64,000 bases of DNA from Allokutzneria sp. A3M-2-11 16 (lineage in GTDB: Bacteria > Actinomycetota > Actinomycetes > Mycobacteriales > Pseudonocardiaceae), in assembly GCF_024213555.1 (NCBI RefSeq), contig NZ_JANAVO010000017.1, positions 1 through 64,000 of the forward strand. The letters are read 5' to 3'. Below the pieces are notes generated by a model. It saw nothing but the letters and a program-made list of their open reading frames with translations, was not told the DNA's origin and made no database searches. The position numbers and the translations under genes are program-made. This document shows, piece by piece, positions 1 to 64,000 of the stretch. Positions within the stretch are counted from its first letter, which is position 1, and each line of letters begins with the position of its first letter.

Positions 1-38
1 AGGGGTTCAATCTATATAAGCTCACTGGCTTACATCGG

Positions 39-58
39 CACACTGTTGAGTTCTCAAA
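39..58 (-). promoter_or_regulatory. rRNA leader boxA-like motif
   Basis: Read on the minus strand this is TTTGAGAACTCAACAGTGTG, the motif conserved in the 16S rRNA leader of mycobacteria and other actinobacteria, involved in rrn antitermination and processing. It implies that a 16S gene begins just beyond the left edge of the window, transcribed leftward. No mature rRNA sequence is visible in the window. Confidence 0.75.
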
Positions 59-129
59 GAACACACGCACACCATCCCGGGAACCTTTACCAGATTCCCC
101 GTCCGGGGCTCTCGCTCTGTTGTGTCCGA

Positions 130-159
130 AGCTTATCCGGCTCGATTTCCCGGTGTCAA
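130..159 (-). promoter_or_regulatory. rrn operon promoter
   Basis: On the minus strand a consensus TTGACA (-35, 154-159) is separated by 18 bp from TAAGCT (-10, 130-135), upstream of the boxA-like leader motif. The arrangement fits a strong rRNA promoter firing leftward. Such operons usually have more than one promoter; an AT-rich stretch near 190-205 could hold another but has no clear consensus. The rest of 160-400 shows nothing else I recognise apart from the start region of the divergent MerR gene. Confidence 0.65.
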
Positions 160-402
160 ATCGGGGGTCAACCCGCTTTGTCGTCCACTTCGGAACATAT
201 TTTGTTGAGCTGTGCCACTTCGCGGTGACCCGCTCGGTGTGGGAAGAAAGTTAGCAGGACGTTCACGGGCCGTTTTCACCACCCCCCTCTTAACGTGATC
301 TCGCAGGTCAGCGGCGTGTCGGCGAGCGAAGCCCGCCGCCGGGCTTGACCCTCACGTGGCGTGAGGCGGCACGGTGACGCGCGGAGTCGGGAGGAAACGC
401 CA

Positions 403-1173
403 GTGGACTACACGGTCGGCCGGGTCGCGGCTATCGCGAATGTGACGGTGCGCACTCTTCATCACTACGACGAGATCGGGCTCTTGTCGCCGAGTGGGCG
501 CACTCCCGCCGGGTACCGCACTTATGACGAGGCGGACCTGGATCGGCTGCACCGCGTCCTCGCTTACCGCGAGCTGGGTTTCCCGCTCGACGAGATCGCG
601 GCGATCGTCACCGACCCGGGCACCGACACCATGGGGCACCTGCGCAGGCAGCGCGACCTGTTGCTCTCCAAGATCGAGCGGCTGCGGGGCATGGTCGTCG
701 CCGTGGACCGGGAGATGGAGTCGCAGCGCATGGGCGTCGCGCTGACACCGGAGGAGCGGTTCGAGATCTTCGGCGACTGGGAACCGGAGCCCGGCTACGG
801 CGAGCAGGCCGAGCAGCGGTGGGGGCACACCAAGGAGTGGCGGCAGGCTCAGGAACGGATGTCCGGGTTCGCCAAGGAGGACTTCGTCCACATGCAGTCC
901 GAGCAGGCGGCGTGGGTGCGGCGGCTGCTCGCGGCACTGGACGACGGCGTGGCTCCGGACAGTGAACGAGCGATGGACCTGGCCGAGGAGCACCGGCAGC
1001 TGATCGGTCTGCTCTACGACTGCGCTCCGGCTCGGCACGTGCAGATCGCCGAGATGTACGCGAACGAACCGGAGCAGTTGAACTTCCTCATCCCGCCTGA
1101 CCAGCAACGGCCGGGGACGGGGGCGTTCATCTGTACCGCGGTGCGAGCAAATGCCCGCCGATTGGGCGAATGA
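403..1173 (+). CDS. MerR family regulator with TipAS-like effector domain
   Basis: Predicted 256-residue DNA-binding regulator. Residues 1-70 form a MerR winged helix (YTVGRVAAIANVTVRTLHHYD), followed by a long dimerisation helix. From about residue 130 to the end there is a helical domain resembling the TipAS antibiotic-recognition domain, with the GHTKEW segment typical of TipAL-type proteins. TipAL relatives bind thiopeptides or other hydrophobic drugs and activate their own promoter and exporters. The GTG at 403 is chosen over the in-frame GTG at 361 because GGAGG lies at 390-394 and the conserved fold begins here. The effector is unknown; no obvious target operon adjoins it except the next gene. 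Confidence 0.85.
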   Translation: MDYTVGRVAAIANVTVRTLHHYDEIGLLSPSGRTPAGYRTYDEADLDRLHRVLAYRELGFPLDEIAAIVTDPGTDTMGHLRRQRDLLLSKIERLRGMVVAVDREMESQRMGVALTPEERFEIFGDWEPEPGYGEQAEQRWGHTKEWRQAQERMSGFAKEDFVHMQSEQAAWVRRLLAALDDGVAPDSERAMDLAEEHRQLIGLLYDCAPARHVQIAEMYANEPEQLNFLIPPDQQRPGTGAFICTAVRANARRLGE

Positions 1174-1231
1174 CTCCACCGTTCAGCCCTACAAGGATCT
1201 ACGGACTTTCGTAGCTTCTGGGGAGGCTGAG

Positions 1232-2266
1232 ATGGCTGATCGTTCTGTGCACTACGTCGGGAGCCTGCCGGGTGAGGACGCCGAGTCGGCGATGTCCGGG
1301 GCCTTGGCGCGATCCGGGCCGCGACTGCGGACACTCGCGGACGGTGAGACCGGGGAACGCAACCGGTGGATCGTGAACTTCGTCGACGGTCTCGACGGTC
1401 ATCCGGACCTGGAGACACTGGCCAGGGGCGCGTGGTCGAGCTATGAGGACATCCCGAAGTACCGCGTCCGCAAGGGGCGGACGCTGACCGGGGACGCGCT
1501 GAACCTCGGCTATCTCGACGAGTTCCGCCGCAGCTACCCGGTGTTCAAGAAGCTGCGCGAGGAGCACGGGAACGAAGGGCTGCGGTACCAGGTGGGCCTT
1601 CCGGGGCCGCTTGACCTGGCGATGTTCGTCTTCGGGCCGATCGGTCCCTTCAAGCACGTCGCGCCGTTCCAGGAGGCCACCGTCCGGGAGCTCCGGCAGA
1701 TTCATGCCGAGGCCGGGGACGACGTGCTGTTCCAGATCGAGGTGCCGGTCGAGCTGGTGTTCATGACCAAGGCGCCGAAGCCGCTGCACGGGGTGCTCTC
1801 GCGGTGGCTGGCGAAGAAGGTCGCCGCTGTCGCCGCGGGCGCTCCGGAGGGCACGAACTTCGGGGTGCACCTGTGTCTCGGCGATCTGAACAACAAGGCG
1901 CTCGGGAAGATGAAGAGCGCCGCGCCGCTGGTGACGCTGTCGAACGCGATCGTGGCCGCGTGGCCCGCCGGGCGGACGTTGGAGTACATGCACGCCCCGC
2001 TGGCGATGGGTGACCTGCCGCCGTCGCCGGAGGAGTCCTACTACCGCGCGCTGAGCGGGATCAAGCTGCCCGCGGGCTGCCGGTTCATCGCGGGGTTGGC
2101 GCACGAGAACCAGGACTTGGAGACGCAGCGGCGGTTGCTGGGACTGGTCGAACGACTTGTCGGTGACCGGGTGGACATCGCGTGCGCGTGCGGACTGGGC
2201 AGGCGAAACCCTGATCAGGCGGCCAGGGCGATGGACCGGTGCAACGAACTGGCAGAGACGGGCTGA
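1232..2266 (+). CDS. MetE-like (cobalamin-independent methionine synthase C-terminal-like) protein
   Basis: Predicted cytoplasmic 344-residue protein with a probable TIM-barrel fold. HLCLGD in mid-protein and ACACGLGRR near the end resemble the His-x-Cys and final Cys zinc ligands of the MetE/UROD-type methyltransferase barrel, so a thiol methyl- or alkyl-transfer role is possible. It is less than half the length of full MetE and lacks its N-terminal domain. The start is the ATG after GGGAGG (1221-1226). It lies 58 bp downstream of the MerR gene on the same strand and may be its target. The specific substrate cannot be told; annotation as a conserved hypothetical would also be fair. Confidence 0.6.
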   Translation: MADRSVHYVGSLPGEDAESAMSGALARSGPRLRTLADGETGERNRWIVNFVDGLDGHPDLETLARGAWSSYEDIPKYRVRKGRTLTGDALNLGYLDEFRRSYPVFKKLREEHGNEGLRYQVGLPGPLDLAMFVFGPIGPFKHVAPFQEATVRELRQIHAEAGDDVLFQIEVPVELVFMTKAPKPLHGVLSRWLAKKVAAVAAGAPEGTNFGVHLCLGDLNNKALGKMKSAAPLVTLSNAIVAAWPAGRTLEYMHAPLAMGDLPPSPEESYYRALSGIKLPAGCRFIAGLAHENQDLETQRRLLGLVERLVGDRVDIACACGLGRRNPDQAARAMDRCNELAETG

Positions 2267-2311
2267 TCAGCCGACTTGCATGACGGGGGCGGGTGGCGTA
2301 CCCCCTGGGGG

Positions 2312-3118
2312 ATGACTACGCGCCCCGTCGTGCTCGGCACCCTGCTGGTCGCGGGAGTGCTGGTGGCGTGCTCGGACACTCCGCCGCCGCCAGCACCGCC
2401 CGCACCGACCACTAGTACGACGACAACAACGACTGCCGCGAGCACGGGCCCTCTCGTGTCCATTCAGGACGTGGACCCGAGCATCCTCGTCGAGGCGCGT
2501 TACTTCACCGACCACAACTTCGTCGGCGAGCGCATCGAGGGCTATGAGGCCAACAAGTGCCTGCTGACGCCGCAGGCCGCCGAGGGGCTCAAACGCGTGC
2601 AGGCCGAGCTCAAGCCGAAGTCGCTGAGCTTGAAGGTCTACGACTGCTACCGCCCGCAGCGCGCCGTGAACCACTTCGTCCGGTGGGCGAAGAACGCGGA
2701 CACGCGGATGAAGGGCGAGTTCTACCCCACGCTCGCGAAGGACCGGTTGTTCCCGGACGGCTACATCGCCGAGCGCTCCGGACACAGCCGCGGCAGCACG
2801 ATGGATCTCACGCTGGTCGCCGTGCCTCCACCGCCGCAGGCGCAGTTCCGCGCCGGTGACGGGCTGGTGAGCTGCACGGCGCCGAAGGAGCGGCGGTTCG
2901 CGGACAACAGCGTGGACATGGGCACGGGCTACGACTGCTTCGACAAGCTCGCGCACACCGCGAACCCCGCGATCGCGCAGCCCGCGCAGGCGAACCGGGC
3001 GCTGCTGAAGTCCTTGATGGACAAACACGGCTTCACCAACTACGCGCAGGAGTGGTGGCACTTCACCCTGCGCGGTGAACCACATCCTGAGACCTACTTC
3101 GACCTCCCGGTGCGGTGA
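2312..3118 (+). CDS. VanX-like D-alanyl-D-alanine dipeptidase lipoprotein
   Basis: Predicted 268-residue lipoprotein of the M15 zinc peptidase family. A short signal peptide ends in LVAC with the lipidated Cys at residue 20, followed by a Pro/Thr-rich linker. The catalytic motifs are present: SGHSRGSTMD (zinc-binding His and Asp) and EWWHF (catalytic Glu and zinc His). VanX relatives cleave D-Ala-D-Ala; exported versions are usually thought to recycle wall peptides. The ATG at 2312 is chosen over 2276 because the signal peptide starts there. It sits between the MetE-like gene and gnd with short gaps. Substrate and any link to glycopeptide resistance are not shown. Confidence 0.85.
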   Translation: MTTRPVVLGTLLVAGVLVACSDTPPPPAPPAPTTSTTTTTTAASTGPLVSIQDVDPSILVEARYFTDHNFVGERIEGYEANKCLLTPQAAEGLKRVQAELKPKSLSLKVYDCYRPQRAVNHFVRWAKNADTRMKGEFYPTLAKDRLFPDGYIAERSGHSRGSTMDLTLVAVPPPPQAQFRAGDGLVSCTAPKERRFADNSVDMGTGYDCFDKLAHTANPAIAQPAQANRALLKSLMDKHGFTNYAQEWWHFTLRGEPHPETYFDLPVR

Positions 3119-3165
3119 CCCGGGAAGTCGCTACGTTGCTGACAGGACCTGAAGAGGGAGAGTGC

Positions 3166-4596
3166 ATGGCTGCCGATATCGGCGTGACCGGACTCGCGGT
3201 GATGGGCCGCAACCTGGCGCGCAACTTCGCCCGCAACGGCTTCTCGGTGGCGGTGCACAACCGCTCGCGGGCGAAGACCGACGCGCTGGTGTCCGAGTTC
3301 GGGCACGAGGGCGAGTTCGTGGGCAGCGCGACGGCGGAGGAGTTCGTCGCGTCGCTGGCCACCCCGCGCAAGATCGTGATCATGGTGAAGGCCGGTGGGC
3401 CGACGGACGCGGTGATCGACGAGCTGACGCCGCTGCTGGAGCCGGGCGACATCCTGGTGGACGGCGGCAACGCGCACTTCGCCGACACCCGCCGCCGCGA
3501 GGCCGCGCTGAAGGAGAAGGGCATCCACTTCGCCGGGGTCGGCATCTCCGGCGGTGAGGAGGGCGCGCTGCTCGGGCCGAGCATCATGCCCGGTGGCTCG
3601 AAGGAGTCCTACGCCGCGCTCGGGCCGATGCTGGAGAAGGTCTCGGCGAAGGTGGACGGGACGCCGTGCTGCGTGCACGTGGGCCCGGACGGCGCGGGGC
3701 ACTTCGTGAAGATGGTGCACAACGGCATCGAGTACGCCGACATGCAGCTGATCGCGGAGTCCTACGACCTGCTGCGGCAGGGGCTGGACCTGAGCGCGAA
3801 GGAGCTGGCGGAGGTCTTCCGCGGCTGGAACACCGGTGAGCTGGACTCGTACCTGATCGAGATCACCGCCGAGGTGCTCGACCAGGTCGACGCGGCCACC
3901 GGCAAGGCGTTCGTGGACATCGTGCTGGACCAGGCGGAACAGAAGGGCACCGGGCGCTGGACGGTGCAGACCGCCCTGGAGCTGGGCGTGCCGATCAGCG
4001 GGATCGCGGAGGCGGTGTTCGCGCGGTCGCTGTCCGGGCACGCGGACCAGCGCGCGGCGGCGGCGAACCTGCCCGGCCCGAGCGGTGGCCGGGTGTCCGG
4101 CGCGGGCGCGGAGACGCTGGTGGAGGACGTCCGGCTGGCGCTCTACGCGTCGAAGATGGTCGCCTACGCGCAGGGCTTCGACCAGATCATCGCGGCCAGC
4201 AAGGAGTACGGCTGGGACGTGGACCTGGGTTCTACCGCGACGATCTGGCGCGGCGGCTGCATCATCCGGGCGCGGTTCCTCGATCGCATCCGCGAGGCTT
4301 ATGACGAGTCCGGTGACCTGCCGTCGCTGCTGGTCGCGCCGTTCTTCGCCAAGGCGCTGGAGCAGGCGCAGCAGTCGTGGCGCCGCGTGGTGACCACGGC
4401 GGTGGAACTGGGCGTTCCGACGCCGGGCTTCGCGTCGTCGCTGGCCTACTACGACGGTCTGCGGCGGGAGCGGCTGCCCGCGGCGCTGATCCAGGGCCAG
4501 CGGGACTTCTTCGGCGCGCACACCTATCGCCGGGTGGACCGCGAGGGCAGCTTCCACGTGGACTGGTCCGGCAAGCGCGAGGAGAATCCGGCCTGA
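3166..4596 (+). CDS. gnd: 6-phosphogluconate dehydrogenase (decarboxylating)
   Basis: 476 residues, the usual length. It oxidatively decarboxylates 6-phosphogluconate to ribulose 5-phosphate with NADP+ in the oxidative pentose phosphate pathway. The N-terminal Rossmann motif reads GVTGLAVMGRNLA; the catalytic segment HFVKMVHNGIEYADMQ carries the conserved Lys, His, Asn and Glu; the helical C-terminal domain is intact to the end. The start at 3166 follows GAGGGAG at 3154-3160. The upstream in-frame codons from 3115 overlap the preceding gene and are not needed. A strong intrinsic terminator follows. Confidence 0.96.
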   Translation: MAADIGVTGLAVMGRNLARNFARNGFSVAVHNRSRAKTDALVSEFGHEGEFVGSATAEEFVASLATPRKIVIMVKAGGPTDAVIDELTPLLEPGDILVDGGNAHFADTRRREAALKEKGIHFAGVGISGGEEGALLGPSIMPGGSKESYAALGPMLEKVSAKVDGTPCCVHVGPDGAGHFVKMVHNGIEYADMQLIAESYDLLRQGLDLSAKELAEVFRGWNTGELDSYLIEITAEVLDQVDAATGKAFVDIVLDQAEQKGTGRWTVQTALELGVPISGIAEAVFARSLSGHADQRAAAANLPGPSGGRVSGAGAETLVEDVRLALYASKMVAYAQGFDQIIAASKEYGWDVDLGSTATIWRGGCIIRARFLDRIREAYDESGDLPSLLVAPFFAKALEQAQQSWRRVVTTAVELGVPTPGFASSLAYYDGLRRERLPAALIQGQRDFFGAHTYRRVDREGSFHVDWSGKREENPA

Positions 4597-4611
4597 CCCG
4601 AAACACCGCGA

Positions 4612-4648
4612 AGCCGGGCCGTCCTCAGGGCGGCCCGGCTTTCGTTTT
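4612..4648 (+). terminator. Rho-independent terminator after gnd
   Basis: AGCCGGGCCG (4612-4621) pairs perfectly with CGGCCCGGCT (4631-4640) across a 9-nt loop and is followed by TTCGTTTT. It lies 15 bp after the gnd stop. Confidence 0.9.
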
Positions 4649-4656
4649 GACAGGCT

Positions 4657-5151
4657 GTGGCGGTGAAGGGACTGTTGTCGATCTTGGCTGCCGCCGCGCT
4701 CCTCTGCGCTGGTTGTGGTGGTGGCGGTGCTGGCGGTCGCGGTGGTGAACCCGCGGCGAAGGACCTGTGCGACGTGCTCGGCAAGGCGGACTTCCCGTGG
4801 CCCGGCGAGCCGACGTTGCAGCGCACTACGGACTCGGTGGGGCTGACCTGCACGTGGTCGGCGGACGGCTACAGCGTCGATCTGAAGCAGATGCGGGACA
4901 TGCGCATGGAGCCGTTGCGGAAGGCGTGGAACCTCAAGGAGCCCGCGATGTCGCTCGGCGGGCGTGAGGTGTTCGTGCGGAAGTCCGCCTTCGACCTGCA
5001 AGCGGAGGAGCAGCTGGCGGTCGAGTGCCGCGCGGCCATGCAGGACGGGACCGGTTTGGTGACACTGCGGGTGCGCAACTACGACGCCGCCGATCTGTAC
5101 GGCGATGTCACGAAGCTGGCTGAGAAGGTCGCGGAGCGCATTCCACGATGA
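4657..5151 (+). CDS. Putative lipoprotein (DUF3558-like)
   Basis: 164-residue predicted lipoprotein: an N-terminal hydrophobic stretch ends in LLCAGC, then a Gly-rich linker and a compact domain with KDLCDVL and LTCTW cysteines, a pattern seen in actinobacterial DUF3558-type lipoproteins of unknown function. It starts at GTG immediately after the gnd terminator. Its last 44 bp overlap the 3' end of the convergent GH13 gene. Family assignment is tentative. Confidence 0.7.
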   Translation: MAVKGLLSILAAAALLCAGCGGGGAGGRGGEPAAKDLCDVLGKADFPWPGEPTLQRTTDSVGLTCTWSADGYSVDLKQMRDMRMEPLRKAWNLKEPAMSLGGREVFVRKSAFDLQAEEQLAVECRAAMQDGTGLVTLRVRNYDAADLYGDVTKLAEKVAERIPR

Positions 5152-6685
5152 CCGCCTCGTTGGGCGCGAGCGGTCCCAGCGACGTTCGGTCCACTGTGGA
5201 GTAACGCACCCGCCAGGAGCTGTCCAGGTCGAGTTCGGCCGCGGTGGTGCCGAGGTTGGCGGCGACAACGGTGTTCCCGCAACGGTATGCGGTCATTCCG
5301 GGAGCCGTGTCCAGCCACGTCGGTTCGGTGCGGCGGAGGTCCGGCAACTCGCGGCGCACGTGCAGCAACCGCCGGTGTGCGTGCAGGATCGAACGCGGAT
5401 CTTGTTGCTGCACCTCGACTGTGTCCGCCGGAGTCCGGTCGCCGAACGGCAGCCACGCCGTGGCCGCGCTGGTGAAGCCCAGGTTTTCGCTTGCGCACCA
5501 AGGCATCGGGGTGCGGGATGCGTCGCGGTTGTGCTCGTGGTTGCCGCCGCGCTTGGCCAGCGGGTCCTGGGCTTGCTCGGCGGGTACGACGCCGTTCACC
5601 AGGCCGAGCTCGTCGCCCTGGTAGAGGAAGGGCGTTCCGGGCAGCCCCATGGTCAGCGTGGTGAGCGCGAGCGAGCGGGCCGCGCCGTACCTGGTGGCCG
5701 CCCGGCTCCAGTCGTGGCTGCTCTGCGCCCACGACAGCGCGGGGCTCGCGGTGGTGGCGGCCCGGAGCAGGTCGGCCTCGGTTCCACTGTCCACTGTGGA
5801 TTGGATGAGGCCGAAGTAGAAGTAGGAGTGCAGCCCGTCGCGGCCGGTCAGGTAGTCCGCGAGCGCGCTCGGGTCCACCATGTGCGTCTCCCCGACGAGG
5901 AAGGCGCCGTAGTCGTCGGCGATCATGCGCCACCGGCGGTGGATGTCGTGCAGCGCGGGCTGGCCGATGTCGTGCCGGTGGTCGTAGCGGTACCAGTCCG
6001 CGACGGCGCCGCCGATCAGCCGCACCCGGTCGTCGGGCAGGCGGGGGTTGTCCGGCAGGTCGGGGTGCTTGGCCAGGTAGTGCGCGGTGTCGACGCGGAA
6101 CCCGTCCAGGCCGCGGTCCAGCCAGAACCGCATGATCGCCTCGACCTCGTCGGCGATCTTCGGGTTGCCCCAGTCGAGGTCGGGCTGCTCGGGGGTGAAC
6201 AGGTGCGCGTACCACTCGTCGGTGCCGGGGTCGTGCGTCCACGCCGGGCCGCCGAAGGTCGCGACCCAGTTGTTGGGCGGCTGCCCGGGGCCGCGGCCGG
6301 GCCGCCACAGGTAGTGGTCCCGATAGGGATTGTCCTTGTCCGCCTTGGACATCCGGAACCACGGGTGCTCGTGGGAGGTGTGGTTGACGACGAGATCGCT
6401 GATCACCCGGATGCCGCGGGCGTGTGCCTCCGCGACGAGCCGGTCCAGGTCGTCGAGCGTGCCGAAGCGCGGGTCGACCGCCCGGTGGTCGGCGATGTCG
6501 TAGCCGTGGTCGTGCATGGGCGAGACGTAGAACGGGGTGAGCCACAGCAGGTCGACGCCAAGCCACTGGAGGTAGTCGAGTTTGCCGATCACACCGGGCA
6601 GATCGCCCCACCCGTCGCCGTCGCTGTCGCAGAAGGACGGCAGGTACACCTCGTAGCCGACCGCGTCGGCCCACCAGTCGCTCAT
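5108..6685 (-). CDS. GH13 alpha-glucosidase / alpha-amylase family protein
   Basis: 525-residue cytoplasmic glycoside hydrolase of family 13. The four conserved regions are present: DLVVNH (about 98-102), GFRVDTAH with nucleophile Asp199, VGETH with acid/base Glu266, and SSHDW with transition-state Asp325. It has no signal peptide, so it probably acts on imported oligosaccharides or on trehalose/maltose-type substrates; oligo-1,6-glucosidase, alpha-glucosidase or trehalose synthase-like activity are all possible. Its ATG overlaps the stop of the upstream SemiSWEET gene (ATGA, 6682-6685), so the two are translationally coupled. The gene contains two of the TCCACWGTGGA palindromes. Confidence 0.9.
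   Translation of the reverse strand: MSDWWADAVGYEVYLPSFCDSDGDGWGDLPGVIGKLDYLQWLGVDLLWLTPFYVSPMHDHGYDIADHRAVDPRFGTLDDLDRLVAEAHARGIRVISDLVVNHTSHEHPWFRMSKADKDNPYRDHYLWRPGRGPGQPPNNWVATFGGPAWTHDPGTDEWYAHLFTPEQPDLDWGNPKIADEVEAIMRFWLDRGLDGFRVDTAHYLAKHPDLPDNPRLPDDRVRLIGGAVADWYRYDHRHDIGQPALHDIHRRWRMIADDYGAFLVGETHMVDPSALADYLTGRDGLHSYFYFGLIQSTVDSGTEADLLRAATTASPALSWAQSSHDWSRAATRYGAARSLALTTLTMGLPGTPFLYQGDELGLVNGVVPAEQAQDPLAKRGGNHEHNRDASRTPMPWCASENLGFTSAATAWLPFGDRTPADTVEVQQQDPRSILHAHRRLLHVRRELPDLRRTEPTWLDTAPGMTAYRCGNTVVAANLGTTAAELDLDSSWRVRYSTVDRTSLGPLAPNEAVIVECAPRPSQPAS
5190..5200. repeat. TCCACWGTGGA palindrome (T centre)
   Basis: Exact 11-bp copy of the recurrent motif, inside the GH13 gene, where it encodes Ser-Thr-Val-Asp with a rare ACA codon. 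Confidence 0.6.
5790..5800. repeat. TCCACWGTGGA palindrome (T centre)
   Basis: Second exact copy in the GH13 gene, again encoding Ser-Thr-Val-Asp, preceded by a partial copy (TTCCACTGT). Confidence 0.6.
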
Positions 6686-6954
6686 CGGTCCCCCGCTCCC
6701 GTAGTCAGGGGCCGGGTGCGCGCCTTCAGCACCACCAGCACGGAGACCAGGCCCAGGGTGATCACGTTGGTCGCGGCCACCGGCACGTCCTCCAGCACGA
6801 GCCCGTAGACCGCCCACATCGCCACCCCGGTGCCGAAGAGCAGCAACCACCCCCAGGAGAGGTCGCCCGCGCTGCGGGTGCGTGCGGTGCGGAGCACCTG
6901 CGGCAGGAAGCTGAGCATGGTCAGCGCTCCCGCGGTCAAGCCGAAGACCGTCAT
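6682..6954 (-). CDS. SemiSWEET-type PQ-loop sugar transporter
   Basis: 90-residue membrane protein with three predicted helices and the PQ-loop signature LSFLPQVLRTARTRS near the N-terminus. Single triple-helix-bundle SemiSWEETs dimerise to make bidirectional sugar pores. The start has GGAGGG eight bases upstream. It is the first gene of a two-gene unit with the GH13 hydrolase (4-bp ATGA overlap) and is divergent from a ROK regulator, so sugar import followed by hydrolysis under ROK control is the likely logic. The sugar is unknown. Confidence 0.88.
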   Translation of the reverse strand: MTVFGLTAGALTMLSFLPQVLRTARTRSAGDLSWGWLLLFGTGVAMWAVYGLVLEDVPVAATNVITLGLVSVLVVLKARTRPLTTGAGDR

Positions 6955-6967
6955 CGCGTTCCCTCCG

Positions 6968-7012
6968 GTTTGTGCAGTACCAGTTTGTGCAGTAGCTGTA
7001 CAAACTTAGACT
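6968..7012. promoter_or_regulatory. Operator and divergent promoter between SemiSWEET and ROK genes
   Basis: AGTTTGTGCAG (6982-6992) and CTGTACAAACT (6996-7006) form an 11-bp inverted repeat with one mismatch. A third half-site, GGTTTGTGCAGTA, lies at 6968-6980. On the plus strand TTGTGC (6985-6990) and TAGACT (7007-7012) give a -35/-10 pair with 16-bp spacing whose start point would fall at about 7019-7020, the A of the ROK ATG, so the ROK mRNA is probably leaderless. The operator overlaps this promoter, which fits autoregulation by the ROK protein. Confidence 0.65.
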
Positions 7013-7019
7013 ACGGAGT

Positions 7020-8207
7020 ATGGGACCCCCCGCACAAGAACGCGCCCGGGATTCGCTGGGCAGCCTGGTGCTCCAGCTGCACACGCTGGGCGGGGTGGCG
7101 AGCCGGGCCGAGCTGACCGAGCGGCTCGGCTGCGGGCGCAGCGCGATGGGCTACCTGCTCGGGGAACTGCGCTCACGTGGCCTGGTCTCCATCGACCCCG
7201 CGGGCGGACGGACGTCCTCGGCGGACGGTGGGCGGCCCTCGCACTCGGTGCTGGTCGCCGACGACGCGCCGACCGTTGTTGCCGCCCAACTGGGCGTCGA
7301 CTCGGTGACGGTCGCCCGGGTCGGGCTCGGCGGCAAGGTGCACGCCCGCGTCGAGCGGTCCCTGCGCACGCGCGACACCACCGACGCGCTCGACACGCTG
7401 AGCGAGCTGATCACCGAGTTGACTGCGCCGAAGGTGCTCGGCGTCGGCCTCGCGGTGCCGTCGCCGGTCCGCCGCACCGACGGATACGCCGCGGCCGCGC
7501 TGCACCTGGGCTGGCGCGGCGTGCCTCTGCGCGAGCTGCTGCTGGAGCGACTCCCGCTCCCCCTGGCGCTGGGCAACGACGCGAACCTCGCGGCCATGGC
7601 GGAGTACCGGCACGGCGCGGGCAAGGGCGCGACGCAGCTGCTCTACCTGATGACCGGTCACGTCGGTCTCGGCGGCGCCGTGGTCAGCGAGGGCAGGCTG
7701 TTCCTCGGCGCCCGTGGCTACGCGATGGAACCCGGGCACCTCACCGTCGACCCGGCCGGGGCGCCGTGCCCGTGCGGCTCCACCGGTTGTCTGGAGGTCG
7801 AGGCCGACCACCGGGGTCTGCTGCGCGCGGCCGGTCGCACCGATCACGCGCTGCACGACGTGCCGGAGGCGGTCGAAGAGGTCTTCAAGGAGGCAGTCGC
7901 CGGAGATCCGCGCTGCGGCGCGGCGCTCGACCAGGCCGCGCGCCACCTGGGCAACGGTCTCGCCAGCTTGATCAACTTGGCCGACGCCGACCGGATCGTG
8001 CTCGGCGGCACCCTCGGCCGCCTCTACTCGTTGCGCTCGCGGCTCGTGGACGAGCGGGTGACCGGCCGGTCGTTCCTCAACGACGGCGGCGAGATCCCCG
8101 TCCTGCCCGGCGCCCTGCCGGACAGCGTGCTGCTCGGGGCGGCCGAGCTCGCCCTGCAACCGCTGCTGGACGATCCGAAGCGCGTCCTGGACGGGCTGGC
8201 TAGATAG
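7020..8207 (+). CDS. ROK family transcriptional regulator
   Basis: 395 residues: an N-terminal winged helix (about 15-70, ASRAELTERLGCGRSAM) followed by a ROK sugar-kinase-like domain. It keeps the phosphate/sugar motif LGNDANLAAMAEY and the zinc-binding signature PCPCGSTGCLEVEADH. ROK repressors of this type respond to sugars or sugar phosphates. It is divergent from the SemiSWEET-GH13 unit and its promoter overlaps a palindromic operator, so it is the likely regulator of both. The ATG lies at the predicted transcription start. Its 3' end overlaps the convergent second ROK gene by 8 bp. Confidence 0.92.
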   Translation: MGPPAQERARDSLGSLVLQLHTLGGVASRAELTERLGCGRSAMGYLLGELRSRGLVSIDPAGGRTSSADGGRPSHSVLVADDAPTVVAAQLGVDSVTVARVGLGGKVHARVERSLRTRDTTDALDTLSELITELTAPKVLGVGLAVPSPVRRTDGYAAAALHLGWRGVPLRELLLERLPLPLALGNDANLAAMAEYRHGAGKGATQLLYLMTGHVGLGGAVVSEGRLFLGARGYAMEPGHLTVDPAGAPCPCGSTGCLEVEADHRGLLRAAGRTDHALHDVPEAVEEVFKEAVAGDPRCGAALDQAARHLGNGLASLINLADADRIVLGGTLGRLYSLRSRLVDERVTGRSFLNDGGEIPVLPGALPDSVLLGAAELALQPLLDDPKRVLDGLAR

Positions 8208-9306
8208 CGAAGAGGCGCTTTTCGGCCGCGTCGAGCGCCACGCGCAACGCGCCGAGCGCCACGGCGTCGTCGATCAGCTCCGACAGCAGCAGGCGCGGTG
8301 GGATGAGGCACAGATCGGAGACACGGGCGGTCAGGCGTTCGAGGAGCGCAGGCCCGCAGTCGGCGATGACACCGCCCAGCACCACCAGCTCCGGGTCGAC
8401 GGCGAGCGCCATGGTGGCGATGCCGTTGGCCAGGTCCTCGATGAACGCGGTGACCTCGGCCGCAGCGCGCGGGTCGGCGAACACGCGCGCGGGGTCGTGC
8501 TCGGACTTGACCATGAAGTCGTTGGCGGCGGCCCACGGTGAGTGCGGTAGCGCGCCCAGTTCGCCCGCGGCGCCGTGGCTGCCCCGGTGCACGCGGCCGT
8601 TGATCACCACGCCCACCCCGAGCTTGTGGTCGGCGAGCACGAAGACCACGTCGTCGACGTCGCGGGCGGCGCCGCGCCAGCGCTCCCCCATCGCCGCGGT
8701 GTTGGCGTCGTTCTCCACCAGGACGGGGCACGGGAAGTGGGCGCCGAGCTCGCCGGCCACGTCGAGGCCGGTCCAGCCGTCGAGCACCGAGCAGAGCGAG
8801 ATCTTGCCGGTGCGACCGACCAGTCCGGGGGTGCCGACGGCCAGCGCCCACAGGTCGTCCTTGGTGACTCCGGCGGCCTGGAGGCACTGCTGCGCGGTGC
8901 GGCGGACCCGCACCAGGCGTTCGGGGCCGGGCAGGTCGGGGGTCAGCTCGACCCGCTTGCCGCCGACGATCTCGCCGTGCAGGTCGGCGAGGACGGCGTA
9001 GACCTTGTGCGGGCCGACGTGGAGGCCGAGCACGTGCCCGGCGTCGGTGCGGAAGCGGAACCGGCGGGCGGGTCTGCCGAGCGGGCGGGTCCCGCCGGAG
9101 ACGGGCTCGGCCTCGGCGGCCAGCCCGGCGGAGAGCAGCTCCTCGACCGCGCCCTCAACGGCGGAGCGGGAGAGGTCGGTGGCCTTGGTCAGCTCGGTCA
9201 GCGTGACCGCGGCGGCGCGGTGCAGCACCCGCAGCACCCTGGCCGTGTTCAGTTTCCGCAGGGCCGTGGCGTCCCCGCCGAGCCCACGCACTCCGTCCAC
9301 CGGCAC
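8200..9306 (-). CDS. ROK family transcriptional regulator lacking the zinc signature
   Basis: 368 residues: N-terminal helix-turn-helix (TLTELTKATDLSRSAVEGAV) and a ROK domain with VENDANTAAMGERW. Where ROK proteins carry CxCGxxGCxE this one reads GELGALPHSPWAAANDF, so the zinc site is lost; inducer sensing may differ. It is convergent with the first ROK gene and divergent from the glycosyltransferase gene, with a small palindrome between them. Whether the glycosyltransferase is its target is unknown. Confidence 0.88.
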   Translation of the reverse strand: MPVDGVRGLGGDATALRKLNTARVLRVLHRAAAVTLTELTKATDLSRSAVEGAVEELLSAGLAAEAEPVSGGTRPLGRPARRFRFRTDAGHVLGLHVGPHKVYAVLADLHGEIVGGKRVELTPDLPGPERLVRVRRTAQQCLQAAGVTKDDLWALAVGTPGLVGRTGKISLCSVLDGWTGLDVAGELGAHFPCPVLVENDANTAAMGERWRGAARDVDDVVFVLADHKLGVGVVINGRVHRGSHGAAGELGALPHSPWAAANDFMVKSEHDPARVFADPRAAAEVTAFIEDLANGIATMALAVDPELVVLGGVIADCGPALLERLTARVSDLCLIPPRLLLSELIDDAVALGALRVALDAAEKRLFAI

Positions 9307-9339
9307 AGGCTAGCCGGAGATCACACTTCAGTTACTTCA

Positions 9340-9355
9340 AGAATTTGTGAATTCT
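9340..9355. promoter_or_regulatory. Palindromic operator candidate between ROK and glycosyltransferase genes
   Basis: AGAATT and AATTCT flank TGTG to give a perfect 6-4-6 palindrome in an AT-rich spot of an otherwise GC-rich intergenic region. A direct repeat ACTTCA-GTT-ACTTCA lies just to its left. It is placed to serve either divergent gene. Confidence 0.4.
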
Positions 9356-9371
9356 GTGTAGTTTGAGCGGC

Positions 9372-10613
9372 ATGAGGATCGTGATCGTGACCGTGGGCTC
9401 GCGCGGCGACATCGCCCCGTACACCGGCCCCGCGGTGCGGCTCCGAGAAGCGGGCCACGAGGTCGTCGTCTCCGCCCAGTCCGCCTTCGCCGGCATGATC
9501 GCCGAACTGGGGCTCGGCTACCTCGCGATGCCCGGCGACATGCGCGCCCTGCTGGAGTCCGAGGAGGGCCGCGCCTGGTCGGCGAAGGGCACCGGGCTCC
9601 GCGGGGTGAAGGCGCAGCTCGACATCGCCAAGCAGATGATGGACACCGTCGCCGAGGGCGTGATGACCGCGGCGGAGAACGCGGATCTCCTTCTGCTGCA
9701 ACGAGGTGCGCTGATCAACGGTTACCTGGCGGGCAAGGCGCTCGGCATTCCCACCGCCGCGCTCGAACTGTTCCCCGGTGTGCCCACCGCGGAGTTCGGC
9801 CTCGCCGGGCTGGGCGGCAAGGACCTCGGCCGCGTGCTGAACCGGTGGCTTCCCAGGCTCGCGTTGCGCGCGCCGACGCCGCTGGACGCGTCGATGAAGG
9901 AGTTCTGCCGCCGTCTCGGGCTGCCGCCGATGCGGGTCGGCCGGGTGCGGCGGATGATGCTCGACGACCAGGACTACCCGGTGCTGCACGGGTTCAGCAG
10001 GCACGTGGTGCGGCGCCCGGCGGACTGGCCGCGCGGCACGGACGTGGTCGGGTACTGGTGGCCGGAGCGCCCGCCCGGGTGGACCGCGCCCGCCGAGCTG
10101 GTGGACTTCCTCCAGGCCGGTCCGCCGCCGGTGTTCCTCGGCTTCGGCAGCATGGCGCCGGGCGAGGGGGAACGCCTGTCGGAGGTGGTGACGGAGACGG
10201 TGCGCCGCGCCAAGGTCCGCGCCGTCGTGCAGGCCGGGTGGTCCGGGCTCACCGCGACCGGCGACGACGTGATGTGCGTGGAGAGCGTTCCGCACGACTG
10301 GCTGTTCCCGCAGGTGGCGGCGGTGGTGCACCACTGCGGCGCGGGGACGACCGGGGCGAGCGTGCGCGCCGGAGTGCCGGTCGTGCCCACGCCGGTGCTG
10401 GCCGATCAGCCGTTCTGGGCCTCCCGGCTGGCGAAGATCGGCGTCAGCCCGGGCTCGGTGCCGTTCGCGGAGCTCGCCGCCGAACCACTGGCCACGCTGA
10501 TCACCCGCGCCGTCACCGATCCCGGCTACCGCGCTCGCGCCCAGTCGCTGGCCGAACGCGTGCGCGCCGAGGACGGTGCTGGCGCGATCCTCCGGCTGGT
10601 CGAACGCGTGTGA
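9372..10613 (+). CDS. GT1-type glycosyltransferase (UDP-glycosyltransferase / MGT-like)
   Basis: 413 residues with a GT-B fold. The N-terminal half begins MRIVIVTVGSRGDIAPY, typical of glycopeptide- and sterol-type glycosyltransferases; the C-terminal donor-binding half has VHHCGAGTTGASVRAGVP and LADQPFWASRL, matching the NDP-sugar signature. Family members transfer sugars to lipids, macrolides or glycopeptides. No biosynthetic cluster adjoins it, so xenobiotic inactivation or lipid glycosylation is as likely as natural-product tailoring. The ATG at 9372 is preferred over the TTG at 9363. A palindromic repeat element begins 3 bp after the stop. Confidence 0.88.
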   Translation: MRIVIVTVGSRGDIAPYTGPAVRLREAGHEVVVSAQSAFAGMIAELGLGYLAMPGDMRALLESEEGRAWSAKGTGLRGVKAQLDIAKQMMDTVAEGVMTAAENADLLLLQRGALINGYLAGKALGIPTAALELFPGVPTAEFGLAGLGGKDLGRVLNRWLPRLALRAPTPLDASMKEFCRRLGLPPMRVGRVRRMMLDDQDYPVLHGFSRHVVRRPADWPRGTDVVGYWWPERPPGWTAPAELVDFLQAGPPPVFLGFGSMAPGEGERLSEVVTETVRRAKVRAVVQAGWSGLTATGDDVMCVESVPHDWLFPQVAAVVHHCGAGTTGASVRAGVPVVPTPVLADQPFWASRLAKIGVSPGSVPFAELAAEPLATLITRAVTDPGYRARAQSLAERVRAEDGAGAILRLVERV

Positions 10614-10615
10614 CG

Positions 10616-10738
10616 GTCTTCAAGTACCCCCGACCCCCTCTCCAGCAGTCGTTAACCGCCCCCAACCCCGGCAGCGGCGCGCGGGGGTTGGGGGGCGGTT
10701 AGTGGTGATCATCGGCGGGGTGCGTGGTACTTGAAGAC
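10616..10738. repeat. CTTCAAGTAC palindromic element, copy A
   Basis: 123-bp element in the convergent gap between the glycosyltransferase gene and nadE. It begins GTCTTCAAGTAC (10616-10627) and ends GTACTTGAAGAC (10727-10738). Inside, TAACCGCCCCCAACCCC (10653-10669) faces GGGGGTTGGGGGGCGGTTA (10683-10701). The transcript would fold into a two-tier hairpin from either strand, so it may work as a bidirectional terminator. It shares its ends and the internal CAGTCGTTAACCGCC with copy D. Confidence 0.85.
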
Positions 10739-10770
10739 GCACGAACTACGGCGGTGGTGGAGGTTGGGGG

Positions 10771-11595
10771 TCAGCGCCACCAGTCGTCGAACGGAGTGAC
10801 GGGGACAGCGCGCTTGTGCCTGGTCGCGCGGAACATCGACTCCAGCTTCCGCGCCACCTCGGGGGTGACGTCGAGGCCCTCCAGGTAGTCGTCGATCTCG
10901 GCGTAGGACATGCCGAGCGCGACCTCGTCGGGCAGCGCGGGCCGCTCGGCCTCCAGGTCCGCGGTCGGCACCTTCTCCCACACGCTCGGCGGCGCGCCGA
11001 GCTCCTGCAGCAGCGCGGCGCCCTGGCGCTTGGTCAGGCCGGTCAGCGGGGTGATGTCGACGCCGCCGTCGCCGTACTTGGTGAAGAACCCGGTGACCGC
11101 CTCGGCCGCGTGGTCGGTGCCCACGACGAGCAGGTTGTGCTGTCCGGCGATCGCGTACTGGAGCACCATGCGCTCGCGGGCTTTGACGTTGCCGTGCACG
11201 AAGTCCCGCAGCTTCGGCTCGTCCAGGGCGCGCGCGGCTTCGGCGGCGACGACGTCCGCGCTCGGCTTGACGTTCACCGTGACCACGCGGTCGGGCTTGA
11301 TGAACTCCAGCGCGGTCTGCGCGTCGTGCTCGTCGGCCTGCACGCCGTAGGGCAGGCGCACCGCGACGAAGCTCGCCTCGTGGCCCTCCTCGCGCAGTTC
11401 CTCGCTCGCGAGCTGGCACAGCCTGCCGGTCAGCGTGCTGTCCTGGCCCCCGCTGATCCCGAGCACGAACCCCTTGGCCGGTGTCGAGCGCAGGTAGTCC
11501 TTGAGGAAGTCGATCCGTTGCCGGACTTCGACTTTGGGCACGATGGTCGGCTTGACGGCCAGCTCGGCGAGGATCCGCTCCCGGAGGTTCAGCAT
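10771..11595 (-). CDS. nadE: NH3-dependent NAD+ synthetase
   Basis: 274 residues, the length of the ammonia-dependent single-domain enzyme. It adenylates nicotinic acid adenine dinucleotide and amidates it to NAD+. The ATP pyrophosphatase P-loop reads [13 protein letters not shown], and the substrate-binding segment [20 protein letters not shown] is intact. There is no glutaminase domain, so free ammonia or a separate amidotransferase must supply nitrogen. It is divergent from the SRPBCC gene. Confidence 0.96.
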
Positions 11596-11653
11596 CCTCG
11601 TACTCTACGACCGCCGCCGGTTGGCCCCCGGGCCGCTCGGGTACCCGGGCGCA

Positions 11654-12091
11654 ATGGTGAAGACGGAGATGCGGATCGCGGCGAGCGCTGAGGACGTGTT
11701 CGACGTCCTGGCCGACGGGTGGTCCTACGCGGGGTGGGTGGTGGGCGCCTCGCACATCCGCGAGGTCGACCCGGGCTGGCCCGCCGAGGGCACCCGCATT
11801 CACCACAGCGTCGGGCCGTGGCCCCTGCACGTGCAGGACGTGACGCGGGTGCTGCACGTGGTGCACGGCAGGCTGATCGACCTGGAGGCGCGGATGTGGC
11901 CGGTCGGCAGCGCGCGGGTGCGGCTGACGCTCACCCCGGCCGGGCCGGACGCGACGGACGTGCTGATGGAGGAGGAGGTCACCCAGGGCCCCGGACGGGT
12001 GATCCCCACGCCCGTGCAGGCGATGCTGCTGAAGCCGCGCAACGCGGAGGCACTGCGAAGGCTCGCCGACATCGCCAAGGGCCGGGGGTGA
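11654..12091 (+). CDS. SRPBCC (START-like / polyketide cyclase) family protein
   Basis: 145-residue small protein with the helix-grip pattern of the SRPBCC superfamily: N-terminal strand KTEMRIAASAEDVFDVLADG, a central antiparallel sheet and a long C-terminal helix. Such proteins bind hydrophobic ligands in a cavity; no specific function can be assigned. The ATG at 11654 opens the conserved domain and lies 58 bp from the divergent nadE start. Confidence 0.75.
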   Translation: MVKTEMRIAASAEDVFDVLADGWSYAGWVVGASHIREVDPGWPAEGTRIHHSVGPWPLHVQDVTRVLHVVHGRLIDLEARMWPVGSARVRLTLTPAGPDATDVLMEEEVTQGPGRVIPTPVQAMLLKPRNAEALRRLADIAKGRG

Positions 12092-12185
12092 TCTCAGGGG
12101 CGGAGTACGCCCTTCGGCAGATGGCATGGCATGCGGATGTTCCTAGGTTGACGACTGCTAGCCAGTTGCGACTTAGGAGAAATCC

Positions 12186-13589
12186 GTGCGGTACAAGGGA
12201 ATAGCGCTCGCCGCGGCAGTGACGGCGCTCATGGCGGGCGGGGTGGTCATCGCCCAGGGCCAGCCGATCGCGCTGTCGTGGCAGTCCTGCGGCGGGGTCT
12301 GGCAGGCGCCGCGCGTGGAGTGCGCGACCATCGAGGTGCCGATCGACTGGGAACGCCCGGGGAAGAAGATCGCGATCGCCGTCGGCAGGCTCAAGCACAC
12401 GGGATCCGGGCCGAGCCGGGGCGTGGTGCTCAGCGTCCCCGGCGGGCCGGGCGGTTCCGGGATCATGGACCTGAAGGAGCACGAGGCCAGCTTCACCGAG
12501 CTGCGGCGGCACTACGACGTCGTCTCCTTCGACCGGCGTGGCCTGGAGCTGTACGACCACCTGCCGAAGGCGTGCCACCAGCGCGAGATGCCGTTGGGCG
12601 CGCCCGCCACCAGGGCCGAGTTCGACGAACTCGCCGCCACGAACCGGGCCGCCGTGCGCGCGTGCCGGGACGGCGATCCGGGGAAGCTGATCGACCGGGT
12701 GGACTCCGCCGACGTCGCCAGGGACATGGACTCGATCCGGGCCGTCCTGGGACAGGAGCAGCTGCGGATCATCGCGAACTCCTACGGCGGAGTACCTGGC
12801 TCGACCTACGCGCGCCTGTTCCCGAAGCGCGTCGCGGCGCTGGTGATGGACGGCACGGTCGACCACGTGTCCACCCATGACCAGGCGACCCAGGAGAGAG
12901 TCGAGTCCGTCAAGGAGCGGCTCGGCGCCTTCGTCGACTGGTGCGCCGCCGACACCTCGTGCGCGCTGCACGGCCGGGACGTGCGGGCCGACTGGCGCGG
13001 TGTGATCGACAAGGCCGAGCGGGAGCCGCTGCCCGTCCCGGGGACCGACATCACCTACTCCAGCGGTGACCTCCAGTGGGCCGCGGGCGCGTACCTCACC
13101 CGGGACGACAAGCGGCGGGAGCTGTCCATCGCCATCGACCAGGCCGTGAAGGGCAGCGCGAAGGTCTTCCACGACACCTTCAGGCAGAAGCCTCAGGGCT
13201 CGCCCTGGCTGGTCAGCGTCGAATGCGGTGACGGCATGGCCAGGACCTGGCGGGACCACCAGGACTACGAGCGCGAGCGGAAGGGCGCCGAGGCCGCGCT
13301 GCCGGAGTTCTGGGCGTACCTGTTGCGCGGCTCCATGTGCATTGGCACGGACTACCCGGTGAACAACGCCCGCGCCCCGCTGACCGGGACGCCGCTGCCG
13401 CCGATCATGGGCGTCCAGAGCTTCAGCGACGGTCACGGGCCGGGCGCGGCCGTGGCGCAGGTCCCCGGCTCCGGGCTGATCCGGTTCAACGGCTACGGGC
13501 ACACGATGTACCTCACCGGCAACACGTGCGTGATCGACCACGTCAACAGGTACTTCCTGGACGGGAAGGTGGTCAGCGCTACCTGTTGA
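12186..13589 (+). CDS. Secreted alpha/beta hydrolase (tripeptidyl aminopeptidase-like)
   Basis: 467 residues with an N-terminal signal anchor (about 1-24). The fold resembles Streptomyces tripeptidyl aminopeptidases: an early WQSCG and CATIEVPIDW segment, the oxyanion region VPGGPGGSG, the nucleophile in IIANSYGGVPG and a C-terminal GYGHTMY carrying the likely catalytic His. TAP-type C-terminal cysteines are present. It probably trims exported peptides or hydrolyses an ester outside the membrane. The GTG start has AGGAGA just upstream. Its last 11 bp overlap the convergent FAD oxidoreductase gene. Confidence 0.82.
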   Translation: MRYKGIALAAAVTALMAGGVVIAQGQPIALSWQSCGGVWQAPRVECATIEVPIDWERPGKKIAIAVGRLKHTGSGPSRGVVLSVPGGPGGSGIMDLKEHEASFTELRRHYDVVSFDRRGLELYDHLPKACHQREMPLGAPATRAEFDELAATNRAAVRACRDGDPGKLIDRVDSADVARDMDSIRAVLGQEQLRIIANSYGGVPGSTYARLFPKRVAALVMDGTVDHVSTHDQATQERVESVKERLGAFVDWCAADTSCALHGRDVRADWRGVIDKAEREPLPVPGTDITYSSGDLQWAAGAYLTRDDKRRELSIAIDQAVKGSAKVFHDTFRQKPQGSPWLVSVECGDGMARTWRDHQDYERERKGAEAALPEFWAYLLRGSMCIGTDYPVNNARAPLTGTPLPPIMGVQSFSDGHGPGAAVAQVPGSGLIRFNGYGHTMYLTGNTCVIDHVNRYFLDGKVVSATC

Positions 13590-15177
13590 CTCTGGACAGC
13601 GTCGCCGCGATCAAGGCCCGGTAGGCGCCGCCCCCGAAACCGTTGCGCAGCAACGCGACGTGGGCCGCCGTCCCGCCGGGTCCGCCGTGCACCGCGCCGC
13701 CGGGGTGGGCCGACGCGCTCGCTAGGTAGAGCCGGTCGACCGGCGTGTCCGGGCGGGCCAGCCCCGGGGTCGGCCGGAAGATCAACTGCTGGTGGATGGC
13801 CGCCGTCCCGCCGTTGACCGCGCCGTCGACGAGGCTGATGTTGTGCCGCCCCAGCTCTTCCGGGCCCGCGACGTGCCGGGCGATCACCTTCGAGGTGAAG
13901 CCGGGCGCGTGCTTCTCGATCGTCTGCTCGACGCGTTCGGCGGCGCGCTGCAACCGGGTCTGGTCCCACTTCTGGCCGCGCGGCACGTGGGTGTAGGCCC
14001 AGACCGACTCGGTCCCGCGCGGCGACCGGCTCGGATCGGTCGTGGTCATCTGGCCCAGCAACAGGAACGGGACCTTCGGCGTCTGCCCGCAGGAGAGCTG
14101 CGAGCTGAACCGCGCCAGCCCGTTGAGGTCACCGCCGAGGTGCAGCGTGCCCGCGCCCGCGGCCTCCTTCGCGGTCCACGGCACCGGCCCGGACAGCGCC
14201 CAGTCGACCTTGACCGTGGAGTCGTCCCAGTGGAAGCGGGTGAGGTCGTCGACCATGCGGGACGGCAGGTGCTCGGCGCCGACCAGCTCCAGGTAGAGGC
14301 TCGGCGCGGGGACGTCGGCGAGGACCGCTTTGCGGGCGCGGACCAGTTCGCCGCTCGCGTCGCGCACTCCGACCGCGGTGCCGCGCGCGATGAGGACGCG
14401 GTCCACCCTGCGGCCGCAGTCCACCCGCCCGCCGAGCGATTCGAGCCGCCGCACCAGGGCCGCGGTGATCTCACCCGCTCCGCCGACCGGGGCGGGGAAA
14501 CCGACGTCCTGGCCCAGCATCGCCAGCAGCCAGCCGAAAATCGAGCTGCCCGCCGTGTCCGGGCCGAGGTCGGAGTGCAGGGCGTTGCCCGCGTAGAGCA
14601 ACCGCGCGCCCTCCCCTGTGAACAGCTCGTTCGTGAGCGCGCGCACCGGCATCACCGCGCGCCGTGCGAACCGGAGCGCGTCGCCGGTGCCCATGCGGCG
14701 GAACAACCGTGCGGCCGCGCGGATCGGCGGGAACGGCCGGAAGAGCGCTTCCACCAGGTCATCGCGGATGTGTTGCCACGTCTGGAACTCCGCCCGCCAG
14801 GCGTCTCCGTCCGGCTCGGCGAACTGTGCGACCGACTCCGCTGTGCGGTCGACGTCGCGGGAGAGCAGCGCGACCCGGTCGTCGGGGAGGATGTGCGCGA
14901 GCACGTCCGGCGCGTGCCGCCAGGCCAGGCCGTGCCGCTCCAGATCCAGACCGGTCATGAACGGCGACACCGCGCTCAACGGGTAGAACGCGCTGCAGAA
15001 GTCGGTCCGGAAGCCCGGCGCGGTGACCTCGCCGCTGCGCACCGAACCGCCCGGCTCGTCGGCGGCTTCGAGTACCACGACGCTCCACCCCGCGTCCGCC
15101 AGCAGATTCGCCGCGACCAGGCCGTTCGGGCCCGCACCGATCACCACGGCATCGGCGGTGTCACCTGAGTGCGTCAC
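13579..15177 (-). CDS. NAD(P)/FAD-dependent oxidoreductase (phytoene desaturase-like)
   Basis: 532 residues. The N-terminal dinucleotide fold reads VVIGAGPNGLVAANLLADAGWSVVVLEA, followed by the GGSVRS segment typical of CrtI-type amine-oxidase-superfamily proteins. The C-terminus (YLASASAHPGGAVHGGPG) forms the FAD-binding end. The substrate is unknown; isoprenoid dehydrogenation is only one option. GTG 15177 is preferred over GTG 15213 because AAGGAG precedes it and it overlaps the stop of the upstream SDR gene by GTGA (15174-15177), indicating coupling of the two oxidoreductases. Confidence 0.85.
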   Translation of the reverse strand: MTHSGDTADAVVIGAGPNGLVAANLLADAGWSVVVLEAADEPGGSVRSGEVTAPGFRTDFCSAFYPLSAVSPFMTGLDLERHGLAWRHAPDVLAHILPDDRVALLSRDVDRTAESVAQFAEPDGDAWRAEFQTWQHIRDDLVEALFRPFPPIRAAARLFRRMGTGDALRFARRAVMPVRALTNELFTGEGARLLYAGNALHSDLGPDTAGSSIFGWLLAMLGQDVGFPAPVGGAGEITAALVRRLESLGGRVDCGRRVDRVLIARGTAVGVRDASGELVRARKAVLADVPAPSLYLELVGAEHLPSRMVDDLTRFHWDDSTVKVDWALSGPVPWTAKEAAGAGTLHLGGDLNGLARFSSQLSCGQTPKVPFLLLGQMTTTDPSRSPRGTESVWAYTHVPRGQKWDQTRLQRAAERVEQTIEKHAPGFTSKVIARHVAGPEELGRHNISLVDGAVNGGTAAIHQQLIFRPTPGLARPDTPVDRLYLASASAHPGGAVHGGPGGTAAHVALLRNGFGGGAYRALIAATLSRVNR

Positions 15178-16217
15178 GGCTCTCCTTGGGACTGATGGGT
15201 GGGCCTGCCCCACCGTAGATCGCGGAGCCTCCCCGTGGGGCCTTGATCAGGTTTCAGCGGCGGGCTCTGCGCCCCGGCACCGTGGGCCATCCCGCTGATC
15301 ACCTCGGCGAGCGCGTCCGCGCTGTCGTGCTCGGGATGCCAGTCCAGCTCCGCCCGCGCCCGCGAGGAGAGCACCAGGCACGCCTTGTCAGCGAGCGCCA
15401 GCCAGCCCGGGTGCAGCGGTTGCAGCCCGAGCCGCCACGCGGGCCAGGTCAGCCCGGCCAGCGGCAGGAACGGCACCGGGACCCTGATCCCGCCGAGCAC
15501 CCGGCCGATGTCGTTCGCGGTGAGCACCGGGTCGGCGGCCAGGTTGAAGGCGCCCGTGGCTCCGCGCTCCAAGATCCGCACCAGTGCGGACGCGACATCG
15601 TCGGCATGCACGAGCTGAAGCCGCAGTCCGGGCCACAGCGGTAACGGCAGCCAGCGCTTTTTCAGCAGCGACAAGGGAAACAGCGAGCTGAGCAGCCACC
15701 GCCGCAACTCCGTCCCCGCGGCGCGCTGCACGACCGACGCCGGGCGTACGCACGCGAACCGGAGACCCGATCCGGCGAACAGGGCTTCGGCCTCCGCCTT
15801 GTGCCTGCTGTACGCGCTGCCCTTGACGCCGCCGAGCGGCCAGTCCTCGTCGACCATCGCCCACCTGTCGGCGGGCTTGTACGCGGCGACCGAGGAGCCG
15901 AACACCACGTGCGGGACCTTGGCGCGGCGCGCGGCGGCCAGGACGTTCTCGGTGCCGACGATGTTGGTGCGGCGCATCTCGGGATCGTCGGTGCGCGGGT
16001 GGATCGCCCAGGCCAGGTGCACCACCGCGTCGGCCCCGGCGAACACCCCGCTCAGGTCCCCCGTGCCGATGTCGCGTTCCGTCCAGTCGGCCCGCGCGTA
16101 CGGTTCCACCTGGTCAGGGCGCCTGCGCGCGACAGCGGCGACGCTCCACTCCTGTGGGAGGGCCCGGAGCAAGGCGGTTCCCACGTTCCCGCTGGCACCG
16201 GTCACCGCGATTCGCAT
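15174..16217 (-). CDS. NAD-dependent epimerase/dehydratase (extended SDR)
   Basis: 347 residues of the extended short-chain dehydrogenase family: cofactor motif VTGASGNVGTALL at the N-terminus, catalytic Tyr and Lys in AYSRHKAEAE, and a substrate-binding C-terminal domain. Related proteins act on nucleotide sugars or hydrophobic carbonyl compounds. It is the first gene of a coupled pair with the FAD oxidoreductase. The final 30 residues are rich in Pro, Gly and Arg and look dispensable. Confidence 0.85.
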   Translation of the reverse strand: MRIAVTGASGNVGTALLRALPQEWSVAAVARRRPDQVEPYARADWTERDIGTGDLSGVFAGADAVVHLAWAIHPRTDDPEMRRTNIVGTENVLAAARRAKVPHVVFGSSVAAYKPADRWAMVDEDWPLGGVKGSAYSRHKAEAEALFAGSGLRFACVRPASVVQRAAGTELRRWLLSSLFPLSLLKKRWLPLPLWPGLRLQLVHADDVASALVRILERGATGAFNLAADPVLTANDIGRVLGGIRVPVPFLPLAGLTWPAWRLGLQPLHPGWLALADKACLVLSSRARAELDWHPEHDSADALAEVISGMAHGAGAQSPPLKPDQGPTGRLRDLRWGRPTHQSQGEP

Positions 16218-16251
16218 AGGACTGGAGTTTCCCCACGCGGCGCACGGCTAA

Positions 16252-17046
16252 TCAGTGCAACCGGAGCACGGGAACCCCGGTGTCGGGCGTGGTCGGGGCG
16301 GCGTCCAGTACGACCAGGCCGATGCCCGCGCCGACCGCGACTTCACCTCGGCGGAAGAGGAATTCCGGATCGTGGGTCCACTCGTCCCGTATCGCGGCGA
16401 CCTCGCGCGGCCCGGCGGCGCGGGCGAGCTTCGGCCGGTCGCTCGGTGTCCGCGCGGGGAGGTCCGGACGCGGACCCCTGCCGACCTCCAGCGGTTCTCC
16501 TGGGAGCAGCCAGAGCGTTCGGCCCTCCGTGCGCAGCCCGGCCAGCAAGCCGATCTGCCCGAGGCGGTCGCTGCGCAGCTCGGTGGAACGACCCCAACGC
16601 GGGCACACCGGCTTCGGCCAGGCGTACGGCAGGTCGTCGGGAACGTCGGGGAAGAACCGGCGGTAGTGCTCGGGAGCCTTGCGCACCAAGGCAGATCGGT
16701 GCGACAGGTGCACCGCCTCGTCACCGAGCCACGGCGGCACGGCGCCCGCGTCGATCAGCTCGCCCTGATCGGGGACTTCCCCGCCGCTGAACTCCAGCAA
16801 GGAGTCCACAGTGGAGTCAGCGTGCCCGCGCGCTCCCCACTCGCGGCACATCTCCACGCCGTAGCCGACGAGTGCCCTGGTGAAACCGCGCCACATGGTG
16901 ACCGCGGGATGGCGCTTCCAGCCGTATTCGGGCCACACCAGCGCTCGCAGGATCTGCAGCGCCTCCACGCGCTGCTTGCCGAGGCGGCGGTCGTCGAGGA
17001 CCGCGGCGCTCGCGGCGAAGTCGGCGTGCGGCAGGAACGTCTGCAT
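16252..17046 (-). CDS. MSMEG_6728-type protein, endonuclease V (pyrimidine dimer glycosylase)-like
   Basis: 264 residues beginning MQTFLPHADFAASAAVLDDR, with RLGKQRVEALQILRAL and the WKRHPAVTMWRG segment. This is the signature of an actinobacterial family annotated as pyrimidine dimer DNA glycosylase/endonuclease V-like; it would act on UV photoproducts if the annotation is right. ATG 17046 is taken because family members start at MQTFLP; an in-frame ATG at 17100 would add MSTKRAKHAWRM and lies inside a large inverted repeat. The C-terminal half is variable and of unknown role. Biochemical activity of this family is inferred. Confidence 0.7.
   Translation of the reverse strand: MQTFLPHADFAASAAVLDDRRLGKQRVEALQILRALVWPEYGWKRHPAVTMWRGFTRALVGYGVEMCREWGARGHADSTVDSLLEFSGGEVPDQGELIDAGAVPPWLGDEAVHLSHRSALVRKAPEHYRRFFPDVPDDLPYAWPKPVCPRWGRSTELRSDRLGQIGLLAGLRTEGRTLWLLPGEPLEVGRGPRPDLPARTPSDRPKLARAAGPREVAAIRDEWTHDPEFLFRRGEVAVGAGIGLVVLDAAPTTPDTGVPVLRLH
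16805..16815. repeat. TCCACWGTGGA palindrome (A centre)
   Basis: Exact copy inside the endonuclease-V-like gene, encoding Ser-Thr-Val-Asp with ACT for Thr. Confidence 0.6.
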
Positions 17047-17084
17047 CCCCGCCGGGTTCCCCAACATCCGCCAGGCATGCTTCG

Positions 17085-17147
17085 CCCGTTTCGTACTCAT
17101 AGCAGGATTTGGGAGCGCTCTCTTTCCCGCTATGAGTACGAAACGGG
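17085..17147. promoter_or_regulatory. Perfect 19-bp inverted repeat upstream of the endonuclease-V-like gene
   Basis: CCCGTTTCGTACTCATAGC (17085-17103) and its exact reverse complement (17129-17147) flank a 25-bp spacer. The spacer holds TGGGAGCGCTCTCT, close to the TGGGAGCGCTCCCA operator known for CebR and other LacI-family repressors. The repeat spans the region just before the gene, so it could be an operator, a cruciform or a 5'-UTR hairpin. It shows no similarity to the other repeats in this window. Confidence 0.6.
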
Positions 17148-17210
17148 GTTCTCTAGACCACCTCGGCCCGGGTTGGGTGGGGGAGGAGGGTGGGGTGCAT
17201 GACGTGGATT

Positions 17211-17822
17211 CTAGCCGCGGATGCCGGGTGCTTCCGCCGCGATCGTGGTGCTGGCGCCGTGGCCGGTGTGCACGACCGTGTCGGGCGGTAGCTCCAGGAG
17301 CCGTTTGGTGATCGAGTCGACGATCGTGTCGTAGTCGGAGAACGACCGCCCCGTCGCGCCGGGCCCGCCCTGGAACAGGGTGTCGCCGGTGAACACGACG
17401 CCGAGGTCCGGAACGTGGAAGCAGCAGGCGCCCGGCGCGTGCCCCGGGGTGTGCAGCACGTGCACCGCCGTCCCGGCGACCTCGATGACCTGCCCGTCGG
17501 CCAGCTCGCCGCCGGGGCGCACGTCCGGGTGGGTCATGTGCCAGAGCACGAGATCGGCCGGGTGCAACAGGATCGGCGCCCCCGTGGCCTCGGCCAGCTC
17601 CGGCGCGAAGCGCACGTGGTCGTCGTGCGCGTGCGTCGCGATGATCGCCTTGACGCTGCGACCGCCGATCACGTCCAGGATCGCGGCGACGTCGTGCGGC
17701 GCGTCGAAGACGACGCACTCGGAGTCGTCGCCGAGCACCCACACGTTGTTGTCCACGTCGAAGGTCTGCCCGTCCAGCGAGAACGTGCCGGAGGTGACGG
17801 CGTGGTCAATGCGCGCTGTCAT
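17211..17822 (-). CDS. MBL-fold metallo-hydrolase (mycothiol-pathway type)
   Basis: 203-residue metallo-beta-lactamase-fold hydrolase. The metal motif is THAHDDHVRFAPEL; further ligands occur at HTPGHAPGACCF, FTGDTLF and HTGHG. It follows the mscR-like gene with a 1-bp TGATG overlap, the same arrangement as Rv2259-Rv2260 in mycobacteria. By analogy with glyoxalase II it may hydrolyse S-formylmycothiol or a related thioester produced by the dehydrogenase; this role is inferred from context. Confidence 0.85.
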   Translation of the reverse strand: MTARIDHAVTSGTFSLDGQTFDVDNNVWVLGDDSECVVFDAPHDVAAILDVIGGRSVKAIIATHAHDDHVRFAPELAEATGAPILLHPADLVLWHMTHPDVRPGGELADGQVIEVAGTAVHVLHTPGHAPGACCFHVPDLGVVFTGDTLFQGGPGATGRSFSDYDTIVDSITKRLLELPPDTVVHTGHGASTTIAAEAPGIRG

Positions 17823-18910
17823 CAGAAGATCACCACCGAGCGGAGCACGTCGCCGTGGTGCATCTTCCCGAAGGCGGCCTCCACGTCGTCGAGGGCGATC
17901 TCCTCGGTGACGAACGCGTCGAGGTCCAGGCGGCCCTGCCGGTAGAGGTCGACCAGCATCGGGAAGTCCCGCGTCGGCAGGCAGTCGCCGTACCAGCTGG
18001 ACTTCAGCGCGCCACCTCGGCTGAAGAAGTCGATCATCGGCATCTCGATCCGCATGTCCGGCGTCGGCACGCCGACCAGCACCACCGTCCCGGCCAGGTC
18101 GCGGGCGTAGAACGCCTGCTTCCAGGTCTCCGGGCGGCCGACCGCGTCGATCACCACGTCCGCGCCGTTGCCGTCGGTCAGCTCCTGGATCGCGGTCACC
18201 ACGTCGTCCACCGCGCGGGCGTCGATCGTGTGCGTGGCGCCGAACCCGCGCGCCCACTCCAGCTTCCTGGCGTCGGTGTCCACCGCGATGATCTTCGCGG
18301 CGCCCGCCAGCCTGGCCCCGGCAACCGCGCCGTCCCCGACACCGCCGCACCCGATCACCGCGACCGAGTCGCCCCGGCCGACGCCGCCGGTGTTGATCGC
18401 CGCGCCGATGCCCGCCATCACCCCGCAGCCGAGCAGCCCGACCGCGGCGGCCCGCGCCTCCGGGTCGACCTTCGTGCACTGTCCACTGTGGACGAGCGTC
18501 TTCTCGGCGAACGCGCCGATGCCCAGCGCCGGGCTGAGCCGGGTGCCGTCGGTCAGCGTCATCGGCTGCGCCGCGTTGTGCGTGCTGAAGCAGTACCAGG
18601 GCCGTCCACGCCTGCAGGCCCGGCAGTCACCGCACACCGCGCGCCAGTTCAGCACGACGAAGTCGCCCGGCTCCAGGCCGCTGACGCCCTCGCCGACCGA
18701 CTCGACGACGCCCGCCGCCTCGTGCCCGAGCAGGAACGGGAACTCGTCGTTGATCCCGCCCTCCCGGTAGTGCAGGTCGGTGTGGCAGACCCCGCACGCC
18801 TGGACCTTCACCACGGCCTCGCCGGGGCCCGGATCGGGGACCACGATCGTCTCCACCGTGACCGGCTCACCACGTCCCCTGGCGATGACGCCCCTGACCT
18901 GTTGTGCCAC
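17822..18910 (-). CDS. mscR: S-nitrosomycothiol reductase / mycothiol-dependent formaldehyde dehydrogenase
   Basis: 362-residue zinc alcohol dehydrogenase. The N-terminus matches mycobacterial MscR ([30 protein letters not shown]). Catalytic zinc ligands lie in CGVCH and GHE, the structural zinc in [15 protein letters not shown] and the cofactor site in IGCGGVGDG. It oxidises the formaldehyde-mycothiol adduct and reduces S-nitrosomycothiol. GTG 18910 is used because AGGCC-spaced GGAGG precedes it and it aligns with the family start; an upstream ATG at 18940 is possible. Coupled to the MBL hydrolase. A 13-bp TCCACWGTGGA-type palindrome lies within it in a different frame from the others. Confidence 0.9.
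18481..18493. repeat. GTCCACTGTGGAC palindrome
   Basis: 13-bp copy inside mscR, read there as Val-His-Ser-Gly, so the motif is not tied to one peptide. Confidence 0.6.
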
Positions 18911-18969
18911 GACCGGGCCTCCAGATTCGTCTCGACGCATGTGGATCTCCGACGACCGTAGCCCCGCCT

Positions 18970-19350
18970 TCACCGCCCGTCGAGTTCGGCGAGTTCGACG
19001 TCGGACAGCAGCCGGGAGCGGATCAGGAACCGCACCCCCTCCGGCGCCTCCAGGGAGAACCCGCTGCCCCGGCCGGGAACCACGTCCACGGTGAGGTGGG
19101 TGTGCCGCCAGTACTCGAACTGCGCCGCCGACATCCAGAACGGCACCGGTTCGGGCACTCCCGCTATCTCCAGGTCGGCGAGGTGCACGTCCGCGCCACC
19201 CGTGCGGAACTCCCCCGCGAGGTAGCACATGGGCGCGCTGCCGTCGCAGCAGCCGCCGGACTGGTGGAACATCAGCGCTCCGTAGGCACCCCGGAGGCGG
19301 CGGAGCAGGATCGCCGCCTCCGGGGTCACCGCGACTCGTGCGACGGACAT
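18970..19350 (-). CDS. DUF779 family protein
   Basis: 126 residues with the family core [17 protein letters not shown], a Cys cluster that may bind metal, and [27 protein letters not shown]779 genes commonly follow aldehyde dehydrogenase genes in actinobacteria (Rv0458-Rv0459), and here the ATG overlaps the dehydrogenase stop (TGATG). An accessory or metal-handling role for the dehydrogenase is likely but unproven. Confidence 0.85.
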
Positions 19351-20873
19351 CAGAAGAAGCCCTGCGCGTTCTCCGAGTAGCTCACCAACAGGTTCTTCGT
19401 CTGCTGGTAGTGGTCGAGCATGGCGCGGTGGTTCTCCCTGCCGATGCCGGACTGCTTGTAGCCGCCGAAGGCCGCGTGCGCCGGATAGGCGTGGTAGCAG
19501 TTGGTCCACACGCGTCCGGCCTGGATCGCGCGCCCGGCCTTGAACGCGGTGTTGGTGTCGCGGGACCACACTCCGGCGCCGAGGCCGTAGAGGGTGTCGT
19601 TGGCGGTCCTGATCGCGTCGTCGAAGTCCTCGAAGCGGGTCACCGAGACCACCGGGCCGAAGATCTCCTCCTGGAAGATCCGCATCGAGTTGTCGCCCTC
19701 GAAGATCGTCGGCTGCACGTAGTACCCGCCGGAGAACGCCCCGCCGAGATCGACGCGTTCGCCTCCGATGGCGACCTTCGCGCCCTCCTGCTTGCCGATG
19801 TCGATGTAGGACAGGATCTTCTCCAGCTGGTCGTTGCTGGCCTGCGCGCCCACCATCGTCTCGGTGTCCAGCGGGTTGCCCTGCTTGATCTTCCTGGTCC
19901 GCTCGACCGCGTCGCCCAGGAAGCGGTCGTAGATGGAGCTCTGGATCAGCGCGCGGGACGGGCAGGTGCAGACCTCGCCCTGGTTCAACGCGAACATCGC
20001 GAAGCCTTCGAGTGCCTTGTCGTAGAAGGCGTCCTGCGCACCGGCCACATCGGCGAAGAACAGGTTCGGGCTCTTCCCGCCCAGCTCCAGGGTCACCGGG
20101 ATGATGTTCTCGCTGGCGTACTGCATGATCAGCCGCCCGGTGGTGGTCTCGCCGGTGAAGGCGATCTTCGCGATGCGGTTGCTGGAGGCCAGCGGTTTGC
20201 CCGCCTCCACACCGAAACCGTTGACCACGTTGAGCACGCCCGCCGGGAGCAGGTCGGCGACCAGCTCCAGCAGCACGTGGATCGAGGCCGGGGTCTGCTC
20301 GGCGGGCTTGAGCACCACGGCGTTGCCCGCCGCCAGCGCGGGCGCGAGCTTCCACGTCGCCATCAGCAACGGGAAGTTCCACGGGATGATCTGCCCGACC
20401 ACGCCGAGGGGTTCCTGGAAGTGGTAGGCCACGGTGTCGGCGTCGATCTGCGAGATCCCGCCCTCCTGCGCGCGCAGCACCCCGGCGAAGTACCGCCAGT
20501 GGTCCACCGCCAGCGGAAGGTCCGCGGCCAGGGTCTCGCGGACGGGTTTGCCGTTCTCCCAGCTCTCCGCGACGGCCAGCTGTTCGAGGTTCTGCTCGAT
20601 CCGGTCGGCGATCTTGAGCAGCACACCGGAGCGCTCGGCCAGCGATGCCCCGCCCCAGCTCGCCGCGGCGCCGTGCGCGGCGTCCAGCGCGCGGTCGACG
20701 TCCTCGGCGGTGCCCCTGGCGACCTCGGTGAAGACCTCGCCGGTGACGGGGCTGGGGTTGTCGAAGTACTGGCCCTTGGCGGGCGGCACGCACTCGCCGC
20801 CGATGAAGTGGTCGTACCGCGAGCGGTAGGACACGATGCTGCCTTCGGAGCCTGGAGCGGCGTAGATCGCCAT
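19350..20873 (-). CDS. Aldehyde dehydrogenase (NAD-dependent, acetaldehyde/AcoD-ThcA type)
   Basis: 507 residues. Motifs: [21 protein letters not shown] cofactor segment, catalytic Glu in LELGGKSPN, catalytic Cys in [11 protein letters not shown] and a C-terminus ending QGFF as in ThcA/AcoD-type enzymes. It oxidises acetaldehyde or similar short aldehydes to acids. GGGAGG precedes the ATG. It heads an operon with the DUF779 gene and is divergent from a GAF-domain regulator; tandem ACGTTGCA repeats lie at its promoter. Confidence 0.93.
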
Positions 20874-20909
20874 CTGCTGCCTCCCACGTCTTCGGGGTGA
20901 GTGGCGGCG

Positions 20910-20943
20910 ACGCTAGGCGGGGCGACGTTGCAGTCACGTTGCA
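20910..20943 (-). promoter_or_regulatory. Aldehyde dehydrogenase promoter with tandem operator repeats
   Basis: ACGTTGCA occurs twice (20925-20932 and 20936-20943), one helical turn apart. On the minus strand CGTGAC (20933-20938) and TAGCGT (20910-20915) give a -35/-10 pair with 17-bp spacing, so the repeats overlap the -35 region. The divergent GAF regulator is the obvious candidate to bind here. Confidence 0.5.
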
Positions 20944-20981
20944 CTTGCGCCGGGCGGGATCGGGGGTCAATCATCGAGGTG

Positions 20982-22427
20982 ATGGCCACCCCGTCTGCCG
21001 ATCCGGTTGAGAGCGCCCGGGTTCTGGTCCGCGTGCACGAGGCGGTGCTCGGCGGAGGCCGCGCGCCACAGGCTCCCCGCACGGTGATCGCGGAGTCCTG
21101 GCGGCGGTCCCTCGACGCCCGCGTGGATCCCGACCGCACCGAGGCGCCGACGGTCTACGCCCAGCGCGAGGTTTCCGAGCTGCGCGCGGCGCATCCGCTG
21201 GCGGGCACGCTGCCCGCGCTGCGCGGCCTGCTCCGCGGTCTCGCCGAGGAAGCCGGTCAGATCATGATCGTCACCGACGCGGCGGGCCACATCCTGTGGT
21301 GTGAAGGGAACAACGCCGTCCGGCACGCCGCCGAGCGGGCCGCGCTGGCCGAGGGCACGCGCTGGTCCGAGGACGTGATCGGCACGAACGCGATGGGCAC
21401 AGCGCTGGCGCTGGGCCGTTCGGTGCGCATCCACTCCGGTGAACACCTTGTGCGCAGCTACCATTCGTGGACCTGCGCGGCGAGTCCGGTGCGCGATCCC
21501 GACACCGGCGCCGTGCTGGGCGTCGTCGATGTCAGCGGTCCGGTGCACACCGCGCATCCCGCCGTCGCCGCGCTCGTGGAGGCCGCGGCCAAGCTCGCCG
21601 AGTCGCAGCTCCAGGCATCGTTGGCGGCTCGCGAACAGCGCTTGCGCGAGCGGAACATGCCGCACCTGTTGGGATTGCGCGGCGAACCGGGTGCTTTGCT
21701 GACGCCGACCGGCCGCGTGCTCGTGTCGGCCGTCAGCGGCCTGCCGACGCGCGTGGACGTGTCCGGCCCGGAGATCCGGTTCACCGATGGGCGCACCGGC
21801 CTGCTGGAGCCGCTTCACGAAGGCTATCTGTTGCGCGTGCCGACGTCTCCGGGGCCGCGAACTCCACGGTTGTCGTTGTCGCTACTGGAAGATCCCGTCG
21901 CGATCCTCGACGGCCGCCGGCACTCGTTGAGCCTGCGTCACGCCGAAATCCTTGCCGCACTGGCGCTTCGGCCCGATGGGCTCAGCGGTGAGGCCCTCGC
22001 TCTCGCCACGCACGGCGAGGACGGCAATGCCGTGACCGTGCGCGCAGAGGTGCACCGGTTGCGCGCACAACTCGGCATCGCCTTGGGGCGCAAGCCTTAT
22101 CGACTCCTCGCAGCCGTCGACGCCGACTTCCTGCGCGCGCGTGCTGCCGCGCGGTCAGGCGATGCCGCGCTCGCCGTGCGGTCGTATCGCGGGCCGCTGC
22201 TCCCCCGGTCCGAGGCGCCCATCGTTCGGGCCGAACGCGAGGAACTGCACGCCGCCGTTCGCTCCGCGGCCTTGCACTGCGGGCGGCCAGATGTGTTGTG
22301 GGAGTTCGCCCAACACCCGCACGGCGCCGACGACATCGAGGTGCACGAAGTCCTGGCCCGCCTGCTGTCCCCCGCCGATCCGCGCCGCGCTGCGGTACTC
22401 GCGCGGCTGCGGGCACTGCATTTGTGA
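20982..22427 (+). CDS. GAF-domain transcriptional regulator (AcoR-like sensor, no AAA+ domain)
   Basis: 481 residues. A GAF sensor domain spans about 70-210 (RWSEDVIGTNAMGTALALG is its AcoR-like core, then HSWTCAASPVRD). The central AAA+ domain of sigma54 activators is absent; instead the C-terminal half carries a winged-helix-like segment (LSLRHAEILAALALRPDGLSG) and a BTAD-like helical tail. Such proteins neighbour aldehyde dehydrogenase genes in actinobacteria and are presumed to regulate them. ATG 20982 is used rather than the longer frame from 20901. The stop overlaps the next GTG by GTGA. Confidence 0.78.
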   Translation: MATPSADPVESARVLVRVHEAVLGGGRAPQAPRTVIAESWRRSLDARVDPDRTEAPTVYAQREVSELRAAHPLAGTLPALRGLLRGLAEEAGQIMIVTDAAGHILWCEGNNAVRHAAERAALAEGTRWSEDVIGTNAMGTALALGRSVRIHSGEHLVRSYHSWTCAASPVRDPDTGAVLGVVDVSGPVHTAHPAVAALVEAAAKLAESQLQASLAAREQRLRERNMPHLLGLRGEPGALLTPTGRVLVSAVSGLPTRVDVSGPEIRFTDGRTGLLEPLHEGYLLRVPTSPGPRTPRLSLSLLEDPVAILDGRRHSLSLRHAEILAALALRPDGLSGEALALATHGEDGNAVTVRAEVHRLRAQLGIALGRKPYRLLAAVDADFLRARAAARSGDAALAVRSYRGPLLPRSEAPIVRAEREELHAAVRSAALHCGRPDVLWEFAQHPHGADDIEVHEVLARLLSPADPRRAAVLARLRALHL

Positions 22428-23188
22428 AGGACATCGTCGAACCGTTCCCGTTCGAGTGGATCGCTCTGGTACCGGCCCATACCGGCTCGTATGCGTCCAA
22501 GCTGCAAGTCATGGAGTCGGTTCGGAAACAGGTCGGTGCAGCTGCGCGGAACGCTGTGGCCGCTCTCCCGTCCGCTCTGCTCGACGTCGCCGAAGACGCA
22601 CTCGACCAGACGGCGAGACTGTGGGAACACGCGACCCGGGGAAGCCCGTCCGGGGCCCGCGACGACGTCCACAGGTTGCTGGAGCAAGCCCTGGACACGC
22701 TGCACGAGGCACGGCGTCTCATGACGCGCACACCCGAGCGGATCGAGTCCTGGATCACTGGGCTTGGTGGCGAAACTGGTGTCACACCACCGAGCACGGC
22801 TCGTCCGGACCTGGCAGAACGCATGCCGACCGCGGCCTCCGCTGAGAGAAGGAACCGGCGCTTGGAGGAACTTCGGGCACAACTTTCCAGCGGGAAGAAC
22901 GATGTCTGGTTCACCCGCACACAGGCGTTCGCCCGTGAGCGCGGAATCGCACCGCCTGTGGGCATCTGGGACATGGCGAAACACGTTGAGCTGAAGTTCG
23001 CGGTACGAATGCGTGACCAAGCGCTTCGGAACGAAGTGATCGTCATCGACAGAGACCCGTGCGAGCCGGTCGTGCCCGGCGGACCATCCTGTGCCACGCT
23101 GCTACCCGAGTTCCTGCCCCCTGGTGCGCGGCTCACTGTCATCGTGAGGTCGGGGACACGTTACGACTTCGAAGGGGATCGGTCGTGA
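22424..23188 (+). CDS. DddA/SCP1.201-like nucleic acid deaminase toxin (putative)
   Basis: 254 residues. The last 90 or so carry a zinc-deaminase pattern: HVE (His187, Glu189) in MAKHVELKFAVRMRD, then Pro-Cys (213) and Cys223 in DPCEPVVPGGPSC, followed by LLPEFLPPGARLTV, the strand-turn typical of SCP1.201-like deaminases, to which the dsDNA cytidine deaminase DddA belongs. The first 150 residues are helical and unlike known trafficking domains; no signal peptide, LXG or WXG motif is clear. GTG 22424 overlaps the regulator stop by 4 bp. The next gene, also overlapping by GTGA, encodes an Imm1-type protein, the usual partner of this toxin family. Target (DNA, RNA or nucleotide) and delivery route are unknown. 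Confidence 0.75.
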   Translation: MKDIVEPFPFEWIALVPAHTGSYASKLQVMESVRKQVGAAARNAVAALPSALLDVAEDALDQTARLWEHATRGSPSGARDDVHRLLEQALDTLHEARRLMTRTPERIESWITGLGGETGVTPPSTARPDLAERMPTAASAERRNRRLEELRAQLSSGKNDVWFTRTQAFARERGIAPPVGIWDMAKHVELKFAVRMRDQALRNEVIVIDRDPCEPVVPGGPSCATLLPEFLPPGARLTVIVRSGTRYDFEGDRS

Positions 23189-23598
23189 GCGGAATCGACG
23201 TCATGTGGCGCACGCCCAAAGAGAACGGGCTGGAGACGGTGCGCGTCGTGGTCGAGACGCCCGATGACGTGCGTGCGGTGCTGCGTCGCCTGGAAGACGA
23301 GAAGGCGTTGGACGCCAGCGCGGTGCACCGCGACCGGCCACGTGTTCCCCCACGCGACATTCCCGACCACACGGTGCTTTTCGGCGTGCGGGATCAAGTC
23401 GGGGCGATCATGTTCTCCGACCGGACGGGGTCATGGGCGACGCTGGGCGACGGCCCGGACGAGGAGCCTGTCTACGCCGAGATCGAGTTCCCGTCGCGGT
23501 GCGAGATCCCCGTGCACCGGGTCGAGGCGGCGTTGACGGAGTTCCTTCGCACCCACCAGCGGCCGACCGTCGTGGACTGGCAGCCCGTCGCCGAATGA
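23185..23598 (+). CDS. Imm1-family immunity protein
   Basis: 137 residues with the Imm1 layout: N-terminal TPDDVRAVLRRLED helix, a central RPRVPPRDIPDHTVLFGVRDQVGAIMF-like sheet, and the C-terminal IPVHRVEAALTEFLRTHQRP followed by VVDW. Imm1 proteins neutralise SCP1.201-like deaminases and other polymorphic toxins by direct binding. The GTG overlaps the toxin stop (GTGA, 23185-23188) with AAGGGGAT upstream, so toxin and antidote are translationally coupled. Confidence 0.82.
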   Translation: MSGIDVMWRTPKENGLETVRVVVETPDDVRAVLRRLEDEKALDASAVHRDRPRVPPRDIPDHTVLFGVRDQVGAIMFSDRTGSWATLGDGPDEEPVYAEIEFPSRCEIPVHRVEAALTEFLRTHQRPTVVDWQPVAE

Positions 23599-23619
23599 GG
23601 CGCGACGGACACCCGAGCG

Positions 23620-23790
23620 TCAGACCAAGCGAGCCGGTTGCCAGCTGAGGCAACTGGAGCGACGGCCCGTCACAGCGAACTCCGCCACCGCCGCGCGCAC
23701 ACGATCCAAACGAACGGTTGCGGAGACCGGGAAAAGTGAGCCTCCGACAAGGTCGAAGAGCAGCTGAGGCACGTCTCCGCGTTGCGCTTC
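23620..23790 (-). pseudogene. Imm1-like C-terminal remnant
   Basis: An open minus-strand frame ending at TGA (23620-23622) reads VSATVRLDRVRAAVAEFAVT and then GRRSSCLSWQ. This parallels the Imm1 C-terminus (helix VRxAVxEF, then Trp) but lacks the N-terminal two thirds and a start codon. It lies tail to tail with the intact Imm1 gene and probably represents a decayed orphan immunity gene. The similarity is by eye and short. Confidence 0.4.
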
Positions 23791-23838
23791 GGTGCTCGCG
23801 CGACTGCGGACGATCTCCTGACGCGCGGTGGTTGGGGT

Positions 23839-23968
23839 GTCTTCAAGTACCGCGAACCCCCTCCTGCCATGTCTTCAACCGCTACAGACCGGAGCCAGAC
23901 CGCGCGACCACACGGGGGTTTGCTGCGGTTAGCGACCGCTGGGCACGGGGTTCGCTGTACTTGAAGAC
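23839..23968. repeat. CTTCAAGTAC palindromic element, copy B
   Basis: 130-bp copy in the convergent gap before benE. Ends: GTCTTCAAGTAC (23839-23850) and GTACTTGAAGAC (23957-23968). The arms continue as GTACCGCGAACCCC against GGGGTTCGCTGTAC. The inner AACCGC/GCGGTT pairing is present but the centre is more diverged than in copies A and C. Confidence 0.85.
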
Positions 23969-23978
23969 CGGCGTACCG

Positions 23979-25196
23979 CTACGGGGTCTTTCGGCGCACG
24001 GTGAGGACGACGTGGGTGAACAGGCCGAAGACGAGGCCCCAGAACGCGGAGCCGATGCCGAACAGGGACAGGCCGGAGGCGGTGACGAGGAAGGTGACCG
24101 CGGCGGCCTCGCGGTCGCGCGGCGTGGCCATGGCGCCGCTGAGGCCGGTGATCAGCGCGCCGATCAGGGCGACGCCGGCGATGGCGGCCACGAGCTCCTT
24201 CGGCAGGCCGGTGAAGACGCCGATCAGGGTGCCGCCGAAGGTGCCGACGGCGAGGCAGAGCAGGCCGCAGAACACCCCGGCCGGGTAGCGCTTGCGGGGG
24301 TCGGGGTGGGACTCCTCGCCGGTGCAGATGGCGGCGATGATCGCGGCGAGGTTGACGGCGTGGCAACCGAACGGGGCGAGCACGAGCGAGGTGAGCCCGG
24401 TGCCGCCGACCAGGAGGCGGTCGCCGGGGCGGTAGCCGCTGGCGTGCAGCACGGCGAGGCCGGGGGCGTTCTGCGAAGCCATGGTGACCACGAACAGCGG
24501 AACCCCGATGCCGATGACCGCGGCGACGTCGAAGACCGGAGTTGTCCACTGTGGACTGGCCAGTTCCAGTGTGACACCGCGGAAGTCGAGCCGACCGCTG
24601 ACCGCCGCGGCGAGCACGCCGAGCAGCAGTGCGACCGGGACGGCGTAGCGGGCGCTGTAGCGCTTGGCCAGCACGTAGCCGACGAGCACGGCGGCGGCGA
24701 CGAGCGGGCCCTGGCCGAGCGCGCGGAACGCCTCGACGCCGAAGGAGAACAGGATTCCCGCGAGCATCGCCGAGACCAGCGCGTCGGGCACGTACGCCAT
24801 CAACCTGCCGAACACCCCGGAGAAGCCGACCAGGGTGATCGCCAGCGCGGAGACCAGGAAGGCACCGATGGCCGACGCGTAGGAGTAGTGGCCCATGCTG
24901 GTGACGAGCAGGGCGGCGCCGGGCGTGGACCACGCGGTGATCACCGGGACCTTGGTCACCAGGCTGAGCGCCAGGCAGGTGATGCCGCTACCGATGGAGA
25001 TCGCCCACAGCCAGGAGGTGGTCTGCTCCGGCGTCAGCCGCCCGGCCTGGGCCGCCGTCAGCACGATCACCACGGGACCGGAGTAGGAGACCACGACCGC
25101 GATCAGCGCGGCGACGAAGGACGACAGCGAGGCGTCGGAGAAAAAGGGCCGACGGCCTGTCCCTTGTGCGGCAAGAACTTCCTCGGTCATCGGCAA
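23979..25196 (-). CDS. benE: BenE-family benzoate/H+ symporter
   Basis: 405 residues with about 12 predicted membrane helices. Conserved segments include AWSTPGAALL, FGCHAVNLAAIIAAICTGEE (a helix with the charged GEE of the family) and GTFGGTLIGVF. BenE proteins import benzoate or related aromatic acids with protons. No aromatic-degradation gene is nearby, so the substrate is uncertain. The 3' end lies 10 bp from repeat copy B. A 13-bp palindrome of the TCCACWGTGGA type lies within it. Confidence 0.88.
   Translation of the reverse strand: MPMTEEVLAAQGTGRRPFFSDASLSSFVAALIAVVVSYSGPVVIVLTAAQAGRLTPEQTTSWLWAISIGSGITCLALSLVTKVPVITAWSTPGAALLVTSMGHYSYASAIGAFLVSALAITLVGFSGVFGRLMAYVPDALVSAMLAGILFSFGVEAFRALGQGPLVAAAVLVGYVLAKRYSARYAVPVALLLGVLAAAVSGRLDFRGVTLELASPQWTTPVFDVAAVIGIGVPLFVVTMASQNAPGLAVLHASGYRPGDRLLVGGTGLTSLVLAPFGCHAVNLAAIIAAICTGEESHPDPRKRYPAGVFCGLLCLAVGTFGGTLIGVFTGLPKELVAAIAGVALIGALITGLSGAMATPRDREAAAVTFLVTASGLSLFGIGSAFWGLVFGLFTHVVLTVRRKTP
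24544..24556. repeat. GTCCACTGTGGAC palindrome
   Basis: 13-bp copy inside benE, read there as Ser-Pro-Gln-Trp-Thr, a third reading frame relative to other copies. Confidence 0.6.
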
Positions 25197-25254
25197 ACCC
25201 TATGCAGTCCACCCCTGTGCAGTCCACCATGGCCAGTCGAGGGTGATGGTCGAC

Positions 25255-25848
25255 TCAGTCGTCGTACACGATGCCCTTCCGGCGCCGCACGTGCCCGCGC
25301 CACCCGGCCAGCACGGTGATAACGGTCCAACCGACGACGCCGATGACCAGACCCTTGAGCCTGCCGCGCGGATCGACGTTGGCGGCGTCCTCCAGTGGCA
25401 CGACACCGTCCGGGTCGCGGATCACCTCGATCCGGTCGCCCACGCGGTAGCTCGAACCGCTCCCCCGGTACTCCAAGGTCTCCGCGAGTTTGCCGCCCTT
25501 GCCGAGGAGGGTGTAGCGGTGGTGCGTGCTCGCCGTGGAACCGGCGCTGTCCGCGGTGATCACCACGCTCTCGCGGATGCCGCGGTCGGCCAGAACCGCC
25601 TCGGGCGCGTGCTGGACCGAGCCCACCAGGATCAGCAGTCCGGGCAGGACGGACAGCGCCGCGAGCCACCAGGCGCGGTGGAGCACGCGGAGCGCGATCA
25701 CGAACACGAGGCACAGCGCGGTACCGATGATGATCGGAATGACGTCGTTGCCCACCGTGGCGTAGGCGAGCCCGGTGTTGCCCGCGGCGATCACCCAGCC
25801 GAACACCATCACCGTCAGCGCGGCCAGCACCGAGTTCGTGTCACGCAC
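25255..25848 (-). CDS. DUF3592-like membrane protein
   Basis: 197 residues. Two predicted N-terminal helices and a further pair (LVFVIALRVLHRAWWLAALS) precede an extracytoplasmic domain with YRVGDRIEVIRDPDG, the hallmark of DUF3592 proteins, then a C-terminal helix and a basic tail. The function is unknown. GTG 25848 is the most likely start. Confidence 0.7.
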   Translation of the reverse strand: MRDTNSVLAALTVMVFGWVIAAGNTGLAYATVGNDVIPIIIGTALCLVFVIALRVLHRAWWLAALSVLPGLLILVGSVQHAPEAVLADRGIRESVVITADSAGSTASTHHRYTLLGKGGKLAETLEYRGSGSSYRVGDRIEVIRDPDGVVPLEDAANVDPRGRLKGLVIGVVGWTVITVLAGWRGHVRRRKGIVYDD

Positions 25849-26176
25849 TCGAACAGCATAGAAGCCGCGCGCGCTTTCCTTGCACAGCAGGGGCACTTCA
25901 CATTCGGAACAAGCCGAATTGACACACCGTGACGTCGAGCACCCGCCACAGATCTCCCGGGTGGCCACCGCGAGCCGTGTCGCGAGCAGTTTTCCCGTCA
26001 GCACCAAAGGATTCTCACCAATCCGAGCGGTAGTGCCGCGGAGCGCCGAGGCTTGCTCCTTCGCGGACCCGCCATTCGTTGTTCGCACATCAGCGATTCC
26101 GAAACCCCCTTCCCTCACCGGGGTTCCGTGAACAGCATGGGCACCCCCTGGCCGGCATCACGTTTCGGAGTCCCCG
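25849..26176. promoter_or_regulatory. 328-bp divergent intergenic region with a palindrome
   Basis: This separates the DUF3592 gene from the GH16 gene. The only structured site I see is ATTCGG-AACAAG-CCGAAT (25902-25919), a perfect 6-6-6 palindrome abutting TTGACA (25919-25924) on the plus strand; no good -10 follows at the right distance. No open frame here looks real. Confidence 0.35.
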
Positions 26177-26941
26177 ATGTCCAGAGCAGCCCTGCTCGCC
26201 GCCGCCCTGATCGCGGGCGCCGCCGTCACCGCGCCGCATGCGGGCGCCGTGACCGAACCCCCGACGAGCTGGCCGATCGCCTTCGCGGACGAGTTCGACG
26301 GCACCGAGATCGACCGCGACCGGTGGACCATCCACTCCAATGCCGAAGGCGACCGATGCCTTGGTAACAAAGGGAACAACGAGCAGCTGGAGTGGCACAC
26401 CTGGAACGCGCTCGCCCTCCGCGACGGAAAACTGGTGATGACCGCCCGCAAGGACAACCCGGAGCCGGGTTACGAGTGGTCCGGAGCCCTGATCACCACC
26501 GCGCACGGCTGCGGCAAGGGACCGGCCCGGGAATTCCAGGTCCAGGCCGGTGACTACGTCGAGACGCGGCTGAAACTGCCCAAGGACAAGGGTTTCTGGC
26601 CCTCCACCTGGACGTGGGATGGCAGCGGCAAAACAGAGCAGGACAACTACGAGTACTACAGCGACAACCCGTTCCGGCTCTACTTCACCAACCACCAGAG
26701 CCCCGGCGGGCAGTGCCAGCACCAGAACCCGGTGGACCTGACCCAGGACTGGCACACCATCGGGCAGCTGCTCGGGCCGGACGAGACGGTGTGGTTCCTC
26801 GACGGCAAGGAGGTCTGCCGCCAGGGCTCGTTCGCCGGAAACGGGGCCCTGGTGCTGGACATGTTCGTCTACTCCAAGATCCCGCCGGAGGTCACCGAGG
26901 GCTCGATGGAGATCGACCACGTGCGCGTCCACCGCAAGTAG
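26177..26941 (+). CDS. Secreted GH16-type beta-glucanase-like protein
   Basis: 254 residues with a signal peptide ending near HAGA (about residue 24). The domain matches GH16 laminarinase/beta-glucanase-like enzymes: ADEFDGTEIDRDRW at the N-terminus, LVMTARKDN, and a catalytic motif TEQDNYEYY that preserves ExDxxE. HEWxNW is replaced by WHTIGQLLGPDETVWFLDGKEV, typical of the sheet. It likely cleaves beta-1,3 or mixed glucans outside the cell. Its 3' end is 5 bp from the convergent histidine kinase gene. Confidence 0.85.
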   Translation: MSRAALLAAALIAGAAVTAPHAGAVTEPPTSWPIAFADEFDGTEIDRDRWTIHSNAEGDRCLGNKGNNEQLEWHTWNALALRDGKLVMTARKDNPEPGYEWSGALITTAHGCGKGPAREFQVQAGDYVETRLKLPKDKGFWPSTWTWDGSGKTEQDNYEYYSDNPFRLYFTNHQSPGGQCQHQNPVDLTQDWHTIGQLLGPDETVWFLDGKEVCRQGSFAGNGALVLDMFVYSKIPPEVTEGSMEIDHVRVHRK

Positions 26942-26946
26942 GGAGA

Positions 26947-28935
26947 TCACGACAGCGGGACCAGCGCGCGGACGGTCGTGCCGCCGGGACCGCTGTCGAT
27001 CTCGCAGCCGCCGCCGACCGCGCGGGTGCGCTCGCGCAACGAGTCCAGGCCGACCCCGAGGCCGAGCGGCTCGACGATCCCGGTCCCGTCGTCGCGCGTC
27101 TCCACGACGATCCACTCCTCGCCGACCGAGACCCGCAACGCGATCGACCGCGCACCGGCGTGCCGCGCGGCGTTGGCCAAGGACTCCGCCGCCACGTGGA
27201 ACACCACCTCCTCGTGCACCCCGGGCAGCGGGTCCGGCAGGTCGCACGTCACCGGCGTCTCCGTGGTGGACAGACGGCGGCACAGCTCCACCAGCGCACC
27301 GCGCAACCCGTGCTCCTCCAGCAGGAGCGGCCGTTGGTTCCTCGTCACACGGCGGAAATCGGCCACGATCTGTCGCATGTGGACCATCACGGAGGCCAGC
27401 AACGCCCCGGCCTCCGAGCGCGGTGGCACCATCGTCCGCACCGCGCCCAGCTGCAACGCCACCCCGGCCAGCGCCGGACCGAGACCGTCGTGCAGATCCC
27501 GCCGCAGCCGCAGCCGCTCCTCCTCGACACCGCGTTCCAGGCGCTCCCCCACCAGCACCGTGCCGATCACCGCCGCGGTCTGGTCGACGATCGGCTCCAA
27601 CGCCGCGATGTCCAGCTCGTCCAACGTTTCCTGACCCGAGCGCGGCCACACCGACAACCGGCCGGACTTCCCGAGCGCGAACACCGTCGGCTCCGCGTCC
27701 GCGGCACCGACGCCCGCCAGTTGCCTGCCGTCGACCTCGATCGTCGCGGCGGGCAGGCGCAACACGCTCACCACCGTCTGGCACACGGCGAACGGGATCT
27801 CGTTCGGCGGCACCCCTTTCAGCCGTCGTGGCAACGCGCGCAGCAACCGGTACGGCTCCGCTCGATCCCCGTAGAAAGCCCGGTCGACGCGACGGCGCAC
27901 AAAACGCACGGCATCGCGCAGCCCGAACCCGGCCACACCGGTGGCCAGAGCGACCACCAGCGCTCCCCAGGAAGCCGCACCGGGGAGCACCCTCGCCAGC
28001 AACGCCGTCACCAAGAGGTAGGACAGCACCAGACCACCGATGACCGTCACCACGATGACCGTGGCGCGTGCGGCGCGGTCGAGCTGGTACAGCCGCGTCC
28101 GGGTGAGGACGAACCCCAGCACGGGCAGGCCGACCAGGACGACCAGTCCGCGGCAGGTCAGGAAGAACTCGTCGGGCAGGACGATGACCGACGTGACGTA
28201 GGACCGCGTCGCGAACCAGGTCTCCAGCGAGAAGGCCAGGTAGATCAGCACGGAGATCACCAACGCGACGGCGATCTGCCTGCGGGCGAACCGTCCTGCC
28301 CGGCGCAGCCTGGAGAACAACGACACCAGGCACAACGCCCACAGCAGGTAGTGCGTCACCGCCGCGATCTTGAAGGCCGCGTCCCATGGCGAGTCGAGCC
28401 CGTGCGCGGGCCCCTGGCCGGGAACCGGCACCGACGACGACGCCAGCGGCACCGACGCCAGCACGATCAGCAACCCGGTCGACGCGACGACGGGCAGCGC
28501 GACCAGCACCGGCCGCCACCGCCTGCCCGGCAGCCTGCCGTCCGGGAAGAGCAGCGCCAGCGCGGGGAACACCACGACGCTGGTGAAGTTCAGCGTGATC
28601 CAGGTGACGAAGATCGCCACCCGGGCCCAGGGCGGCAGCTCGAACAGCATCGCCGCGCTGAGCAGCGGGTAGCACGAGGCCGTGACCCCGGCCGTGAGGA
28701 ACAGCCACGCCAGCGGCTGCCTCGGCCGGCGCGTGACGACCAGGGCACCCATCACCGAGAACGCCAGCCCCTCGACCGACTGCTCCACCATCAGCGCCCA
28801 GAACCAGGCGGACCGGGCCGGGCCGCCCGTGGCCCACGCGTACGCCGCCCAGGCCGCGACGGTCGCGACGACGCAGCCGAAGCTGATGGCGGTGGCGAGG
28901 GCCGTGGCCCGGCCGGAGAACCGCTCCCCCTGCAT
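26947..28935 (-). CDS. Sensor histidine kinase (HisKA_3 / NarL class), orphan
   Basis: 662 residues. About ten predicted membrane helices fill residues 1-330, a GAF-like region follows, then the phosphoacceptor RLRLRRDLHDGLGPALAG and an HATPase domain with DDGTGIVEPLGLGVGLDSLRER. This class usually pairs with a LuxR-type response regulator, but none adjoins it here. The signal is unknown. Confidence 0.9.
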   Translation of the reverse strand: MQGERFSGRATALATAISFGCVVATVAAWAAYAWATGGPARSAWFWALMVEQSVEGLAFSVMGALVVTRRPRQPLAWLFLTAGVTASCYPLLSAAMLFELPPWARVAIFVTWITLNFTSVVVFPALALLFPDGRLPGRRWRPVLVALPVVASTGLLIVLASVPLASSSVPVPGQGPAHGLDSPWDAAFKIAAVTHYLLWALCLVSLFSRLRRAGRFARRQIAVALVISVLIYLAFSLETWFATRSYVTSVIVLPDEFFLTCRGLVVLVGLPVLGFVLTRTRLYQLDRAARATVIVVTVIGGLVLSYLLVTALLARVLPGAASWGALVVALATGVAGFGLRDAVRFVRRRVDRAFYGDRAEPYRLLRALPRRLKGVPPNEIPFAVCQTVVSVLRLPAATIEVDGRQLAGVGAADAEPTVFALGKSGRLSVWPRSGQETLDELDIAALEPIVDQTAAVIGTVLVGERLERGVEEERLRLRRDLHDGLGPALAGVALQLGAVRTMVPPRSEAGALLASVMVHMRQIVADFRRVTRNQRPLLLEEHGLRGALVELCRRLSTTETPVTCDLPDPLPGVHEEVVFHVAAESLANAARHAGARSIALRVSVGEEWIVVETRDDGTGIVEPLGLGVGLDSLRERTRAVGGGCEIDSGPGGTTVRALVPLS

Positions 28936-29029
28936 GCCACGACCTTAGAACCGGCGGCAAGGAGGAGCGGTTGACCAGTCGAGTCGATCCCGTTTCCGCG
29001 ATCGCGGCGCTGCGTGTTAGATGCACGGC

Positions 29030-29437
29030 ATGAGCCTCAAGCCCGGCCGTGCGCTGCTGCTGATCCTGCCGCTGACCTTGGCCTTCACCGCGTGCAGCAG
29101 CAGTCAGGACCAGTTCGCGAAGGAACTCAAGGCAGCCGGTTTCACCACGGTGGGCGAACCGAGGACCGACACCGAGAAGAAAACGAAGAAGGTCGGCAAG
29201 CGAACGGTCAAGTCGTCCCAGAAGATCATCGAGATCACCGTCCGCGTCAAGGGCTGCGATCTGGAGTTCGCCAAGGCCGCGGACAGCTCCGGCTATTGGC
29301 TTGACGAATTGCACGTCAACGGGCAGGAACCGGACTGGCCGGAATACCCGGAGAACCTGCGCTACGCCGATGCGGTCGCCCTGCTGGGCAGTGGAAAGCC
29401 GAAGCCGCCCGGATTCGCGAGCTGTTACCGGCCGTGA
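29030..29437 (+). CDS. Putative lipoprotein
   Basis: 135 residues with a lipobox LAFTAC and a small Lys-rich domain containing two further cysteines. I do not recognise the family. TTAGAT (29017-29022) placed about seven bases before the ATG at 29030 suggests a leaderless transcript and favours this start over ATG 29021. Divergent from the histidine kinase. Confidence 0.65.
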   Translation: MSLKPGRALLLILPLTLAFTACSSSQDQFAKELKAAGFTTVGEPRTDTEKKTKKVGKRTVKSSQKIIEITVRVKGCDLEFAKAADSSGYWLDELHVNGQEPDWPEYPENLRYADAVALLGSGKPKPPGFASCYRP

Positions 29438-29477
29438 CGCGTGTTCGACCCCGCCAACCCTCACGCTTGAACGCTCG

Positions 29478-29753
29478 TCAGCAGGTGCGACCGGCGTAGT
29501 GCGCCCCGCGCACCTGCAGCACGCTGCCCAGGTAGTGGTCACCGCGGCCGACGCACTTCTCGTAGTCCGGCGCGAGGACCGTGTTCACGTAGATGACGAC
29601 GCGGCCCCCGCCGCAGTGGTTGTAGCGCGCTTCCTCGACCTTCTTGTAGTAGCCGCACGGGGCCGCGGACGCCTCGCCGGAAACTGCGACCGACATCCCG
29701 AGCACCGCTCCGGTGATCGACAGCACGGCGACGGCATGACGAACAAAACTCAT
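29478..29753 (-). CDS. Small secreted protein, DUF6355-like
   Basis: 91 residues: a signal peptide ending SGEASA, then a mature part of about 60 residues with CGYYKKVEEARYNHCG, a later Cys and a terminal Cys. The pattern CGYY...YxHCG resembles DUF6355 proteins found near actinobacterial biosynthetic genes; function unknown. ATG 29753 has AGGTGG upstream. The region upstream (29754-29836) is AT-rich and has CTTGGAAA (29764-29771) facing TTTCCAAG (29807-29814). Confidence 0.7.
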   Translation of the reverse strand: MSFVRHAVAVLSITGAVLGMSVAVSGEASAAPCGYYKKVEEARYNHCGGGRVVIYVNTVLAPDYEKCVGRGDHYLGSVLQVRGAHYAGRTC

Positions 29754-29836
29754 CTTTTTCCACCTTGGAAAATAGGAAACAAATACACAAACTGGCGAAT
29801 GTGCCATTTCCAAGCTGAATGAGGGTCACTTCGAAG

Positions 29837-31750
29837 TCAACGCGTTCGAGCCGCCGCCAACTCGGACACGCGCAGGCCCTTGGCGTCGCAGTAGCCGCGC
29901 AGGGTCAGCGCGAGCTGCCCCGCGTGCCGCTCGTGCTTCTCCCGGCGGGCGAACTCGATCACCGCGCGCAGGTTCGGCAGCTCGCGGTCGAACCACGTCA
30001 CCCCGTTGCCGACGAAGGCGATCACCGCGTCCGGCACCGGGGTGAACCGCGCCCGCCCGGTGATCTGCCGGTCGGCCTCGTTGGCGGAGTACAGGTAGTG
30101 GTCCAGCAGCCGGACCGCCGCGGCGGGCTCGTCGGGCTCGTCGAGGCCGAGCGCGTGCTCGCGGAGCAGGTCGTGCAGCCGGTAGCGGCCCGGAACATGT
30201 TGCTGCACAAGGTGAACGCCGAGCAAGGCCTCCAGCGTGTCCTCGGCGTCGTCCACCGAGACGTCCAGCAGCGCGGCCGCGGCGTGCGGGGTGATGTCGA
30301 CCCCGGGATGCCTGCCGAGCAGTCGGAAAGCACGGCACAGCAAGGGCTCCAGCGCTTCGCAGGAGACCGCTAACGCCGTGGAGCCCTTGCGCAGCCTGAT
30401 GACCAGCTCTTCATCCGTCCACTTAGGACAGATCGCTCCGACGAGGCGCAACGCGAGCGGGAGATAGCCGCACAGCCCGGCGACGGCGCCACCGTGCGCG
30501 GAGCGGCGACCGGCCGCGCGTTCGAAGAGCTCCACCGCCTCCGGCTCCGGCAGCGGGCCCAGCGACAACGCGGCCGCGTCGAGCCCGGTCGGCCGCTGCC
30601 GCGCGGTGATCAGCGTCAGGCAACCGGGCGCACCGGGGAGCAGCGGCCGGAGCCGGTCGGCCTCGGCGGCGTTGTCCAGCACGAGCAGCACCCGCCTGCC
30701 CGCCAGCCGCGCCCGCCAGGCGGCCGCGCGCTCGCCCAGCTCGTCGGGGATGTCCTCCGGGGCCGCCCCCACCGCGCGCAGCAGCGACTCCAGCGCGTCG
30801 CCCACGGACACGGCATTCCCTTGCAGGTCGAGGAAGAGCTGCCCGTCCGGGTACCCGGCGGCGAGCAGTCGCGCCGCGCACGAGACGAGCGTGGTCTTGC
30901 CGACGCCAGCCGCCCCGTCGACGGTGAGCACGCTCGCGCCCTCGGACACGGTGTCGGACAACCACTTCAGCTCGCGGTCGCGACCGGTGAAGTCGGTGGG
31001 CACGCGCGGCAGGTCGGTTCGCGCCGTCCACGTGCGCTCCACCACGGGCGGGGCACCGCGCAGCACGCGTTCGTGCAGGTCACGCAGTTCCGATCCGGGC
31101 TCGACGCCCAGCTCGCCGACGATCCGGGCGCGCGCGTCGCGGAAGGTCTCCAGCGCCTCGGCCCGGCGGTCCGCGTGCCAGAGCGCGAGCATCCGCAGCT
31201 CCAGCAGCTTCTCGTGCAACGGGTGCGCCGCCAGCAGGTCGCCCACGTCGGCCAGCACCTCACCGGCCCTGCCGAGCCGCAGCTGCTCCTCGCCGAACCG
31301 GCACCGCGTCAGCAGCCACTGCTCCTCAAGGGCTTCCCGCGTCCGCTGCGCCCACTCGCCCTCGATCCCGGCGAGCGGCGGGCCGCGCCGGAGGGCGAGC
31401 GCCGGGCCCAGGTCCCCGGCGGCGACGAGCGCGCGGAACCGCACCAGGTCGACGTGCTCCGGCTCGATCGCCAGGCGGTAGCCGTCGTTCTGGAACACCA
31501 GGACGGAGGCGCCGTCGGCACCGGCCGCGACGAGGACCCGCCGCAACCGGGCGACGTAGGTCTGCACGAGGTTGCGGGCCCCGGCGGGCGGGCGGTCCGC
31601 CCAGACCCGGTCGACCAGCGCGGGCACGCCGACCACCCGGTCCGCCTCGGCGGCCAGGATCGCCAGCACGCACTGCTGGCGCGCGGGCCCGACCTGGACC
31701 GCGCGATCGCCGTCGCGGACCCGGACCGGACCGAGCAGGTCGATCTCCAT
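29837..31750 (-). CDS. AfsR/SARP-family regulator (BTAD + NB-ARC), without TPR tail
   Basis: 637 residues. An OmpR-like winged helix (EIDLLGPVRVRDGDRAV, residues 1-90) and a bacterial transcriptional activation domain lead into an NB-ARC ATPase with Walker A GAAGVGKTTL and a Walker B-like VLLVLDN. AfsR-type proteins usually continue with TPR repeats; this one stops shortly after the helical domain following NB-ARC, so it is short for the full family. Such activators control secondary metabolism, but no biosynthetic cluster adjoins it. ATG 31750 is preferred over 31771 because GGGGGAC precedes it. Confidence 0.88.
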   Translation of the reverse strand: MEIDLLGPVRVRDGDRAVQVGPARQQCVLAILAAEADRVVGVPALVDRVWADRPPAGARNLVQTYVARLRRVLVAAGADGASVLVFQNDGYRLAIEPEHVDLVRFRALVAAGDLGPALALRRGPPLAGIEGEWAQRTREALEEQWLLTRCRFGEEQLRLGRAGEVLADVGDLLAAHPLHEKLLELRMLALWHADRRAEALETFRDARARIVGELGVEPGSELRDLHERVLRGAPPVVERTWTARTDLPRVPTDFTGRDRELKWLSDTVSEGASVLTVDGAAGVGKTTLVSCAARLLAAGYPDGQLFLDLQGNAVSVGDALESLLRAVGAAPEDIPDELGERAAAWRARLAGRRVLLVLDNAAEADRLRPLLPGAPGCLTLITARQRPTGLDAAALSLGPLPEPEAVELFERAAGRRSAHGGAVAGLCGYLPLALRLVGAICPKWTDEELVIRLRKGSTALAVSCEALEPLLCRAFRLLGRHPGVDITPHAAAALLDVSVDDAEDTLEALLGVHLVQQHVPGRYRLHDLLREHALGLDEPDEPAAAVRLLDHYLYSANEADRQITGRARFTPVPDAVIAFVGNGVTWFDRELPNLRAVIEFARREKHERHAGQLALTLRGYCDAKGLRVSELAAARTR

Positions 31751-31853
31751 CGCCGTCCCCCAAGTGATCAAGCCGAGTTTTCCGCGTCGTCACCAGGCGG
31801 TCCAGCGTTGTTACAGCTCCGTTCCAGCGCATTTGCCCAATCTCTGCCGCGAC

Positions 31854-32987
31854 TTAACGTGGGCTGGGCAGACCGACCAGCACCAGCAGCCCGACGAGCA
31901 CGGCGGTCACGTACAGCGAGGCCCCGGCCAGCGGGCTGACCGCGACGAGCACCGCGACCACCGGGAACGCGATCGCCAGGGGTGAGCGACCGCGCGGCAG
32001 GACGTGCAGCGCCCACACCCCGAGCAGGTACGACGCCACCGGGACCGCCGTCGCCATGCCCGCGGCGAACTCCGGGACGCCGTCCGCGCCGGTGCGGAGA
32101 TCGACGGCGACTTCGAGGCCCGCGCCGACCGCCCCGGCCGAAGCGAAGATCACCAGGTGCCCGTAGCCCCACCGCAGCGAGGCGTTCAGCGAGGTCAGCA
32201 GGTCCTCGGCGGGCTTGTCGAAGTACAGCCACCACAACGAGAACACGATGACCAGCCCGGCCGCCGCGACCCCGAACAGGCTCACCGAACCGTGGCCCTC
32301 GTCGATCGCCGACCGCACCGCGTTGGTGGCGGCGAGGATCGACTCACCGAGCACGATCAGCGTGAACAGGCCGTAGCGCTCGGCGATGTGGCCCGGGTGC
32401 CACGGTGTGGTCGCGCCGCGCTCCGCGAGCGCCGGGACCGCGATCTCGGCGAGCAGCAGCACGAAGAACGCGGGCAGCAACCACTGCTGCGGCAACGCCA
32501 GCCGGACGAGCCAGCCGATCTGCACGAGGGTGATCCCGGCCGCGTAGCGCAGCGCGGTCCGCCGCCGCTCGGGGTCGGCCTTGGCGGCGCGCAGCCACTG
32601 CGTCACCATGGCCAGCCGCATCAGCACGTAGCCGTAGGTGATCACCGTGAAGTCGCCGTGGTCCAACGCCTGCCCGACACCCGCCGCGAGCACAAGCGCG
32701 CCCGCGATCTGCACGAGCGTCGTCACCCGGTAGGCCGTGTCGTCGGTGTCGTAGGCGGAGGCGAACCAGGTGAAGTTCATCCACGCCCACCAGATCGCGA
32801 AGAACACCATCGCGTAGCCGAGCACGCCCTGACCGGCGTGGTGTTCGACGACGGCGTGGTGCAGCCCCGCCGCGGCCTGGGCGACGGCGACGACGAAACA
32901 CAGGTCGAACAACAGCTCGAGCGGGGTCGCGGCGCGGTGCGCCTCGTTCGCCCCGCGCGCCGTCATCGGCCGGTACCAGGTGGTCAC
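31854..32987 (-). CDS. Low temperature requirement A (LtrA) family membrane protein
   Basis: 377 residues with about ten membrane helices and the LtrA hallmarks ATPLELLFDLCFVVAVAQ near the N-terminus and AERYGLFTLIVLGESILA in mid-protein. The function is unknown in any host. It starts 7 bp after the DUF6766 gene stop, with GGAGCAC as ribosome site, as last member of a four-gene operon. Confidence 0.9.
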   Translation of the reverse strand: MTTWYRPMTARGANEAHRAATPLELLFDLCFVVAVAQAAAGLHHAVVEHHAGQGVLGYAMVFFAIWWAWMNFTWFASAYDTDDTAYRVTTLVQIAGALVLAAGVGQALDHGDFTVITYGYVLMRLAMVTQWLRAAKADPERRRTALRYAAGITLVQIGWLVRLALPQQWLLPAFFVLLLAEIAVPALAERGATTPWHPGHIAERYGLFTLIVLGESILAATNAVRSAIDEGHGSVSLFGVAAAGLVIVFSLWWLYFDKPAEDLLTSLNASLRWGYGHLVIFASAGAVGAGLEVAVDLRTGADGVPEFAAGMATAVPVASYLLGVWALHVLPRGRSPLAIAFPVVAVLVAVSPLAGASLYVTAVLVGLLVLVGLPSPR

Positions 32988-32994
32988 GTGCTCC

Positions 32995-33666
32995 TCATCC
33001 CGCTTCGTCGGTGGTGGAGTGGGCGGCGCCGACCGGCTTGGACTCCGGCGACCCGCGCTGCCGCAGGTACACGCTGAACACCGCCATCGACCCGATCGCG
33101 AGGAACTCCGACTGCCAGTTCTGCAGGCTGCGGTTCCAGAAGTCGGCCGTGCCCAGGTACTCCGCCCACGGCACCGGGTCCTCCAGCATCGCGAGCTGGT
33201 CGGCGTTGTACGCGCTCACCCCGGCGACGGACTGCACCAGCCACGACAGCAGGAAGATCCCGCCCATCACCAGGCCGAGGGAGTTGGAGAAGACCCTGGT
33301 CCGCCAGCCGCCCGCGTGCGCCCACTTCGGCGCTTCGGGTCCGGCGTGCGAGCCGACCTGCTGCTTCTGGTCGGACTCCAGCCCGATGTCCCGCGGTGGC
33401 TTGGACTCCGGGGAGCCGCGCTGGATGAGCCAGACCGTGGCGATGATGTAGAGGAAGAACTGGAGGTACTCCGACTGCCAGTTCTCCGCGACGTCCACGG
33501 CGAACTCCGAGGACGCGAGGTAGCGGAAGAAGCCCGGTTCGGCGCCGCCGTCCGCGAGCCGCCGCTGCACCAGATCGGCGTACCCGGCGAAGGCCTGGCC
33601 CCCGAGCGCGCCGAGGAAGAGCAGGCCGAAGAAGACGCCAACACCGTTGTCGCGCAAGAACTTCAT
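32995..33666 (-). CDS. DUF6766 family membrane protein
   Basis: 223 residues. Two homologous halves each hold a membrane helix pair and the repeat NWQSE...QRGSPESKP (first copy about residues 62-90, second about 182-211), suggesting an internal duplication. The function is unknown. Its ATG overlaps the stop of the 29-residue peptide gene (ATGA, 33663-33666). Confidence 0.8.
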   Translation of the reverse strand: MKFLRDNGVGVFFGLLFLGALGGQAFAGYADLVQRRLADGGAEPGFFRYLASSEFAVDVAENWQSEYLQFFLYIIATVWLIQRGSPESKPPRDIGLESDQKQQVGSHAGPEAPKWAHAGGWRTRVFSNSLGLVMGGIFLLSWLVQSVAGVSAYNADQLAMLEDPVPWAEYLGTADFWNRSLQNWQSEFLAIGSMAVFSVYLRQRGSPESKPVGAAHSTTDEAG

Positions 33667-33752
33667 CGGCCGAGCACCCCCAGCACGAAGAAGAACACCA
33701 GCGCGCCGATGACGATGATCAAGTACGCGGAGAACATGCCGCGGGAGATCAC
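33663..33752 (-). CDS. 29-residue single-helix membrane peptide
   Basis: GTG start overlapping the upstream lipoprotein stop (GTGA, 33749-33752) and stop overlapping the DUF6766 ATG (ATGA). The peptide contains MFSAYLIIVIGALVFFFVLG, a single hydrophobic helix. Double coupling to conserved-looking neighbours argues that it is translated. It may be a subunit or regulator of the DUF6766 or LtrA membrane protein; this is inference. Confidence 0.65.
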   Translation of the reverse strand: MISRGMFSAYLIIVIGALVFFFVLGVLGR

Positions 33753-34150
33753 GACCCCTCCAGCACGCAGTCGTAGGGCTGGTCGCCGCGCGGGGTGCAG
33801 CCCGCGCCGGAGATCCGCCAGCCGTGGGCGAACTCCCGCAGGAACAACGTGTCGCCGCCGGTCCGGACCTGCGCGGCGTCGCCCCACACCTCGACCTCGC
33901 GCACCGCGGCCGAGGGGAGCTTGAGCGTGCCGAGCGCGATCGCACAGCCTTCCGGCCGCAGCGCCTCCATGCGGCGCAAGGTCTTCGGCGTGAGCAGTTC
34001 GCACGCGGCCTTGGCGTCGCCCTTGGCCAACGCGCCGACGAACGCGTCCGCGGCGGATCTGACGGAGTCTGTTTCCGAGTTGGACACTGAGGCACATCCG
34101 CTCGCGAGGACCGCGGCGGCCACGGCGATCACAACCCTGGAGCCGGGCAC
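33749..34150 (-). CDS. Putative lipoprotein
   Basis: 133 residues: lipobox LASGC, then an NTF2-like-looking domain with AADAFVGALAKGDAKAACELL, which resembles the helix of SnoaL/DUF4878-type folds. Three cysteines in the mature part. First gene of the operon lipoprotein - peptide - DUF6766 - LtrA. Function unknown. Confidence 0.7.
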   Translation of the reverse strand: MPGSRVVIAVAAAVLASGCASVSNSETDSVRSAADAFVGALAKGDAKAACELLTPKTLRRMEALRPEGCAIALGTLKLPSAAVREVEVWGDAAQVRTGGDTLFLREFAHGWRISGAGCTPRGDQPYDCVLEGS

Positions 34151-34159
34151 CGTCGCACC

Positions 34160-34798
34160 CTAACCAGGCTGTCGCGATCCGGCGCGCTGAAGTTCTTCGG
34201 CGGCGCCCCGCAGGTCCCGCACGAGATCTTGGTAGGCGGCGTCCCGATCGGGAGCGCGGAGCACCGCCGAGGGGTGCTGCGTCGCGGTGACGCGGGCCGG
34301 GAAGTCAGGCAGGTCAAGGATTTCACCGCGGTGCTCGGTCAGCTTGAAACCGGGCCCGAGCAACGACTGCGCCGCCGTCGCGCCCAGGCAGACCACGAGC
34401 GCGGGGCGGATCGCGGCGAGCTCGGCGACCAACCACGGGCGGCACGCGACGGCCTCGGAGCGCGTCGGCTTCTTGTGGATGCGGCGCTTGCCCCGGGCCT
34501 CGAACTTGAAGTGCTTCACCGCGTTGGTGACGTAGGCGCGTTCGCGATCGATGCCCGCCTCTTCGAGCGCGCGGTCGAGCAGGCGGCCAGCGGGCCCGAC
34601 GAACGGCTCACCCGCGCGGTCTTCCTGATCACCGGGCTGCTCGCCGACGAAGACGGCGTCGGCCGAGCCGGGCCCGTCGCCGAACACCGTCTGGGTCGCG
34701 TCACGATAGAGGTCGCAGCCCTCGCAAGACGCCGCCGCGGACCTCAGTTCACCGAGGTCGGCGGTGTCCGGCGGCTGCGCTCCGGGATGCTTCACCAC
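34160..34798 (-). CDS. udgX: UdgX family uracil-DNA binding/excision protein
   Basis: 212 residues of the family-4-like uracil-DNA glycosylase superfamily. Four-Cys iron-sulfur ligands begin with CEGCDLY; motif A is GEQPGDQED; the loop GKRRIHKKPTRSEAVACRPW contains the KRRIH signature that defines UdgX, whose His forms a covalent bond with the abasic sugar after uracil removal; motif B is ATQHPSAVLRA. It handles uracil in DNA. It lies 9 bp downstream of nothing coupled; the lipoprotein operon follows. Confidence 0.92.
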   Translation of the reverse strand: MVKHPGAQPPDTADLGELRSAAASCEGCDLYRDATQTVFGDGPGSADAVFVGEQPGDQEDRAGEPFVGPAGRLLDRALEEAGIDRERAYVTNAVKHFKFEARGKRRIHKKPTRSEAVACRPWLVAELAAIRPALVVCLGATAAQSLLGPGFKLTEHRGEILDLPDFPARVTATQHPSAVLRAPDRDAAYQDLVRDLRGAAEELQRAGSRQPG

Positions 34799-34820
34799 GC
34801 CTGGGGCATTGCCCCGCGCG

Positions 34821-36761
34821 CTATCTCCGAAACATCAGCACCAGGACGCGCAGCACCAGGACGACGCTGATCAGCAGCAGGTTGTAGCCGAACAGCGCGT
34901 ACAGGCTCACCGACGACGTCACCATCGGTCCGCCCGGCGTGCCCAGCAACATCACCGCCATGATCCCCGCCGTCGCGCCGAGCACCGTGAACAGCACCTG
35001 GTGCAGGAGAGCGGTCACGTGCGAGCGGTCGCGCTCATCGGAGAACAACCGGATGTTGACCGTGAGACGGCCGTTCTCCACGGCACCGGCGATGCGCTCG
35101 ACGCGACGCGGCAGCCGCCGCAGCATCGGGAGCACGGCCGCCGCCTCCTGGATCACCGCCTCCTTCAGCGAGCCCGCGTCGAGCTGCTCGACCACGTAGC
35201 CGCGCGCGAACGACCTCGCCTCGGCGACCAGGTCGAAGCCGGGGGCGAGCTGCGCCAGCGCACCCTCCACAGTGGCCAGTGCGCGGAACACCGCGGCCAC
35301 CTCCGGCGGGATCGACAGGCGGTGATCGGTGATGATCCGGAACAGGTCGGTGAACATCCGGACGCTCCGCACCGACCCTCCGCCCAGGTGGCGGGCCATG
35401 AACTGGCCGAGCGCGCGTTCGAGCCGCTGCTCGTCGATCTCGTCCGGCCGTGGCGCGATCTCCAGCAACGCGTCCCCCGCCGCGAGCGGGTCGCCGCGGT
35501 CCATGGCCAGCAGCAGCCGCTGCAACGCCGCCCGCAGCGCCGCGTCGAGCCTGCCGACGGAGCCGAAGTCCAGCATCCCCAGGCGTCCGTCGCGCAGCAG
35601 CAGCACGTTGCCCGGATGCGGGTCCGCGTGGAAGACGCCGTCGATCATGATCTGCCGCAGCAGGCACTCCACCAGGGTTCTGGCCAGCTCCCGGCGGTCC
35701 AGCCCGGAGGCGGTGATCTCCTTCTCCGCGGCGCCGAGCTGCACGCCGTCCAGGCGCTGCATCACCAGGACGCGCTCACCGCACAACGGCTCGTGCGGCA
35801 CGGGATAGACGACAGCTCCGCCGGAGTTCGCCGCCACCGCCCCCATGTTCGCGGCCTCGATGCGGAAGTCCAGCTCCTCGCGCACCGCGTCGGCGAACCC
35901 GGACGCCAGCTCGCGCAGCCCGAGCGAACGACCCCATTTCGTGCGCAGCTCCAGGGTCCGCGCGAGCCGGTCGACGATGTCGATATCCCGTTCGACCAGG
36001 TCGCGGGTGCCCGGCCGCTGCACCTTGACCACGACCTCCTCGCCGTCGTGCAGGCGGGCCACGTGCACCTGCGCGATCGAGGCCGCCGCCAGCGGGGTGC
36101 GGTCAAAAGACGCGAAGATCTCGTCCACCGGCGCGCCGAACTCCTCGATGAGCACCGCTTCGACCTCGGCCCACGGGGCGGCCGGGACCTTGTCGCGCAG
36201 GCGGCTCAGCTCGGTGACGAACTCCTCCGGCAGCAGGTCGCGCCTGGTGGACAGGATCTGGCCGAGCTTGACGAAGGTGACCCCGCCGTCCTCCAGCGCT
36301 CCGCGCAAGGACCTCGCGAGCGTCGTCCGGCTCTGCTCGGTGCGGTCGCGGCCACGCAGGTAGGGGCCGAGGCCGTGGCGGATCGCGATACGGGTGATCT
36401 GCGAGTACCGGCGCGCGCGACGGAACCGCCCGCCCAGGCCGCGCAGCCACTCCAGCGGCGTCGGCAGCGAGCCGGTCGGCACCAGCGCTGCCGACACCGC
36501 GAGGAAGACCATGCCCGCGAGCACGGCGCAGCCCGTGGCCAGGATGAAGAACCAGAGGATGGTGTTCTGGTCGTCGCCCGGAGCCACCGCACCGCGCATG
36601 GCCTGCGCGATCGGCATCGCCAGCAGGTAGGCGAACAGTCCCGCGGCGAGCGTGCGCACCGTGCCGAAGGCGGTTCCGAGCAGGCGGCGCACGGCCGCGG
36701 CGAACAACAGCACCATGCCGAACACGGCGAGGCCGATGAAGACCTCCGCGAGCAGATCCAC
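34821..36761 (-). CDS. ABC1/UbiB-family atypical kinase
   Basis: 646 residues. Three or four N-terminal membrane helices and two at the C-terminus flank an ABC1 kinase-like domain: the Ala-rich nucleotide loop AAASIAQVHVARL, VVVKVQRPG, and HADPHPGNVLLLRDGRLGMLDFG with the catalytic Asp residues. UbiB-like proteins support quinone or isoprenoid lipid metabolism; the actinobacterial role is unclear. Divergent from the PBP-like gene. Confidence 0.9.
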   Translation of the reverse strand: MDLLAEVFIGLAVFGMVLLFAAAVRRLLGTAFGTVRTLAAGLFAYLLAMPIAQAMRGAVAPGDDQNTILWFFILATGCAVLAGMVFLAVSAALVPTGSLPTPLEWLRGLGGRFRRARRYSQITRIAIRHGLGPYLRGRDRTEQSRTTLARSLRGALEDGGVTFVKLGQILSTRRDLLPEEFVTELSRLRDKVPAAPWAEVEAVLIEEFGAPVDEIFASFDRTPLAAASIAQVHVARLHDGEEVVVKVQRPGTRDLVERDIDIVDRLARTLELRTKWGRSLGLRELASGFADAVREELDFRIEAANMGAVAANSGGAVVYPVPHEPLCGERVLVMQRLDGVQLGAAEKEITASGLDRRELARTLVECLLRQIMIDGVFHADPHPGNVLLLRDGRLGMLDFGSVGRLDAALRAALQRLLLAMDRGDPLAAGDALLEIAPRPDEIDEQRLERALGQFMARHLGGGSVRSVRMFTDLFRIITDHRLSIPPEVAAVFRALATVEGALAQLAPGFDLVAEARSFARGYVVEQLDAGSLKEAVIQEAAAVLPMLRRLPRRVERIAGAVENGRLTVNIRLFSDERDRSHVTALLHQVLFTVLGATAGIMAVMLLGTPGGPMVTSSVSLYALFGYNLLLISVVLVLRVLVLMFRR

Positions 36762-36900
36762 GGCCGAAGTCTAGGTATTCGGTCGTGTCCTGTACTCGAA
36801 TCACCCCAACGTGAAGCCCCCTGATCGGTACGGTGTGTCGGGTGCGCGTGATCTTTCCCCGGCTCGGCTCACCCGTATCGCCGACTCAAGTCATCACCCG

Positions 36901-38649
36901 ATGAGGGGAAGCGGCGCGCAACGGCCACGAATGGTGCTCGGCTGCGTGTTCCTCGTGCTGCTGTTGCTGGTGGCCGCGACGAAGCTGGTGTACGTCCAGG
37001 TCTTCCAGGCCGAGGCGCTCTCCGCCAAGGCCGCGCGGCAACGCGCGACCCCGCTGGACATCCCGGCCCAACGGGGCTCCATTGTGGACAGAGCGGGCCG
37101 CCCGCTGGCGTTCAGCGTGGACTCGCGGGTTCTCTACGTCGTCCCGCAGCGGCTGCGGGCGAACTGGCAGAAGGCCAGGGACAAGCGGCCGGACAAGACC
37201 CCGGACTTCGAGACCTTCACCGCGCAGATCGCCGACACGATCGTCCGCGCGGCCGGGGACGGCGCGAACCGGGAGCAGGTCCTGGCGAAGCTGCGCGGGG
37301 GCGGCCACCGCGAGGAGCTGGCCGAGAACATCGGCCCGGCCACCGCGTGGGAGATCACCAGCGCCTTCCCCGACATCGGCTCGGAGTACCGGGCGGCGCG
37401 GGTGTACCCGAACGGGTCGCTCGCCGCGAACGTGATCGGCACGACGGTGTGGCGCAAGGACCAGAAACCCGCGGGCACCCGCGGCGTCACCGGCCTGGAG
37501 AGCTCTCGCGACCAGGTGCTCGCCGGGCGCACCGGACGGCGGATCGTGGACACCGAGCAGGGCCGCGACGACGTGGTGATCCCCGGGACCGAGCGCGATC
37601 TCGAACCCGCGACGCCCGGCGCGAGCCTGGAGCTGACGCTCGACATCGACGTCCAGTTCCTGGCCCAGCAGCTGGTCACCGAGCACGCCAGGCGCCTGGG
37701 CGCGCACGACGCCGCCGTGCTCGTGCTGGACGCCAAGACCGCCGAGGTGCTCGCCATGGCAACCGAGCAGAAGATCAACACCGCCGTCTCCGTCCCGTTC
37801 GAACCGGGCGGGACCGCCGCGCTGATCACCGCCGCCGGAGCCGTCGAGGACGGCACCCTCGGCCGCGACCAGACGCTGACCGTCCCCGAGCGCGTCCGCG
37901 TCGACGGCGTCGAGGTGCGCGACCAGCACGGCCACGCCACCCAGGACTTCACCCTGGCCGGTGTGCTCGCGCGGTCCTCGGACGTCGGCACCGTGCAGAC
38001 AGCGCGCAAGCTCGGCGACGACCGCTTCGCCAACCTGGTCTCCCGTTTCGGCCTCGGCGTGCGCACCGAGATCGGGCTGCCCGGCGAGAGCGCGGGCCAG
38101 CTGCCGCCGCGCGAGCACTGGTCCGCTTCGACCCTGGCCCGCCTGCCGATCGGCCACGACGTGTCGGTGACGCTGCCCCAGCTCGCCGGGATGTACCAGG
38201 CGATCGCCAACGACGGCCTCCGCGTTCCGCCGCGCCTGGTCCGGGCCGAGACCAAGCAGAACGGCCACCGCGTCGAGCTGCCCGGGCCCACCGGTGTCCG
38301 GGTCGTCAGCCCGCAGACCGCCGCGACCGTGCGCGGCATGCTGCGCGCCGTGGTGCAGGACGCCCCCGGCCAGAAGGGCACCTCGCCCGTCGCCGCCCTG
38401 CCCGGCTACCAGGTGGCGGGCAAGCCCGGCACGCGCACGCAACCGAGCGGCCAGCGCGCGTGGAACTGCTTCGCCGGGATGTTCCCCGCCGAGTCCCCGC
38501 GCTTCGTGATCGCCACGATGGTCGACGCTGCCGAGACCGACGCCGCCGCCCGCCTGTTCCGCGAGGTCGCCGACTACCTCGCCCAGCGCTACCACGTGCC
38601 CATGGCCAAGGAGCGCGCTCCGGTCCAGGATCTGGTCGCGCCCCGGTAA
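36901..38649 (+). CDS. Class B penicillin-binding protein with degenerate active site (pseudo-transpeptidase)
   Basis: 582 residues: an N-terminal membrane anchor (about 11-33), PBP dimerisation domain (AQRGSIVDRAGRPLAF) and a transpeptidase fold resembling actinobacterial FtsI. All three catalytic motifs are altered. Where FtsI has EPGSxxK this has EPGGTAA (residues 301-307), losing Ser and Lys; SSN reads SSD (359-361); KTGT reads KPGT (508-511). The frame is open and well conserved elsewhere, so it is likely a non-catalytic scaffold, perhaps in division or wall synthesis. ATG 36901 is used; an in-frame GTG at 36811 would add 30 residues. A TCCATTGTGGA variant of the short palindrome lies at 37078. 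Confidence 0.85.
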   Translation: MRGSGAQRPRMVLGCVFLVLLLLVAATKLVYVQVFQAEALSAKAARQRATPLDIPAQRGSIVDRAGRPLAFSVDSRVLYVVPQRLRANWQKARDKRPDKTPDFETFTAQIADTIVRAAGDGANREQVLAKLRGGGHREELAENIGPATAWEITSAFPDIGSEYRAARVYPNGSLAANVIGTTVWRKDQKPAGTRGVTGLESSRDQVLAGRTGRRIVDTEQGRDDVVIPGTERDLEPATPGASLELTLDIDVQFLAQQLVTEHARRLGAHDAAVLVLDAKTAEVLAMATEQKINTAVSVPFEPGGTAALITAAGAVEDGTLGRDQTLTVPERVRVDGVEVRDQHGHATQDFTLAGVLARSSDVGTVQTARKLGDDRFANLVSRFGLGVRTEIGLPGESAGQLPPREHWSASTLARLPIGHDVSVTLPQLAGMYQAIANDGLRVPPRLVRAETKQNGHRVELPGPTGVRVVSPQTAATVRGMLRAVVQDAPGQKGTSPVAALPGYQVAGKPGTRTQPSGQRAWNCFAGMFPAESPRFVIATMVDAAETDAAARLFREVADYLAQRYHVPMAKERAPVQDLVAPR

Positions 38650-38691
38650 ATCCGAATGTGCGCCGCCGGGGTGGTGAGGCATCCTTGAGGC

Positions 38692-39126
38692 ATGGCTACC
38701 GATCTGACCGTCACTGCGTCGCTGGTGATCCCCGGCGTCGAGCTGGCTGAGCGGTTCTCCCGCTCGTCCGGCCCTGGCGGCCAGTCGGTCAACACCACCG
38801 ACAGCCGCGTCGAGCTGTCCTTCGACGTGGCCACGTCGTCCGCGTTCACCTCCGAGCGCCAGCGCGAGCGCGCCCTCGACCGCCTCTCCGGCCGCTTGGT
38901 CGACGGCGTGCTCACCATCGCCGCCTCCGAGCAACGCAGCCAGCTCCAGAACCGCCACGCCGCCCGTGACCGTCTCGCCTCCCTGCTCCGCGAGGCGATC
39001 GCCCCGCCTCCTCCGCCTCGCCGGGCCACGAAGCCCAGCCGTGGCGCCCGCGAACGCCGCCTCACTGCGAAGCGCCAGCGCTCCGACGTGAAGCGCGGGC
39101 GTGGCCAGGTGCGCCACACCGACTGA
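38692..39126 (+). CDS. arfB: Alternative ribosome-rescue factor ArfB (YaeJ-like)
   Basis: 144 residues. The GGQ motif reads SSGPGGQSVNTTDSRVEL; the tail is basic (KPSRGARERRLTAKRQRSDV), as required to enter the empty mRNA channel. It releases peptides from ribosomes stalled without a stop codon. The left repeat of HNH cassette 1 begins about 25 bp after its stop. Confidence 0.93.
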   Translation: MATDLTVTASLVIPGVELAERFSRSSGPGGQSVNTTDSRVELSFDVATSSAFTSERQRERALDRLSGRLVDGVLTIAASEQRSQLQNRHAARDRLASLLREAIAPPPPPRRATKPSRGARERRLTAKRQRSDVKRGRGQVRHTD

Positions 39127-39150
39127 CTCCCAGCTGTTTCCGGCTGCTTT

Positions 39151-39290
39151 CCGGCGTGGGGTCGGCTTGACCTGGGGCCCCTTGCGCGTGCCCTTGGGCC
39201 TCTCGGGGGCACGGGATGAAACCCCGGCCCTCGCGGGGGAGCGTATGGCACGCGCACCCCAGGTAAAGCCTCGGTTGCGTTGCGCCCCTT
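39151..39290 (+). repeat. Left inverted repeat of HNH cassette 1
   Basis: Contains a 107-nt palindrome, 39164-39270: GGCTTGACCTGGGG faces CCCCAGGTAAAGCC with one mismatch, and GCGCGTGCC faces GGCACGCGC. Nearly identical in inverted form to 40731-40870, and also to 62645-62750. Confidence 0.88.
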
Positions 39291-39305
39291 GCCTTCCAGC
39301 CTGCG

Positions 39306-39336
39306 CCGGGGCGTCCGTCCACTCTGGACGCCCCGG
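39306..39336 (-). terminator. Hairpin after HNH gene 1
   Basis: CCGGGGCGTCC and GGACGCCCCGG form a perfect 11-bp stem with a 9-nt loop, immediately after the HNH stop. There is no T tract. The same hairpin follows the second HNH gene. Confidence 0.6.
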
Positions 39337-39339
39337 GGT

Positions 39340-40560
39340 CTATAGCTTCAGCGGGCAGTCCACCCTGATGTTCCGCAGAGGTTCCTGGTCAGGGTCGATC
39401 CACTTCGGTGGGATGAACGCCGGTATCCCGTGGTCGAAAATGATCTCCCAGTCCTGATCATGGATCACATGGTGGTGATGCACGCACAGCAGGACGAGGT
39501 TGTCGAGATCGGTCGGGCCGCCGTCGATCCAATGCACCACATGATGAGCTTCTGTCCACGAGGGTGGCCGATCACATCCGGGGAAGGCGCATCCCTTGTC
39601 CCTCACCGCCAGTGCGCGTTTCTGGGCGAGGGAGGCCAGGCGTCGTTCGCGTCCGTAGGCGAGGGGTTCACCTTCTCCGCCGAGCACGATCGGGATGACT
39701 GCGGTGTCGCAGGCGGTCTGCCGCAGCAGGTCCGCTGACATGGGCTGGCCGGTGTGGGTTTCCCCGCAGCCGGTCCTGTGCTCCAGGTCGTCCAACCCCA
39801 TGGTGACGATCAACAGGGTACGGGGCAGTCCGGGCATGTCCTGGACCGACATCGCCATGGTCATGGCCTCGATGAAAGCATCGGCCAACCGCTGCTCAAA
39901 CCTACGGGGGTCTTTCTCGCCGTTGACGGACTTGGGTTTGGCCAACGCGGAGAGGAAGTTCCAGATCTTCTCGCCGTTGATCGGATCAATCATCGCCTTG
40001 AGATGCAGGCACCCGTCCTGGTCACGGCCCATCCGCGCTGATCGCCGGGCGAGCGCTTCTTGTTCGTCGCGGTAGACGCCGTCGGGGTCGACGTGCTGTC
40101 GCACGCGTTTGCCGACCACCATCAGATCACGCGGGTTCACCTTGCGTGCCGCCTTCGCCAGAGCCGCGTCGGCCTTGGCCGCGTACTGCTCGGGGATGCG
40201 CTTGATGGCATCGGAGATGACCAGCGCGTGTTCGCCGCTGATCGTTCCGGTGTAGACGGCTTGCCGGGTGCGGGGCAGTTTCGGTAGTTCGTGGACCAAT
40301 CGCTTGCGGCGGTTGGCTTCGGCAGGAGCGATATTCAACTCGCTGCGCAGCAGGATCGCGAGATCCTTACAGCCGCGTGAGGTGTGCAGGCCGCGTTCCT
40401 CAGCCTGGGTGGCGACATCGGTCTTCACGGCGGTGAGCAGATTACTGATCCGCTCCAACTCCTTCAGCAACGCGACATGGTCCTTCTCGGAGAGTCGGTA
40501 GGAGTCGTTGATCTCGATCTCGGTCGTCAGCATGTCTGTGATTGCCTTGGTATCCAACAT
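39340..40560 (-). CDS. DUF222 / 13E12-type HNH endonuclease (copy 1)
   Basis: 406 residues. An N-terminal helical DUF222 region (about 1-250) with LTAVKTDVATQAEERG and SGEHALVISDAIKRIPEQ leads to a C-terminal HNH nuclease: KGCAFPGCDRPPSWTEAHH, WIDGGPTDLDNLVLLCVHHH, with the Cys pair and three His. The family (REP13E12 proteins of mycobacteria) is widespread and its role is not established. It is closely similar to the second copy, especially in the last 110 residues. It starts at ATG after GGGGG and an AT-rich promoter region. Confidence 0.92.
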   Translation of the reverse strand: MLDTKAITDMLTTEIEINDSYRLSEKDHVALLKELERISNLLTAVKTDVATQAEERGLHTSRGCKDLAILLRSELNIAPAEANRRKRLVHELPKLPRTRQAVYTGTISGEHALVISDAIKRIPEQYAAKADAALAKAARKVNPRDLMVVGKRVRQHVDPDGVYRDEQEALARRSARMGRDQDGCLHLKAMIDPINGEKIWNFLSALAKPKSVNGEKDPRRFEQRLADAFIEAMTMAMSVQDMPGLPRTLLIVTMGLDDLEHRTGCGETHTGQPMSADLLRQTACDTAVIPIVLGGEGEPLAYGRERRLASLAQKRALAVRDKGCAFPGCDRPPSWTEAHHVVHWIDGGPTDLDNLVLLCVHHHHVIHDQDWEIIFDHGIPAFIPPKWIDPDQEPLRNIRVDCPLKL

Positions 40561-40577
40561 GATTCACCCCCTTCTCC

Positions 40578-40619
40578 GTGGATACCTCTATTATCTCAAG
40601 ACGCAAGATCGACATCCAA
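40578..40619 (-). promoter_or_regulatory. Promoter and conserved 5'-UTR motif of HNH gene 1
   Basis: On the minus strand TTGGAT (40614-40619) and GATAAT (40590-40595) are spaced by 18 bp. GGTATCCAC (40578-40586, minus) follows in the untranslated leader and is also present upstream of HNH gene 2. Confidence 0.6.
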
Positions 40620-40730
40620 GTACCAGTGGGTGAATCCCTGCACGCCAACGGTTCCAGCGTGTCACCGAATTCGGCATTCGGGGAGGGTCCCCCAAGTGGG
40701 CGACACCAATCGCAAGTCCCAGCGAAACAT

Positions 40731-40870
40731 AAGGGGCGCAACGGGATCGAGGCTTTACCTGGGGAGCGCGTGCCATACGCTCCCCCGCGAGGGCCGGGGT
40801 TCCATCCCGTGCCCCTGAAAGGCCCAAGGGCACGCGCAAGGGGCCCCAGGTCAAGCCGACCCCATGCTGG
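40731..40870 (-). repeat. Right inverted repeat of HNH cassette 1
   Basis: Inverted counterpart of 39151-39290. The hairpin core is 40751-40857, 107 nt like the left one, starting GGCTTTACCTGGGG and ending CCCCAGGTCAAGCC. Differences from the left copy are few substitutions. Confidence 0.88.
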
Positions 40871-40879
40871 AAGCCAAAT

Positions 40880-41580
40880 TCGCTTGGACGACAACGAAAA
40901 ACGCCACACCGCCGAGAACGACGACCTCGTCCTCAAGCTCTACCCGCCGGTGCACCGCGACGAATGCGCCCTGGAATCCGGCGTGCTGCGCGATCTGGCT
41001 CCTCATGACGCGCCTGCACGGCCGGAACCTGGGCGAGGTCTGGCCGGAGCTGACGGCATCAGAGCGCGACGAACTGGCCGACCAGCTCGGCGAGAGCCTG
41101 GCGATCCTGCACAGGACGACAGTGCCGACGCTGCCCGACGTGGACTGGGACAAGTTCGTGATCGGGCAGCGCGCGAAGCTGGTCGAGCACCATCGGAAGC
41201 GCGAACTCGACCCGGTGTGGCTGGACCAACTGGACGGCTTCCTGAACACGGTGGACCTGATCACGCCGCGCGCGCCGGTGCCGCTGCACACCGAGGTGAT
41301 GCCCGCATCTGCTTACACACAAAGGAAAACTCAGCGGGCTCTTCGACTTCGAGCCTGCGATGCGCGGCGCGCGGGAGTACGAGTTCGCGGCGACCGCCGG
41401 GTCCTGAGGAGGGTGCTGAAGGCGTACGGCTTCACCGATCTCGGGCCGGAGCTGTCCCGCCAACTGCTGGGGATGACGATCATCCACGTGTACAGCAACC
41501 TCGGCTGGTACATGCGCGAGCTGGGCGTCCCGGCCGAGAAGACCCTGGACGCCCTCGCCCGCCACTGGTTCCCGCTCTAG
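40880..41580 (+). pseudogene. Aminoglycoside phosphotransferase-family pseudogene
   Basis: Fragments of one APH-like kinase appear in all three frames: LVLKLYPPVHRDECALE near the 5' end (frame of 40578), then LLMTRLHGRNLGEVWP through LAILHRT (frame of 40864), then GKLSGLFDFEPAMRG in a third frame around 41320-41395, ending at a TGA, and finally VLRRVLKAYGF to LARHWFPL back in the 40864 frame. The 5' end and the nucleotide-binding start are missing next to the HNH cassette. At least three frame changes and a deletion mean it is dead. Its end overlaps the convergent FAD dehydrogenase by 4 bp. Confidence 0.8.
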
Positions 41581-43238
41581 GCCGTCGCCGCCGCGGCCGC
41601 TCGACCCGCCACGCGCCCGGAGAAGATGCAGCCACCGAGGAACGTGCCCTCCAGCGCGCGGTACCCGTGCATGCCGCCGCCGCCGAACCCGGCCGCCTCG
41701 CCCGCCGCGTAGACGCCCGGCAGCGGCTCGCCCGAACCCTGGAGCACGCGGGAGGACAGGTCGGTCTCCAGTCCGCCCAGGCTCTTCCGCGTGATGATCG
41801 ACAGCCGGACCGCGATCAGCGGACCGGCCTTCGGGTCGAGCAGGCGGTGCGGGGTGGCGACGCGGATCAGCTTGTCGCCCAGGTAGTTCCGGGCCCCGCG
41901 CAGCGCGGTGATCTGGAGGTCCTTGGTGAACGGGTTGCGGATCTCCCGGTCGCGGGCCCGGATCTCGCGCTCGACCTGCTCCTCGTCGAGCAGCGGCTCC
42001 GGGGTCAGCGCGTTCATCCTGGAGATCAGCGTCCTGAGGTCGTTCTCGACGATGAAGTCCACGCCGTGCTTCTTGAACGCCTCGACCGGACCGGGGGCGC
42101 CGGGCAGCGCCCTGCCGAGCACCCCGCGCACGCTGCGCCCGGTGAGGTCGGGGTTCTGCTCGGAACCCGACAGCGCGAACTCCTTCTCGATGATCTTCTG
42201 GGTGAGCACGAACCACGTGTGCTCGTGGCCGCCGCGCATGATGTGCTCCAGCGTGCCCAGGGTGTCGAAGCCGGGGAACAGCGGCACCGGCAGCCGCTTG
42301 CCGCGCGCGTCCAGCCACAGCGAGGACGGTCCGGGCAGGATGCGGATGCCGTGCATCGGCCAGATCGGGTCCCAGTTCTGGATGCCCTCGGTGTAGTGCC
42401 ACATCCGGTCGCCGTTGATGGCGTTGCCACCGGCCTTCTCGGTGATCCCGATCATCCGGCCGTCCACGTGCGCGGGCACCCCGCTGAGCATGTGCTTCGG
42501 CGGCGTGCCAAGCCTTTCCGGCCAGTTGCGGCGCACCAGGTCGTGGTTGCCGCCGATCCCGCCCGACGTCACGACCACCGCCTGCGCGGAGAACTCGAAC
42601 GGCCGCAGCTCGACCCGCGAGCTCTTCTCGCCGCGCGCCACGTCGCTGTGCTCCAGGACCTGCCCCCGCACCCCGTCCACGGCGCCCGCCGTCACGGTCA
42701 GCTCATCGACGCGATGGCGGGTCTTCAAGACCACCAGACCCTTGTCGATCGCCGCGCGCACCCGTCGCAGGAACGGCTCGACCACACCCGGCCCGGTGCC
42801 CCACGTGATGTGGAAGCGGGGCACGGAGTTGCCGTGGCCCATGGCGTCGTAGCCACCGCGCTCGGCCCAGCCGACGACCGGGAAGAACTTCATGCCCTGT
42901 GCCTTCAGCCACGCGCGTTTCTCGCCCGCGGCGAAGTCCACGTACGCCTCGGCCCAGCGGCGCGGCCAGGTGTCGCAGTCGCGGTCGAAACCCGCGGTGC
43001 CCAGCCAGTCCTGGAGGGCCAGCTCGTGGGAGTCGCGGATGCGCATCCGGCGCTGCTCCGGCGAGTCCACGAAGAACAGCCCGCCGAAGGACCAGTGCGC
43101 CTGGCCGCCGAGCGAGGCGGGCGGCTCCTGGTCGAGCAACAGCACCTTCCGCCCGGTGTCGGCCAGTTCGGCCGTGGCCACCAGCCCGGCCAGCCCCGCT
43201 CCGACGACGATCACGTCCGCGCTCGCCTCTGCCGCCAT
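41577..43238 (-). CDS. FAD-binding dehydrogenase (fumarate reductase/KstD-like)
   Basis: 553 residues. N-terminal FAD fold VIVVGAGLAGLVATAELADTG, and the C-terminal GVYAAGEAAGFGGGGMHGYRALEGTFLGGC typical of the succinate dehydrogenase/3-ketosteroid dehydrogenase flavoprotein family (Rv0785-like). Substrate unknown. ATG 43238 is used; two GTGs lie just upstream, and AAGGG precedes. Divergent from the universal stress gene. Confidence 0.86.
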   Translation of the reverse strand: MAAEASADVIVVGAGLAGLVATAELADTGRKVLLLDQEPPASLGGQAHWSFGGLFFVDSPEQRRMRIRDSHELALQDWLGTAGFDRDCDTWPRRWAEAYVDFAAGEKRAWLKAQGMKFFPVVGWAERGGYDAMGHGNSVPRFHITWGTGPGVVEPFLRRVRAAIDKGLVVLKTRHRVDELTVTAGAVDGVRGQVLEHSDVARGEKSSRVELRPFEFSAQAVVVTSGGIGGNHDLVRRNWPERLGTPPKHMLSGVPAHVDGRMIGITEKAGGNAINGDRMWHYTEGIQNWDPIWPMHGIRILPGPSSLWLDARGKRLPVPLFPGFDTLGTLEHIMRGGHEHTWFVLTQKIIEKEFALSGSEQNPDLTGRSVRGVLGRALPGAPGPVEAFKKHGVDFIVENDLRTLISRMNALTPEPLLDEEQVEREIRARDREIRNPFTKDLQITALRGARNYLGDKLIRVATPHRLLDPKAGPLIAVRLSIITRKSLGGLETDLSSRVLQGSGEPLPGVYAAGEAAGFGGGGMHGYRALEGTFLGGCIFSGRVAGRAAAAATA

Positions 43239-43330
43239 CACCACACCCTTCGATCGAGGACGAACGATTGTCCCCTGCGAGATCCACTCACGCGTGGTAG
43301 GGCTAGTGAACCGCCGAAAGGAGGCAGCAC

Positions 43331-43810
43331 ATGTCCACCTGCTCGCACCGCAACACGATCGTCGTCGGAGTCGACGGGTCGGAACCGAGCGTCCAGGCGC
43401 TGCGCTGGGGCTTCAAGGAGGCGATGCTGCGCGACGCGTCGGTGACCGCCGCGATCTTCTGGACGCCGCCGGGGATCTCACCGTCGAGCATGCCGATCCC
43501 GGTGGTCACGCCGATGGACGACGAGACCGAGGTCTACCGCGAGGTGCTGGCCGAGGCGCTGCGCCGGGCCCGCCCCGGCTACGAGAAGGTGCCGGTCCGG
43601 GAGGTGGTGGAGCCGGGTCTGGCGGGCTCGCGCCTGGTGGAGCTGGCCGAGGGCTCGGAGATGCTGATCCTGGGCAGCCACGGGCACGGGCACGTGATGA
43701 CGGCGCTGATGGGCTCGGTGAGCGCGGCGGTGATCCGCAAGGCGAACTGCCCCGTCGTGGTCATCCCGACCCGCCTGGTCGCCGAGCTGGAGCCGTCCTG
43801 CTCCCGGTAG
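43331..43810 (+). CDS. Universal stress protein (ATP-binding type)
   Basis: 159 residues, single Usp domain. IVVGVDGSEPSVQALRW at the N-terminus and the ATP-binding pattern GSHGHGHVMTALMGSVS near the C-terminus. Family members act in dormancy and redox or hypoxia stress. AAAGGAGG lies ideally before the ATG. Confidence 0.93.
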   Translation: MSTCSHRNTIVVGVDGSEPSVQALRWGFKEAMLRDASVTAAIFWTPPGISPSSMPIPVVTPMDDETEVYREVLAEALRRARPGYEKVPVREVVEPGLAGSRLVELAEGSEMLILGSHGHGHVMTALMGSVSAAVIRKANCPVVVIPTRLVAELEPSCSR

Positions 43811-43847
43811 TTCGACCAGATCCGGCCCCGGGAACAGGGAGAGCAAC

Positions 43848-43866
43848 TTAGGTATGGCTATCCTCA
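43848..43866 (+). promoter_or_regulatory. IdeR/DmdR-type iron box
   Basis: TTAGGTATGGCTATCCTCA matches the IdeR consensus TTAGGTTAGGCTAACCTAA at 15 of 19 positions. It ends 4 bp before the GTG of the siderophore permease. TATCCT within it (43859-43864) would place the start point at about the GTG, so a leaderless, iron-repressed transcript is likely. Confidence 0.75.
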
Positions 43867-43870
43867 CCGG

Positions 43871-44881
43871 GTGACGTGGGGAAGCGCTCTCACCTCGCGG
43901 CGGATCGGTCTGCTGCTCGCGCTGGCCGGGCTGGCCGCGTGCGCGCTGCTGTCGATCATGGTCGGCAGCCGGTGGCTCGGCGTCGGGGCGGTGCTCGACG
44001 CCCTGCTCCACCCCGCTGGGGATCAGACCGAGGCGATCGTCTGGGGCTTGCGCGTCCCCAGGACCGGTTTCGGCCTCGCGGTGGGTGCCGCGTTGGGCAT
44101 GGCGGGCGCGCTGATGCAGGGGCTGACCCGCAATCCGCTGGCCGATCCCGGGCTGCTCGGGGTGAGCGCGGGCGCGTCGCTGGCCGTGGTGCTGGCCACC
44201 GGTTTCCTCGGCGTCACCTCGCTCTCCGGGTACATCTGGTTCGCTTTCGCGGGCGCCGCGGTGGCCGCCGTGGTGGTGTTCCTGCTCGCCGCACGAGGGG
44301 TCGGCGGGGCGACGCCCACGAAGCTCGCGCTGGCCGGGGCCGGGGTGACGGCGATGATCGGTTCGCTGACCACGAGCGTGCTGCTGGCCGACGCGGCCAC
44401 CCTGGACCGCTACCGCTTCTGGTCGGTCGGCGCGCTCAGCGGCCAGGACCCGGCGACGCTGCTCCAGGTGCTGCCGTTCCTCGCGGTGGGCGCGCTGCTC
44501 GCGGCGATGATCTCGCCGGGGATGAACGCGCTCTCGCTCGGCGAGGACGCCGCGCGCGGGCTGGGCCAGCGGATCGGGCTGATCCGTGTCGCCGGGGTCG
44601 TCGCGATCACGCTGCTCGCCGGAGCCGGGGTCGCCGTGTGCGGGCCGATCGCGTTCGTCGGCCTGGTCGTGCCGCACCTGGCGCGGGCGATCTGCGGCCC
44701 CGACCACCGCTGGGTGCTCGCGTACTCCGCCGTGCTCGCGCCCGCGCTGCTGCTGGCCGCCGACGTGCTCGGCAGGCTCGTGGCCCATCCGGACGAGCTG
44801 CACGTCGGCATCGTGGTCGCCGCGCTCGGGGCCCCGTTCTTCATCGCCTTCGTCCGCCGCAGCCGGGTGGCGGAGCTGTGA
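43871..44881 (+). CDS. Iron-siderophore ABC transporter permease (FecCD family)
   Basis: 336 residues with about nine helices and the family segments LRVPRTGFGLAVGAALGMAG, LTRNPLADPGLLGVSAGA and CGPIAFVGLVVPHLAR. With the next two genes it forms a ferric-siderophore importer behind an iron box. The stop overlaps the second permease start by GTGA. Confidence 0.92.
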   Translation: MTWGSALTSRRIGLLLALAGLAACALLSIMVGSRWLGVGAVLDALLHPAGDQTEAIVWGLRVPRTGFGLAVGAALGMAGALMQGLTRNPLADPGLLGVSAGASLAVVLATGFLGVTSLSGYIWFAFAGAAVAAVVVFLLAARGVGGATPTKLALAGAGVTAMIGSLTTSVLLADAATLDRYRFWSVGALSGQDPATLLQVLPFLAVGALLAAMISPGMNALSLGEDAARGLGQRIGLIRVAGVVAITLLAGAGVAVCGPIAFVGLVVPHLARAICGPDHRWVLAYSAVLAPALLLAADVLGRLVAHPDELHVGIVVAALGAPFFIAFVRRSRVAEL

Positions 44882-45861
44882 CGGCCCGGCCGAGGACGAT
44901 CGTCGCCTGCTTCCTGCTCGGGGCGAGCGCGTTCTTGTTGCTGTGCTTGGAGATCACCATCGGTGACTTCCCGTTGACCGTGCCCGAGGTCGCGGCGGGC
45001 CTGTTCGGTTCCGGTGACCCGGCGGCCCTGCTGGTGATCAACGAGATCCGGCTGCCGCGCGCGCTGGTCGGCCTTCTGATCGGGATCGCCTTCGGTGTCG
45101 GCGGGCTGCTTTTCCAGGCTCTGGCGCGGAATCCGCTGGCCAGCCCGGATGTGATCGGTGTGACCGACGGCGCGAACACCTTCGCCGTCGCGACGTTGCT
45201 GGCCGGTGCCGGGACGGGGCTCGGCATGTCCACGATGGCCGTGCTGGGCGGGTTCACGGTGTCCGCGATCGTGGTCGGCTTGTCCTGGAAGCAGGGCACC
45301 ACGGGCATCCGCATCGTGCTCGTGGGCATCGGCATGGCCGCGCTGTGCGGCAGCATCACCGACTACCTGCTGCTCAAGTCCGGTGCTTTCCAGGCGCAGC
45401 AGGCGGTTGTGTGGTTGACCGGCAGTCTCAGCGGACGCACCTGGGGCAGCGTTCCCGCGTTGGCCGTCGCGGTCGCGCTGCTCGTGCCCGCCGCGCTGGC
45501 GCTCGGGAAGTGGTTGGCGGGCTTGGAGCTCGGCGAGGACACCGCCCGCGGCCTCGGCGTCCCCGTTCAGGGCGCCCGCCTGGCGATCATGGCTGTCGGC
45601 GTCGGCCTGGTCTCTTTCGCGACCGCCGCGGCCGGTCCGGTCGCGTTCGTCGCGCTGCTCGCTCCGCAGATCGCGCGGCGGCTCGTGCACCCCTCCGTCC
45701 CGCCGCTGATGACGTCGGGTCTGGTCGGGGCGGTCGTGGTACTGGCAGCCGATCTCGTTGCCCGCACGCTGTTGTCCTCCGGCGAGCTGCCCGTGGGAGT
45801 GGTGACCGGAGTGGTCGGGGCTCCGGTCCTGCTGTGGCTGCTCGCCAGAAGTTTCCGTTGA
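44878..45861 (+). CDS. Iron-siderophore ABC transporter permease (FecCD family)
   Basis: 327 residues, second half of the heterodimeric permease: IRLPRALVGLLIGIAFGVGGLLFQ, ARNPLASPDVIGVTDGA and AGPVAFVALLAPQIARRL. Starts at GTG overlapping the previous stop. Followed 15 bp later by the binding protein gene. Confidence 0.92.
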   Translation: MTARPRTIVACFLLGASAFLLLCLEITIGDFPLTVPEVAAGLFGSGDPAALLVINEIRLPRALVGLLIGIAFGVGGLLFQALARNPLASPDVIGVTDGANTFAVATLLAGAGTGLGMSTMAVLGGFTVSAIVVGLSWKQGTTGIRIVLVGIGMAALCGSITDYLLLKSGAFQAQQAVVWLTGSLSGRTWGSVPALAVAVALLVPAALALGKWLAGLELGEDTARGLGVPVQGARLAIMAVGVGLVSFATAAAGPVAFVALLAPQIARRLVHPSVPPLMTSGLVGAVVVLAADLVARTLLSSGELPVGVVTGVVGAPVLLWLLARSFR

Positions 45862-45876
45862 CGGGAAAGGAAAACC

Positions 45877-46839
45877 ATGAGCACGACACGACGCGCCTTC
45901 CTCGGCGGCATGGGTTTGCTCGCGCTGGGCGCCTGCGGTTCCCCGCGCGGCGCGGCGGGCGGCACCGCCTGGGAGTTCACCGATGACCGGGGCCGCAAGG
46001 CCGGTCGCCCAGCTCGCCCGCAGCGCGTCGTCGCCCAGATCACCGCCGCCGCGGCCTTGTGGGACTTGGGGATTCGGCCTGTCGGCGTGTTCGGCCCGCA
46101 GAAGCGCCCCGACGGCTCCAACGAGGTCATGATCGGCAATGTGGACCTGTCCACGACGCAGTCGGTCGGCATCACCTACGGCGAGTTCAACGTCGACAAG
46201 TTCCTGTCGCTGCGCCCCGACCTCCTCGTGACCGTGATGTACGGCGATGAGCTCTGGTACGTCCCCAAGGAGCCGACGCCCACCATCGAGTCCGTCGCCC
46301 CCATCGTCGGCATCCGTTTGAACGGCCGCTCCGCCCGCACCAACATCGAGGCTTTCGTCAAGCTCGCCGGTGACCTCGGCGCCGACCCCAATGCTCCCGC
46401 CGTCGTCGAGGCGAGGGCCGATTTCGACCGCGCCGCCGAGAGTCTTTCCGCTGCCGCCAAGTCCGGCTTGAAGGTGCTGATCGTCAGCGCCAACAAGGAC
46501 AAGCTCTACATCGCCACCCCCACCTACCACGGCGACCTGAAGTTCTTCCAGGAGCTCGGCGTGGACGTCGTGGTCCCCAACGCGGGCAAGGACGCCTTCG
46601 AGTCCCTGAGCTGGGAGCAGGCCGACCGCTACCCCGCCGACGTCATCCTGGTCGACAGCCGCGCCGCCACGTCCATCCCCCGCGCCGGGCTGAACGCGAT
46701 CCCGACGTGGTCCCGCCACCCGGCCGTCAAGGCGGGCCAGGTTTTCGAGTGGGCGGCGGAGACCCCGTACAGCTACAACCGTTTCGCCCCGGTCCTCCGC
46801 TCGCTGACCGAGGCGCTCGGCAAGTCCCACCGCGTCTAG
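45877..46839 (+). CDS. Iron-siderophore ABC transporter substrate-binding lipoprotein
   Basis: 320 residues. The N-terminus has both a twin-arginine-like TTRRAFLGG and a lipobox ALGAC, then a FepB/FhuD-like binding fold (RVVAQITAAAALWDLGIRPVGVFG; DLLVTVMYG). It should capture ferric siderophore for the two permeases. No ATPase gene of the usual FecE type is adjacent, so the energising subunit must be elsewhere. A GGGAAAGG ribosome site precedes the ATG. Confidence 0.9.
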   Translation: MSTTRRAFLGGMGLLALGACGSPRGAAGGTAWEFTDDRGRKAGRPARPQRVVAQITAAAALWDLGIRPVGVFGPQKRPDGSNEVMIGNVDLSTTQSVGITYGEFNVDKFLSLRPDLLVTVMYGDELWYVPKEPTPTIESVAPIVGIRLNGRSARTNIEAFVKLAGDLGADPNAPAVVEARADFDRAAESLSAAAKSGLKVLIVSANKDKLYIATPTYHGDLKFFQELGVDVVVPNAGKDAFESLSWEQADRYPADVILVDSRAATSIPRAGLNAIPTWSRHPAVKAGQVFEWAAETPYSYNRFAPVLRSLTEALGKSHRV

Positions 46840-47057
46840 AACGGCGCCGGTTCCGCGCCGAGACCGGCGTGTCGCCGCAGCAGTGGATCCTGCGCCAGCG
46901 CATCGCGACGGCGCAACGGCTGCTGGAGCTGACGGAGATCCCGGTGGAGGGGGTGGCCCGCGCGGTCGGCTTCAGCTGCGCGGCGGCGTTGCGCACCCAC
47001 TTCCAGTCCACAGTGGACACCACACCGACGAAGTACCGCGCCCGCATGCGCACCTGA
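46840..47057 (+). pseudogene. AraC-family regulator C-terminal remnant
   Basis: Directly after the stop of the binding-protein gene an open frame reads RRFRAETGVSPQQWILRQRI, IPVEGVARAVGFSCAAALRT and ends YRARMRT. This is the second half of an AraC DNA-binding domain without start codon, first helix-turn-helix or sensor domain. A deletion presumably fused the siderophore operon to the tail of a neighbouring regulator gene. It contains a 13-bp TCCACWGTGGA-type palindrome. Confidence 0.75.
47006..47018. repeat. GTCCACAGTGGAC palindrome
   Basis: 13-bp copy inside the AraC remnant, encoding Ser-Thr-Val-Asp. Confidence 0.6.
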
Positions 47058-47087
47058 CTGTCGAGGGCGGATGCCACAATCCCGCCC

Positions 47088-48116
47088 ATGACGCGGACGA
47101 CGATCGTCGAACTGGCCAGCCGGATGGTGTGGCTGGGCATGCTGTCGGAGGAGAAGGCCGTCGCGTTCCTGACCGACATCGGCAAGCGGGACAAGGACTA
47201 CCTCGACAAGCAGGAGGAGGCGCGCGATCTCGTCCCGTGGTTCTCCGAGCTGGGTGTCGCCTTCTCGGTCCACGGCGAGGACGTCGACTCCGTGGCGCAG
47301 TACTACCGCTACCTGTTGGAGGAGGAGGTCTCCGCGGTCACCGGCGTGACCTTCTCCGACGTCGTGCTGGTGCGCGACGAGGACGGTGACGAGGCGTTGC
47401 ACTTCCTGCGCGACGGCGAGCCGGTCTGGTGGCGGGTCGAGCACGTCTCGGAGGACTACGCGGATCAGGGCGCGTTCGCCACGCAGATCGGTGACCTGGA
47501 GCCGGGTGCGGCCGATCCGCGCGTGTTCCACCACGTCCGCCCGGAGAAGGTGGAGTCCTGCCAGGACGACGTCTACCTGCTGGCGACGCCGGACCAGGCG
47601 CGGGCGTTGCACGAGGAGTTCGGCTTCGACCTCTCCGGGCTCGACAGGAAGGAGGCTGTCGAAGACCCCGGCACTTGGCTGTCCGAAATGGACAGTTCAC
47701 TCGCTGTGTGGCGCAAGGGGTTCCTCCCGGCGGAGTTCCCCTTCGACTTCTCCCCCGGCTCGCTCGACGCGCTGGAATCGCTCGTGCGGGCACGGTTCTC
47801 CGGCTGGGACGCGGTCAAGGACGCCGCGGACGACCCGTTCGTCGTCGGGGCCGTCCGCTACCTGGGCGAGACGGTGCTCCGGAACGCGCCCGCGCGCTGG
47901 GACTACGACGGGCGCGTGGTGCTCCGAGCAGACGTCCCGGCGGCGTTCAGCGTGACCGAAGTCCCGCTGCACCTGCTCTGCCGCGTGGCGGAGAGCAGCG
48001 AACCCGGCACGCTGCGCGAGGTCGTCGACGACGTCCGGCAGTCGACCCGCAGCTACCGATCAGCGCTGCGTCTTCTGGAAGAGCAGAGTCTTCTCGAAAA
48101 GCAGGGGGATGCCTAA
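47088..48116 (+). CDS. Conserved hypothetical protein
   Basis: 342 residues, acidic, no signal peptide and no membrane helix. I do not recognise the family. The N-terminus (MVWLGMLSEEKAVAFLTDIG) and the well-behaved codon use suggest a real cytoplasmic protein; the end is helical (SYRSALRLLEEQSLLEKQ). It lies between the AraC remnant and the NCS1 permease. Confidence 0.65.
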   Translation: MTRTTIVELASRMVWLGMLSEEKAVAFLTDIGKRDKDYLDKQEEARDLVPWFSELGVAFSVHGEDVDSVAQYYRYLLEEEVSAVTGVTFSDVVLVRDEDGDEALHFLRDGEPVWWRVEHVSEDYADQGAFATQIGDLEPGAADPRVFHHVRPEKVESCQDDVYLLATPDQARALHEEFGFDLSGLDRKEAVEDPGTWLSEMDSSLAVWRKGFLPAEFPFDFSPGSLDALESLVRARFSGWDAVKDAADDPFVVGAVRYLGETVLRNAPARWDYDGRVVLRADVPAAFSVTEVPLHLLCRVAESSEPGTLREVVDDVRQSTRSYRSALRLLEEQSLLEKQGDA

Positions 48117-48125
48117 AGTGTGCCG

Positions 48126-49496
48126 ATGGCGTTCGACGCGCACGGCATTGAGCCGATCCCGACCGAGCACCGGGACTCCACTCCGTGGGAGCAGTTCTGG
48201 ATCTGGTCCGGGGCCAACATCGCGCCCATCAACTGGGTGCTCGGCGCCCTCGGCGTCACGCTCGGGCTGAGCCTGGCCGAGACGCTGATCGTGATCGCGC
48301 TCGGCAACCTGGTCGGCTGCGCGGTCTTCGGGCTGTTCAACATCATCGGGCACCGCACCGCGGTGAACCAGATGGTGCTCGGGCGGGCGCCGTTCGGCAG
48401 GCGCGGCGCGATCGTGCCGGGCGTGGTGCAGTGCCTGGTCTCGATGGGCTGGGTCGGCGTGAACACCTGGGTGGTGCTCGACCTGGTGATGGCGGTGCTG
48501 CGGCAGCTCGGCGTGCACGGCGGCACCGGGATGAAGTACTTCATCGCCGCGATCATCATGGTGGTGCAGCTCGGGCTCGCGCTCTACGGCTTCTACGCGA
48601 TCCGGACGTTCGAGAAGTACACCGTGCCCGCGACGGTGCTGGTGATGGCGATCATGACCGTGCTCGCGCTGAGCCAGACCGACCTGGACTGGACCACGGC
48701 GACGGCCACCGCGCCCGCCGACAAGCTCACCGCGATCACCCAGCTGCTCACCGCGATCGGCATCGGCTGGGGCATCACGTGGCTGCCGTACTCGGCCGAC
48801 TACAGCCGGTTCGTCCGCCCGGGGGCCTCTGCGCGGTCGGTGTTCTGGTCGACGGCGCTGGGCATGTACGTGCCGACCGTGTGGCTCGCCGGGCTCGGCG
48901 CGTGCCTGGCCAGCTCCGGCGGCAGCACCGATCCGTCCGCGCTGGTGGTGAGCGCGTTCGGCGCGATGGCGCTGCCCGTGCTGCTGCTGATCATGCACGG
49001 GCCGGTGGCGACGAACATCCTCAACCTGTACTCGTGCTCGCTGGCCGCGCTGTCCATCGGGATCAAGGCGGCGCGGTGGAAGGTCACGCTGGTGGCCGGG
49101 GTCGTCGCGTCGGCGGTGCTCGTGGTGTTCGTGCAGGCCGATGACTTCGCGCGGGCCTTCGACCACTGGCTGGTGTCGATCCTGGTCTGGATCAGCCCGT
49201 GGGCGAGCATCGTGCTCGTCGACTTCTTCGTGCTGCGCAAGGGAAAGATCGTCATCAGCGACCTGTACGAGGAGTCGAGCTCGGTGAACGCGCGCGCACT
49301 CGTCAGCCTGGGCGCCGGACTCGTGGCGGGCTGGGCGTGGCAGTACGGCATGGTCCCGCTGATGCAGGGCCCGCTGGCGAAGGCGCTGGGCAACACCGAC
49401 TTCTCCTGGCTGTCCGGGGCGCTGGTCGCGGGGGTCCTTTACTACGTCCTCTGTGGAGAACGGACTCCGGATGGCCGGAGACAGCCTGTGACGTAG
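48126..49496 (+). CDS. NCS1-family purine/cytosine permease
   Basis: 456 residues with 12 predicted helices; signatures FWIWSGANIAPINWVLGALG, WLPYSADYSRFVRP and NLYSCSLAALSIGIK. It resembles CodB-type cytosine or purine-cytosine permeases driven by protons or sodium. TAAAGT (48114-48119) with TTCTCG 17 bp upstream would start transcription at the ATG, suggesting a leaderless message; GTG 48120 is an alternative. Confidence 0.9.
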   Translation: MAFDAHGIEPIPTEHRDSTPWEQFWIWSGANIAPINWVLGALGVTLGLSLAETLIVIALGNLVGCAVFGLFNIIGHRTAVNQMVLGRAPFGRRGAIVPGVVQCLVSMGWVGVNTWVVLDLVMAVLRQLGVHGGTGMKYFIAAIIMVVQLGLALYGFYAIRTFEKYTVPATVLVMAIMTVLALSQTDLDWTTATATAPADKLTAITQLLTAIGIGWGITWLPYSADYSRFVRPGASARSVFWSTALGMYVPTVWLAGLGACLASSGGSTDPSALVVSAFGAMALPVLLLIMHGPVATNILNLYSCSLAALSIGIKAARWKVTLVAGVVASAVLVVFVQADDFARAFDHWLVSILVWISPWASIVLVDFFVLRKGKIVISDLYEESSSVNARALVSLGAGLVAGWAWQYGMVPLMQGPLAKALGNTDFSWLSGALVAGVLYYVLCGERTPDGRRQPVT

Positions 49497-49514
49497 CCCG
49501 CTACTGTGTGCCAC

Positions 49515-49886
49515 ATGATGCGGACGAGCGAGCGGCAGCGCCCCCTGCTGCCGACGCTGCTCGTCCTGCTCGCGGCACTGGCCGCCCTCGGGCTGGCATC
49601 CCCCGCGTTCGCCTCGGTCCCCGACGACGGTGACCAGCACGCGCGGCACGTCGTCTCCGAGTTGGCGCACCCGAGCCCGACGCTGCGCGGGCGCCAGCAC
49701 GCCCACGCCGTCCCGGTGCGCGGTTACCTCGCCACCGGGCCGGTGCTGATCGCGCTGCTGCCGCCCGCCGAGCCGGTGCCGGAACCCCTTGCGCCGCTGG
49801 GCGACGCCCCGCAGGACCGGCTCTCCGGATCGTTCGCCGAGCCCACCACCGCGGTCGGCTCGCGCGCACCGCCTCCGCGCGCCTGA
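49515..49886 (+). CDS. Small secreted protein of unknown function
   Basis: 123 residues: basic N-terminus, hydrophobic segment LLVLLAALAALGLASPAFAS with a signal peptidase site, then a Pro/His-rich low-complexity mature part. No family recognised. ATG 49515 or 49518 may start the message; TACTGT (49502-49507) fits a -10. It precedes the SecDF gene by 67 bp. Confidence 0.5.
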   Translation: MMRTSERQRPLLPTLLVLLAALAALGLASPAFASVPDDGDQHARHVVSELAHPSPTLRGRQHAHAVPVRGYLATGPVLIALLPPAEPVPEPLAPLGDAPQDRLSGSFAEPTTAVGSRAPPPRA

Positions 49887-49953
49887 CCCCAGCGCCCGTC
49901 ACCACCCCCGTCTGTCCTTTGTGGACAGCGGCTCATCCGGAGGCTTTCCACCC

Positions 49954-52257
49954 ATGTCGCGCCCACGCGCGCGCCGGGGACCCGTCGTGAGGGTGTTGCT
50001 CGCCCTCGCGGTCCTCGCCGCGTCCGTCTACCTCATCCTGTCCACCGCCCCGCGCCTCGGCCTCGACCTGCGCGGCGGCACCCAGATCGTGTTGCAGGCC
50101 AAGGACTCCGCCCAGGCCAAGGCCGACGCCGCCACCACCGACCGGGCCCTGGAAGTGCTGCGCCGCCGCGTCGACCAGCTCGGCGTCGCCGAGCCGACGC
50201 TGGCCCGCTCCGGGGAGAACCGGATCATCATCGAGCTGCCCGGCGTGCAGGACCCGCGCCGGGCCGTGGAGGTCATCGGCCGCACCGCGCAGCTGACCTT
50301 CCACCCGGTGATCGGCGCCCAGCAGCCCGGCGCGCAGCCCAAGCCTGGGCAGAAGGTGCTGCCGACCGCCGAGGGCGAGCAGCTGGTGCTCGGCCCCGCC
50401 GCGCTGACCGGTGAGGGCGTCGCCGACGCCACCGCGGGCCCGGCCCCGAACGGCCCCGGTTACGTGGTGTCGATCAACTTCCAGTCGGCGGGCGGCAACG
50501 CCTGGGCCAAGCTCACCGGGCAGGCCGCGTGCGCGCCCGTCGGCAGCCCGGTGCGCCGCGTCGCCATCGCGCTCGACGACAAGATCATCTCGGCTCCCGA
50601 GGTGAACCCGCAGGTCAGCTGCAACGTCGGCATCCTCGGTGGCTCCACCCAGATCACCGGCAAGTTCACCAACCAGCAGGCGTCCGAGCTGGCCGTGCTG
50701 ATCAAGGGCGGCGCGCTGCCGGTGCCGGTCGAGGTCGTCGAGCAGCGCACGGTCGGCCCGACCCTGGGCGCCGACGCCATCCGCGCCAGCATCGAGGCGG
50801 GCGTCATCGGCCTCGGCCTGACCGCGCTGTTCCTGATCGTCGTCTACCGCCTCGCCGGGCTGATCTCGGTGATCGCGCTCATCGGCTACTCCGCGCTGTC
50901 CTACGCGATGCTGCTGTTCATCGGCGCGACGCTGACGCTGCCCGGCCTCGCGGGCCTGGTGCTCGCCATCGGCATGGCGGTGGACTCCACGGTGCTGGTC
51001 TTCGAGCGAACGCGGGAGGAGTTCCTCGGCGCGCGCACCGACCAGCGACTGCCGAAGGCGCTCGACCGCGGTTTCGGCAACGCGCTGTCGGCGATCGTGG
51101 ACTCCAACATCACCACGCTCCTCGCCGCCGGGCTGTTGTTCTGGCTCGCCACCGGGCCGGTGAAGGGCTTCGGCGTCACGCTGACCATCGGTGTGCTGGG
51201 CGCGATGTTCTCCACGCTGGTGCTCACCAGGGCGCTGCTGTTCCTCGCCATTCGTGGGCCTTTCGCCAAGCACCCCAAGCTCACCGGCCTCGCTCACCAC
51301 GGCATCGTCCGGCGCAAGCTCGAGGCGCGCGACCCGAAGCTCTACGACCGGCCGGGCCGCTGGCTGATCGGTTCCGCGATCGTGCTCGTGCTGCTGTTCG
51401 CGGGCGTGTTCGTGCGCGGCATCAACCTCGGCGTCGAGTTCACCGGTGGACGCGTCTTGGAGTACTCGACCAGCGCGCCCGCGAACGTCGAGAAGGTCCG
51501 CAACGCCGTCAGCGAGGCCGGTTTCCCGCGCGCGATCGTGCAGGCGTCGGGCCAGGACGCGGTGACCGTGCGCACCGAGCCGGTCGAGAACACCGCGCCG
51601 ATCCGTGACGCGGTCGCCAAGGCCGCGGGCAAGGCGGAGCAGATCCGCGACGAGAAGATCGGCCCGAGCCTCGGTGTCGAACTGCGGAACAACGCCCTGA
51701 TCGCGTTGCTGCTCGCGGTTCTGGCGCAGTTGGCCTACCTGGCGTTCCGGTTCGACTGGCGGCTCGGCGTGGCGACCGTGCTCGCGCTCACCGCCGACGT
51801 GCTGATCGTGCTCGGCACGTTCGCGTGGATGGACAAGACGCTCGACGCGGTGTTCCTCGCCGCGATGCTCACAGTGATCGGTTACTCGGTGAACGACTCC
51901 GTGGTCGTCTTCGACCGGGTGCGCGAGCTCCGCGGACTGCGGCCGAAGGAGACCTTCGCCAGGGTCAGCAGCGCGGCCGTGCTGCAAACCCTGCCGCGCA
52001 CGGTGAACACGGGTATCGGTGTGCTGTTCGTGCTCGGCGCGCTGCTCGCGCTCGGCGGTGGATCGCTGGCCGACTTCGCGCTGGCCATGCTGCTCGGCCT
52101 GATCGCGGGCACGGCGTCCACGATCGTCACGGCCGCGCCGATCGCGGTGCTGCTGGACAAGCGGTGGCCCGGCGCGGGCAAGCAGCGCTCCAAGAAGAAG
52201 TCGCACTACTCCGCGACGCCGGCCCACAAGCGCGACCACACCGGCGCCGTCGTCTAG
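49954..52257 (+). CDS. secDF: Fused SecD-SecF protein translocase subunit
   Basis: 767 residues joining SecD and SecF in one chain. SecD part: GLDLRGGTQIVLQ, P1 head domain, and GMAVDSTVLVFERTREE. SecF part from about residue 470: GVEFTGGRVLEYS and GYSVNDSVVVFDRVRE. Twelve helices in total, as in RND exporters. It uses the proton gradient to help Sec-dependent export. Actinobacteria normally keep separate secD and secF genes by yajC; this fused, isolated copy is probably a paralogue. GGAGG precedes the ATG. Repeat copy C follows. Confidence 0.92.
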   Translation: MSRPRARRGPVVRVLLALAVLAASVYLILSTAPRLGLDLRGGTQIVLQAKDSAQAKADAATTDRALEVLRRRVDQLGVAEPTLARSGENRIIIELPGVQDPRRAVEVIGRTAQLTFHPVIGAQQPGAQPKPGQKVLPTAEGEQLVLGPAALTGEGVADATAGPAPNGPGYVVSINFQSAGGNAWAKLTGQAACAPVGSPVRRVAIALDDKIISAPEVNPQVSCNVGILGGSTQITGKFTNQQASELAVLIKGGALPVPVEVVEQRTVGPTLGADAIRASIEAGVIGLGLTALFLIVVYRLAGLISVIALIGYSALSYAMLLFIGATLTLPGLAGLVLAIGMAVDSTVLVFERTREEFLGARTDQRLPKALDRGFGNALSAIVDSNITTLLAAGLLFWLATGPVKGFGVTLTIGVLGAMFSTLVLTRALLFLAIRGPFAKHPKLTGLAHHGIVRRKLEARDPKLYDRPGRWLIGSAIVLVLLFAGVFVRGINLGVEFTGGRVLEYSTSAPANVEKVRNAVSEAGFPRAIVQASGQDAVTVRTEPVENTAPIRDAVAKAAGKAEQIRDEKIGPSLGVELRNNALIALLLAVLAQLAYLAFRFDWRLGVATVLALTADVLIVLGTFAWMDKTLDAVFLAAMLTVIGYSVNDSVVVFDRVRELRGLRPKETFARVSSAAVLQTLPRTVNTGIGVLFVLGALLALGGGSLADFALAMLLGLIAGTASTIVTAAPIAVLLDKRWPGAGKQRSKKKSHYSATPAHKRDHTGAVV

Positions 52258-52275
52258 CCCCAGCGTGGTTGGCCC

Positions 52276-52383
52276 GTCTTCAAGTACAGCCAACCCCACC
52301 GCAGAACGTCTCAAACCGCAGCACACCTCCGGGTGCGCTGCGGTTTGAGACTTCGGCAAGGGGGGTGCGTTGTACTTGAAGAC
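52276..52383. repeat. CTTCAAGTAC palindromic element, copy C
   Basis: 108-bp copy starting 18 bp after the SecDF stop. Ends GTCTTCAAGTAC (52276-52287) and GTACTTGAAGAC (52372-52383). The inner stem is perfect over 15 bp: GTCTCAAACCGCAGC (52308-52322) against GCTGCGGTTTGAGAC (52337-52351). This is the best-paired member and the only one not in a convergent gap. Confidence 0.88.
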
Positions 52384-52459
52384 GCCCGAACCCGGGCTGG
52401 GACGGCGGGGCGGGGAACACGGATGAGGCGCGGTGGGCGGGCCTATCCGAATGATTGTC

Positions 52460-52538
52460 GTAAATCGATGCACAATGCTCGGTTGACGTTCTCCCTTAGG
52501 GATTCTAGGGTCGTGCTGCGTTTCTTTGGTAAATCGAT
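52460..52538 (+). promoter_or_regulatory. Promoter flanked by GTAAATCGAT repeats
   Basis: TTGACG (52483-52488) and TAGGGT (52506-52511) are spaced by exactly 17 bp. GTAAATCGAT occurs on both sides, at 52460-52469 and 52529-52538, the second in the leader of the following gene. The repeats, centred on palindromic ATCGAT, suggest a regulator binding both sites, possibly with looping. Confidence 0.65.
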
Positions 52539-52562
52539 AGACTGCGTTCTGAGGAGCCTTTC

Positions 52563-52913
52563 GTGAAGCAGTCCTCCTTCTGGCGGCGAGCCGCGTCCGT
52601 GCTGACGACAGCGGGCGTCGCGGCCGCGATGCTCACCGTCGGCTCGGGCGCGGCCCACGCGGACCCCTACAACTGCTCGGACCAGTACGTGTACTGGTCG
52701 CCCTCAACGCCCGATCCCTACTACCGAGCGATCTGCCGAGGCGGAACCGGCAGGATCCAGGCGTTCGCCACGTGCTCGGACGTCAGGGTCATGCCGCCCC
52801 GGCGCGTCCGAATCGCCGGGAACCTCGCGCGCGTCGGTGAGTACAGCCGAATCCTCTGCCCTCCGACGCACGACGCGGTCATCGACGGCATCTACCGGGT
52901 CGTGGAGCACTAG
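52563..52913 (+). CDS. Small secreted protein
   Basis: 116 residues. Signal peptide ending GAAHA (about residue 34) followed by a mature part of 80 residues with four Cys (NCSDQY, AICRG, ATCSD, RILCPP), suggesting two disulfides. Family unknown. GAGGAG precedes the GTG; a strong promoter with flanking repeats lies upstream. Its last 4 bp overlap the convergent ABC exporter gene. Confidence 0.75.
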   Translation: MKQSSFWRRAASVLTTAGVAAAMLTVGSGAAHADPYNCSDQYVYWSPSTPDPYYRAICRGGTGRIQAFATCSDVRVMPPRRVRIAGNLARVGEYSRILCPPTHDAVIDGIYRVVEH

Positions 52914-54652
52914 GCGGGGACGGCGATGCGGAGTGCTCCGACGAGGTCACGGTAGAGCTCGTCGGAGCGCACCAGTTCCCCGTGCGTGCCGACTGCGCGC
53001 AGCTTCCCCTTGTCCAGCACCACGATCCGGTCCGCGTCGACCACAGTGGACAGTCGGTGCGCGATGGTCAGCACGGCACCCTTGCCAGCGGCGCGCTTGA
53101 TCACCTCCTGCACGGCGGCCTCGGTCAGCCCGTCGAGCTGCGCGGTCGCCTCGTCCAGCAACAGGATCTCCGGATCGGTCACCAGCGCGCGGGCCAACGC
53201 GATCCGCTGACGCTCACCACCGGAGATCGCCGCGCCGGACAACGGCGTGTCCAGCCCGTGCTCCAACCTCCGCACGCGCTCGTCGAGGCGCACGGCGCGC
53301 AACGCGGCCCACACGGCCTCCTCGGAAGCGTCGGCGTGCGTGTAGAGCACGTTCTCGCGCACGGTCCCCGGAAGCAGCGGCGTGTCCTGCTCGACGTAGA
53401 CGATCCGCTTGCGCACGTCCTCGATGGACAACTGTCCAAAGGGGACACCGTCGAGGGACAGCTCGCCGTGCTCCGGCTGGAGGAACCGCAGCATCAACGA
53501 GAACATCGTCGTCTTGCCCGCGCCCGAAGGTCCGACGAACGCGGTGTGCCCGATCCTCGGGATCTCCAGGTCGACCCCGTCAAGCGCAGGCGGTCCGCCG
53601 GGCACGTAGCGCGCGGTGACCCCGTTGAAGGACAACACGTTCGGCGTCGCGCGCTCCCCCATCGAGGTCACGCTCGCGTTGGACTCCTCGACCCCGAAGC
53701 TCTCCACCTCGCGGATGCGCGAGGCGGCGGCGATCCCGGACTGGAGGTGGGTGACGGCCTGGGTCAGCATGTTCACCGGGTCCATCACCTGGAACGCGTA
53801 CAGCAGGAACGCGACCAGGCCGGAGACGGCGAGCTGACCGGAGCTGACCCGCCACGCGCCGAGCGCGAGCACGAACAGGATCGCCAGCTGCACACCGAAA
53901 CTGGAGACGCACCAGGCGATCGCCTGGATGTGCACGGCGCGGACGCTCTGCCGGTTGGACTCGCGGGCCTCGGCGAGCACGCGGTCGCTCTCCCGGGCCT
54001 CGGCGCGGCTGGCCTTGACCGTGCGGATGGCCCGCAGCGCGCCTTCGAGCACCCCGCCGAGGCGGCCGACCGCGGCCTGCGCCTGCCGCTGCGCGCCGGA
54101 CATCGACGGCATCAGGACCGCGACGGAGATCCCGACGATCGCGAGCATGCCGATCGTCGTGGACAGCAGCACCCAGTCCAGTGTGGCCATCAGCACCAGC
54201 GAGCCGACGAGTAGCACGGTGCCGTTGACGAAGTCGACCAGGCTGGCCGCGGCGGCCTCGCGCAGCAGCAGCGTGTCGGAGGTGACCCGGGTGACCAGCT
54301 CACCGCTGGTGCGGTTGGACAGCTCGGCGACCCGGACCCGGAACAGCCGCCGCACCATCGACGTGCGCGCGTCGAGCACGATCCGCTCGGCGAGCCTGCC
54401 CAGCAGCGTCCACTGCCCCAGGCCGAACAGCGAGCCGACCACCAGCAGCACGACCAGCACCGTCACCGGCCCGCTCACCGACCCCGACAGCGCGAGCGCG
54501 TCCAGGACCGCCTTGGTCACCATCGGCGTGGCCAGCGCGGCGGCCGTCGCCCCCAGCGCCAGCAGCAGCCCGCCCAGCAGCACCCCGCGGTGCGGGTGGA
54601 CGAAGCTCCACAGCACCCGCATGTTCTGCCACTTCGCCGGTTTCGGCCCCAT
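52910..54652 (-). CDS. ABC exporter, fused permease-ATPase
   Basis: 580 residues: six-helix exporter membrane domain (1-320) and ATPase domain with Walker A GPSGAGKTT, signature ISGGERQRIALARAL, Walker B EILLLDEAT and H-loop AHRLS. A half-transporter resembling multidrug and lipid exporters, probably a homodimer. ATG 54652 follows GAGGGGGAAG; the longer frame from 54709 runs through the promoter. Divergent from a TetR gene with a shared palindrome, so drug-induced export is likely. Confidence 0.9.
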   Translation of the reverse strand: MGPKPAKWQNMRVLWSFVHPHRGVLLGGLLLALGATAAALATPMVTKAVLDALALSGSVSGPVTVLVVLLVVGSLFGLGQWTLLGRLAERIVLDARTSMVRRLFRVRVAELSNRTSGELVTRVTSDTLLLREAAAASLVDFVNGTVLLVGSLVLMATLDWVLLSTTIGMLAIVGISVAVLMPSMSGAQRQAQAAVGRLGGVLEGALRAIRTVKASRAEARESDRVLAEARESNRQSVRAVHIQAIAWCVSSFGVQLAILFVLALGAWRVSSGQLAVSGLVAFLLYAFQVMDPVNMLTQAVTHLQSGIAAASRIREVESFGVEESNASVTSMGERATPNVLSFNGVTARYVPGGPPALDGVDLEIPRIGHTAFVGPSGAGKTTMFSLMLRFLQPEHGELSLDGVPFGQLSIEDVRKRIVYVEQDTPLLPGTVRENVLYTHADASEEAVWAALRAVRLDERVRRLEHGLDTPLSGAAISGGERQRIALARALVTDPEILLLDEATAQLDGLTEAAVQEVIKRAAGKGAVLTIAHRLSTVVDADRIVVLDKGKLRAVGTHGELVRSDELYRDLVGALRIAVPA

Positions 54653-54688
54653 CGCTTCCCCCTCGCGTCGAGCCCGACCGTAGCACTT

Positions 54689-54706
54689 TGGGACACTCAT
54701 GTCCCA
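54689..54706. promoter_or_regulatory. TetR operator candidate
   Basis: TGGGACA-CTCA-TGTCCCA is a perfect 7-4-7 palindrome between the divergent ABC exporter and TetR genes. On the minus strand GGGACA and TACGGT with 17-bp spacing form a plausible exporter promoter overlapped by the operator. Confidence 0.65.
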
Positions 54707-54745
54707 CAAATGGAGCTGAACGTCTCTGATCGCTAGAGTGGGCGG

Positions 54746-55327
54746 ATGCCGAGCACGACCAGGGAATCGGGAAGCAGGAGCCGGACCAGGCGGGCCATCC
54801 TCGACGCCGCGATCGCCCTGCTAGCCACCCGGCCGCAGGCCTCGCTTGCCGAGGTCGCGGACGCGGCCGGCGTCGGCCGGAGCACGCTGCACCGCTACTT
54901 CCCGGAGCGCACCGAACTGCTCTCGGCGGTGGTGGAGGACTCGATGGCGCAGCTGACCGCCGCGGTCGCCGCCGCCGAGCTGGACCGGGGAACGCCCGCC
55001 CAGGGGCTGCGCCGGATCATCCACACCTACTTCGAGCTGAGCCCGGTGCTGCTGGTGCTCTTCGGCGAGCACCTGATCGACACGCGCAAGGACCTGGTCG
55101 GCGACCTCGACGAGCTGGACGCGCCGGTGTTCGCGCTGTTGGAGCGCGGCCAACGAGAGGGCTATTTCGACGCCGAGGTGAGCAAGGAATGGCTCAACCG
55201 CGTGCTGTGGGCGGTCGTCTACGTGGGCATCGACGCGACCGCCGAGGGCACGATGACCAGGCACGCCGCGCTTGAGTCCATCACCAGGACCTTGGAGCAC
55301 GGAATGCTCGCACGACCCGGAGCGTAA
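54746..55327 (+). CDS. TetR family transcriptional regulator
   Basis: 193 residues. N-terminal helix-turn-helix (ASLAEVADAAGVGRSTLHRYFPERTELL) and a helical effector domain. Divergent from the ABC exporter with a palindromic operator between, so probably its repressor. Ligand unknown. The promoter of the candidate RNA begins a few bases after the stop. Confidence 0.9.
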   Translation: MPSTTRESGSRSRTRRAILDAAIALLATRPQASLAEVADAAGVGRSTLHRYFPERTELLSAVVEDSMAQLTAAVAAAELDRGTPAQGLRRIIHTYFELSPVLLVLFGEHLIDTRKDLVGDLDELDAPVFALLERGQREGYFDAEVSKEWLNRVLWAVVYVGIDATAEGTMTRHAALESITRTLEHGMLARPGA

Positions 55328-55334
55328 AAAACCG

Positions 55335-55364
55335 TTGCGGCGCTTGGGAGCGCGGATTTAGCCT
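55335..55364 (+). promoter_or_regulatory. Promoter of the candidate structured RNA
   Basis: TTGCGG (55335-55340) and TAGCCT (55359-55364) with 18-bp spacing, giving a start at about 55371. Confidence 0.45.
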
Positions 55365-55370
55365 GGCCGC

Positions 55371-55612
55371 ACACGGGAGAGGAGGTGGTCCAACGTTGAA
55401 TATCAACAGGACTCGTGAGGTGGCTGTCCGCTAGGACCGCCAACGGCCTTCACAACGTCGGCCCCGTGGTGCACCGCGGGATAAGCGTCCGGCGAATACC
55501 AGGCAGCTACCCGGCCCCCGGAGTTCCGAGCCACAGTCCAGGCTCGGCCTGCGCAGCAGGAAGAAGCCCGGGGGTCGCTGCCGTCCACGGGGCCCTCGAA
55601 CCCGCACCCATC
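55371..55612 (+). ncRNA. Candidate structured RNA containing a 12-residue ORF
   Basis: No long frame is credible here, but pairing is extensive. GGUGGUCC (55384-55391), which includes the ribosome site, can pair with GGACCGCC (55434-55441), placing the short ORF in the loop. Further on, GGCCCCGUGG (about 55460) can pair with CCACGGGGCC (about 55590), enclosing stems such as GAGCC/GGCUC and CCCCCGG/CCGGGGG. It has its own promoter and no gene immediately downstream on this strand; repeat D follows. The family is not one I can name; ends are approximate. Confidence 0.5.
55396..55434 (+). CDS. 12-residue upstream ORF / leader peptide
   Basis: TTG start with an excellent ribosome site (GGAGAGGAGGTGG) about five bases ahead, encoding MNINRTREVAVR and ending TAG. 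Its ribosome site and its stop codon region form the two arms of a stem, so translation and RNA folding would be mutually exclusive, as in attenuation. Function unknown. Confidence 0.45.
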   Translation: MNINRTREVAVR

Positions 55613-55650
55613 CTGAACCCGCCCATCCTGAACCGCGCGGTGGTTGGGGC

Positions 55651-55770
55651 GTCTTCAAGTACCCCCAACCCCCACCTGAACAGTCGTTAACCGCCTCCAA
55701 CCCCCTGCGGGTCGCCGGGGTTCGTCGTCGTTGAAGACCGCTGGGGCGGGGGTGGGTGGTACTTGAAGAC
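55651..55770. repeat. CTTCAAGTAC palindromic element, copy D
   Basis: 120-bp copy with ends GTCTTCAAGTAC (55651-55662) and GTACTTGAAGAC (55759-55770). It shares CAGTCGTTAACCGCC with copy A. A further CGTTGAAGACC lies inside near 55728, as if a partial terminal repeat were nested. It lies between the candidate RNA and a convergent small gene. Confidence 0.82.
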
Positions 55771-55802
55771 CGGCGAACCCGGTGGTCGTGACCGCGCGCG
55801 CT

Positions 55803-55946
55803 CTACCGCCTGCGGAACTTCCGCAGCGCGTCGGTCACCTTGCGGCGCGTGTGCGGGTCCTTCGCGATCCGGCGCGCCTTGTGCTGGAGTTCACGCCCCT
55901 TGGGACTGCGCAGGAAGCGCTGGATCTTGCTGAAGAGTCCGGCCAT
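55803..55946 (-). CDS. Small basic helical protein
   Basis: 47 residues, very basic: MAGLFSKIQRFLRSPKG, then KARRIAKDPHTRRKVTDALR. Similar short proteins starting MAGLFSKI occur widely in actinobacteria as hypotheticals. AGGGGA precedes the ATG. A nucleic-acid or membrane-surface role is possible but unknown. Confidence 0.75.
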   Translation of the reverse strand: MAGLFSKIQRFLRSPKGRELQHKARRIAKDPHTRRKVTDALRKFRRR

Positions 55947-56046
55947 TTCGCGTCCCCTTTGTCCGTTTGTCCTCGAGTGTGCCAGGTTTTGTGGTGCAAG
56001 CTGGTGGGGCCGCCGCCACGGCTGACGATCGACCCCAGGGACACAC

Positions 56047-57081
56047 ATGCTCGCGACCACCCTCCACGGCCCCGGCGACATCCGCGTCGAGCGGGTACCC
56101 GACCCGGTGATCACTCAACCGACCGACGCCGTGGTCACCGTCACCCACTCCTGCATCTGCGGCAGCGACCTCTGGCCCTACCAGGGCGTCTCCCCCTCGC
56201 AGCCGGGCGCGCGGATCGGCCACGAGTTCCTCGGCCGCGTCGCCGCGGTCGGCGCGGACGTCTCCTCGCTGCGCGTCGGCGACCTCGTGGTGGCGCCGTT
56301 CATGTTCAGCGACGGCGAGTGCGTGTACTGCCGCGAACAGCTGCCGACCTCCTGCCGCAACGGCGGCATGTGGGGCAAGGCGAACGACGGCGGGCAGGGC
56401 GAGGCGGTGCGCGTCCCCTTCGCCGACGCCACCCTCGTCAAGCTCCCCTCGGACGTCGACGAGGCCCTGATGCCCGCGCTGCTGTCGCTGTCCGACGTGC
56501 TGCCGACCGGCCACCACGCGGCCACCATCGCCGGTGTCCGCCCCGGGGCGACCGTCGCGGTGGTCGGAGACGGCGCGGTCGGCCTGTGCGCGGTGCTCGC
56601 CGCCCGGCGCCTCGGTGCGGAGCGGATCATCGCCATGGGCCGCCACGAGACCCGCACCGCGATCGCCCGCACGTTCGGCGCCACGGACGTCGTGGCCGCG
56701 CGCGGTGACGAGGCGGTCGAGGCCGTCAACGAGCTCACCGGTGGCGAGGGCGCACACGCGGTGATCGAAGCGGTCGGCACCTCGCAGTCCATGCGGACCG
56801 CCATCTCCATCGCCCGGCCCGGCGGCGGCATCGGCTACGTGGGCGTGCCGCACCTGGGCGGGGAGGGCCTGGACGTCAACCGCCTCTTCCAGCGCAACAT
56901 CGCGCTGCGCGGCGGGGTCGCCCCGGCCCGCGCCTACATCGAGGAGCTGCTGCCGGACGTGCTCTCCGGCGCGGTCGACCCGTCCCCGGTCTTCGACACC
57001 ACGATCAAGCTGGACGAGGTCGCCGAGGGCTACGCGGCCATGAACGACCGTCGTGCGCTGAAGGTCCTGATCACCCTTTGA
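56047..57081 (+). CDS. Zinc-dependent alcohol dehydrogenase family protein
   Basis: 344 residues. Catalytic zinc region CICGSDLWPYQG and IGHEFLGRV; structural zinc Cys in GECVYCREQLPTSC; cofactor site VVGDGAVGLCAVLAARRLGAERI. It resembles the subgroup acting on threonine/sorbitol-like or xenobiotic alcohols; substrate unknown. The TTG-opened frame of the next gene overlaps its stop but the better start is 33 bp later. Confidence 0.9.
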   Translation: MLATTLHGPGDIRVERVPDPVITQPTDAVVTVTHSCICGSDLWPYQGVSPSQPGARIGHEFLGRVAAVGADVSSLRVGDLVVAPFMFSDGECVYCREQLPTSCRNGGMWGKANDGGQGEAVRVPFADATLVKLPSDVDEALMPALLSLSDVLPTGHHAATIAGVRPGATVAVVGDGAVGLCAVLAARRLGAERIIAMGRHETRTAIARTFGATDVVAARGDEAVEAVNELTGGEGAHAVIEAVGTSQSMRTAISIARPGGGIGYVGVPHLGGEGLDVNRLFQRNIALRGGVAPARAYIEELLPDVLSGAVDPSPVFDTTIKLDEVAEGYAAMNDRRALKVLITL

Positions 57082-57113
57082 CGCACCCGTGGGCGGCCGT
57101 GCCACCATCTCGC

Positions 57114-57419
57114 ATGGCCGTCCCGGACCCGCACCTGCGCCAGATCCTCCGCTGGTGTGAAGGGCGCATCCCCGAGCGCGCCCTCCACCAGGTCCGCGTC
57201 GAGTGCACGGTGCGCGCCGCGCACGTCACGATCTTCGAGGTCCGCGCGCCCTGGGCGGACGGTCCCCGCAGGGCGATCGCGCAGCTGCGCCACGACGGCG
57301 CGCTGTGGCGGCTCTACGGGCCGGACCGCAACGCCCGCTGGCAGCGGCTCGCCGACGTGCCCCCGCACAGCTCGCCCGGTCCCCTGCTGGACGTGGTGGG
57401 CCAACCCCGCTTCTGGTAG
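57114..57419 (+). CDS. DUF3024 domain protein
   Basis: 101 residues with the DUF3024 pattern: LRQILRWCEGRIPERALHQV, then VRVECTVRAAHVTIFEVRAPW and a Trp-ending C-terminus. Function unknown; often near repair or stress genes in actinobacteria. The ATG at 57114 starts the conserved domain. One base separates its stop from the convergent kinase gene. Confidence 0.75.
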   Translation: MAVPDPHLRQILRWCEGRIPERALHQVRVECTVRAAHVTIFEVRAPWADGPRRAIAQLRHDGALWRLYGPDRNARWQRLADVPPHSSPGPLLDVVGQPRFW

Positions 57420-57420
57420 G

Positions 57421-58788
57421 TCAGTGCAGGCGGTTCGGCCCGCCGATGTCCACGCCGCCCGGGTCCGGCGGGGTCGACGGCGAACTGGGCTGGGTCGTCG
57501 GCCTGGTCGTGGTCGGCTTCGACGGCGTGGTGGTCGGCTGCTGCGGGGTGGTGGTCGTCGGCTGACCCGGCGTCGTGGAGCTGGGCGTGGACGGCGTGGT
57601 CGTCTGCGACCGGCTCCGCCTCGACGTGGTCGTCTCCTCGCCGCTGATCGGGGGCACCGAGGGCTGGGTGTAGCTCGGGGAGTTCCCGGCCCCACCGTCC
57701 CCACCGCCGCCGCCCGGGTCCTGCCGGCTCATCAGCAGCGCGATCGCCAGAGCTGTTCCCGCGGCCAGGATCGCGATGCCCAGACCCGCGCCGACCTTCG
57801 CCGGAGTGCCGCGGTACCACGGCTGCGCGGCGGCCGCGGCGGCCTTGAGCGCGGGCTGCACGCGCGTCGGCTCACCCTTGACCAGGGACGCGGTCGCACC
57901 CGCTCCGGCGCCCGAGGAGACGAGCACCGTCGCCGCCTCGTCCTCGCCGAGGTCCCCAAGCGCGACGCGGCGCAGGACGCCCTCCACCTCGGCCGGGGCC
58001 GGGCGCTCCGTGGGCTCCTTGCGCAGCATCGCCTCGATCAGCGGGCCCAGCGGGCCGGCGTTGCGCATCGGCTCCGGGTCCTCGGTGAGCACCGCGGTCA
58101 GCGTCGGCAGCGCCCCCGTGCGGTCGAACGGCGGTTTGCCCTCCACGGCGGCGTACATGGTGGCCGCGAGGGACCACAGGTCGGAGGCGGCGCCGACCTC
58201 AAGGCCGCGGGCGCGCTCCGGGGCGATGTAGCCGGGTGCCCCGACCAGCATCCCGGAGACGGTCAGCGACGCGTCGCCCTGCACGGTCGCGATGCCGAAG
58301 TCCGTCAGCACGGTGCGCCCGGTGTCGTGCACCAGCACGTTGCCCGGCTTCACGTCCCGGTGCAGGATGCCGTGCTCGTGCGCGGCGCTGAGCGCGGCGA
58401 AGACCTGGAGCGCGATCGCGGCGACGCGGCTCGGCGCCAGCGCTCCGTCCCGCTCGACGACCTGGGCCAGCGAAGGCGCCCTGACCAGCTCCATCACGAT
58501 CCACGGGCGGCCGTCCTCGTCGACGACGTCGTAGACCGTCACCACGTTGGGGTGGCTGATCCTGGCGGCGGCGCGGGCCTCGCGCATGGTCCGGTCGGCC
58601 AGCGAGCGGCGCTCGTCGTCGCTGACCCACGCGGGCGCGGCGACCTCCTTGACCGCGACGTCGCGGCGGAGCATCTCGTCGACAGCGCTCCACACGGAGC
58701 CCATGCCGCCGCGCCCGATCAGCTCGCCGAGGCGGTAGCGCCCGCCCAGCAACCGTCCCTGATCGTCGCCAGCCTCCGTCGACGTCAT
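57421..58788 (-). CDS. Membrane Ser/Thr protein kinase (PknB-like, no PASTA)
   Basis: 455 residues. Kinase domain 15-275: GRGGMGSVWSA P-loop, VAVKEV lysine, HRDVKPGNVL catalytic loop, DFGIA and APE-type YIAPERA. A membrane helix (about 335-355) leads to an extracellular tail rich in Thr and Pro (many TTT and PTTT repeats) with no PASTA or other sensor fold. Signal unknown. A perfect palindrome lies 40 bp before the start. Confidence 0.92.
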   Translation of the reverse strand: MTSTEAGDDQGRLLGGRYRLGELIGRGGMGSVWSAVDEMLRRDVAVKEVAAPAWVSDDERRSLADRTMREARAAARISHPNVVTVYDVVDEDGRPWIVMELVRAPSLAQVVERDGALAPSRVAAIALQVFAALSAAHEHGILHRDVKPGNVLVHDTGRTVLTDFGIATVQGDASLTVSGMLVGAPGYIAPERARGLEVGAASDLWSLAATMYAAVEGKPPFDRTGALPTLTAVLTEDPEPMRNAGPLGPLIEAMLRKEPTERPAPAEVEGVLRRVALGDLGEDEAATVLVSSGAGAGATASLVKGEPTRVQPALKAAAAAAQPWYRGTPAKVGAGLGIAILAAGTALAIALLMSRQDPGGGGGDGGAGNSPSYTQPSVPPISGEETTTSRRSRSQTTTPSTPSSTTPGQPTTTTPQQPTTTPSKPTTTRPTTQPSSPSTPPDPGGVDIGGPNRLH

Positions 58789-58827
58789 CTACTACCCCGG
58801 GTTTCCGTACTCGTCGATGCCTGTTCG

Positions 58828-58844
58828 CCTCCTAGCCTAGGAGG
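58828..58844. promoter_or_regulatory. Palindrome upstream of the kinase gene
   Basis: CCTCCTAG-C-CTAGGAGG is a perfect 8-1-8 palindrome, 40 bp before the kinase start. It may be an operator or a 5'-UTR hairpin; its CCTCC/GGAGG arms could mask a ribosome site. Confidence 0.5.
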
Positions 58845-59286
58845 CCGGAGCCCTCGTCCGGATGACAAAACACCGGCGGTCGGGTGGCAGCGCCGAACGG
58901 ACGGCCGTGACCTGCGACTACTCCGTTCGAAGGACCCTGTGGCGCAGAGCACGTGGCATTCGTGGCAACCACGGACGGGCGTGGGCCGTTAGGCGGTACC
59001 GGCTGCCACGGACGGAGCCTCCCGGAAACCCGTTCTCGGGTTTACCGTGATTTTGGTTACTCGGTAACCGTTCCCTGCGTCAGCACGCCGCTCGCCGACG
59101 CCGGGCCAGCCCGGAGACGGCGGGCTCGCCTGGCGCGTTTCGTGAGTTCCCCCTCGGGCGGCGTCGTCCGCGCGCGGCCGGACTCCCTGCCCCGGCCGCC
59201 GCGGATCTTCACCACGGGGCCGCCTCCCCTGCCTTGGTGGCCCCGTCAGTTCGCTGTGCTCCACCGTGCGAAATGAGGGCAACCAC
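58845..59286 (+). promoter_or_regulatory. 440-bp region before the Cys-rich/Tat/MauE cluster, with palindrome
   Basis: Only one structured site stands out: GGTTAC-TCG-GTAACC (59055-59069), a perfect 6-3-6 palindrome in an AT-richer patch, suited to be an operator for the downstream operon. No convincing gene is present here. Confidence 0.4.
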
Positions 59287-59691
59287 ATGGCTCCAGTCAC
59301 CGGGTCCACGACCTGGTTCTGTTGCGGTGCCGCTTGGGGTCCGTGCGGCTCCACCGGTAAGGGCGCTTGCGGGACCTGCAACTCCGCCAGCATGCAGTGC
59401 GCATGGCCCAACGCGTCCAACAACTGCTTCGACATCACCCGGCCGGACAAGTGCGGCAAGAACCTGGTCCGCCGCACCTGCGGGCACCAGTTCACCATCA
59501 CCAGCCTGTGCAACAACAAGGCGGTCCGGGTCAAGATCGCCGACTGCGGCCCGCAGACCGACCTGTGGTGCGGTGAGAAGACGTGCTGCGGCGCCAAGTG
59601 CGGCACGAACCGGATCATGGACCTCACCCCGGCCGCGTACAGCGCGATCGGCAGTCTCTCCGGCGGGCGCCTGCCCTGCACGGTCGCGTGA
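59287..59691 (+). CDS. Cys-rich RlpA/expansin-like double-psi beta-barrel protein
   Basis: 134 residues with 16 cysteines. The last 60 residues follow the double-psi barrel pattern: VRVKIADCGPQTD, then RIMDLTPAAYSAIGSLSGG. The N-terminal part has CC, CGTC and other Cys pairs. There is no signal peptide, which is odd for a disulfide-rich protein. The next gene, 13 bp away, encodes a Tat-exported protein and the third a MauE-like redox membrane protein, so export by hitchhiking on the Tat substrate and oxidation outside are plausible. GAGGG precedes the ATG. Confidence 0.7.
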   Translation: MAPVTGSTTWFCCGAAWGPCGSTGKGACGTCNSASMQCAWPNASNNCFDITRPDKCGKNLVRRTCGHQFTITSLCNNKAVRVKIADCGPQTDLWCGEKTCCGAKCGTNRIMDLTPAAYSAIGSLSGGRLPCTVA

Positions 59692-59704
59692 GAGGGGCTG
59701 GACG

Positions 59705-60304
59705 ATGAGTTCCTTGGGACGCAGGCGTTTCCTCAGTTCGGCGGCACTCGGCGGCGCGGCCGTCGTCGGTGCCACCGCGTTCGGTTCGGTGGCCCCGGAA
59801 CAGGCGCTGGCCTCGCCCAGCCTGGAGCTGGACCCGGCGCTGCCGGACCCGAACTTCGCCGAGGGGCGGATCTCGGCGATCACCGGCTCGATGCTGATGG
59901 TGACCGGGTCCGACCGGACGCTGCACCGCATCCACGTCACCGACGGCACCAGCCTCTGGAAGCTGCGGCCGACCACCTTCGACGCCATCAAGGTCGGCGA
60001 CGGGCTCTACGCCCGCGGCCTGAAACTGGACGACGGCACCCTGGCCGCCGATTCGGTGTGGGTCAACATCGTCAACCTGACCGCGCACATCACCGCGATG
60101 GAGCGGGACGTGCTGCACCTGGACCACCACGGGGACCGGGTGGTCGGGCACGTGGTCGCGGGCACCACCGCGGCGGTCTACAACGACACCCCGGCCGTCT
60201 CCGACCTGTCGCTGTTGCAGGTCGGCAAGCACGTGCAGGTCATCGGCGCGTGGCGGCCCGACACCAACGAGGTCGACATCGCGACGGTGTTCGCCGCCGC
60301 GTAG
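59705..60304 (+). CDS. Tat-exported beta-barrel (DUF5666/OB-like) protein
   Basis: 199 residues. Tat signal GRRRFLSSAALGGAAVVGAT with cleavage near ALA-SPS (about residue 35), then an all-beta domain with repeated segments (GRISAITGSMLMVTG, THITAMERDVLHLDHHGDRV-like halves), resembling DUF5666-type OB folds. No cysteine is needed in its mature part. Likely partner of the Cys-rich protein. Function unknown. Confidence 0.72.
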   Translation: MSSLGRRRFLSSAALGGAAVVGATAFGSVAPEQALASPSLELDPALPDPNFAEGRISAITGSMLMVTGSDRTLHRIHVTDGTSLWKLRPTTFDAIKVGDGLYARGLKLDDGTLAADSVWVNIVNLTAHITAMERDVLHLDHHGDRVVGHVVAGTTAAVYNDTPAVSDLSLLQVGKHVQVIGAWRPDTNEVDIATVFAAA

Positions 60305-60321
60305 TCCGGCGCCGGACCACG

Positions 60322-60356
60322 AGGGATCCGGGCGGCCCTGTTCCGCCCGGATCCCT
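60322..60356. terminator. 14-bp perfect hairpin after the Tat gene
   Basis: AGGGATCCGGGCGG and CCGCCCGGATCCCT pair perfectly around a 7-nt loop. There is no T tract, so it may terminate partially or protect the upstream message before the MauE gene. Confidence 0.6.
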
Positions 60357-60381
60357 CCCCGGCAGTGGGAGGGAGACCCCG

Positions 60382-61194
60382 ATGTTGTTGTCCTCGCAGG
60401 TTTTCGTGGTGGCGATCGTGCTCGCCTGGACGGGCGGCGTGAAACTCTTCGGCCCCGCGCCCGGCCTCGCCGCGCGCCGCACCGCGCTCGACCGCCTGGT
60501 GGGCAAGGGCCGCGAGCTGACCGCCTACCGCGCGGTCGGCGTCGTCGAACTGCTGATCGCCGCCGCGCTCGCCCTGCCCCCGGTGGAGTTCGCCGAGGGC
60601 CTCGCCGCGACCGCTCTGGCCCTGGGTTTCGTCGCGTACCTGGTGTACGCGCGGCGAGTCCGGCCCGAGTCCGACTGCGGTTGCATGGGCGGCAAGGGCG
60701 GTCCGATCGGCTGGCGTTCGCTGAGCCGCGCCTGCCTGCTCGTGCTCGCGTCCGCGATGGCCGCTGGCGCTGGCCAGGAAGCCGCTTCGCCTCTGGTCGT
60801 GCTCGCCGGTCTGGCTGTTTTCGTGGCCCTGTCGGCGGAGCTCGACCGGTACTGGCTGTTGCCGTTGCGGCGCTTGCGGGTCCGCCTCAGCCATCCGCTG
60901 GCCGGGCTTCCCGTGCGGGTCCCGTTGGCGGCGGGCGTCGAGCAGGTGGAGCGCAGCCCCGCCTACCGCGCCGTCGCGGGCTTGTTGCGTTCCGACGTGC
61001 GCGATACGTGGACCGAGGGCGAGTGGCGCTTCGTGAGCTATTCCGCCCGCTACCAGGACCGTGCCGCGACCGTCGTGTTCGCCGTCCCGACCGATCGGTT
61101 CGTCCCGGAGGAGGTGCAGGCGGCTCTGGTGGACGAGAGCACCGAGGAGACCTTGTGGAGGTTCGCGCCCACTGCCAGCGTGGGTTTGGCTTGA
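60382..61194 (+). CDS. MauE/DoxX-family redox-associated membrane protein
   Basis: 270 residues. Four N-terminal helices match MauE, which supports disulfide formation in methylamine dehydrogenase, with ESDCGCMGGKGGP carrying a Cys pair between helices 3 and 4 (about residues 97-108). The C-terminal 120 residues are soluble and unlike MauE. The stop TGA and the last seven or so codons coincide with the left repeat of HNH cassette 2, so the native C-terminus may have been replaced. Good GGGAGGGAG site upstream. Confidence 0.8.
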   Translation: MLLSSQVFVVAIVLAWTGGVKLFGPAPGLAARRTALDRLVGKGRELTAYRAVGVVELLIAAALALPPVEFAEGLAATALALGFVAYLVYARRVRPESDCGCMGGKGGPIGWRSLSRACLLVLASAMAAGAGQEAASPLVVLAGLAVFVALSAELDRYWLLPLRRLRVRLSHPLAGLPVRVPLAAGVEQVERSPAYRAVAGLLRSDVRDTWTEGEWRFVSYSARYQDRAATVVFAVPTDRFVPEEVQAALVDESTEETLWRFAPTASVGLA

Positions 61195-61270
61195 CCTGGG
61201 GCGCGTGCGCCCTTCGCGCGTGACCGTGTGGCACGCGCACGCCAGGTAAGTCTCCTTTCCGTTGCGCTGC
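61175..61270 (+). repeat. Left inverted repeat of HNH cassette 2 (internally deleted)
   Basis: Starts CCAGCGTGGGTTTGGCTTGACC, matching the cassette 1 outer end, but the hairpin is only 61188-61251: GGCTTGACCTGG faces CCAGGTAAGTC and GCGTGC faces GCACGC. The inner 40 bp present in the other copies are missing. Confidence 0.75.
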
Positions 61271-61271
61271 T

Positions 61272-61302
61272 CCGGGGCGTCCGTCCACTGTGGACGTCCC
61301 GG
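61272..61302 (-). terminator. Hairpin after HNH gene 2
   Basis: CCGGGGCGTCC and GGACGTCCCGG pair with one G-T; the loop holds the GTCCACTGTGGAC palindrome (61283-61295). Same position and design as in cassette 1. Confidence 0.6.
61283..61295. repeat. GTCCACTGTGGAC palindrome
   Basis: 13-bp copy in the hairpin after HNH gene 2; cassette 1 has GTCCACTCTGGAC at the same place, one mismatch. Confidence 0.6.
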
Positions 61303-62523
61303 CTATAGCACCAATGGGCAATCCACCCTGATGTTCCGCAACGGCGCCTGGTCAGGGTCGATCCATTTCGGTGGGATGAAGCTCGGTATCCCGTGCTCGA
61401 AGATGATCACCCAATCCTGTTCGTGGATCACATGATGGTGATACACGCAGAGCAGGACGAGGTTGTCGAGGTCGGTCGGTCCGCCGTCGATCCAATGCAC
61501 CACATGATGAGCTTCTGTCCACGAGGGAGGCCGATCGCAGCCGGGGAAGGCGCATCCCTTGTCCCGCACCGCGAGTGCTCGTCGTTGGGCGAGTGAGGCG
61601 AGTCGTCGTCCGCGTCCGTAGGCGAGGGGTTCACCCTTCTCCCCGAGCACGACCTCAGCGATATCGGCATCGCAGGCGACGTGCTGGGCCAGGTCCGGGG
61701 ACACCGGCTGACCAGTGTCAGTCCGGGCACACCCGGTCTTGTCCTTGAGGTTGTCGGCGTTCATGGTCATGACCAGCAGCGAGCGGGGCAAGCCCGGGAT
61801 GTCGTGGTGGGCCATCGCGATGGTCATGGCCTCGATGAAGGCATCGGCCAACCGCTGTTCGAAGGTGCGGGGGTCTTTCTCGCCGTCCACGGATCGGGGT
61901 TTGGCCATGGCGAGGAGGAAGTTGGAGACCTTCTCACCGTCGAGTGGACCCATCGTGGCACTGAGGCGCACACTCCCGTCCTTGCCTCGGGACATCCGCG
62001 CCGCACGCCGCTCGATCGCGTCCTTCTCATCCTTGTAGACGCCGTCGGGGTCGACCACCGTCCGCACGTACTTCCCCGCGCGCTTCAGGAACTCCGGGTC
62101 CAACGTCGGAGCGACATCCGCCAGCACACGTTCAGCACGTGCCTCGTGCTCCGGCGGGAGACGCTTGATGGCATCGGAGATCACCAACGCGTGTTCACCA
62201 CTGATCTCACCCGCATACATCGCCTCCCGGGTATTCGGGAGTGTCGGCAACTCCCGCACCAACCGAGTCCGCCGCTTCGCCTCACCGGGATGGATCTGCA
62301 GCTTGTTACACAACAACATCGCCAAGTCCTTGCACCCGTACGTGGCGTGCAAGACACGATCGTCGGCCTGAGTGTTGGCATCGGTCTTCACCGCCATCAG
62401 GAGCCTGCCGATCGTCTCCAACTCCGACAGGAATTCGAGGTGGTCGTTTTCGGAGAGCTGGTAGGAGTCGTTGGCCGCCAGCTGCGCGGCGAGCATCTCC
62501 CGCATTGCCTTGGTATCCAACAT
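61303..62523 (-). CDS. DUF222 / 13E12-type HNH endonuclease (copy 2)
   Basis: 406 residues, the same length as copy 1. DUF222 region 1-250, then HNH nuclease KGCAFPGCDRPPSWTEAHH and WIDGGPTDLDNLVLLCVYHH. The C-terminal 110 residues are nearly identical to copy 1 while the N-terminal half has many substitutions, suggesting gene conversion or selection on the nuclease. ATG 62523 is chosen over 62556 because GGGAGGGAGG precedes it and copy 1 starts at the same residue. Confidence 0.92.
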   Translation of the reverse strand: MLDTKAMREMLAAQLAANDSYQLSENDHLEFLSELETIGRLLMAVKTDANTQADDRVLHATYGCKDLAMLLCNKLQIHPGEAKRRTRLVRELPTLPNTREAMYAGEISGEHALVISDAIKRLPPEHEARAERVLADVAPTLDPEFLKRAGKYVRTVVDPDGVYKDEKDAIERRAARMSRGKDGSVRLSATMGPLDGEKVSNFLLAMAKPRSVDGEKDPRTFEQRLADAFIEAMTIAMAHHDIPGLPRSLLVMTMNADNLKDKTGCARTDTGQPVSPDLAQHVACDADIAEVVLGEKGEPLAYGRGRRLASLAQRRALAVRDKGCAFPGCDRPPSWTEAHHVVHWIDGGPTDLDNLVLLCVYHHHVIHEQDWVIIFEHGIPSFIPPKWIDPDQAPLRNIRVDCPLVL

Positions 62524-62542
62524 GATCACACCTCCCTCCCAT

Positions 62543-62582
62543 GTGGATACCTCCACTTAATCACATCTTTTCAGCATGTCAA
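62543..62582 (-). promoter_or_regulatory. Promoter and conserved 5'-UTR motif of HNH gene 2
   Basis: Minus strand TTGACA (62577-62582) and TAAGTG (62554-62559) with 17-bp spacing: a near-consensus promoter. GGTATCCAC (62543-62551, minus) lies in the leader, as in copy 1. Confidence 0.7.
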
Positions 62583-62644
62583 ATCGTTGCCACACAAGGG
62601 AAAACCCAGGCGCCGGACAAGCGTGAGCCGCCGCTGGAACGGTC

Positions 62645-62760
62645 GGCTTTACCTGGGGAGCGCGTGCCATACGCTCATCGCGAGGGCCGGGGTTTCATCC
62701 CGTGCCCCCGAGAGGCCCAAGGGCACGCGCAAGGGGCCCCAGGTCAAGCCGACCCCACCG
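62645..62760 (-). repeat. Right inverted repeat of HNH cassette 2
   Basis: Hairpin core 62645-62750 (106 nt), starting GGCTTTACCTGGGG and ending CCCCAGGTCAAGCC, almost the same sequence as 40751-40857. Confidence 0.88.
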
Positions 62761-62855
62761 CTGGAAGTCCAGCCAACTCCGCTGGAAGTCCAGCCCGCGA
62801 ACGCTGGAAGTCGCAGCCCGCGAACGCTGGAAGCCCAGCCCGTGCAAGCCGGAAG
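62758..62855 (+). repeat. Imperfect 21-23 bp tandem repeats
   Basis: About five units built on CGCTGGAAGTCCAGCCCGCG start near 62758, 62779, 62801, 62824 and 62846. The unit contains CTGGAAG and its partner CCAG, and the same GCTGGAAG occurs once beside the right repeat of cassette 1, so the array may have grown from the cassette flank. Confidence 0.75.
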
Positions 62856-63022
62856 ACACCCCGAAACACCCCACCTTTACCCCAGATCCCACCCCACAAA
62901 TGCTCCATTCATGCGAATACATCCGACCTTTGCTTGACCGGCGCCCGGTGTCCCGTGTACCCCTGAGAACAAGACCCGAGAAACCGAGCCTCCCGCCGCG
63001 GGCTCAGCTGGAGGAGCAACCG

Positions 63023-64000
63023 ATGCCCAGCCCGCAGCCGTTGTCCCGCGTCGCCGTCCTGCTGGTGACCGCGATGCTGTCCTTCCCGATCCCGGCCAAC
63101 GCCGCCCCCGACTGGTCGAAGTCCATTGTGGACTCGACGATGAAGCGCCACACCCCGGCCACGCTCGGCGGCTGGGGTTACACGCGGGGGCTCTACCTGT
63201 ACGCGCAGTACCTGGTCTACAAGCGCACTGGCGACAAGCGGTATCTGAGCTATATCAAGGAATGGGTGGATCGCTTCGTCGCCGAGGACGGGAGCATCCA
63301 GCAGAGTTTCACGCACCTCGACGAGATGCGGTCGGGCACGTTGCTGGTGATCCTGCACGCCGAGACGGGGCAGGCGAAGTATCGCAAGGCGGCAGACAAG
63401 ATCCGCGCGGCGATCACTGGTTACCCGCGCACCTCGGACGGCGGAATGTGGCACGCGAAAGGCAAAGTCGGACAGCTGTGGGCGGACGGTGTGTACATGG
63501 CGCAGCCCTTCCTCGCCATGTACGGCAAGGAATACGGCGACGGCGCGTACGCCTATGAGGAAGCCGTGGACAACATGGCCGTCTACTTCAAGCATCTCAA
63601 GGCGGACAACGGTTTGCTGTGGCACGCCTACGACGAGCAGGGCGACGAGCCGTGGGCGAACAATCCCGGCAAGCATTCCGCGGAACACTGGGCGCGGGCG
63701 ATCGGCTGGTTCGGCATGGCCGCGATCGACCTGCTGGAGATCCTGCCCGCCGACCACCCGCGACGCGCGGAGCTGATCGGCATCGTCCAGCACCTGGCCC
63801 GCGGTTACGAGCGGTACCAGGACAAAGCGACGGGGCGGTGGTTCCAGGTCGTCGACAAGGGCAGCGACGCCAGGAACTGGACGGAGACCTCGGCGTCCGC
63901 GATGTACACGTTCATGCTTTCCCGCGGAGTGCAAAGGGGTTTTCTCGACGCGCGGTACCGAACGGTTGCCTCAAAGGGTTATCGCGGCGTGCTGGCGAAG
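63023..64000 (+). CDS. Secreted GH105-type unsaturated glycuronyl hydrolase (partial, cut by window end)
   Basis: 326 residues visible with no stop. Signal peptide ending IPANA (about residue 27), then an (alpha/alpha)6 barrel pattern like YteR/YesR: WADGVYMAQPFLAMYG with the catalytic Asp, HAYDEQGDEPWANN and SAEHWARAIGWFGMAAID. Such enzymes remove unsaturated galacturonyl residues after pectin lyase action. GGAGGAG lies just before the ATG. A GTCCATTGTGGAC palindrome lies at 63121-63133 with the rare codon ATT. Confidence 0.85.
   Translation, partial: MPSPQPLSRVAVLLVTAMLSFPIPANAAPDWSKSIVDSTMKRHTPATLGGWGYTRGLYLYAQYLVYKRTGDKRYLSYIKEWVDRFVAEDGSIQQSFTHLDEMRSGTLLVILHAETGQAKYRKAADKIRAAITGYPRTSDGGMWHAKGKVGQLWADGVYMAQPFLAMYGKEYGDGAYAYEEAVDNMAVYFKHLKADNGLLWHAYDEQGDEPWANNPGKHSAEHWARAIGWFGMAAIDLLEILPADHPRRAELIGIVQHLARGYERYQDKATGRWFQVVDKGSDARNWTETSASAMYTFMLSRGVQRGFLDARYRTVASKGYRGVLAK

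Follow-up and report, generated by a model that had tools for sequence, protein, structure and literature searches.

A DUF222-HNH gene between inverted hairpin arms

The window (the whole 64,000-nt stretch of DNA analysed here) belongs to the 8.8-Mb draft genome of a member of the genus Allokutzneria (G000; 43 contigs). It carries a DUF222-HNH gene between inverted arms at 39149-39290 and 40731-40872, each 142 nt long, 94% complementary and spaced by 1440 nt, which bears out the preliminary description of this DNA, where such a gene had been placed between inverted arms with 107-nt palindromes. The features of this copy, with the basis on which each was assigned, are as follows.

39149..39290 (+): downstream arm, an inverted copy of the upstream arm, found in family A units only (inverted-repeat search, folding)
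39164..39270 (+): 107-nt palindrome in the downstream arm (sequence reading)
39340..40560 (-): DUF222-HNH gene (family A), 406 aa (Pfam domains; dN/dS)
40590..40619 (-): putative promoter in the gap between hairpin and start codon (sequence reading and copy consensus)
40731..40872 (-): upstream hairpin arm, the unit's constant part (inverted-repeat search, folding, copy comparison)
40751..40857 (-): 107-nt palindrome in the upstream arm (sequence reading; stems kept in 123 unique copies)

Folded as single-stranded DNA, the arms gave z = -2.30 (39149-39290) and -2.00 (40731-40872), with 4/200 and 7/200 shuffled sequences, respectively, folding as well as the arm itself. The protein matches DUF222 (E = 1.5e-37) and HNH (E = 6.9e-07) in Pfam. 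The nuclease had been described as the sole protein of the cassette, and no transposase is evident here: the six other overlapping ORFs of at least 90 aa have no Pfam match at E 0.01. No target duplication is visible by eye at this copy. The putative promoter consists of a -10-like GATAAT and a weak -35 (TTGGAT), and, by consensus reading, both protein families defined below have a putative promoter in this position; a promoter scan gave no site at its threshold. With a promoter 3′ of the hairpin, the hairpin should fall outside the gene’s own mRNA.

A second family A unit occupies 61175-62860 of the window. Its DUF222 domain lies at 61561-62433 (-) and its upstream hairpin at 62645-62766, with four short palindrome units on the outer side of the latter; its downstream arm (61175-61267) is decayed. 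The ORF adjoining the first cassette (40864-41580) has a partial match to a phosphotransferase family (PF01636); the region is ~0.5 kb shorter than in the congeneric genome G001, so that the ORF may be a remnant.

Linkage of hairpin and gene

DUF222 (PF02720) matches number 61 in G000. Many contigs of this draft end in or beside a hairpin or DUF222 gene (e.g. C1:43, C6:7, C7:11, C12:40, C13:41, C22:63, C40:59 and both ends of C42), so the true copy number is probably higher. In the three Allokutzneria genomes a 31-nt hairpin pattern (up to three mismatches) is matched 61, 54 and 54 times and its reversed control not once, and the recurrence is therefore not due to chance. Among 47 testable G000 gene loci (those preceded by 450 nt or more of sequence), an upstream hairpin of at least 80 nt is found at 40, always on the same strand as the gene, and is absent at seven; its end lies 128-360 nt before the DUF222 start (202-286 nt in 36/40). 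In the complete sister genome G002, for which counts cover 1.53 Mb, the upstream hairpin is present at 34/36 DUF222 matches, with a 47-nt piece at one more. The same 1.53 Mb holds 44 hairpins of at least 80 nt, 34 preceding a gene, eight preceding a gene remnant and two neither. Hairpins spread through the genome with no link to HNH genes, a case raised in the preliminary description, are thus not what is seen in G002, where 42/44 come with a gene or remnant. The hairpin belongs to the gene, upstream of it and in the same orientation, and both the anatomy and the linkage of the unit are well supported.

In the named genome collection, all 46 stretches with the exact hairpin pattern come from Allokutzneria sp. 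NRRL B-24872, which may be the same strain as G001; the count may omit the window’s own record. Outside the genus, a search of 57 relatives (up to 14 candidates scored per genome) gave one 25-nt match and nothing else, and the exact 22-nt hairpin core is absent from viral contigs. Of the 54 pattern matches in G002, 50 fall in the interval 0.42-3.91 Mb and the other four at 5.02, 7.37, 8.17 and 8.29 Mb. This clustering, together with the use of one hairpin by two very different nuclease families (below), would fit a picture in which the hairpin bound a host protein of nucleoid, replication or segregation type and the cassettes merely hitch-hiked on a recombination-prone site. A site serving the host is harder to reconcile with a gene or remnant behind 42/44 G002 hairpins, or with a hairpin that was not found outside the genus, either in those candidates or in the named collection, and we regard this explanation as distinctly unlikely.

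Two protein families and one hairpin pool

The units fall into two families, with proteins that are only ~22% identical between them: family A, the type found in the window, has an open frame of mostly ~386-417 aa, and family B of ~375 aa. In G000 any piece of the downstream arm is found at 16 loci, all of family A, with at least 110 nt at nine of them; G002 has short pieces only. The second (downstream) hairpin is absent from family B units, whose copies resemble one another from the hairpin up to roughly the stop codon, where the similarity ends. Two terminal hairpin arms are therefore not the rule, the second being seen in family A only, and the constant part is the upstream hairpin. The proposed layout of a transposable unit stands in so far as the element is dispersed and multicopy (61 matches), but terminal repeats do not define it, since B units have a single hairpin. 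This single hairpin, and the fact that similarity among B units stops at the stop codon, also led us to reject a paired-end composite transposon as the general plan.

Despite the divergence of the proteins, the hairpins of the two families are for the most part intermixed. The mean number of differences is 6.01 within A, 7.20 within B and 7.28 between A and B (17 A and 23 B hairpins), the closest A-B pair differs at one position in ~110 nt, and 10/28 polymorphic columns are common to both families. The nearest neighbour of a hairpin is in the same family in 0.77 of cases vs 0.50 expected (sd 0.08), an excess indicating that mixing is incomplete.

Gene evolution and comparison of sites between species

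The nuclease proteins are under purifying selection, with mean dN/dS of 0.13 in family A (five genes, 10 pairs), 0.057 in B1 (36 pairs) and 0.078 in B2 (28 pairs) and mean dS of 0.34-0.50 inside clades; the HNH histidines and asparagine are kept in 9/9 sequences read. In a tree of 116 proteins (59 from G000, 32 from G002 and 25 from the NRRL strain) each displayed clade with more than one member is confined to a single species, and three G000 genes are singletons.

Flanks that clearly match sequence beside a G000 element were found for 10 of the 44 hairpin loci in G002, and weaker or more distant matches for three more (2291195, 1690655, 2830203), leaving ~31-34 without a flank match to any examined G000 element locus. 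The window site is also occupied in G002, with flanks 91% identical (in G001 the flanks fall on two contigs). The window gene shares 61% aa identity with its positional counterpart in G002 vs 94-95% with its G000 paralogs, and the G002 paralogs are 97-98% identical among themselves. Five sites have clear flank matches and are occupied by a gene in each species; at all five, that gene is closer to paralogs of its own genome than to its positional partner, and at two of the five (2660290 and 923991 in G002) family A in one species corresponds to family B in the other. The first of these (C10_15596 in G000) has A in G000 and B in G002, with 23% aa identity, and ~0.7 kb of the left flank is missing in G000. 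The two flanks of the second, an A element in G002, adjoin B elements on two different G000 contigs. One of these B elements, C3_39158, is bordered on the left by the left flank of this 923-kb G002 site, and 1.4 kb to the right of it comes sequence adjoining the 2.83-Mb G002 hairpin, placing a rearrangement breakpoint on or near the element. Species-specific clades and A/B differences at common sites are compatible with gene conversion between copies; the clades could partly reflect separate amplification bursts.

Seven G002 sites were sought in G000 by their flanks. Two lack the element there: 2107788 (L317), where G000 has 160 bp in place of the element plus ~1 kb more, and 1967975 (L314), which is less clean. 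At a third, the flanks lie ~6.3 kb apart with another element between them in the opposite orientation; one site has a left-flank match only and three have no unique flank match. The comparison of loci with and without the cassette, proposed at the outset as a route to its exact ends, thus recovered sites without the element, and neither an exact empty site nor a target duplication was obtained between G002 and G000. Occupation of the same site in all relatives, the other case raised there, applies to the window site in G002, but not to sites where one species is without the element. No clear preference for convergent intergenic positions was seen (neighbours ++ 14, +- 12, -+ 7 and -- 6 of 39 rows, from a simple GC3-based orientation call and including one split-gene fragment).

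Sites without the element in one species, and the abrupt way in which B units finish at the stop codon, could also be produced by recent bursts in which an unseen transposase acts in trans on hairpin ends, the HNH protein having no role. B units, however, have no second hairpin, no target duplication is visible by eye at the window copy, and bursts would leave both the A/B differences at common positions and the low dN/dS unexplained. We judge this account highly unlikely.

A fixed stem and drifting outer arrays

A comparison of 143 cores gives one and the same consensus outer stem for upstream hairpins in all three species, with a variable inner part. In 123 unique copies, 99.2% of stem cells pair, 26/28 stem pairs are without any double change, and single changes number 0-2 per pair, one inner pair excepted. 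There is little RNA covariation in the Allokutzneria hairpin (2/28 pairs with double changes) because the stem hardly varies. To judge from the copies compared, the outer stem is fixed in sequence, beyond what mere pairing would require.

Outside many hairpins, short palindromes are repeated every 21-22 nt. The units, GCTGG(RCTT or TT)CCAGC, number up to ~seven per array (e.g. L047, L044) and are of species-specific type, with RCTT:TT at 61:1 in G000 and TT:RCTT at 55:15 in G002; a 22-nt array is also found upstream in some copies of G010, a genome from another genus. In the 1.53 Mb of G002, 18/32 matches of the first array pattern are close to hairpins, each of the 18 being on the same strand as the hairpin and on its outer side; for the G002-type unit, 55/62 matches are close to hairpins. 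The idea that the array is a genome-wide repeat targeted by the element is unsupported. Since the arrays have drifted while the stem stayed the same, homogenisation alone does not account for the fixed stem.

These properties bear on a serious alternative, in which the hairpin is a transcription terminator that insulates the cassette, either blocking read-through into the nuclease gene or ending the upstream host gene so that insertion is harmless, and ordinary homologous recombination homogenises the copies. Its position upstream of the putative promoter, on the strand of the gene in every upstream case, would suit a terminator. The Allokutzneria outer stem, however, is fixed in sequence as well as in pairing; no T tract was seen after the hairpin, and a terminator scan did not report it, a weak test as the scan takes loops of 3-8 nt only.

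Hairpins beside DUF222 genes in other genera

A DUF222 match is present in 208/295 genomes of the class. In four other genomes of the family, dispersed conserved units comprise ~100-400 nt of upstream sequence plus the gene, and end near the stop codon or at most ~0.2 kb beyond it. Loci were scored as having an upstream stem when this exceeded the 95th percentile of control windows. By this test stems were found at 16/19 loci in G010, 9/9 in G008 and 8/9 in G032, at 2/19 in G079, where DUF222-HNH genes are multicopy, and at 4/30 class-wide loci, mostly from the same order. G000 itself scored 9/16 for family A and 23/33 for family B, with none above the control maximum.

The hairpins of G010, G008 and G032 do not resemble that of Allokutzneria. 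A segment resembling GTCAAGGGCGCCTTCGGCG is common to the inner part of the G010 and G032 hairpins (L306, L268 and related loci). Parts of the G010 hairpin also have weak matches in 12/40 other genomes. Inspection by eye revealed compensatory changes in individual copies (L301, L268, L308), although template switching can also produce such changes (PMC8794818).

It is in these genera that the terminator explanation is strongest. Their unrelated hairpins keep pairing, with some compensatory changes, and the G010 consensus has a stem followed by TTTT, pieces of it matching in other genera. Weighed against the fixed stem and missing T tract in Allokutzneria, we consider it rather unlikely, and it is the main rival to the reading preferred below, above all for the other genera.

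Fold and relatives of the protein

The 35 members of group A2 all match DUF222 in Pfam and 27/35 also match PF01844. The structural model of the window protein has a pLDDT of 84.9; that of a family B protein was poor (55.6) and was left out. The window model has no PDB match at E 0.001, the best being an HNH restriction enzyme (E 0.27). In a PDB profile search the HNH part is closest to the HNH of IscB (E = 0.0031), and the IscB NCBIfam model gives 18.2 bits, over the HNH part only, vs a cut-off of 175. A RuvC-like domain is absent by Pfam from the window protein and the 35 members.

The N-terminal DUF222 part has a weak profile match to Spo0J residues 102-181 (E = 0.064), a region that we take to lie near its helix-turn-helix. 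This is a possible hint of a palindrome-binding helix-turn-helix in DUF222, to be treated as a lead only; Pfam finds no such domain in the 35 members. Of the anti-phage defence families, the best match was SduA (E 0.0091 over 19 residues), not worth keeping, and phage records gave one weak match to the protein.

The likeness to IscB, and the fact that a structure lies at the 5′ boundary, on the same strand as the gene, raise the question of an RNA-guided system, in which the HNH protein would work with a small RNA that includes the hairpin, as IscB does with its omega RNA. The likeness is limited to the HNH motif, and HNH motifs are generic; no RuvC-like Pfam domain accompanies it, there is almost no covariation within the genus, and three Rfam matches were all far below gathering scores, none of them on the hairpin. 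Such a role appears extremely unlikely.

A hairpin as proposed address for breakage and conversion

The reading we prefer, with a rough probability of 0.45, is that of a selfish HNH cassette whose hairpin serves as the address at which breakage and ectopic gene conversion occur, in a homing-like manner. We infer that the HNH protein would bind and cut the hairpin, with gene conversion as the route of copying; recognition or cutting of the hairpins by the nuclease, as suggested in the preliminary description, is compatible with the data. The unit would consist of a long hairpin, often preceded by a short palindrome array, then a promoter and the DUF222-HNH gene. A nick or break at a hairpin-bearing site would come from the HNH protein or from a replication fork that stalls there, and repair would use another hairpin-bearing cassette as template. 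Cassettes would in this way be overwritten, homogenised, swapped between families and occasionally placed at new sites.

Breakage and repair fits best because it explains together the fixed stem, the common A/B pool, the A/B differences at particular sites and the selection on the nuclease. It is strained in that A and B proteins are so different that one common recognition site is surprising, and a host factor, rather than the nuclease, could read the hairpin. The seven G000 loci lacking an upstream hairpin, the low stem counts in G079 and among class-wide loci, the same-family excess among nearest hairpin neighbours and the possibility of separate amplification bursts also speak against it. 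A wider proposal, tentative and less likely than not, is that these cassettes are an HNH counterpart of the RAYT-REP system, with a long hairpin serving in trans as common address for very different nuclease families, a single pool being rewritten by ectopic conversion and several genera having acquired their own hairpin independently.

Many actinobacteria carry DUF222-HNH genes, often in multiple copies, and the function of these genes is not settled. The constant hairpin is a concrete substrate candidate for these nucleases, open to experiment, and offers a possible mechanism for the concerted evolution of a selfish gene family.

Comparison with known systems

In TnpA-REP (RAYT) systems, as here, a nuclease gene is tied to a genomic population of palindromes, and this association of palindrome and gene holds in Allokutzneria. 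The nuclease differs, being HNH rather than HUH/Y1 (no such domain was found in the protein or the overlapping ORFs). REP palindromes also have many solo copies, whereas the palindromes here are ~107 nt long and nearly always come with a gene or remnant. Insertion sequences differ in having a transposase, in place of which only DUF222 and HNH are found here, and in the inverted repeats at both ends, which not all copies of this element possess. IscB (OMEGA) systems have the HNH motif most similar to the present one by PDB profile search, but RuvC was not found and the curated cut-off was missed by far.

Free-standing HNH homing endonucleases, such as the mob genes of T-even phages, are likewise stand-alone HNH genes between other genes, and some homing genes carry regulatory RNA hairpins (PMC2988022). 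Those hairpins lie at the ribosome-binding site of single genes; the Allokutzneria hairpin lies upstream of the putative promoter and is common to tens of copies.

The closest comparison is with REP13E12. REP13E12 proteins combine PF02720 and HNH, and in mycobacteria a prophage attachment site lies inside the repeat; we know of no hairpin partner reported for REP13E12. The window protein has PF02720 followed by an HNH motif and thus belongs to the 13E12 family, as the preliminary description had recognised, and the units are similarly dispersed and multicopy. REP13E12 has been linked to DUF222 (PMC10589994), and in M. tuberculosis its loci are gene-conversion hotspots, the repeats being described as lacking a defined biological function (PMC13061034). 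The present units differ in that two protein families use one hairpin. In one literature collection, covering titles and abstract openings, no hairpin tied to DUF222-HNH genes was found in print. What is new relative to 13E12-type dispersed nuclease repeats is this hairpin partner.
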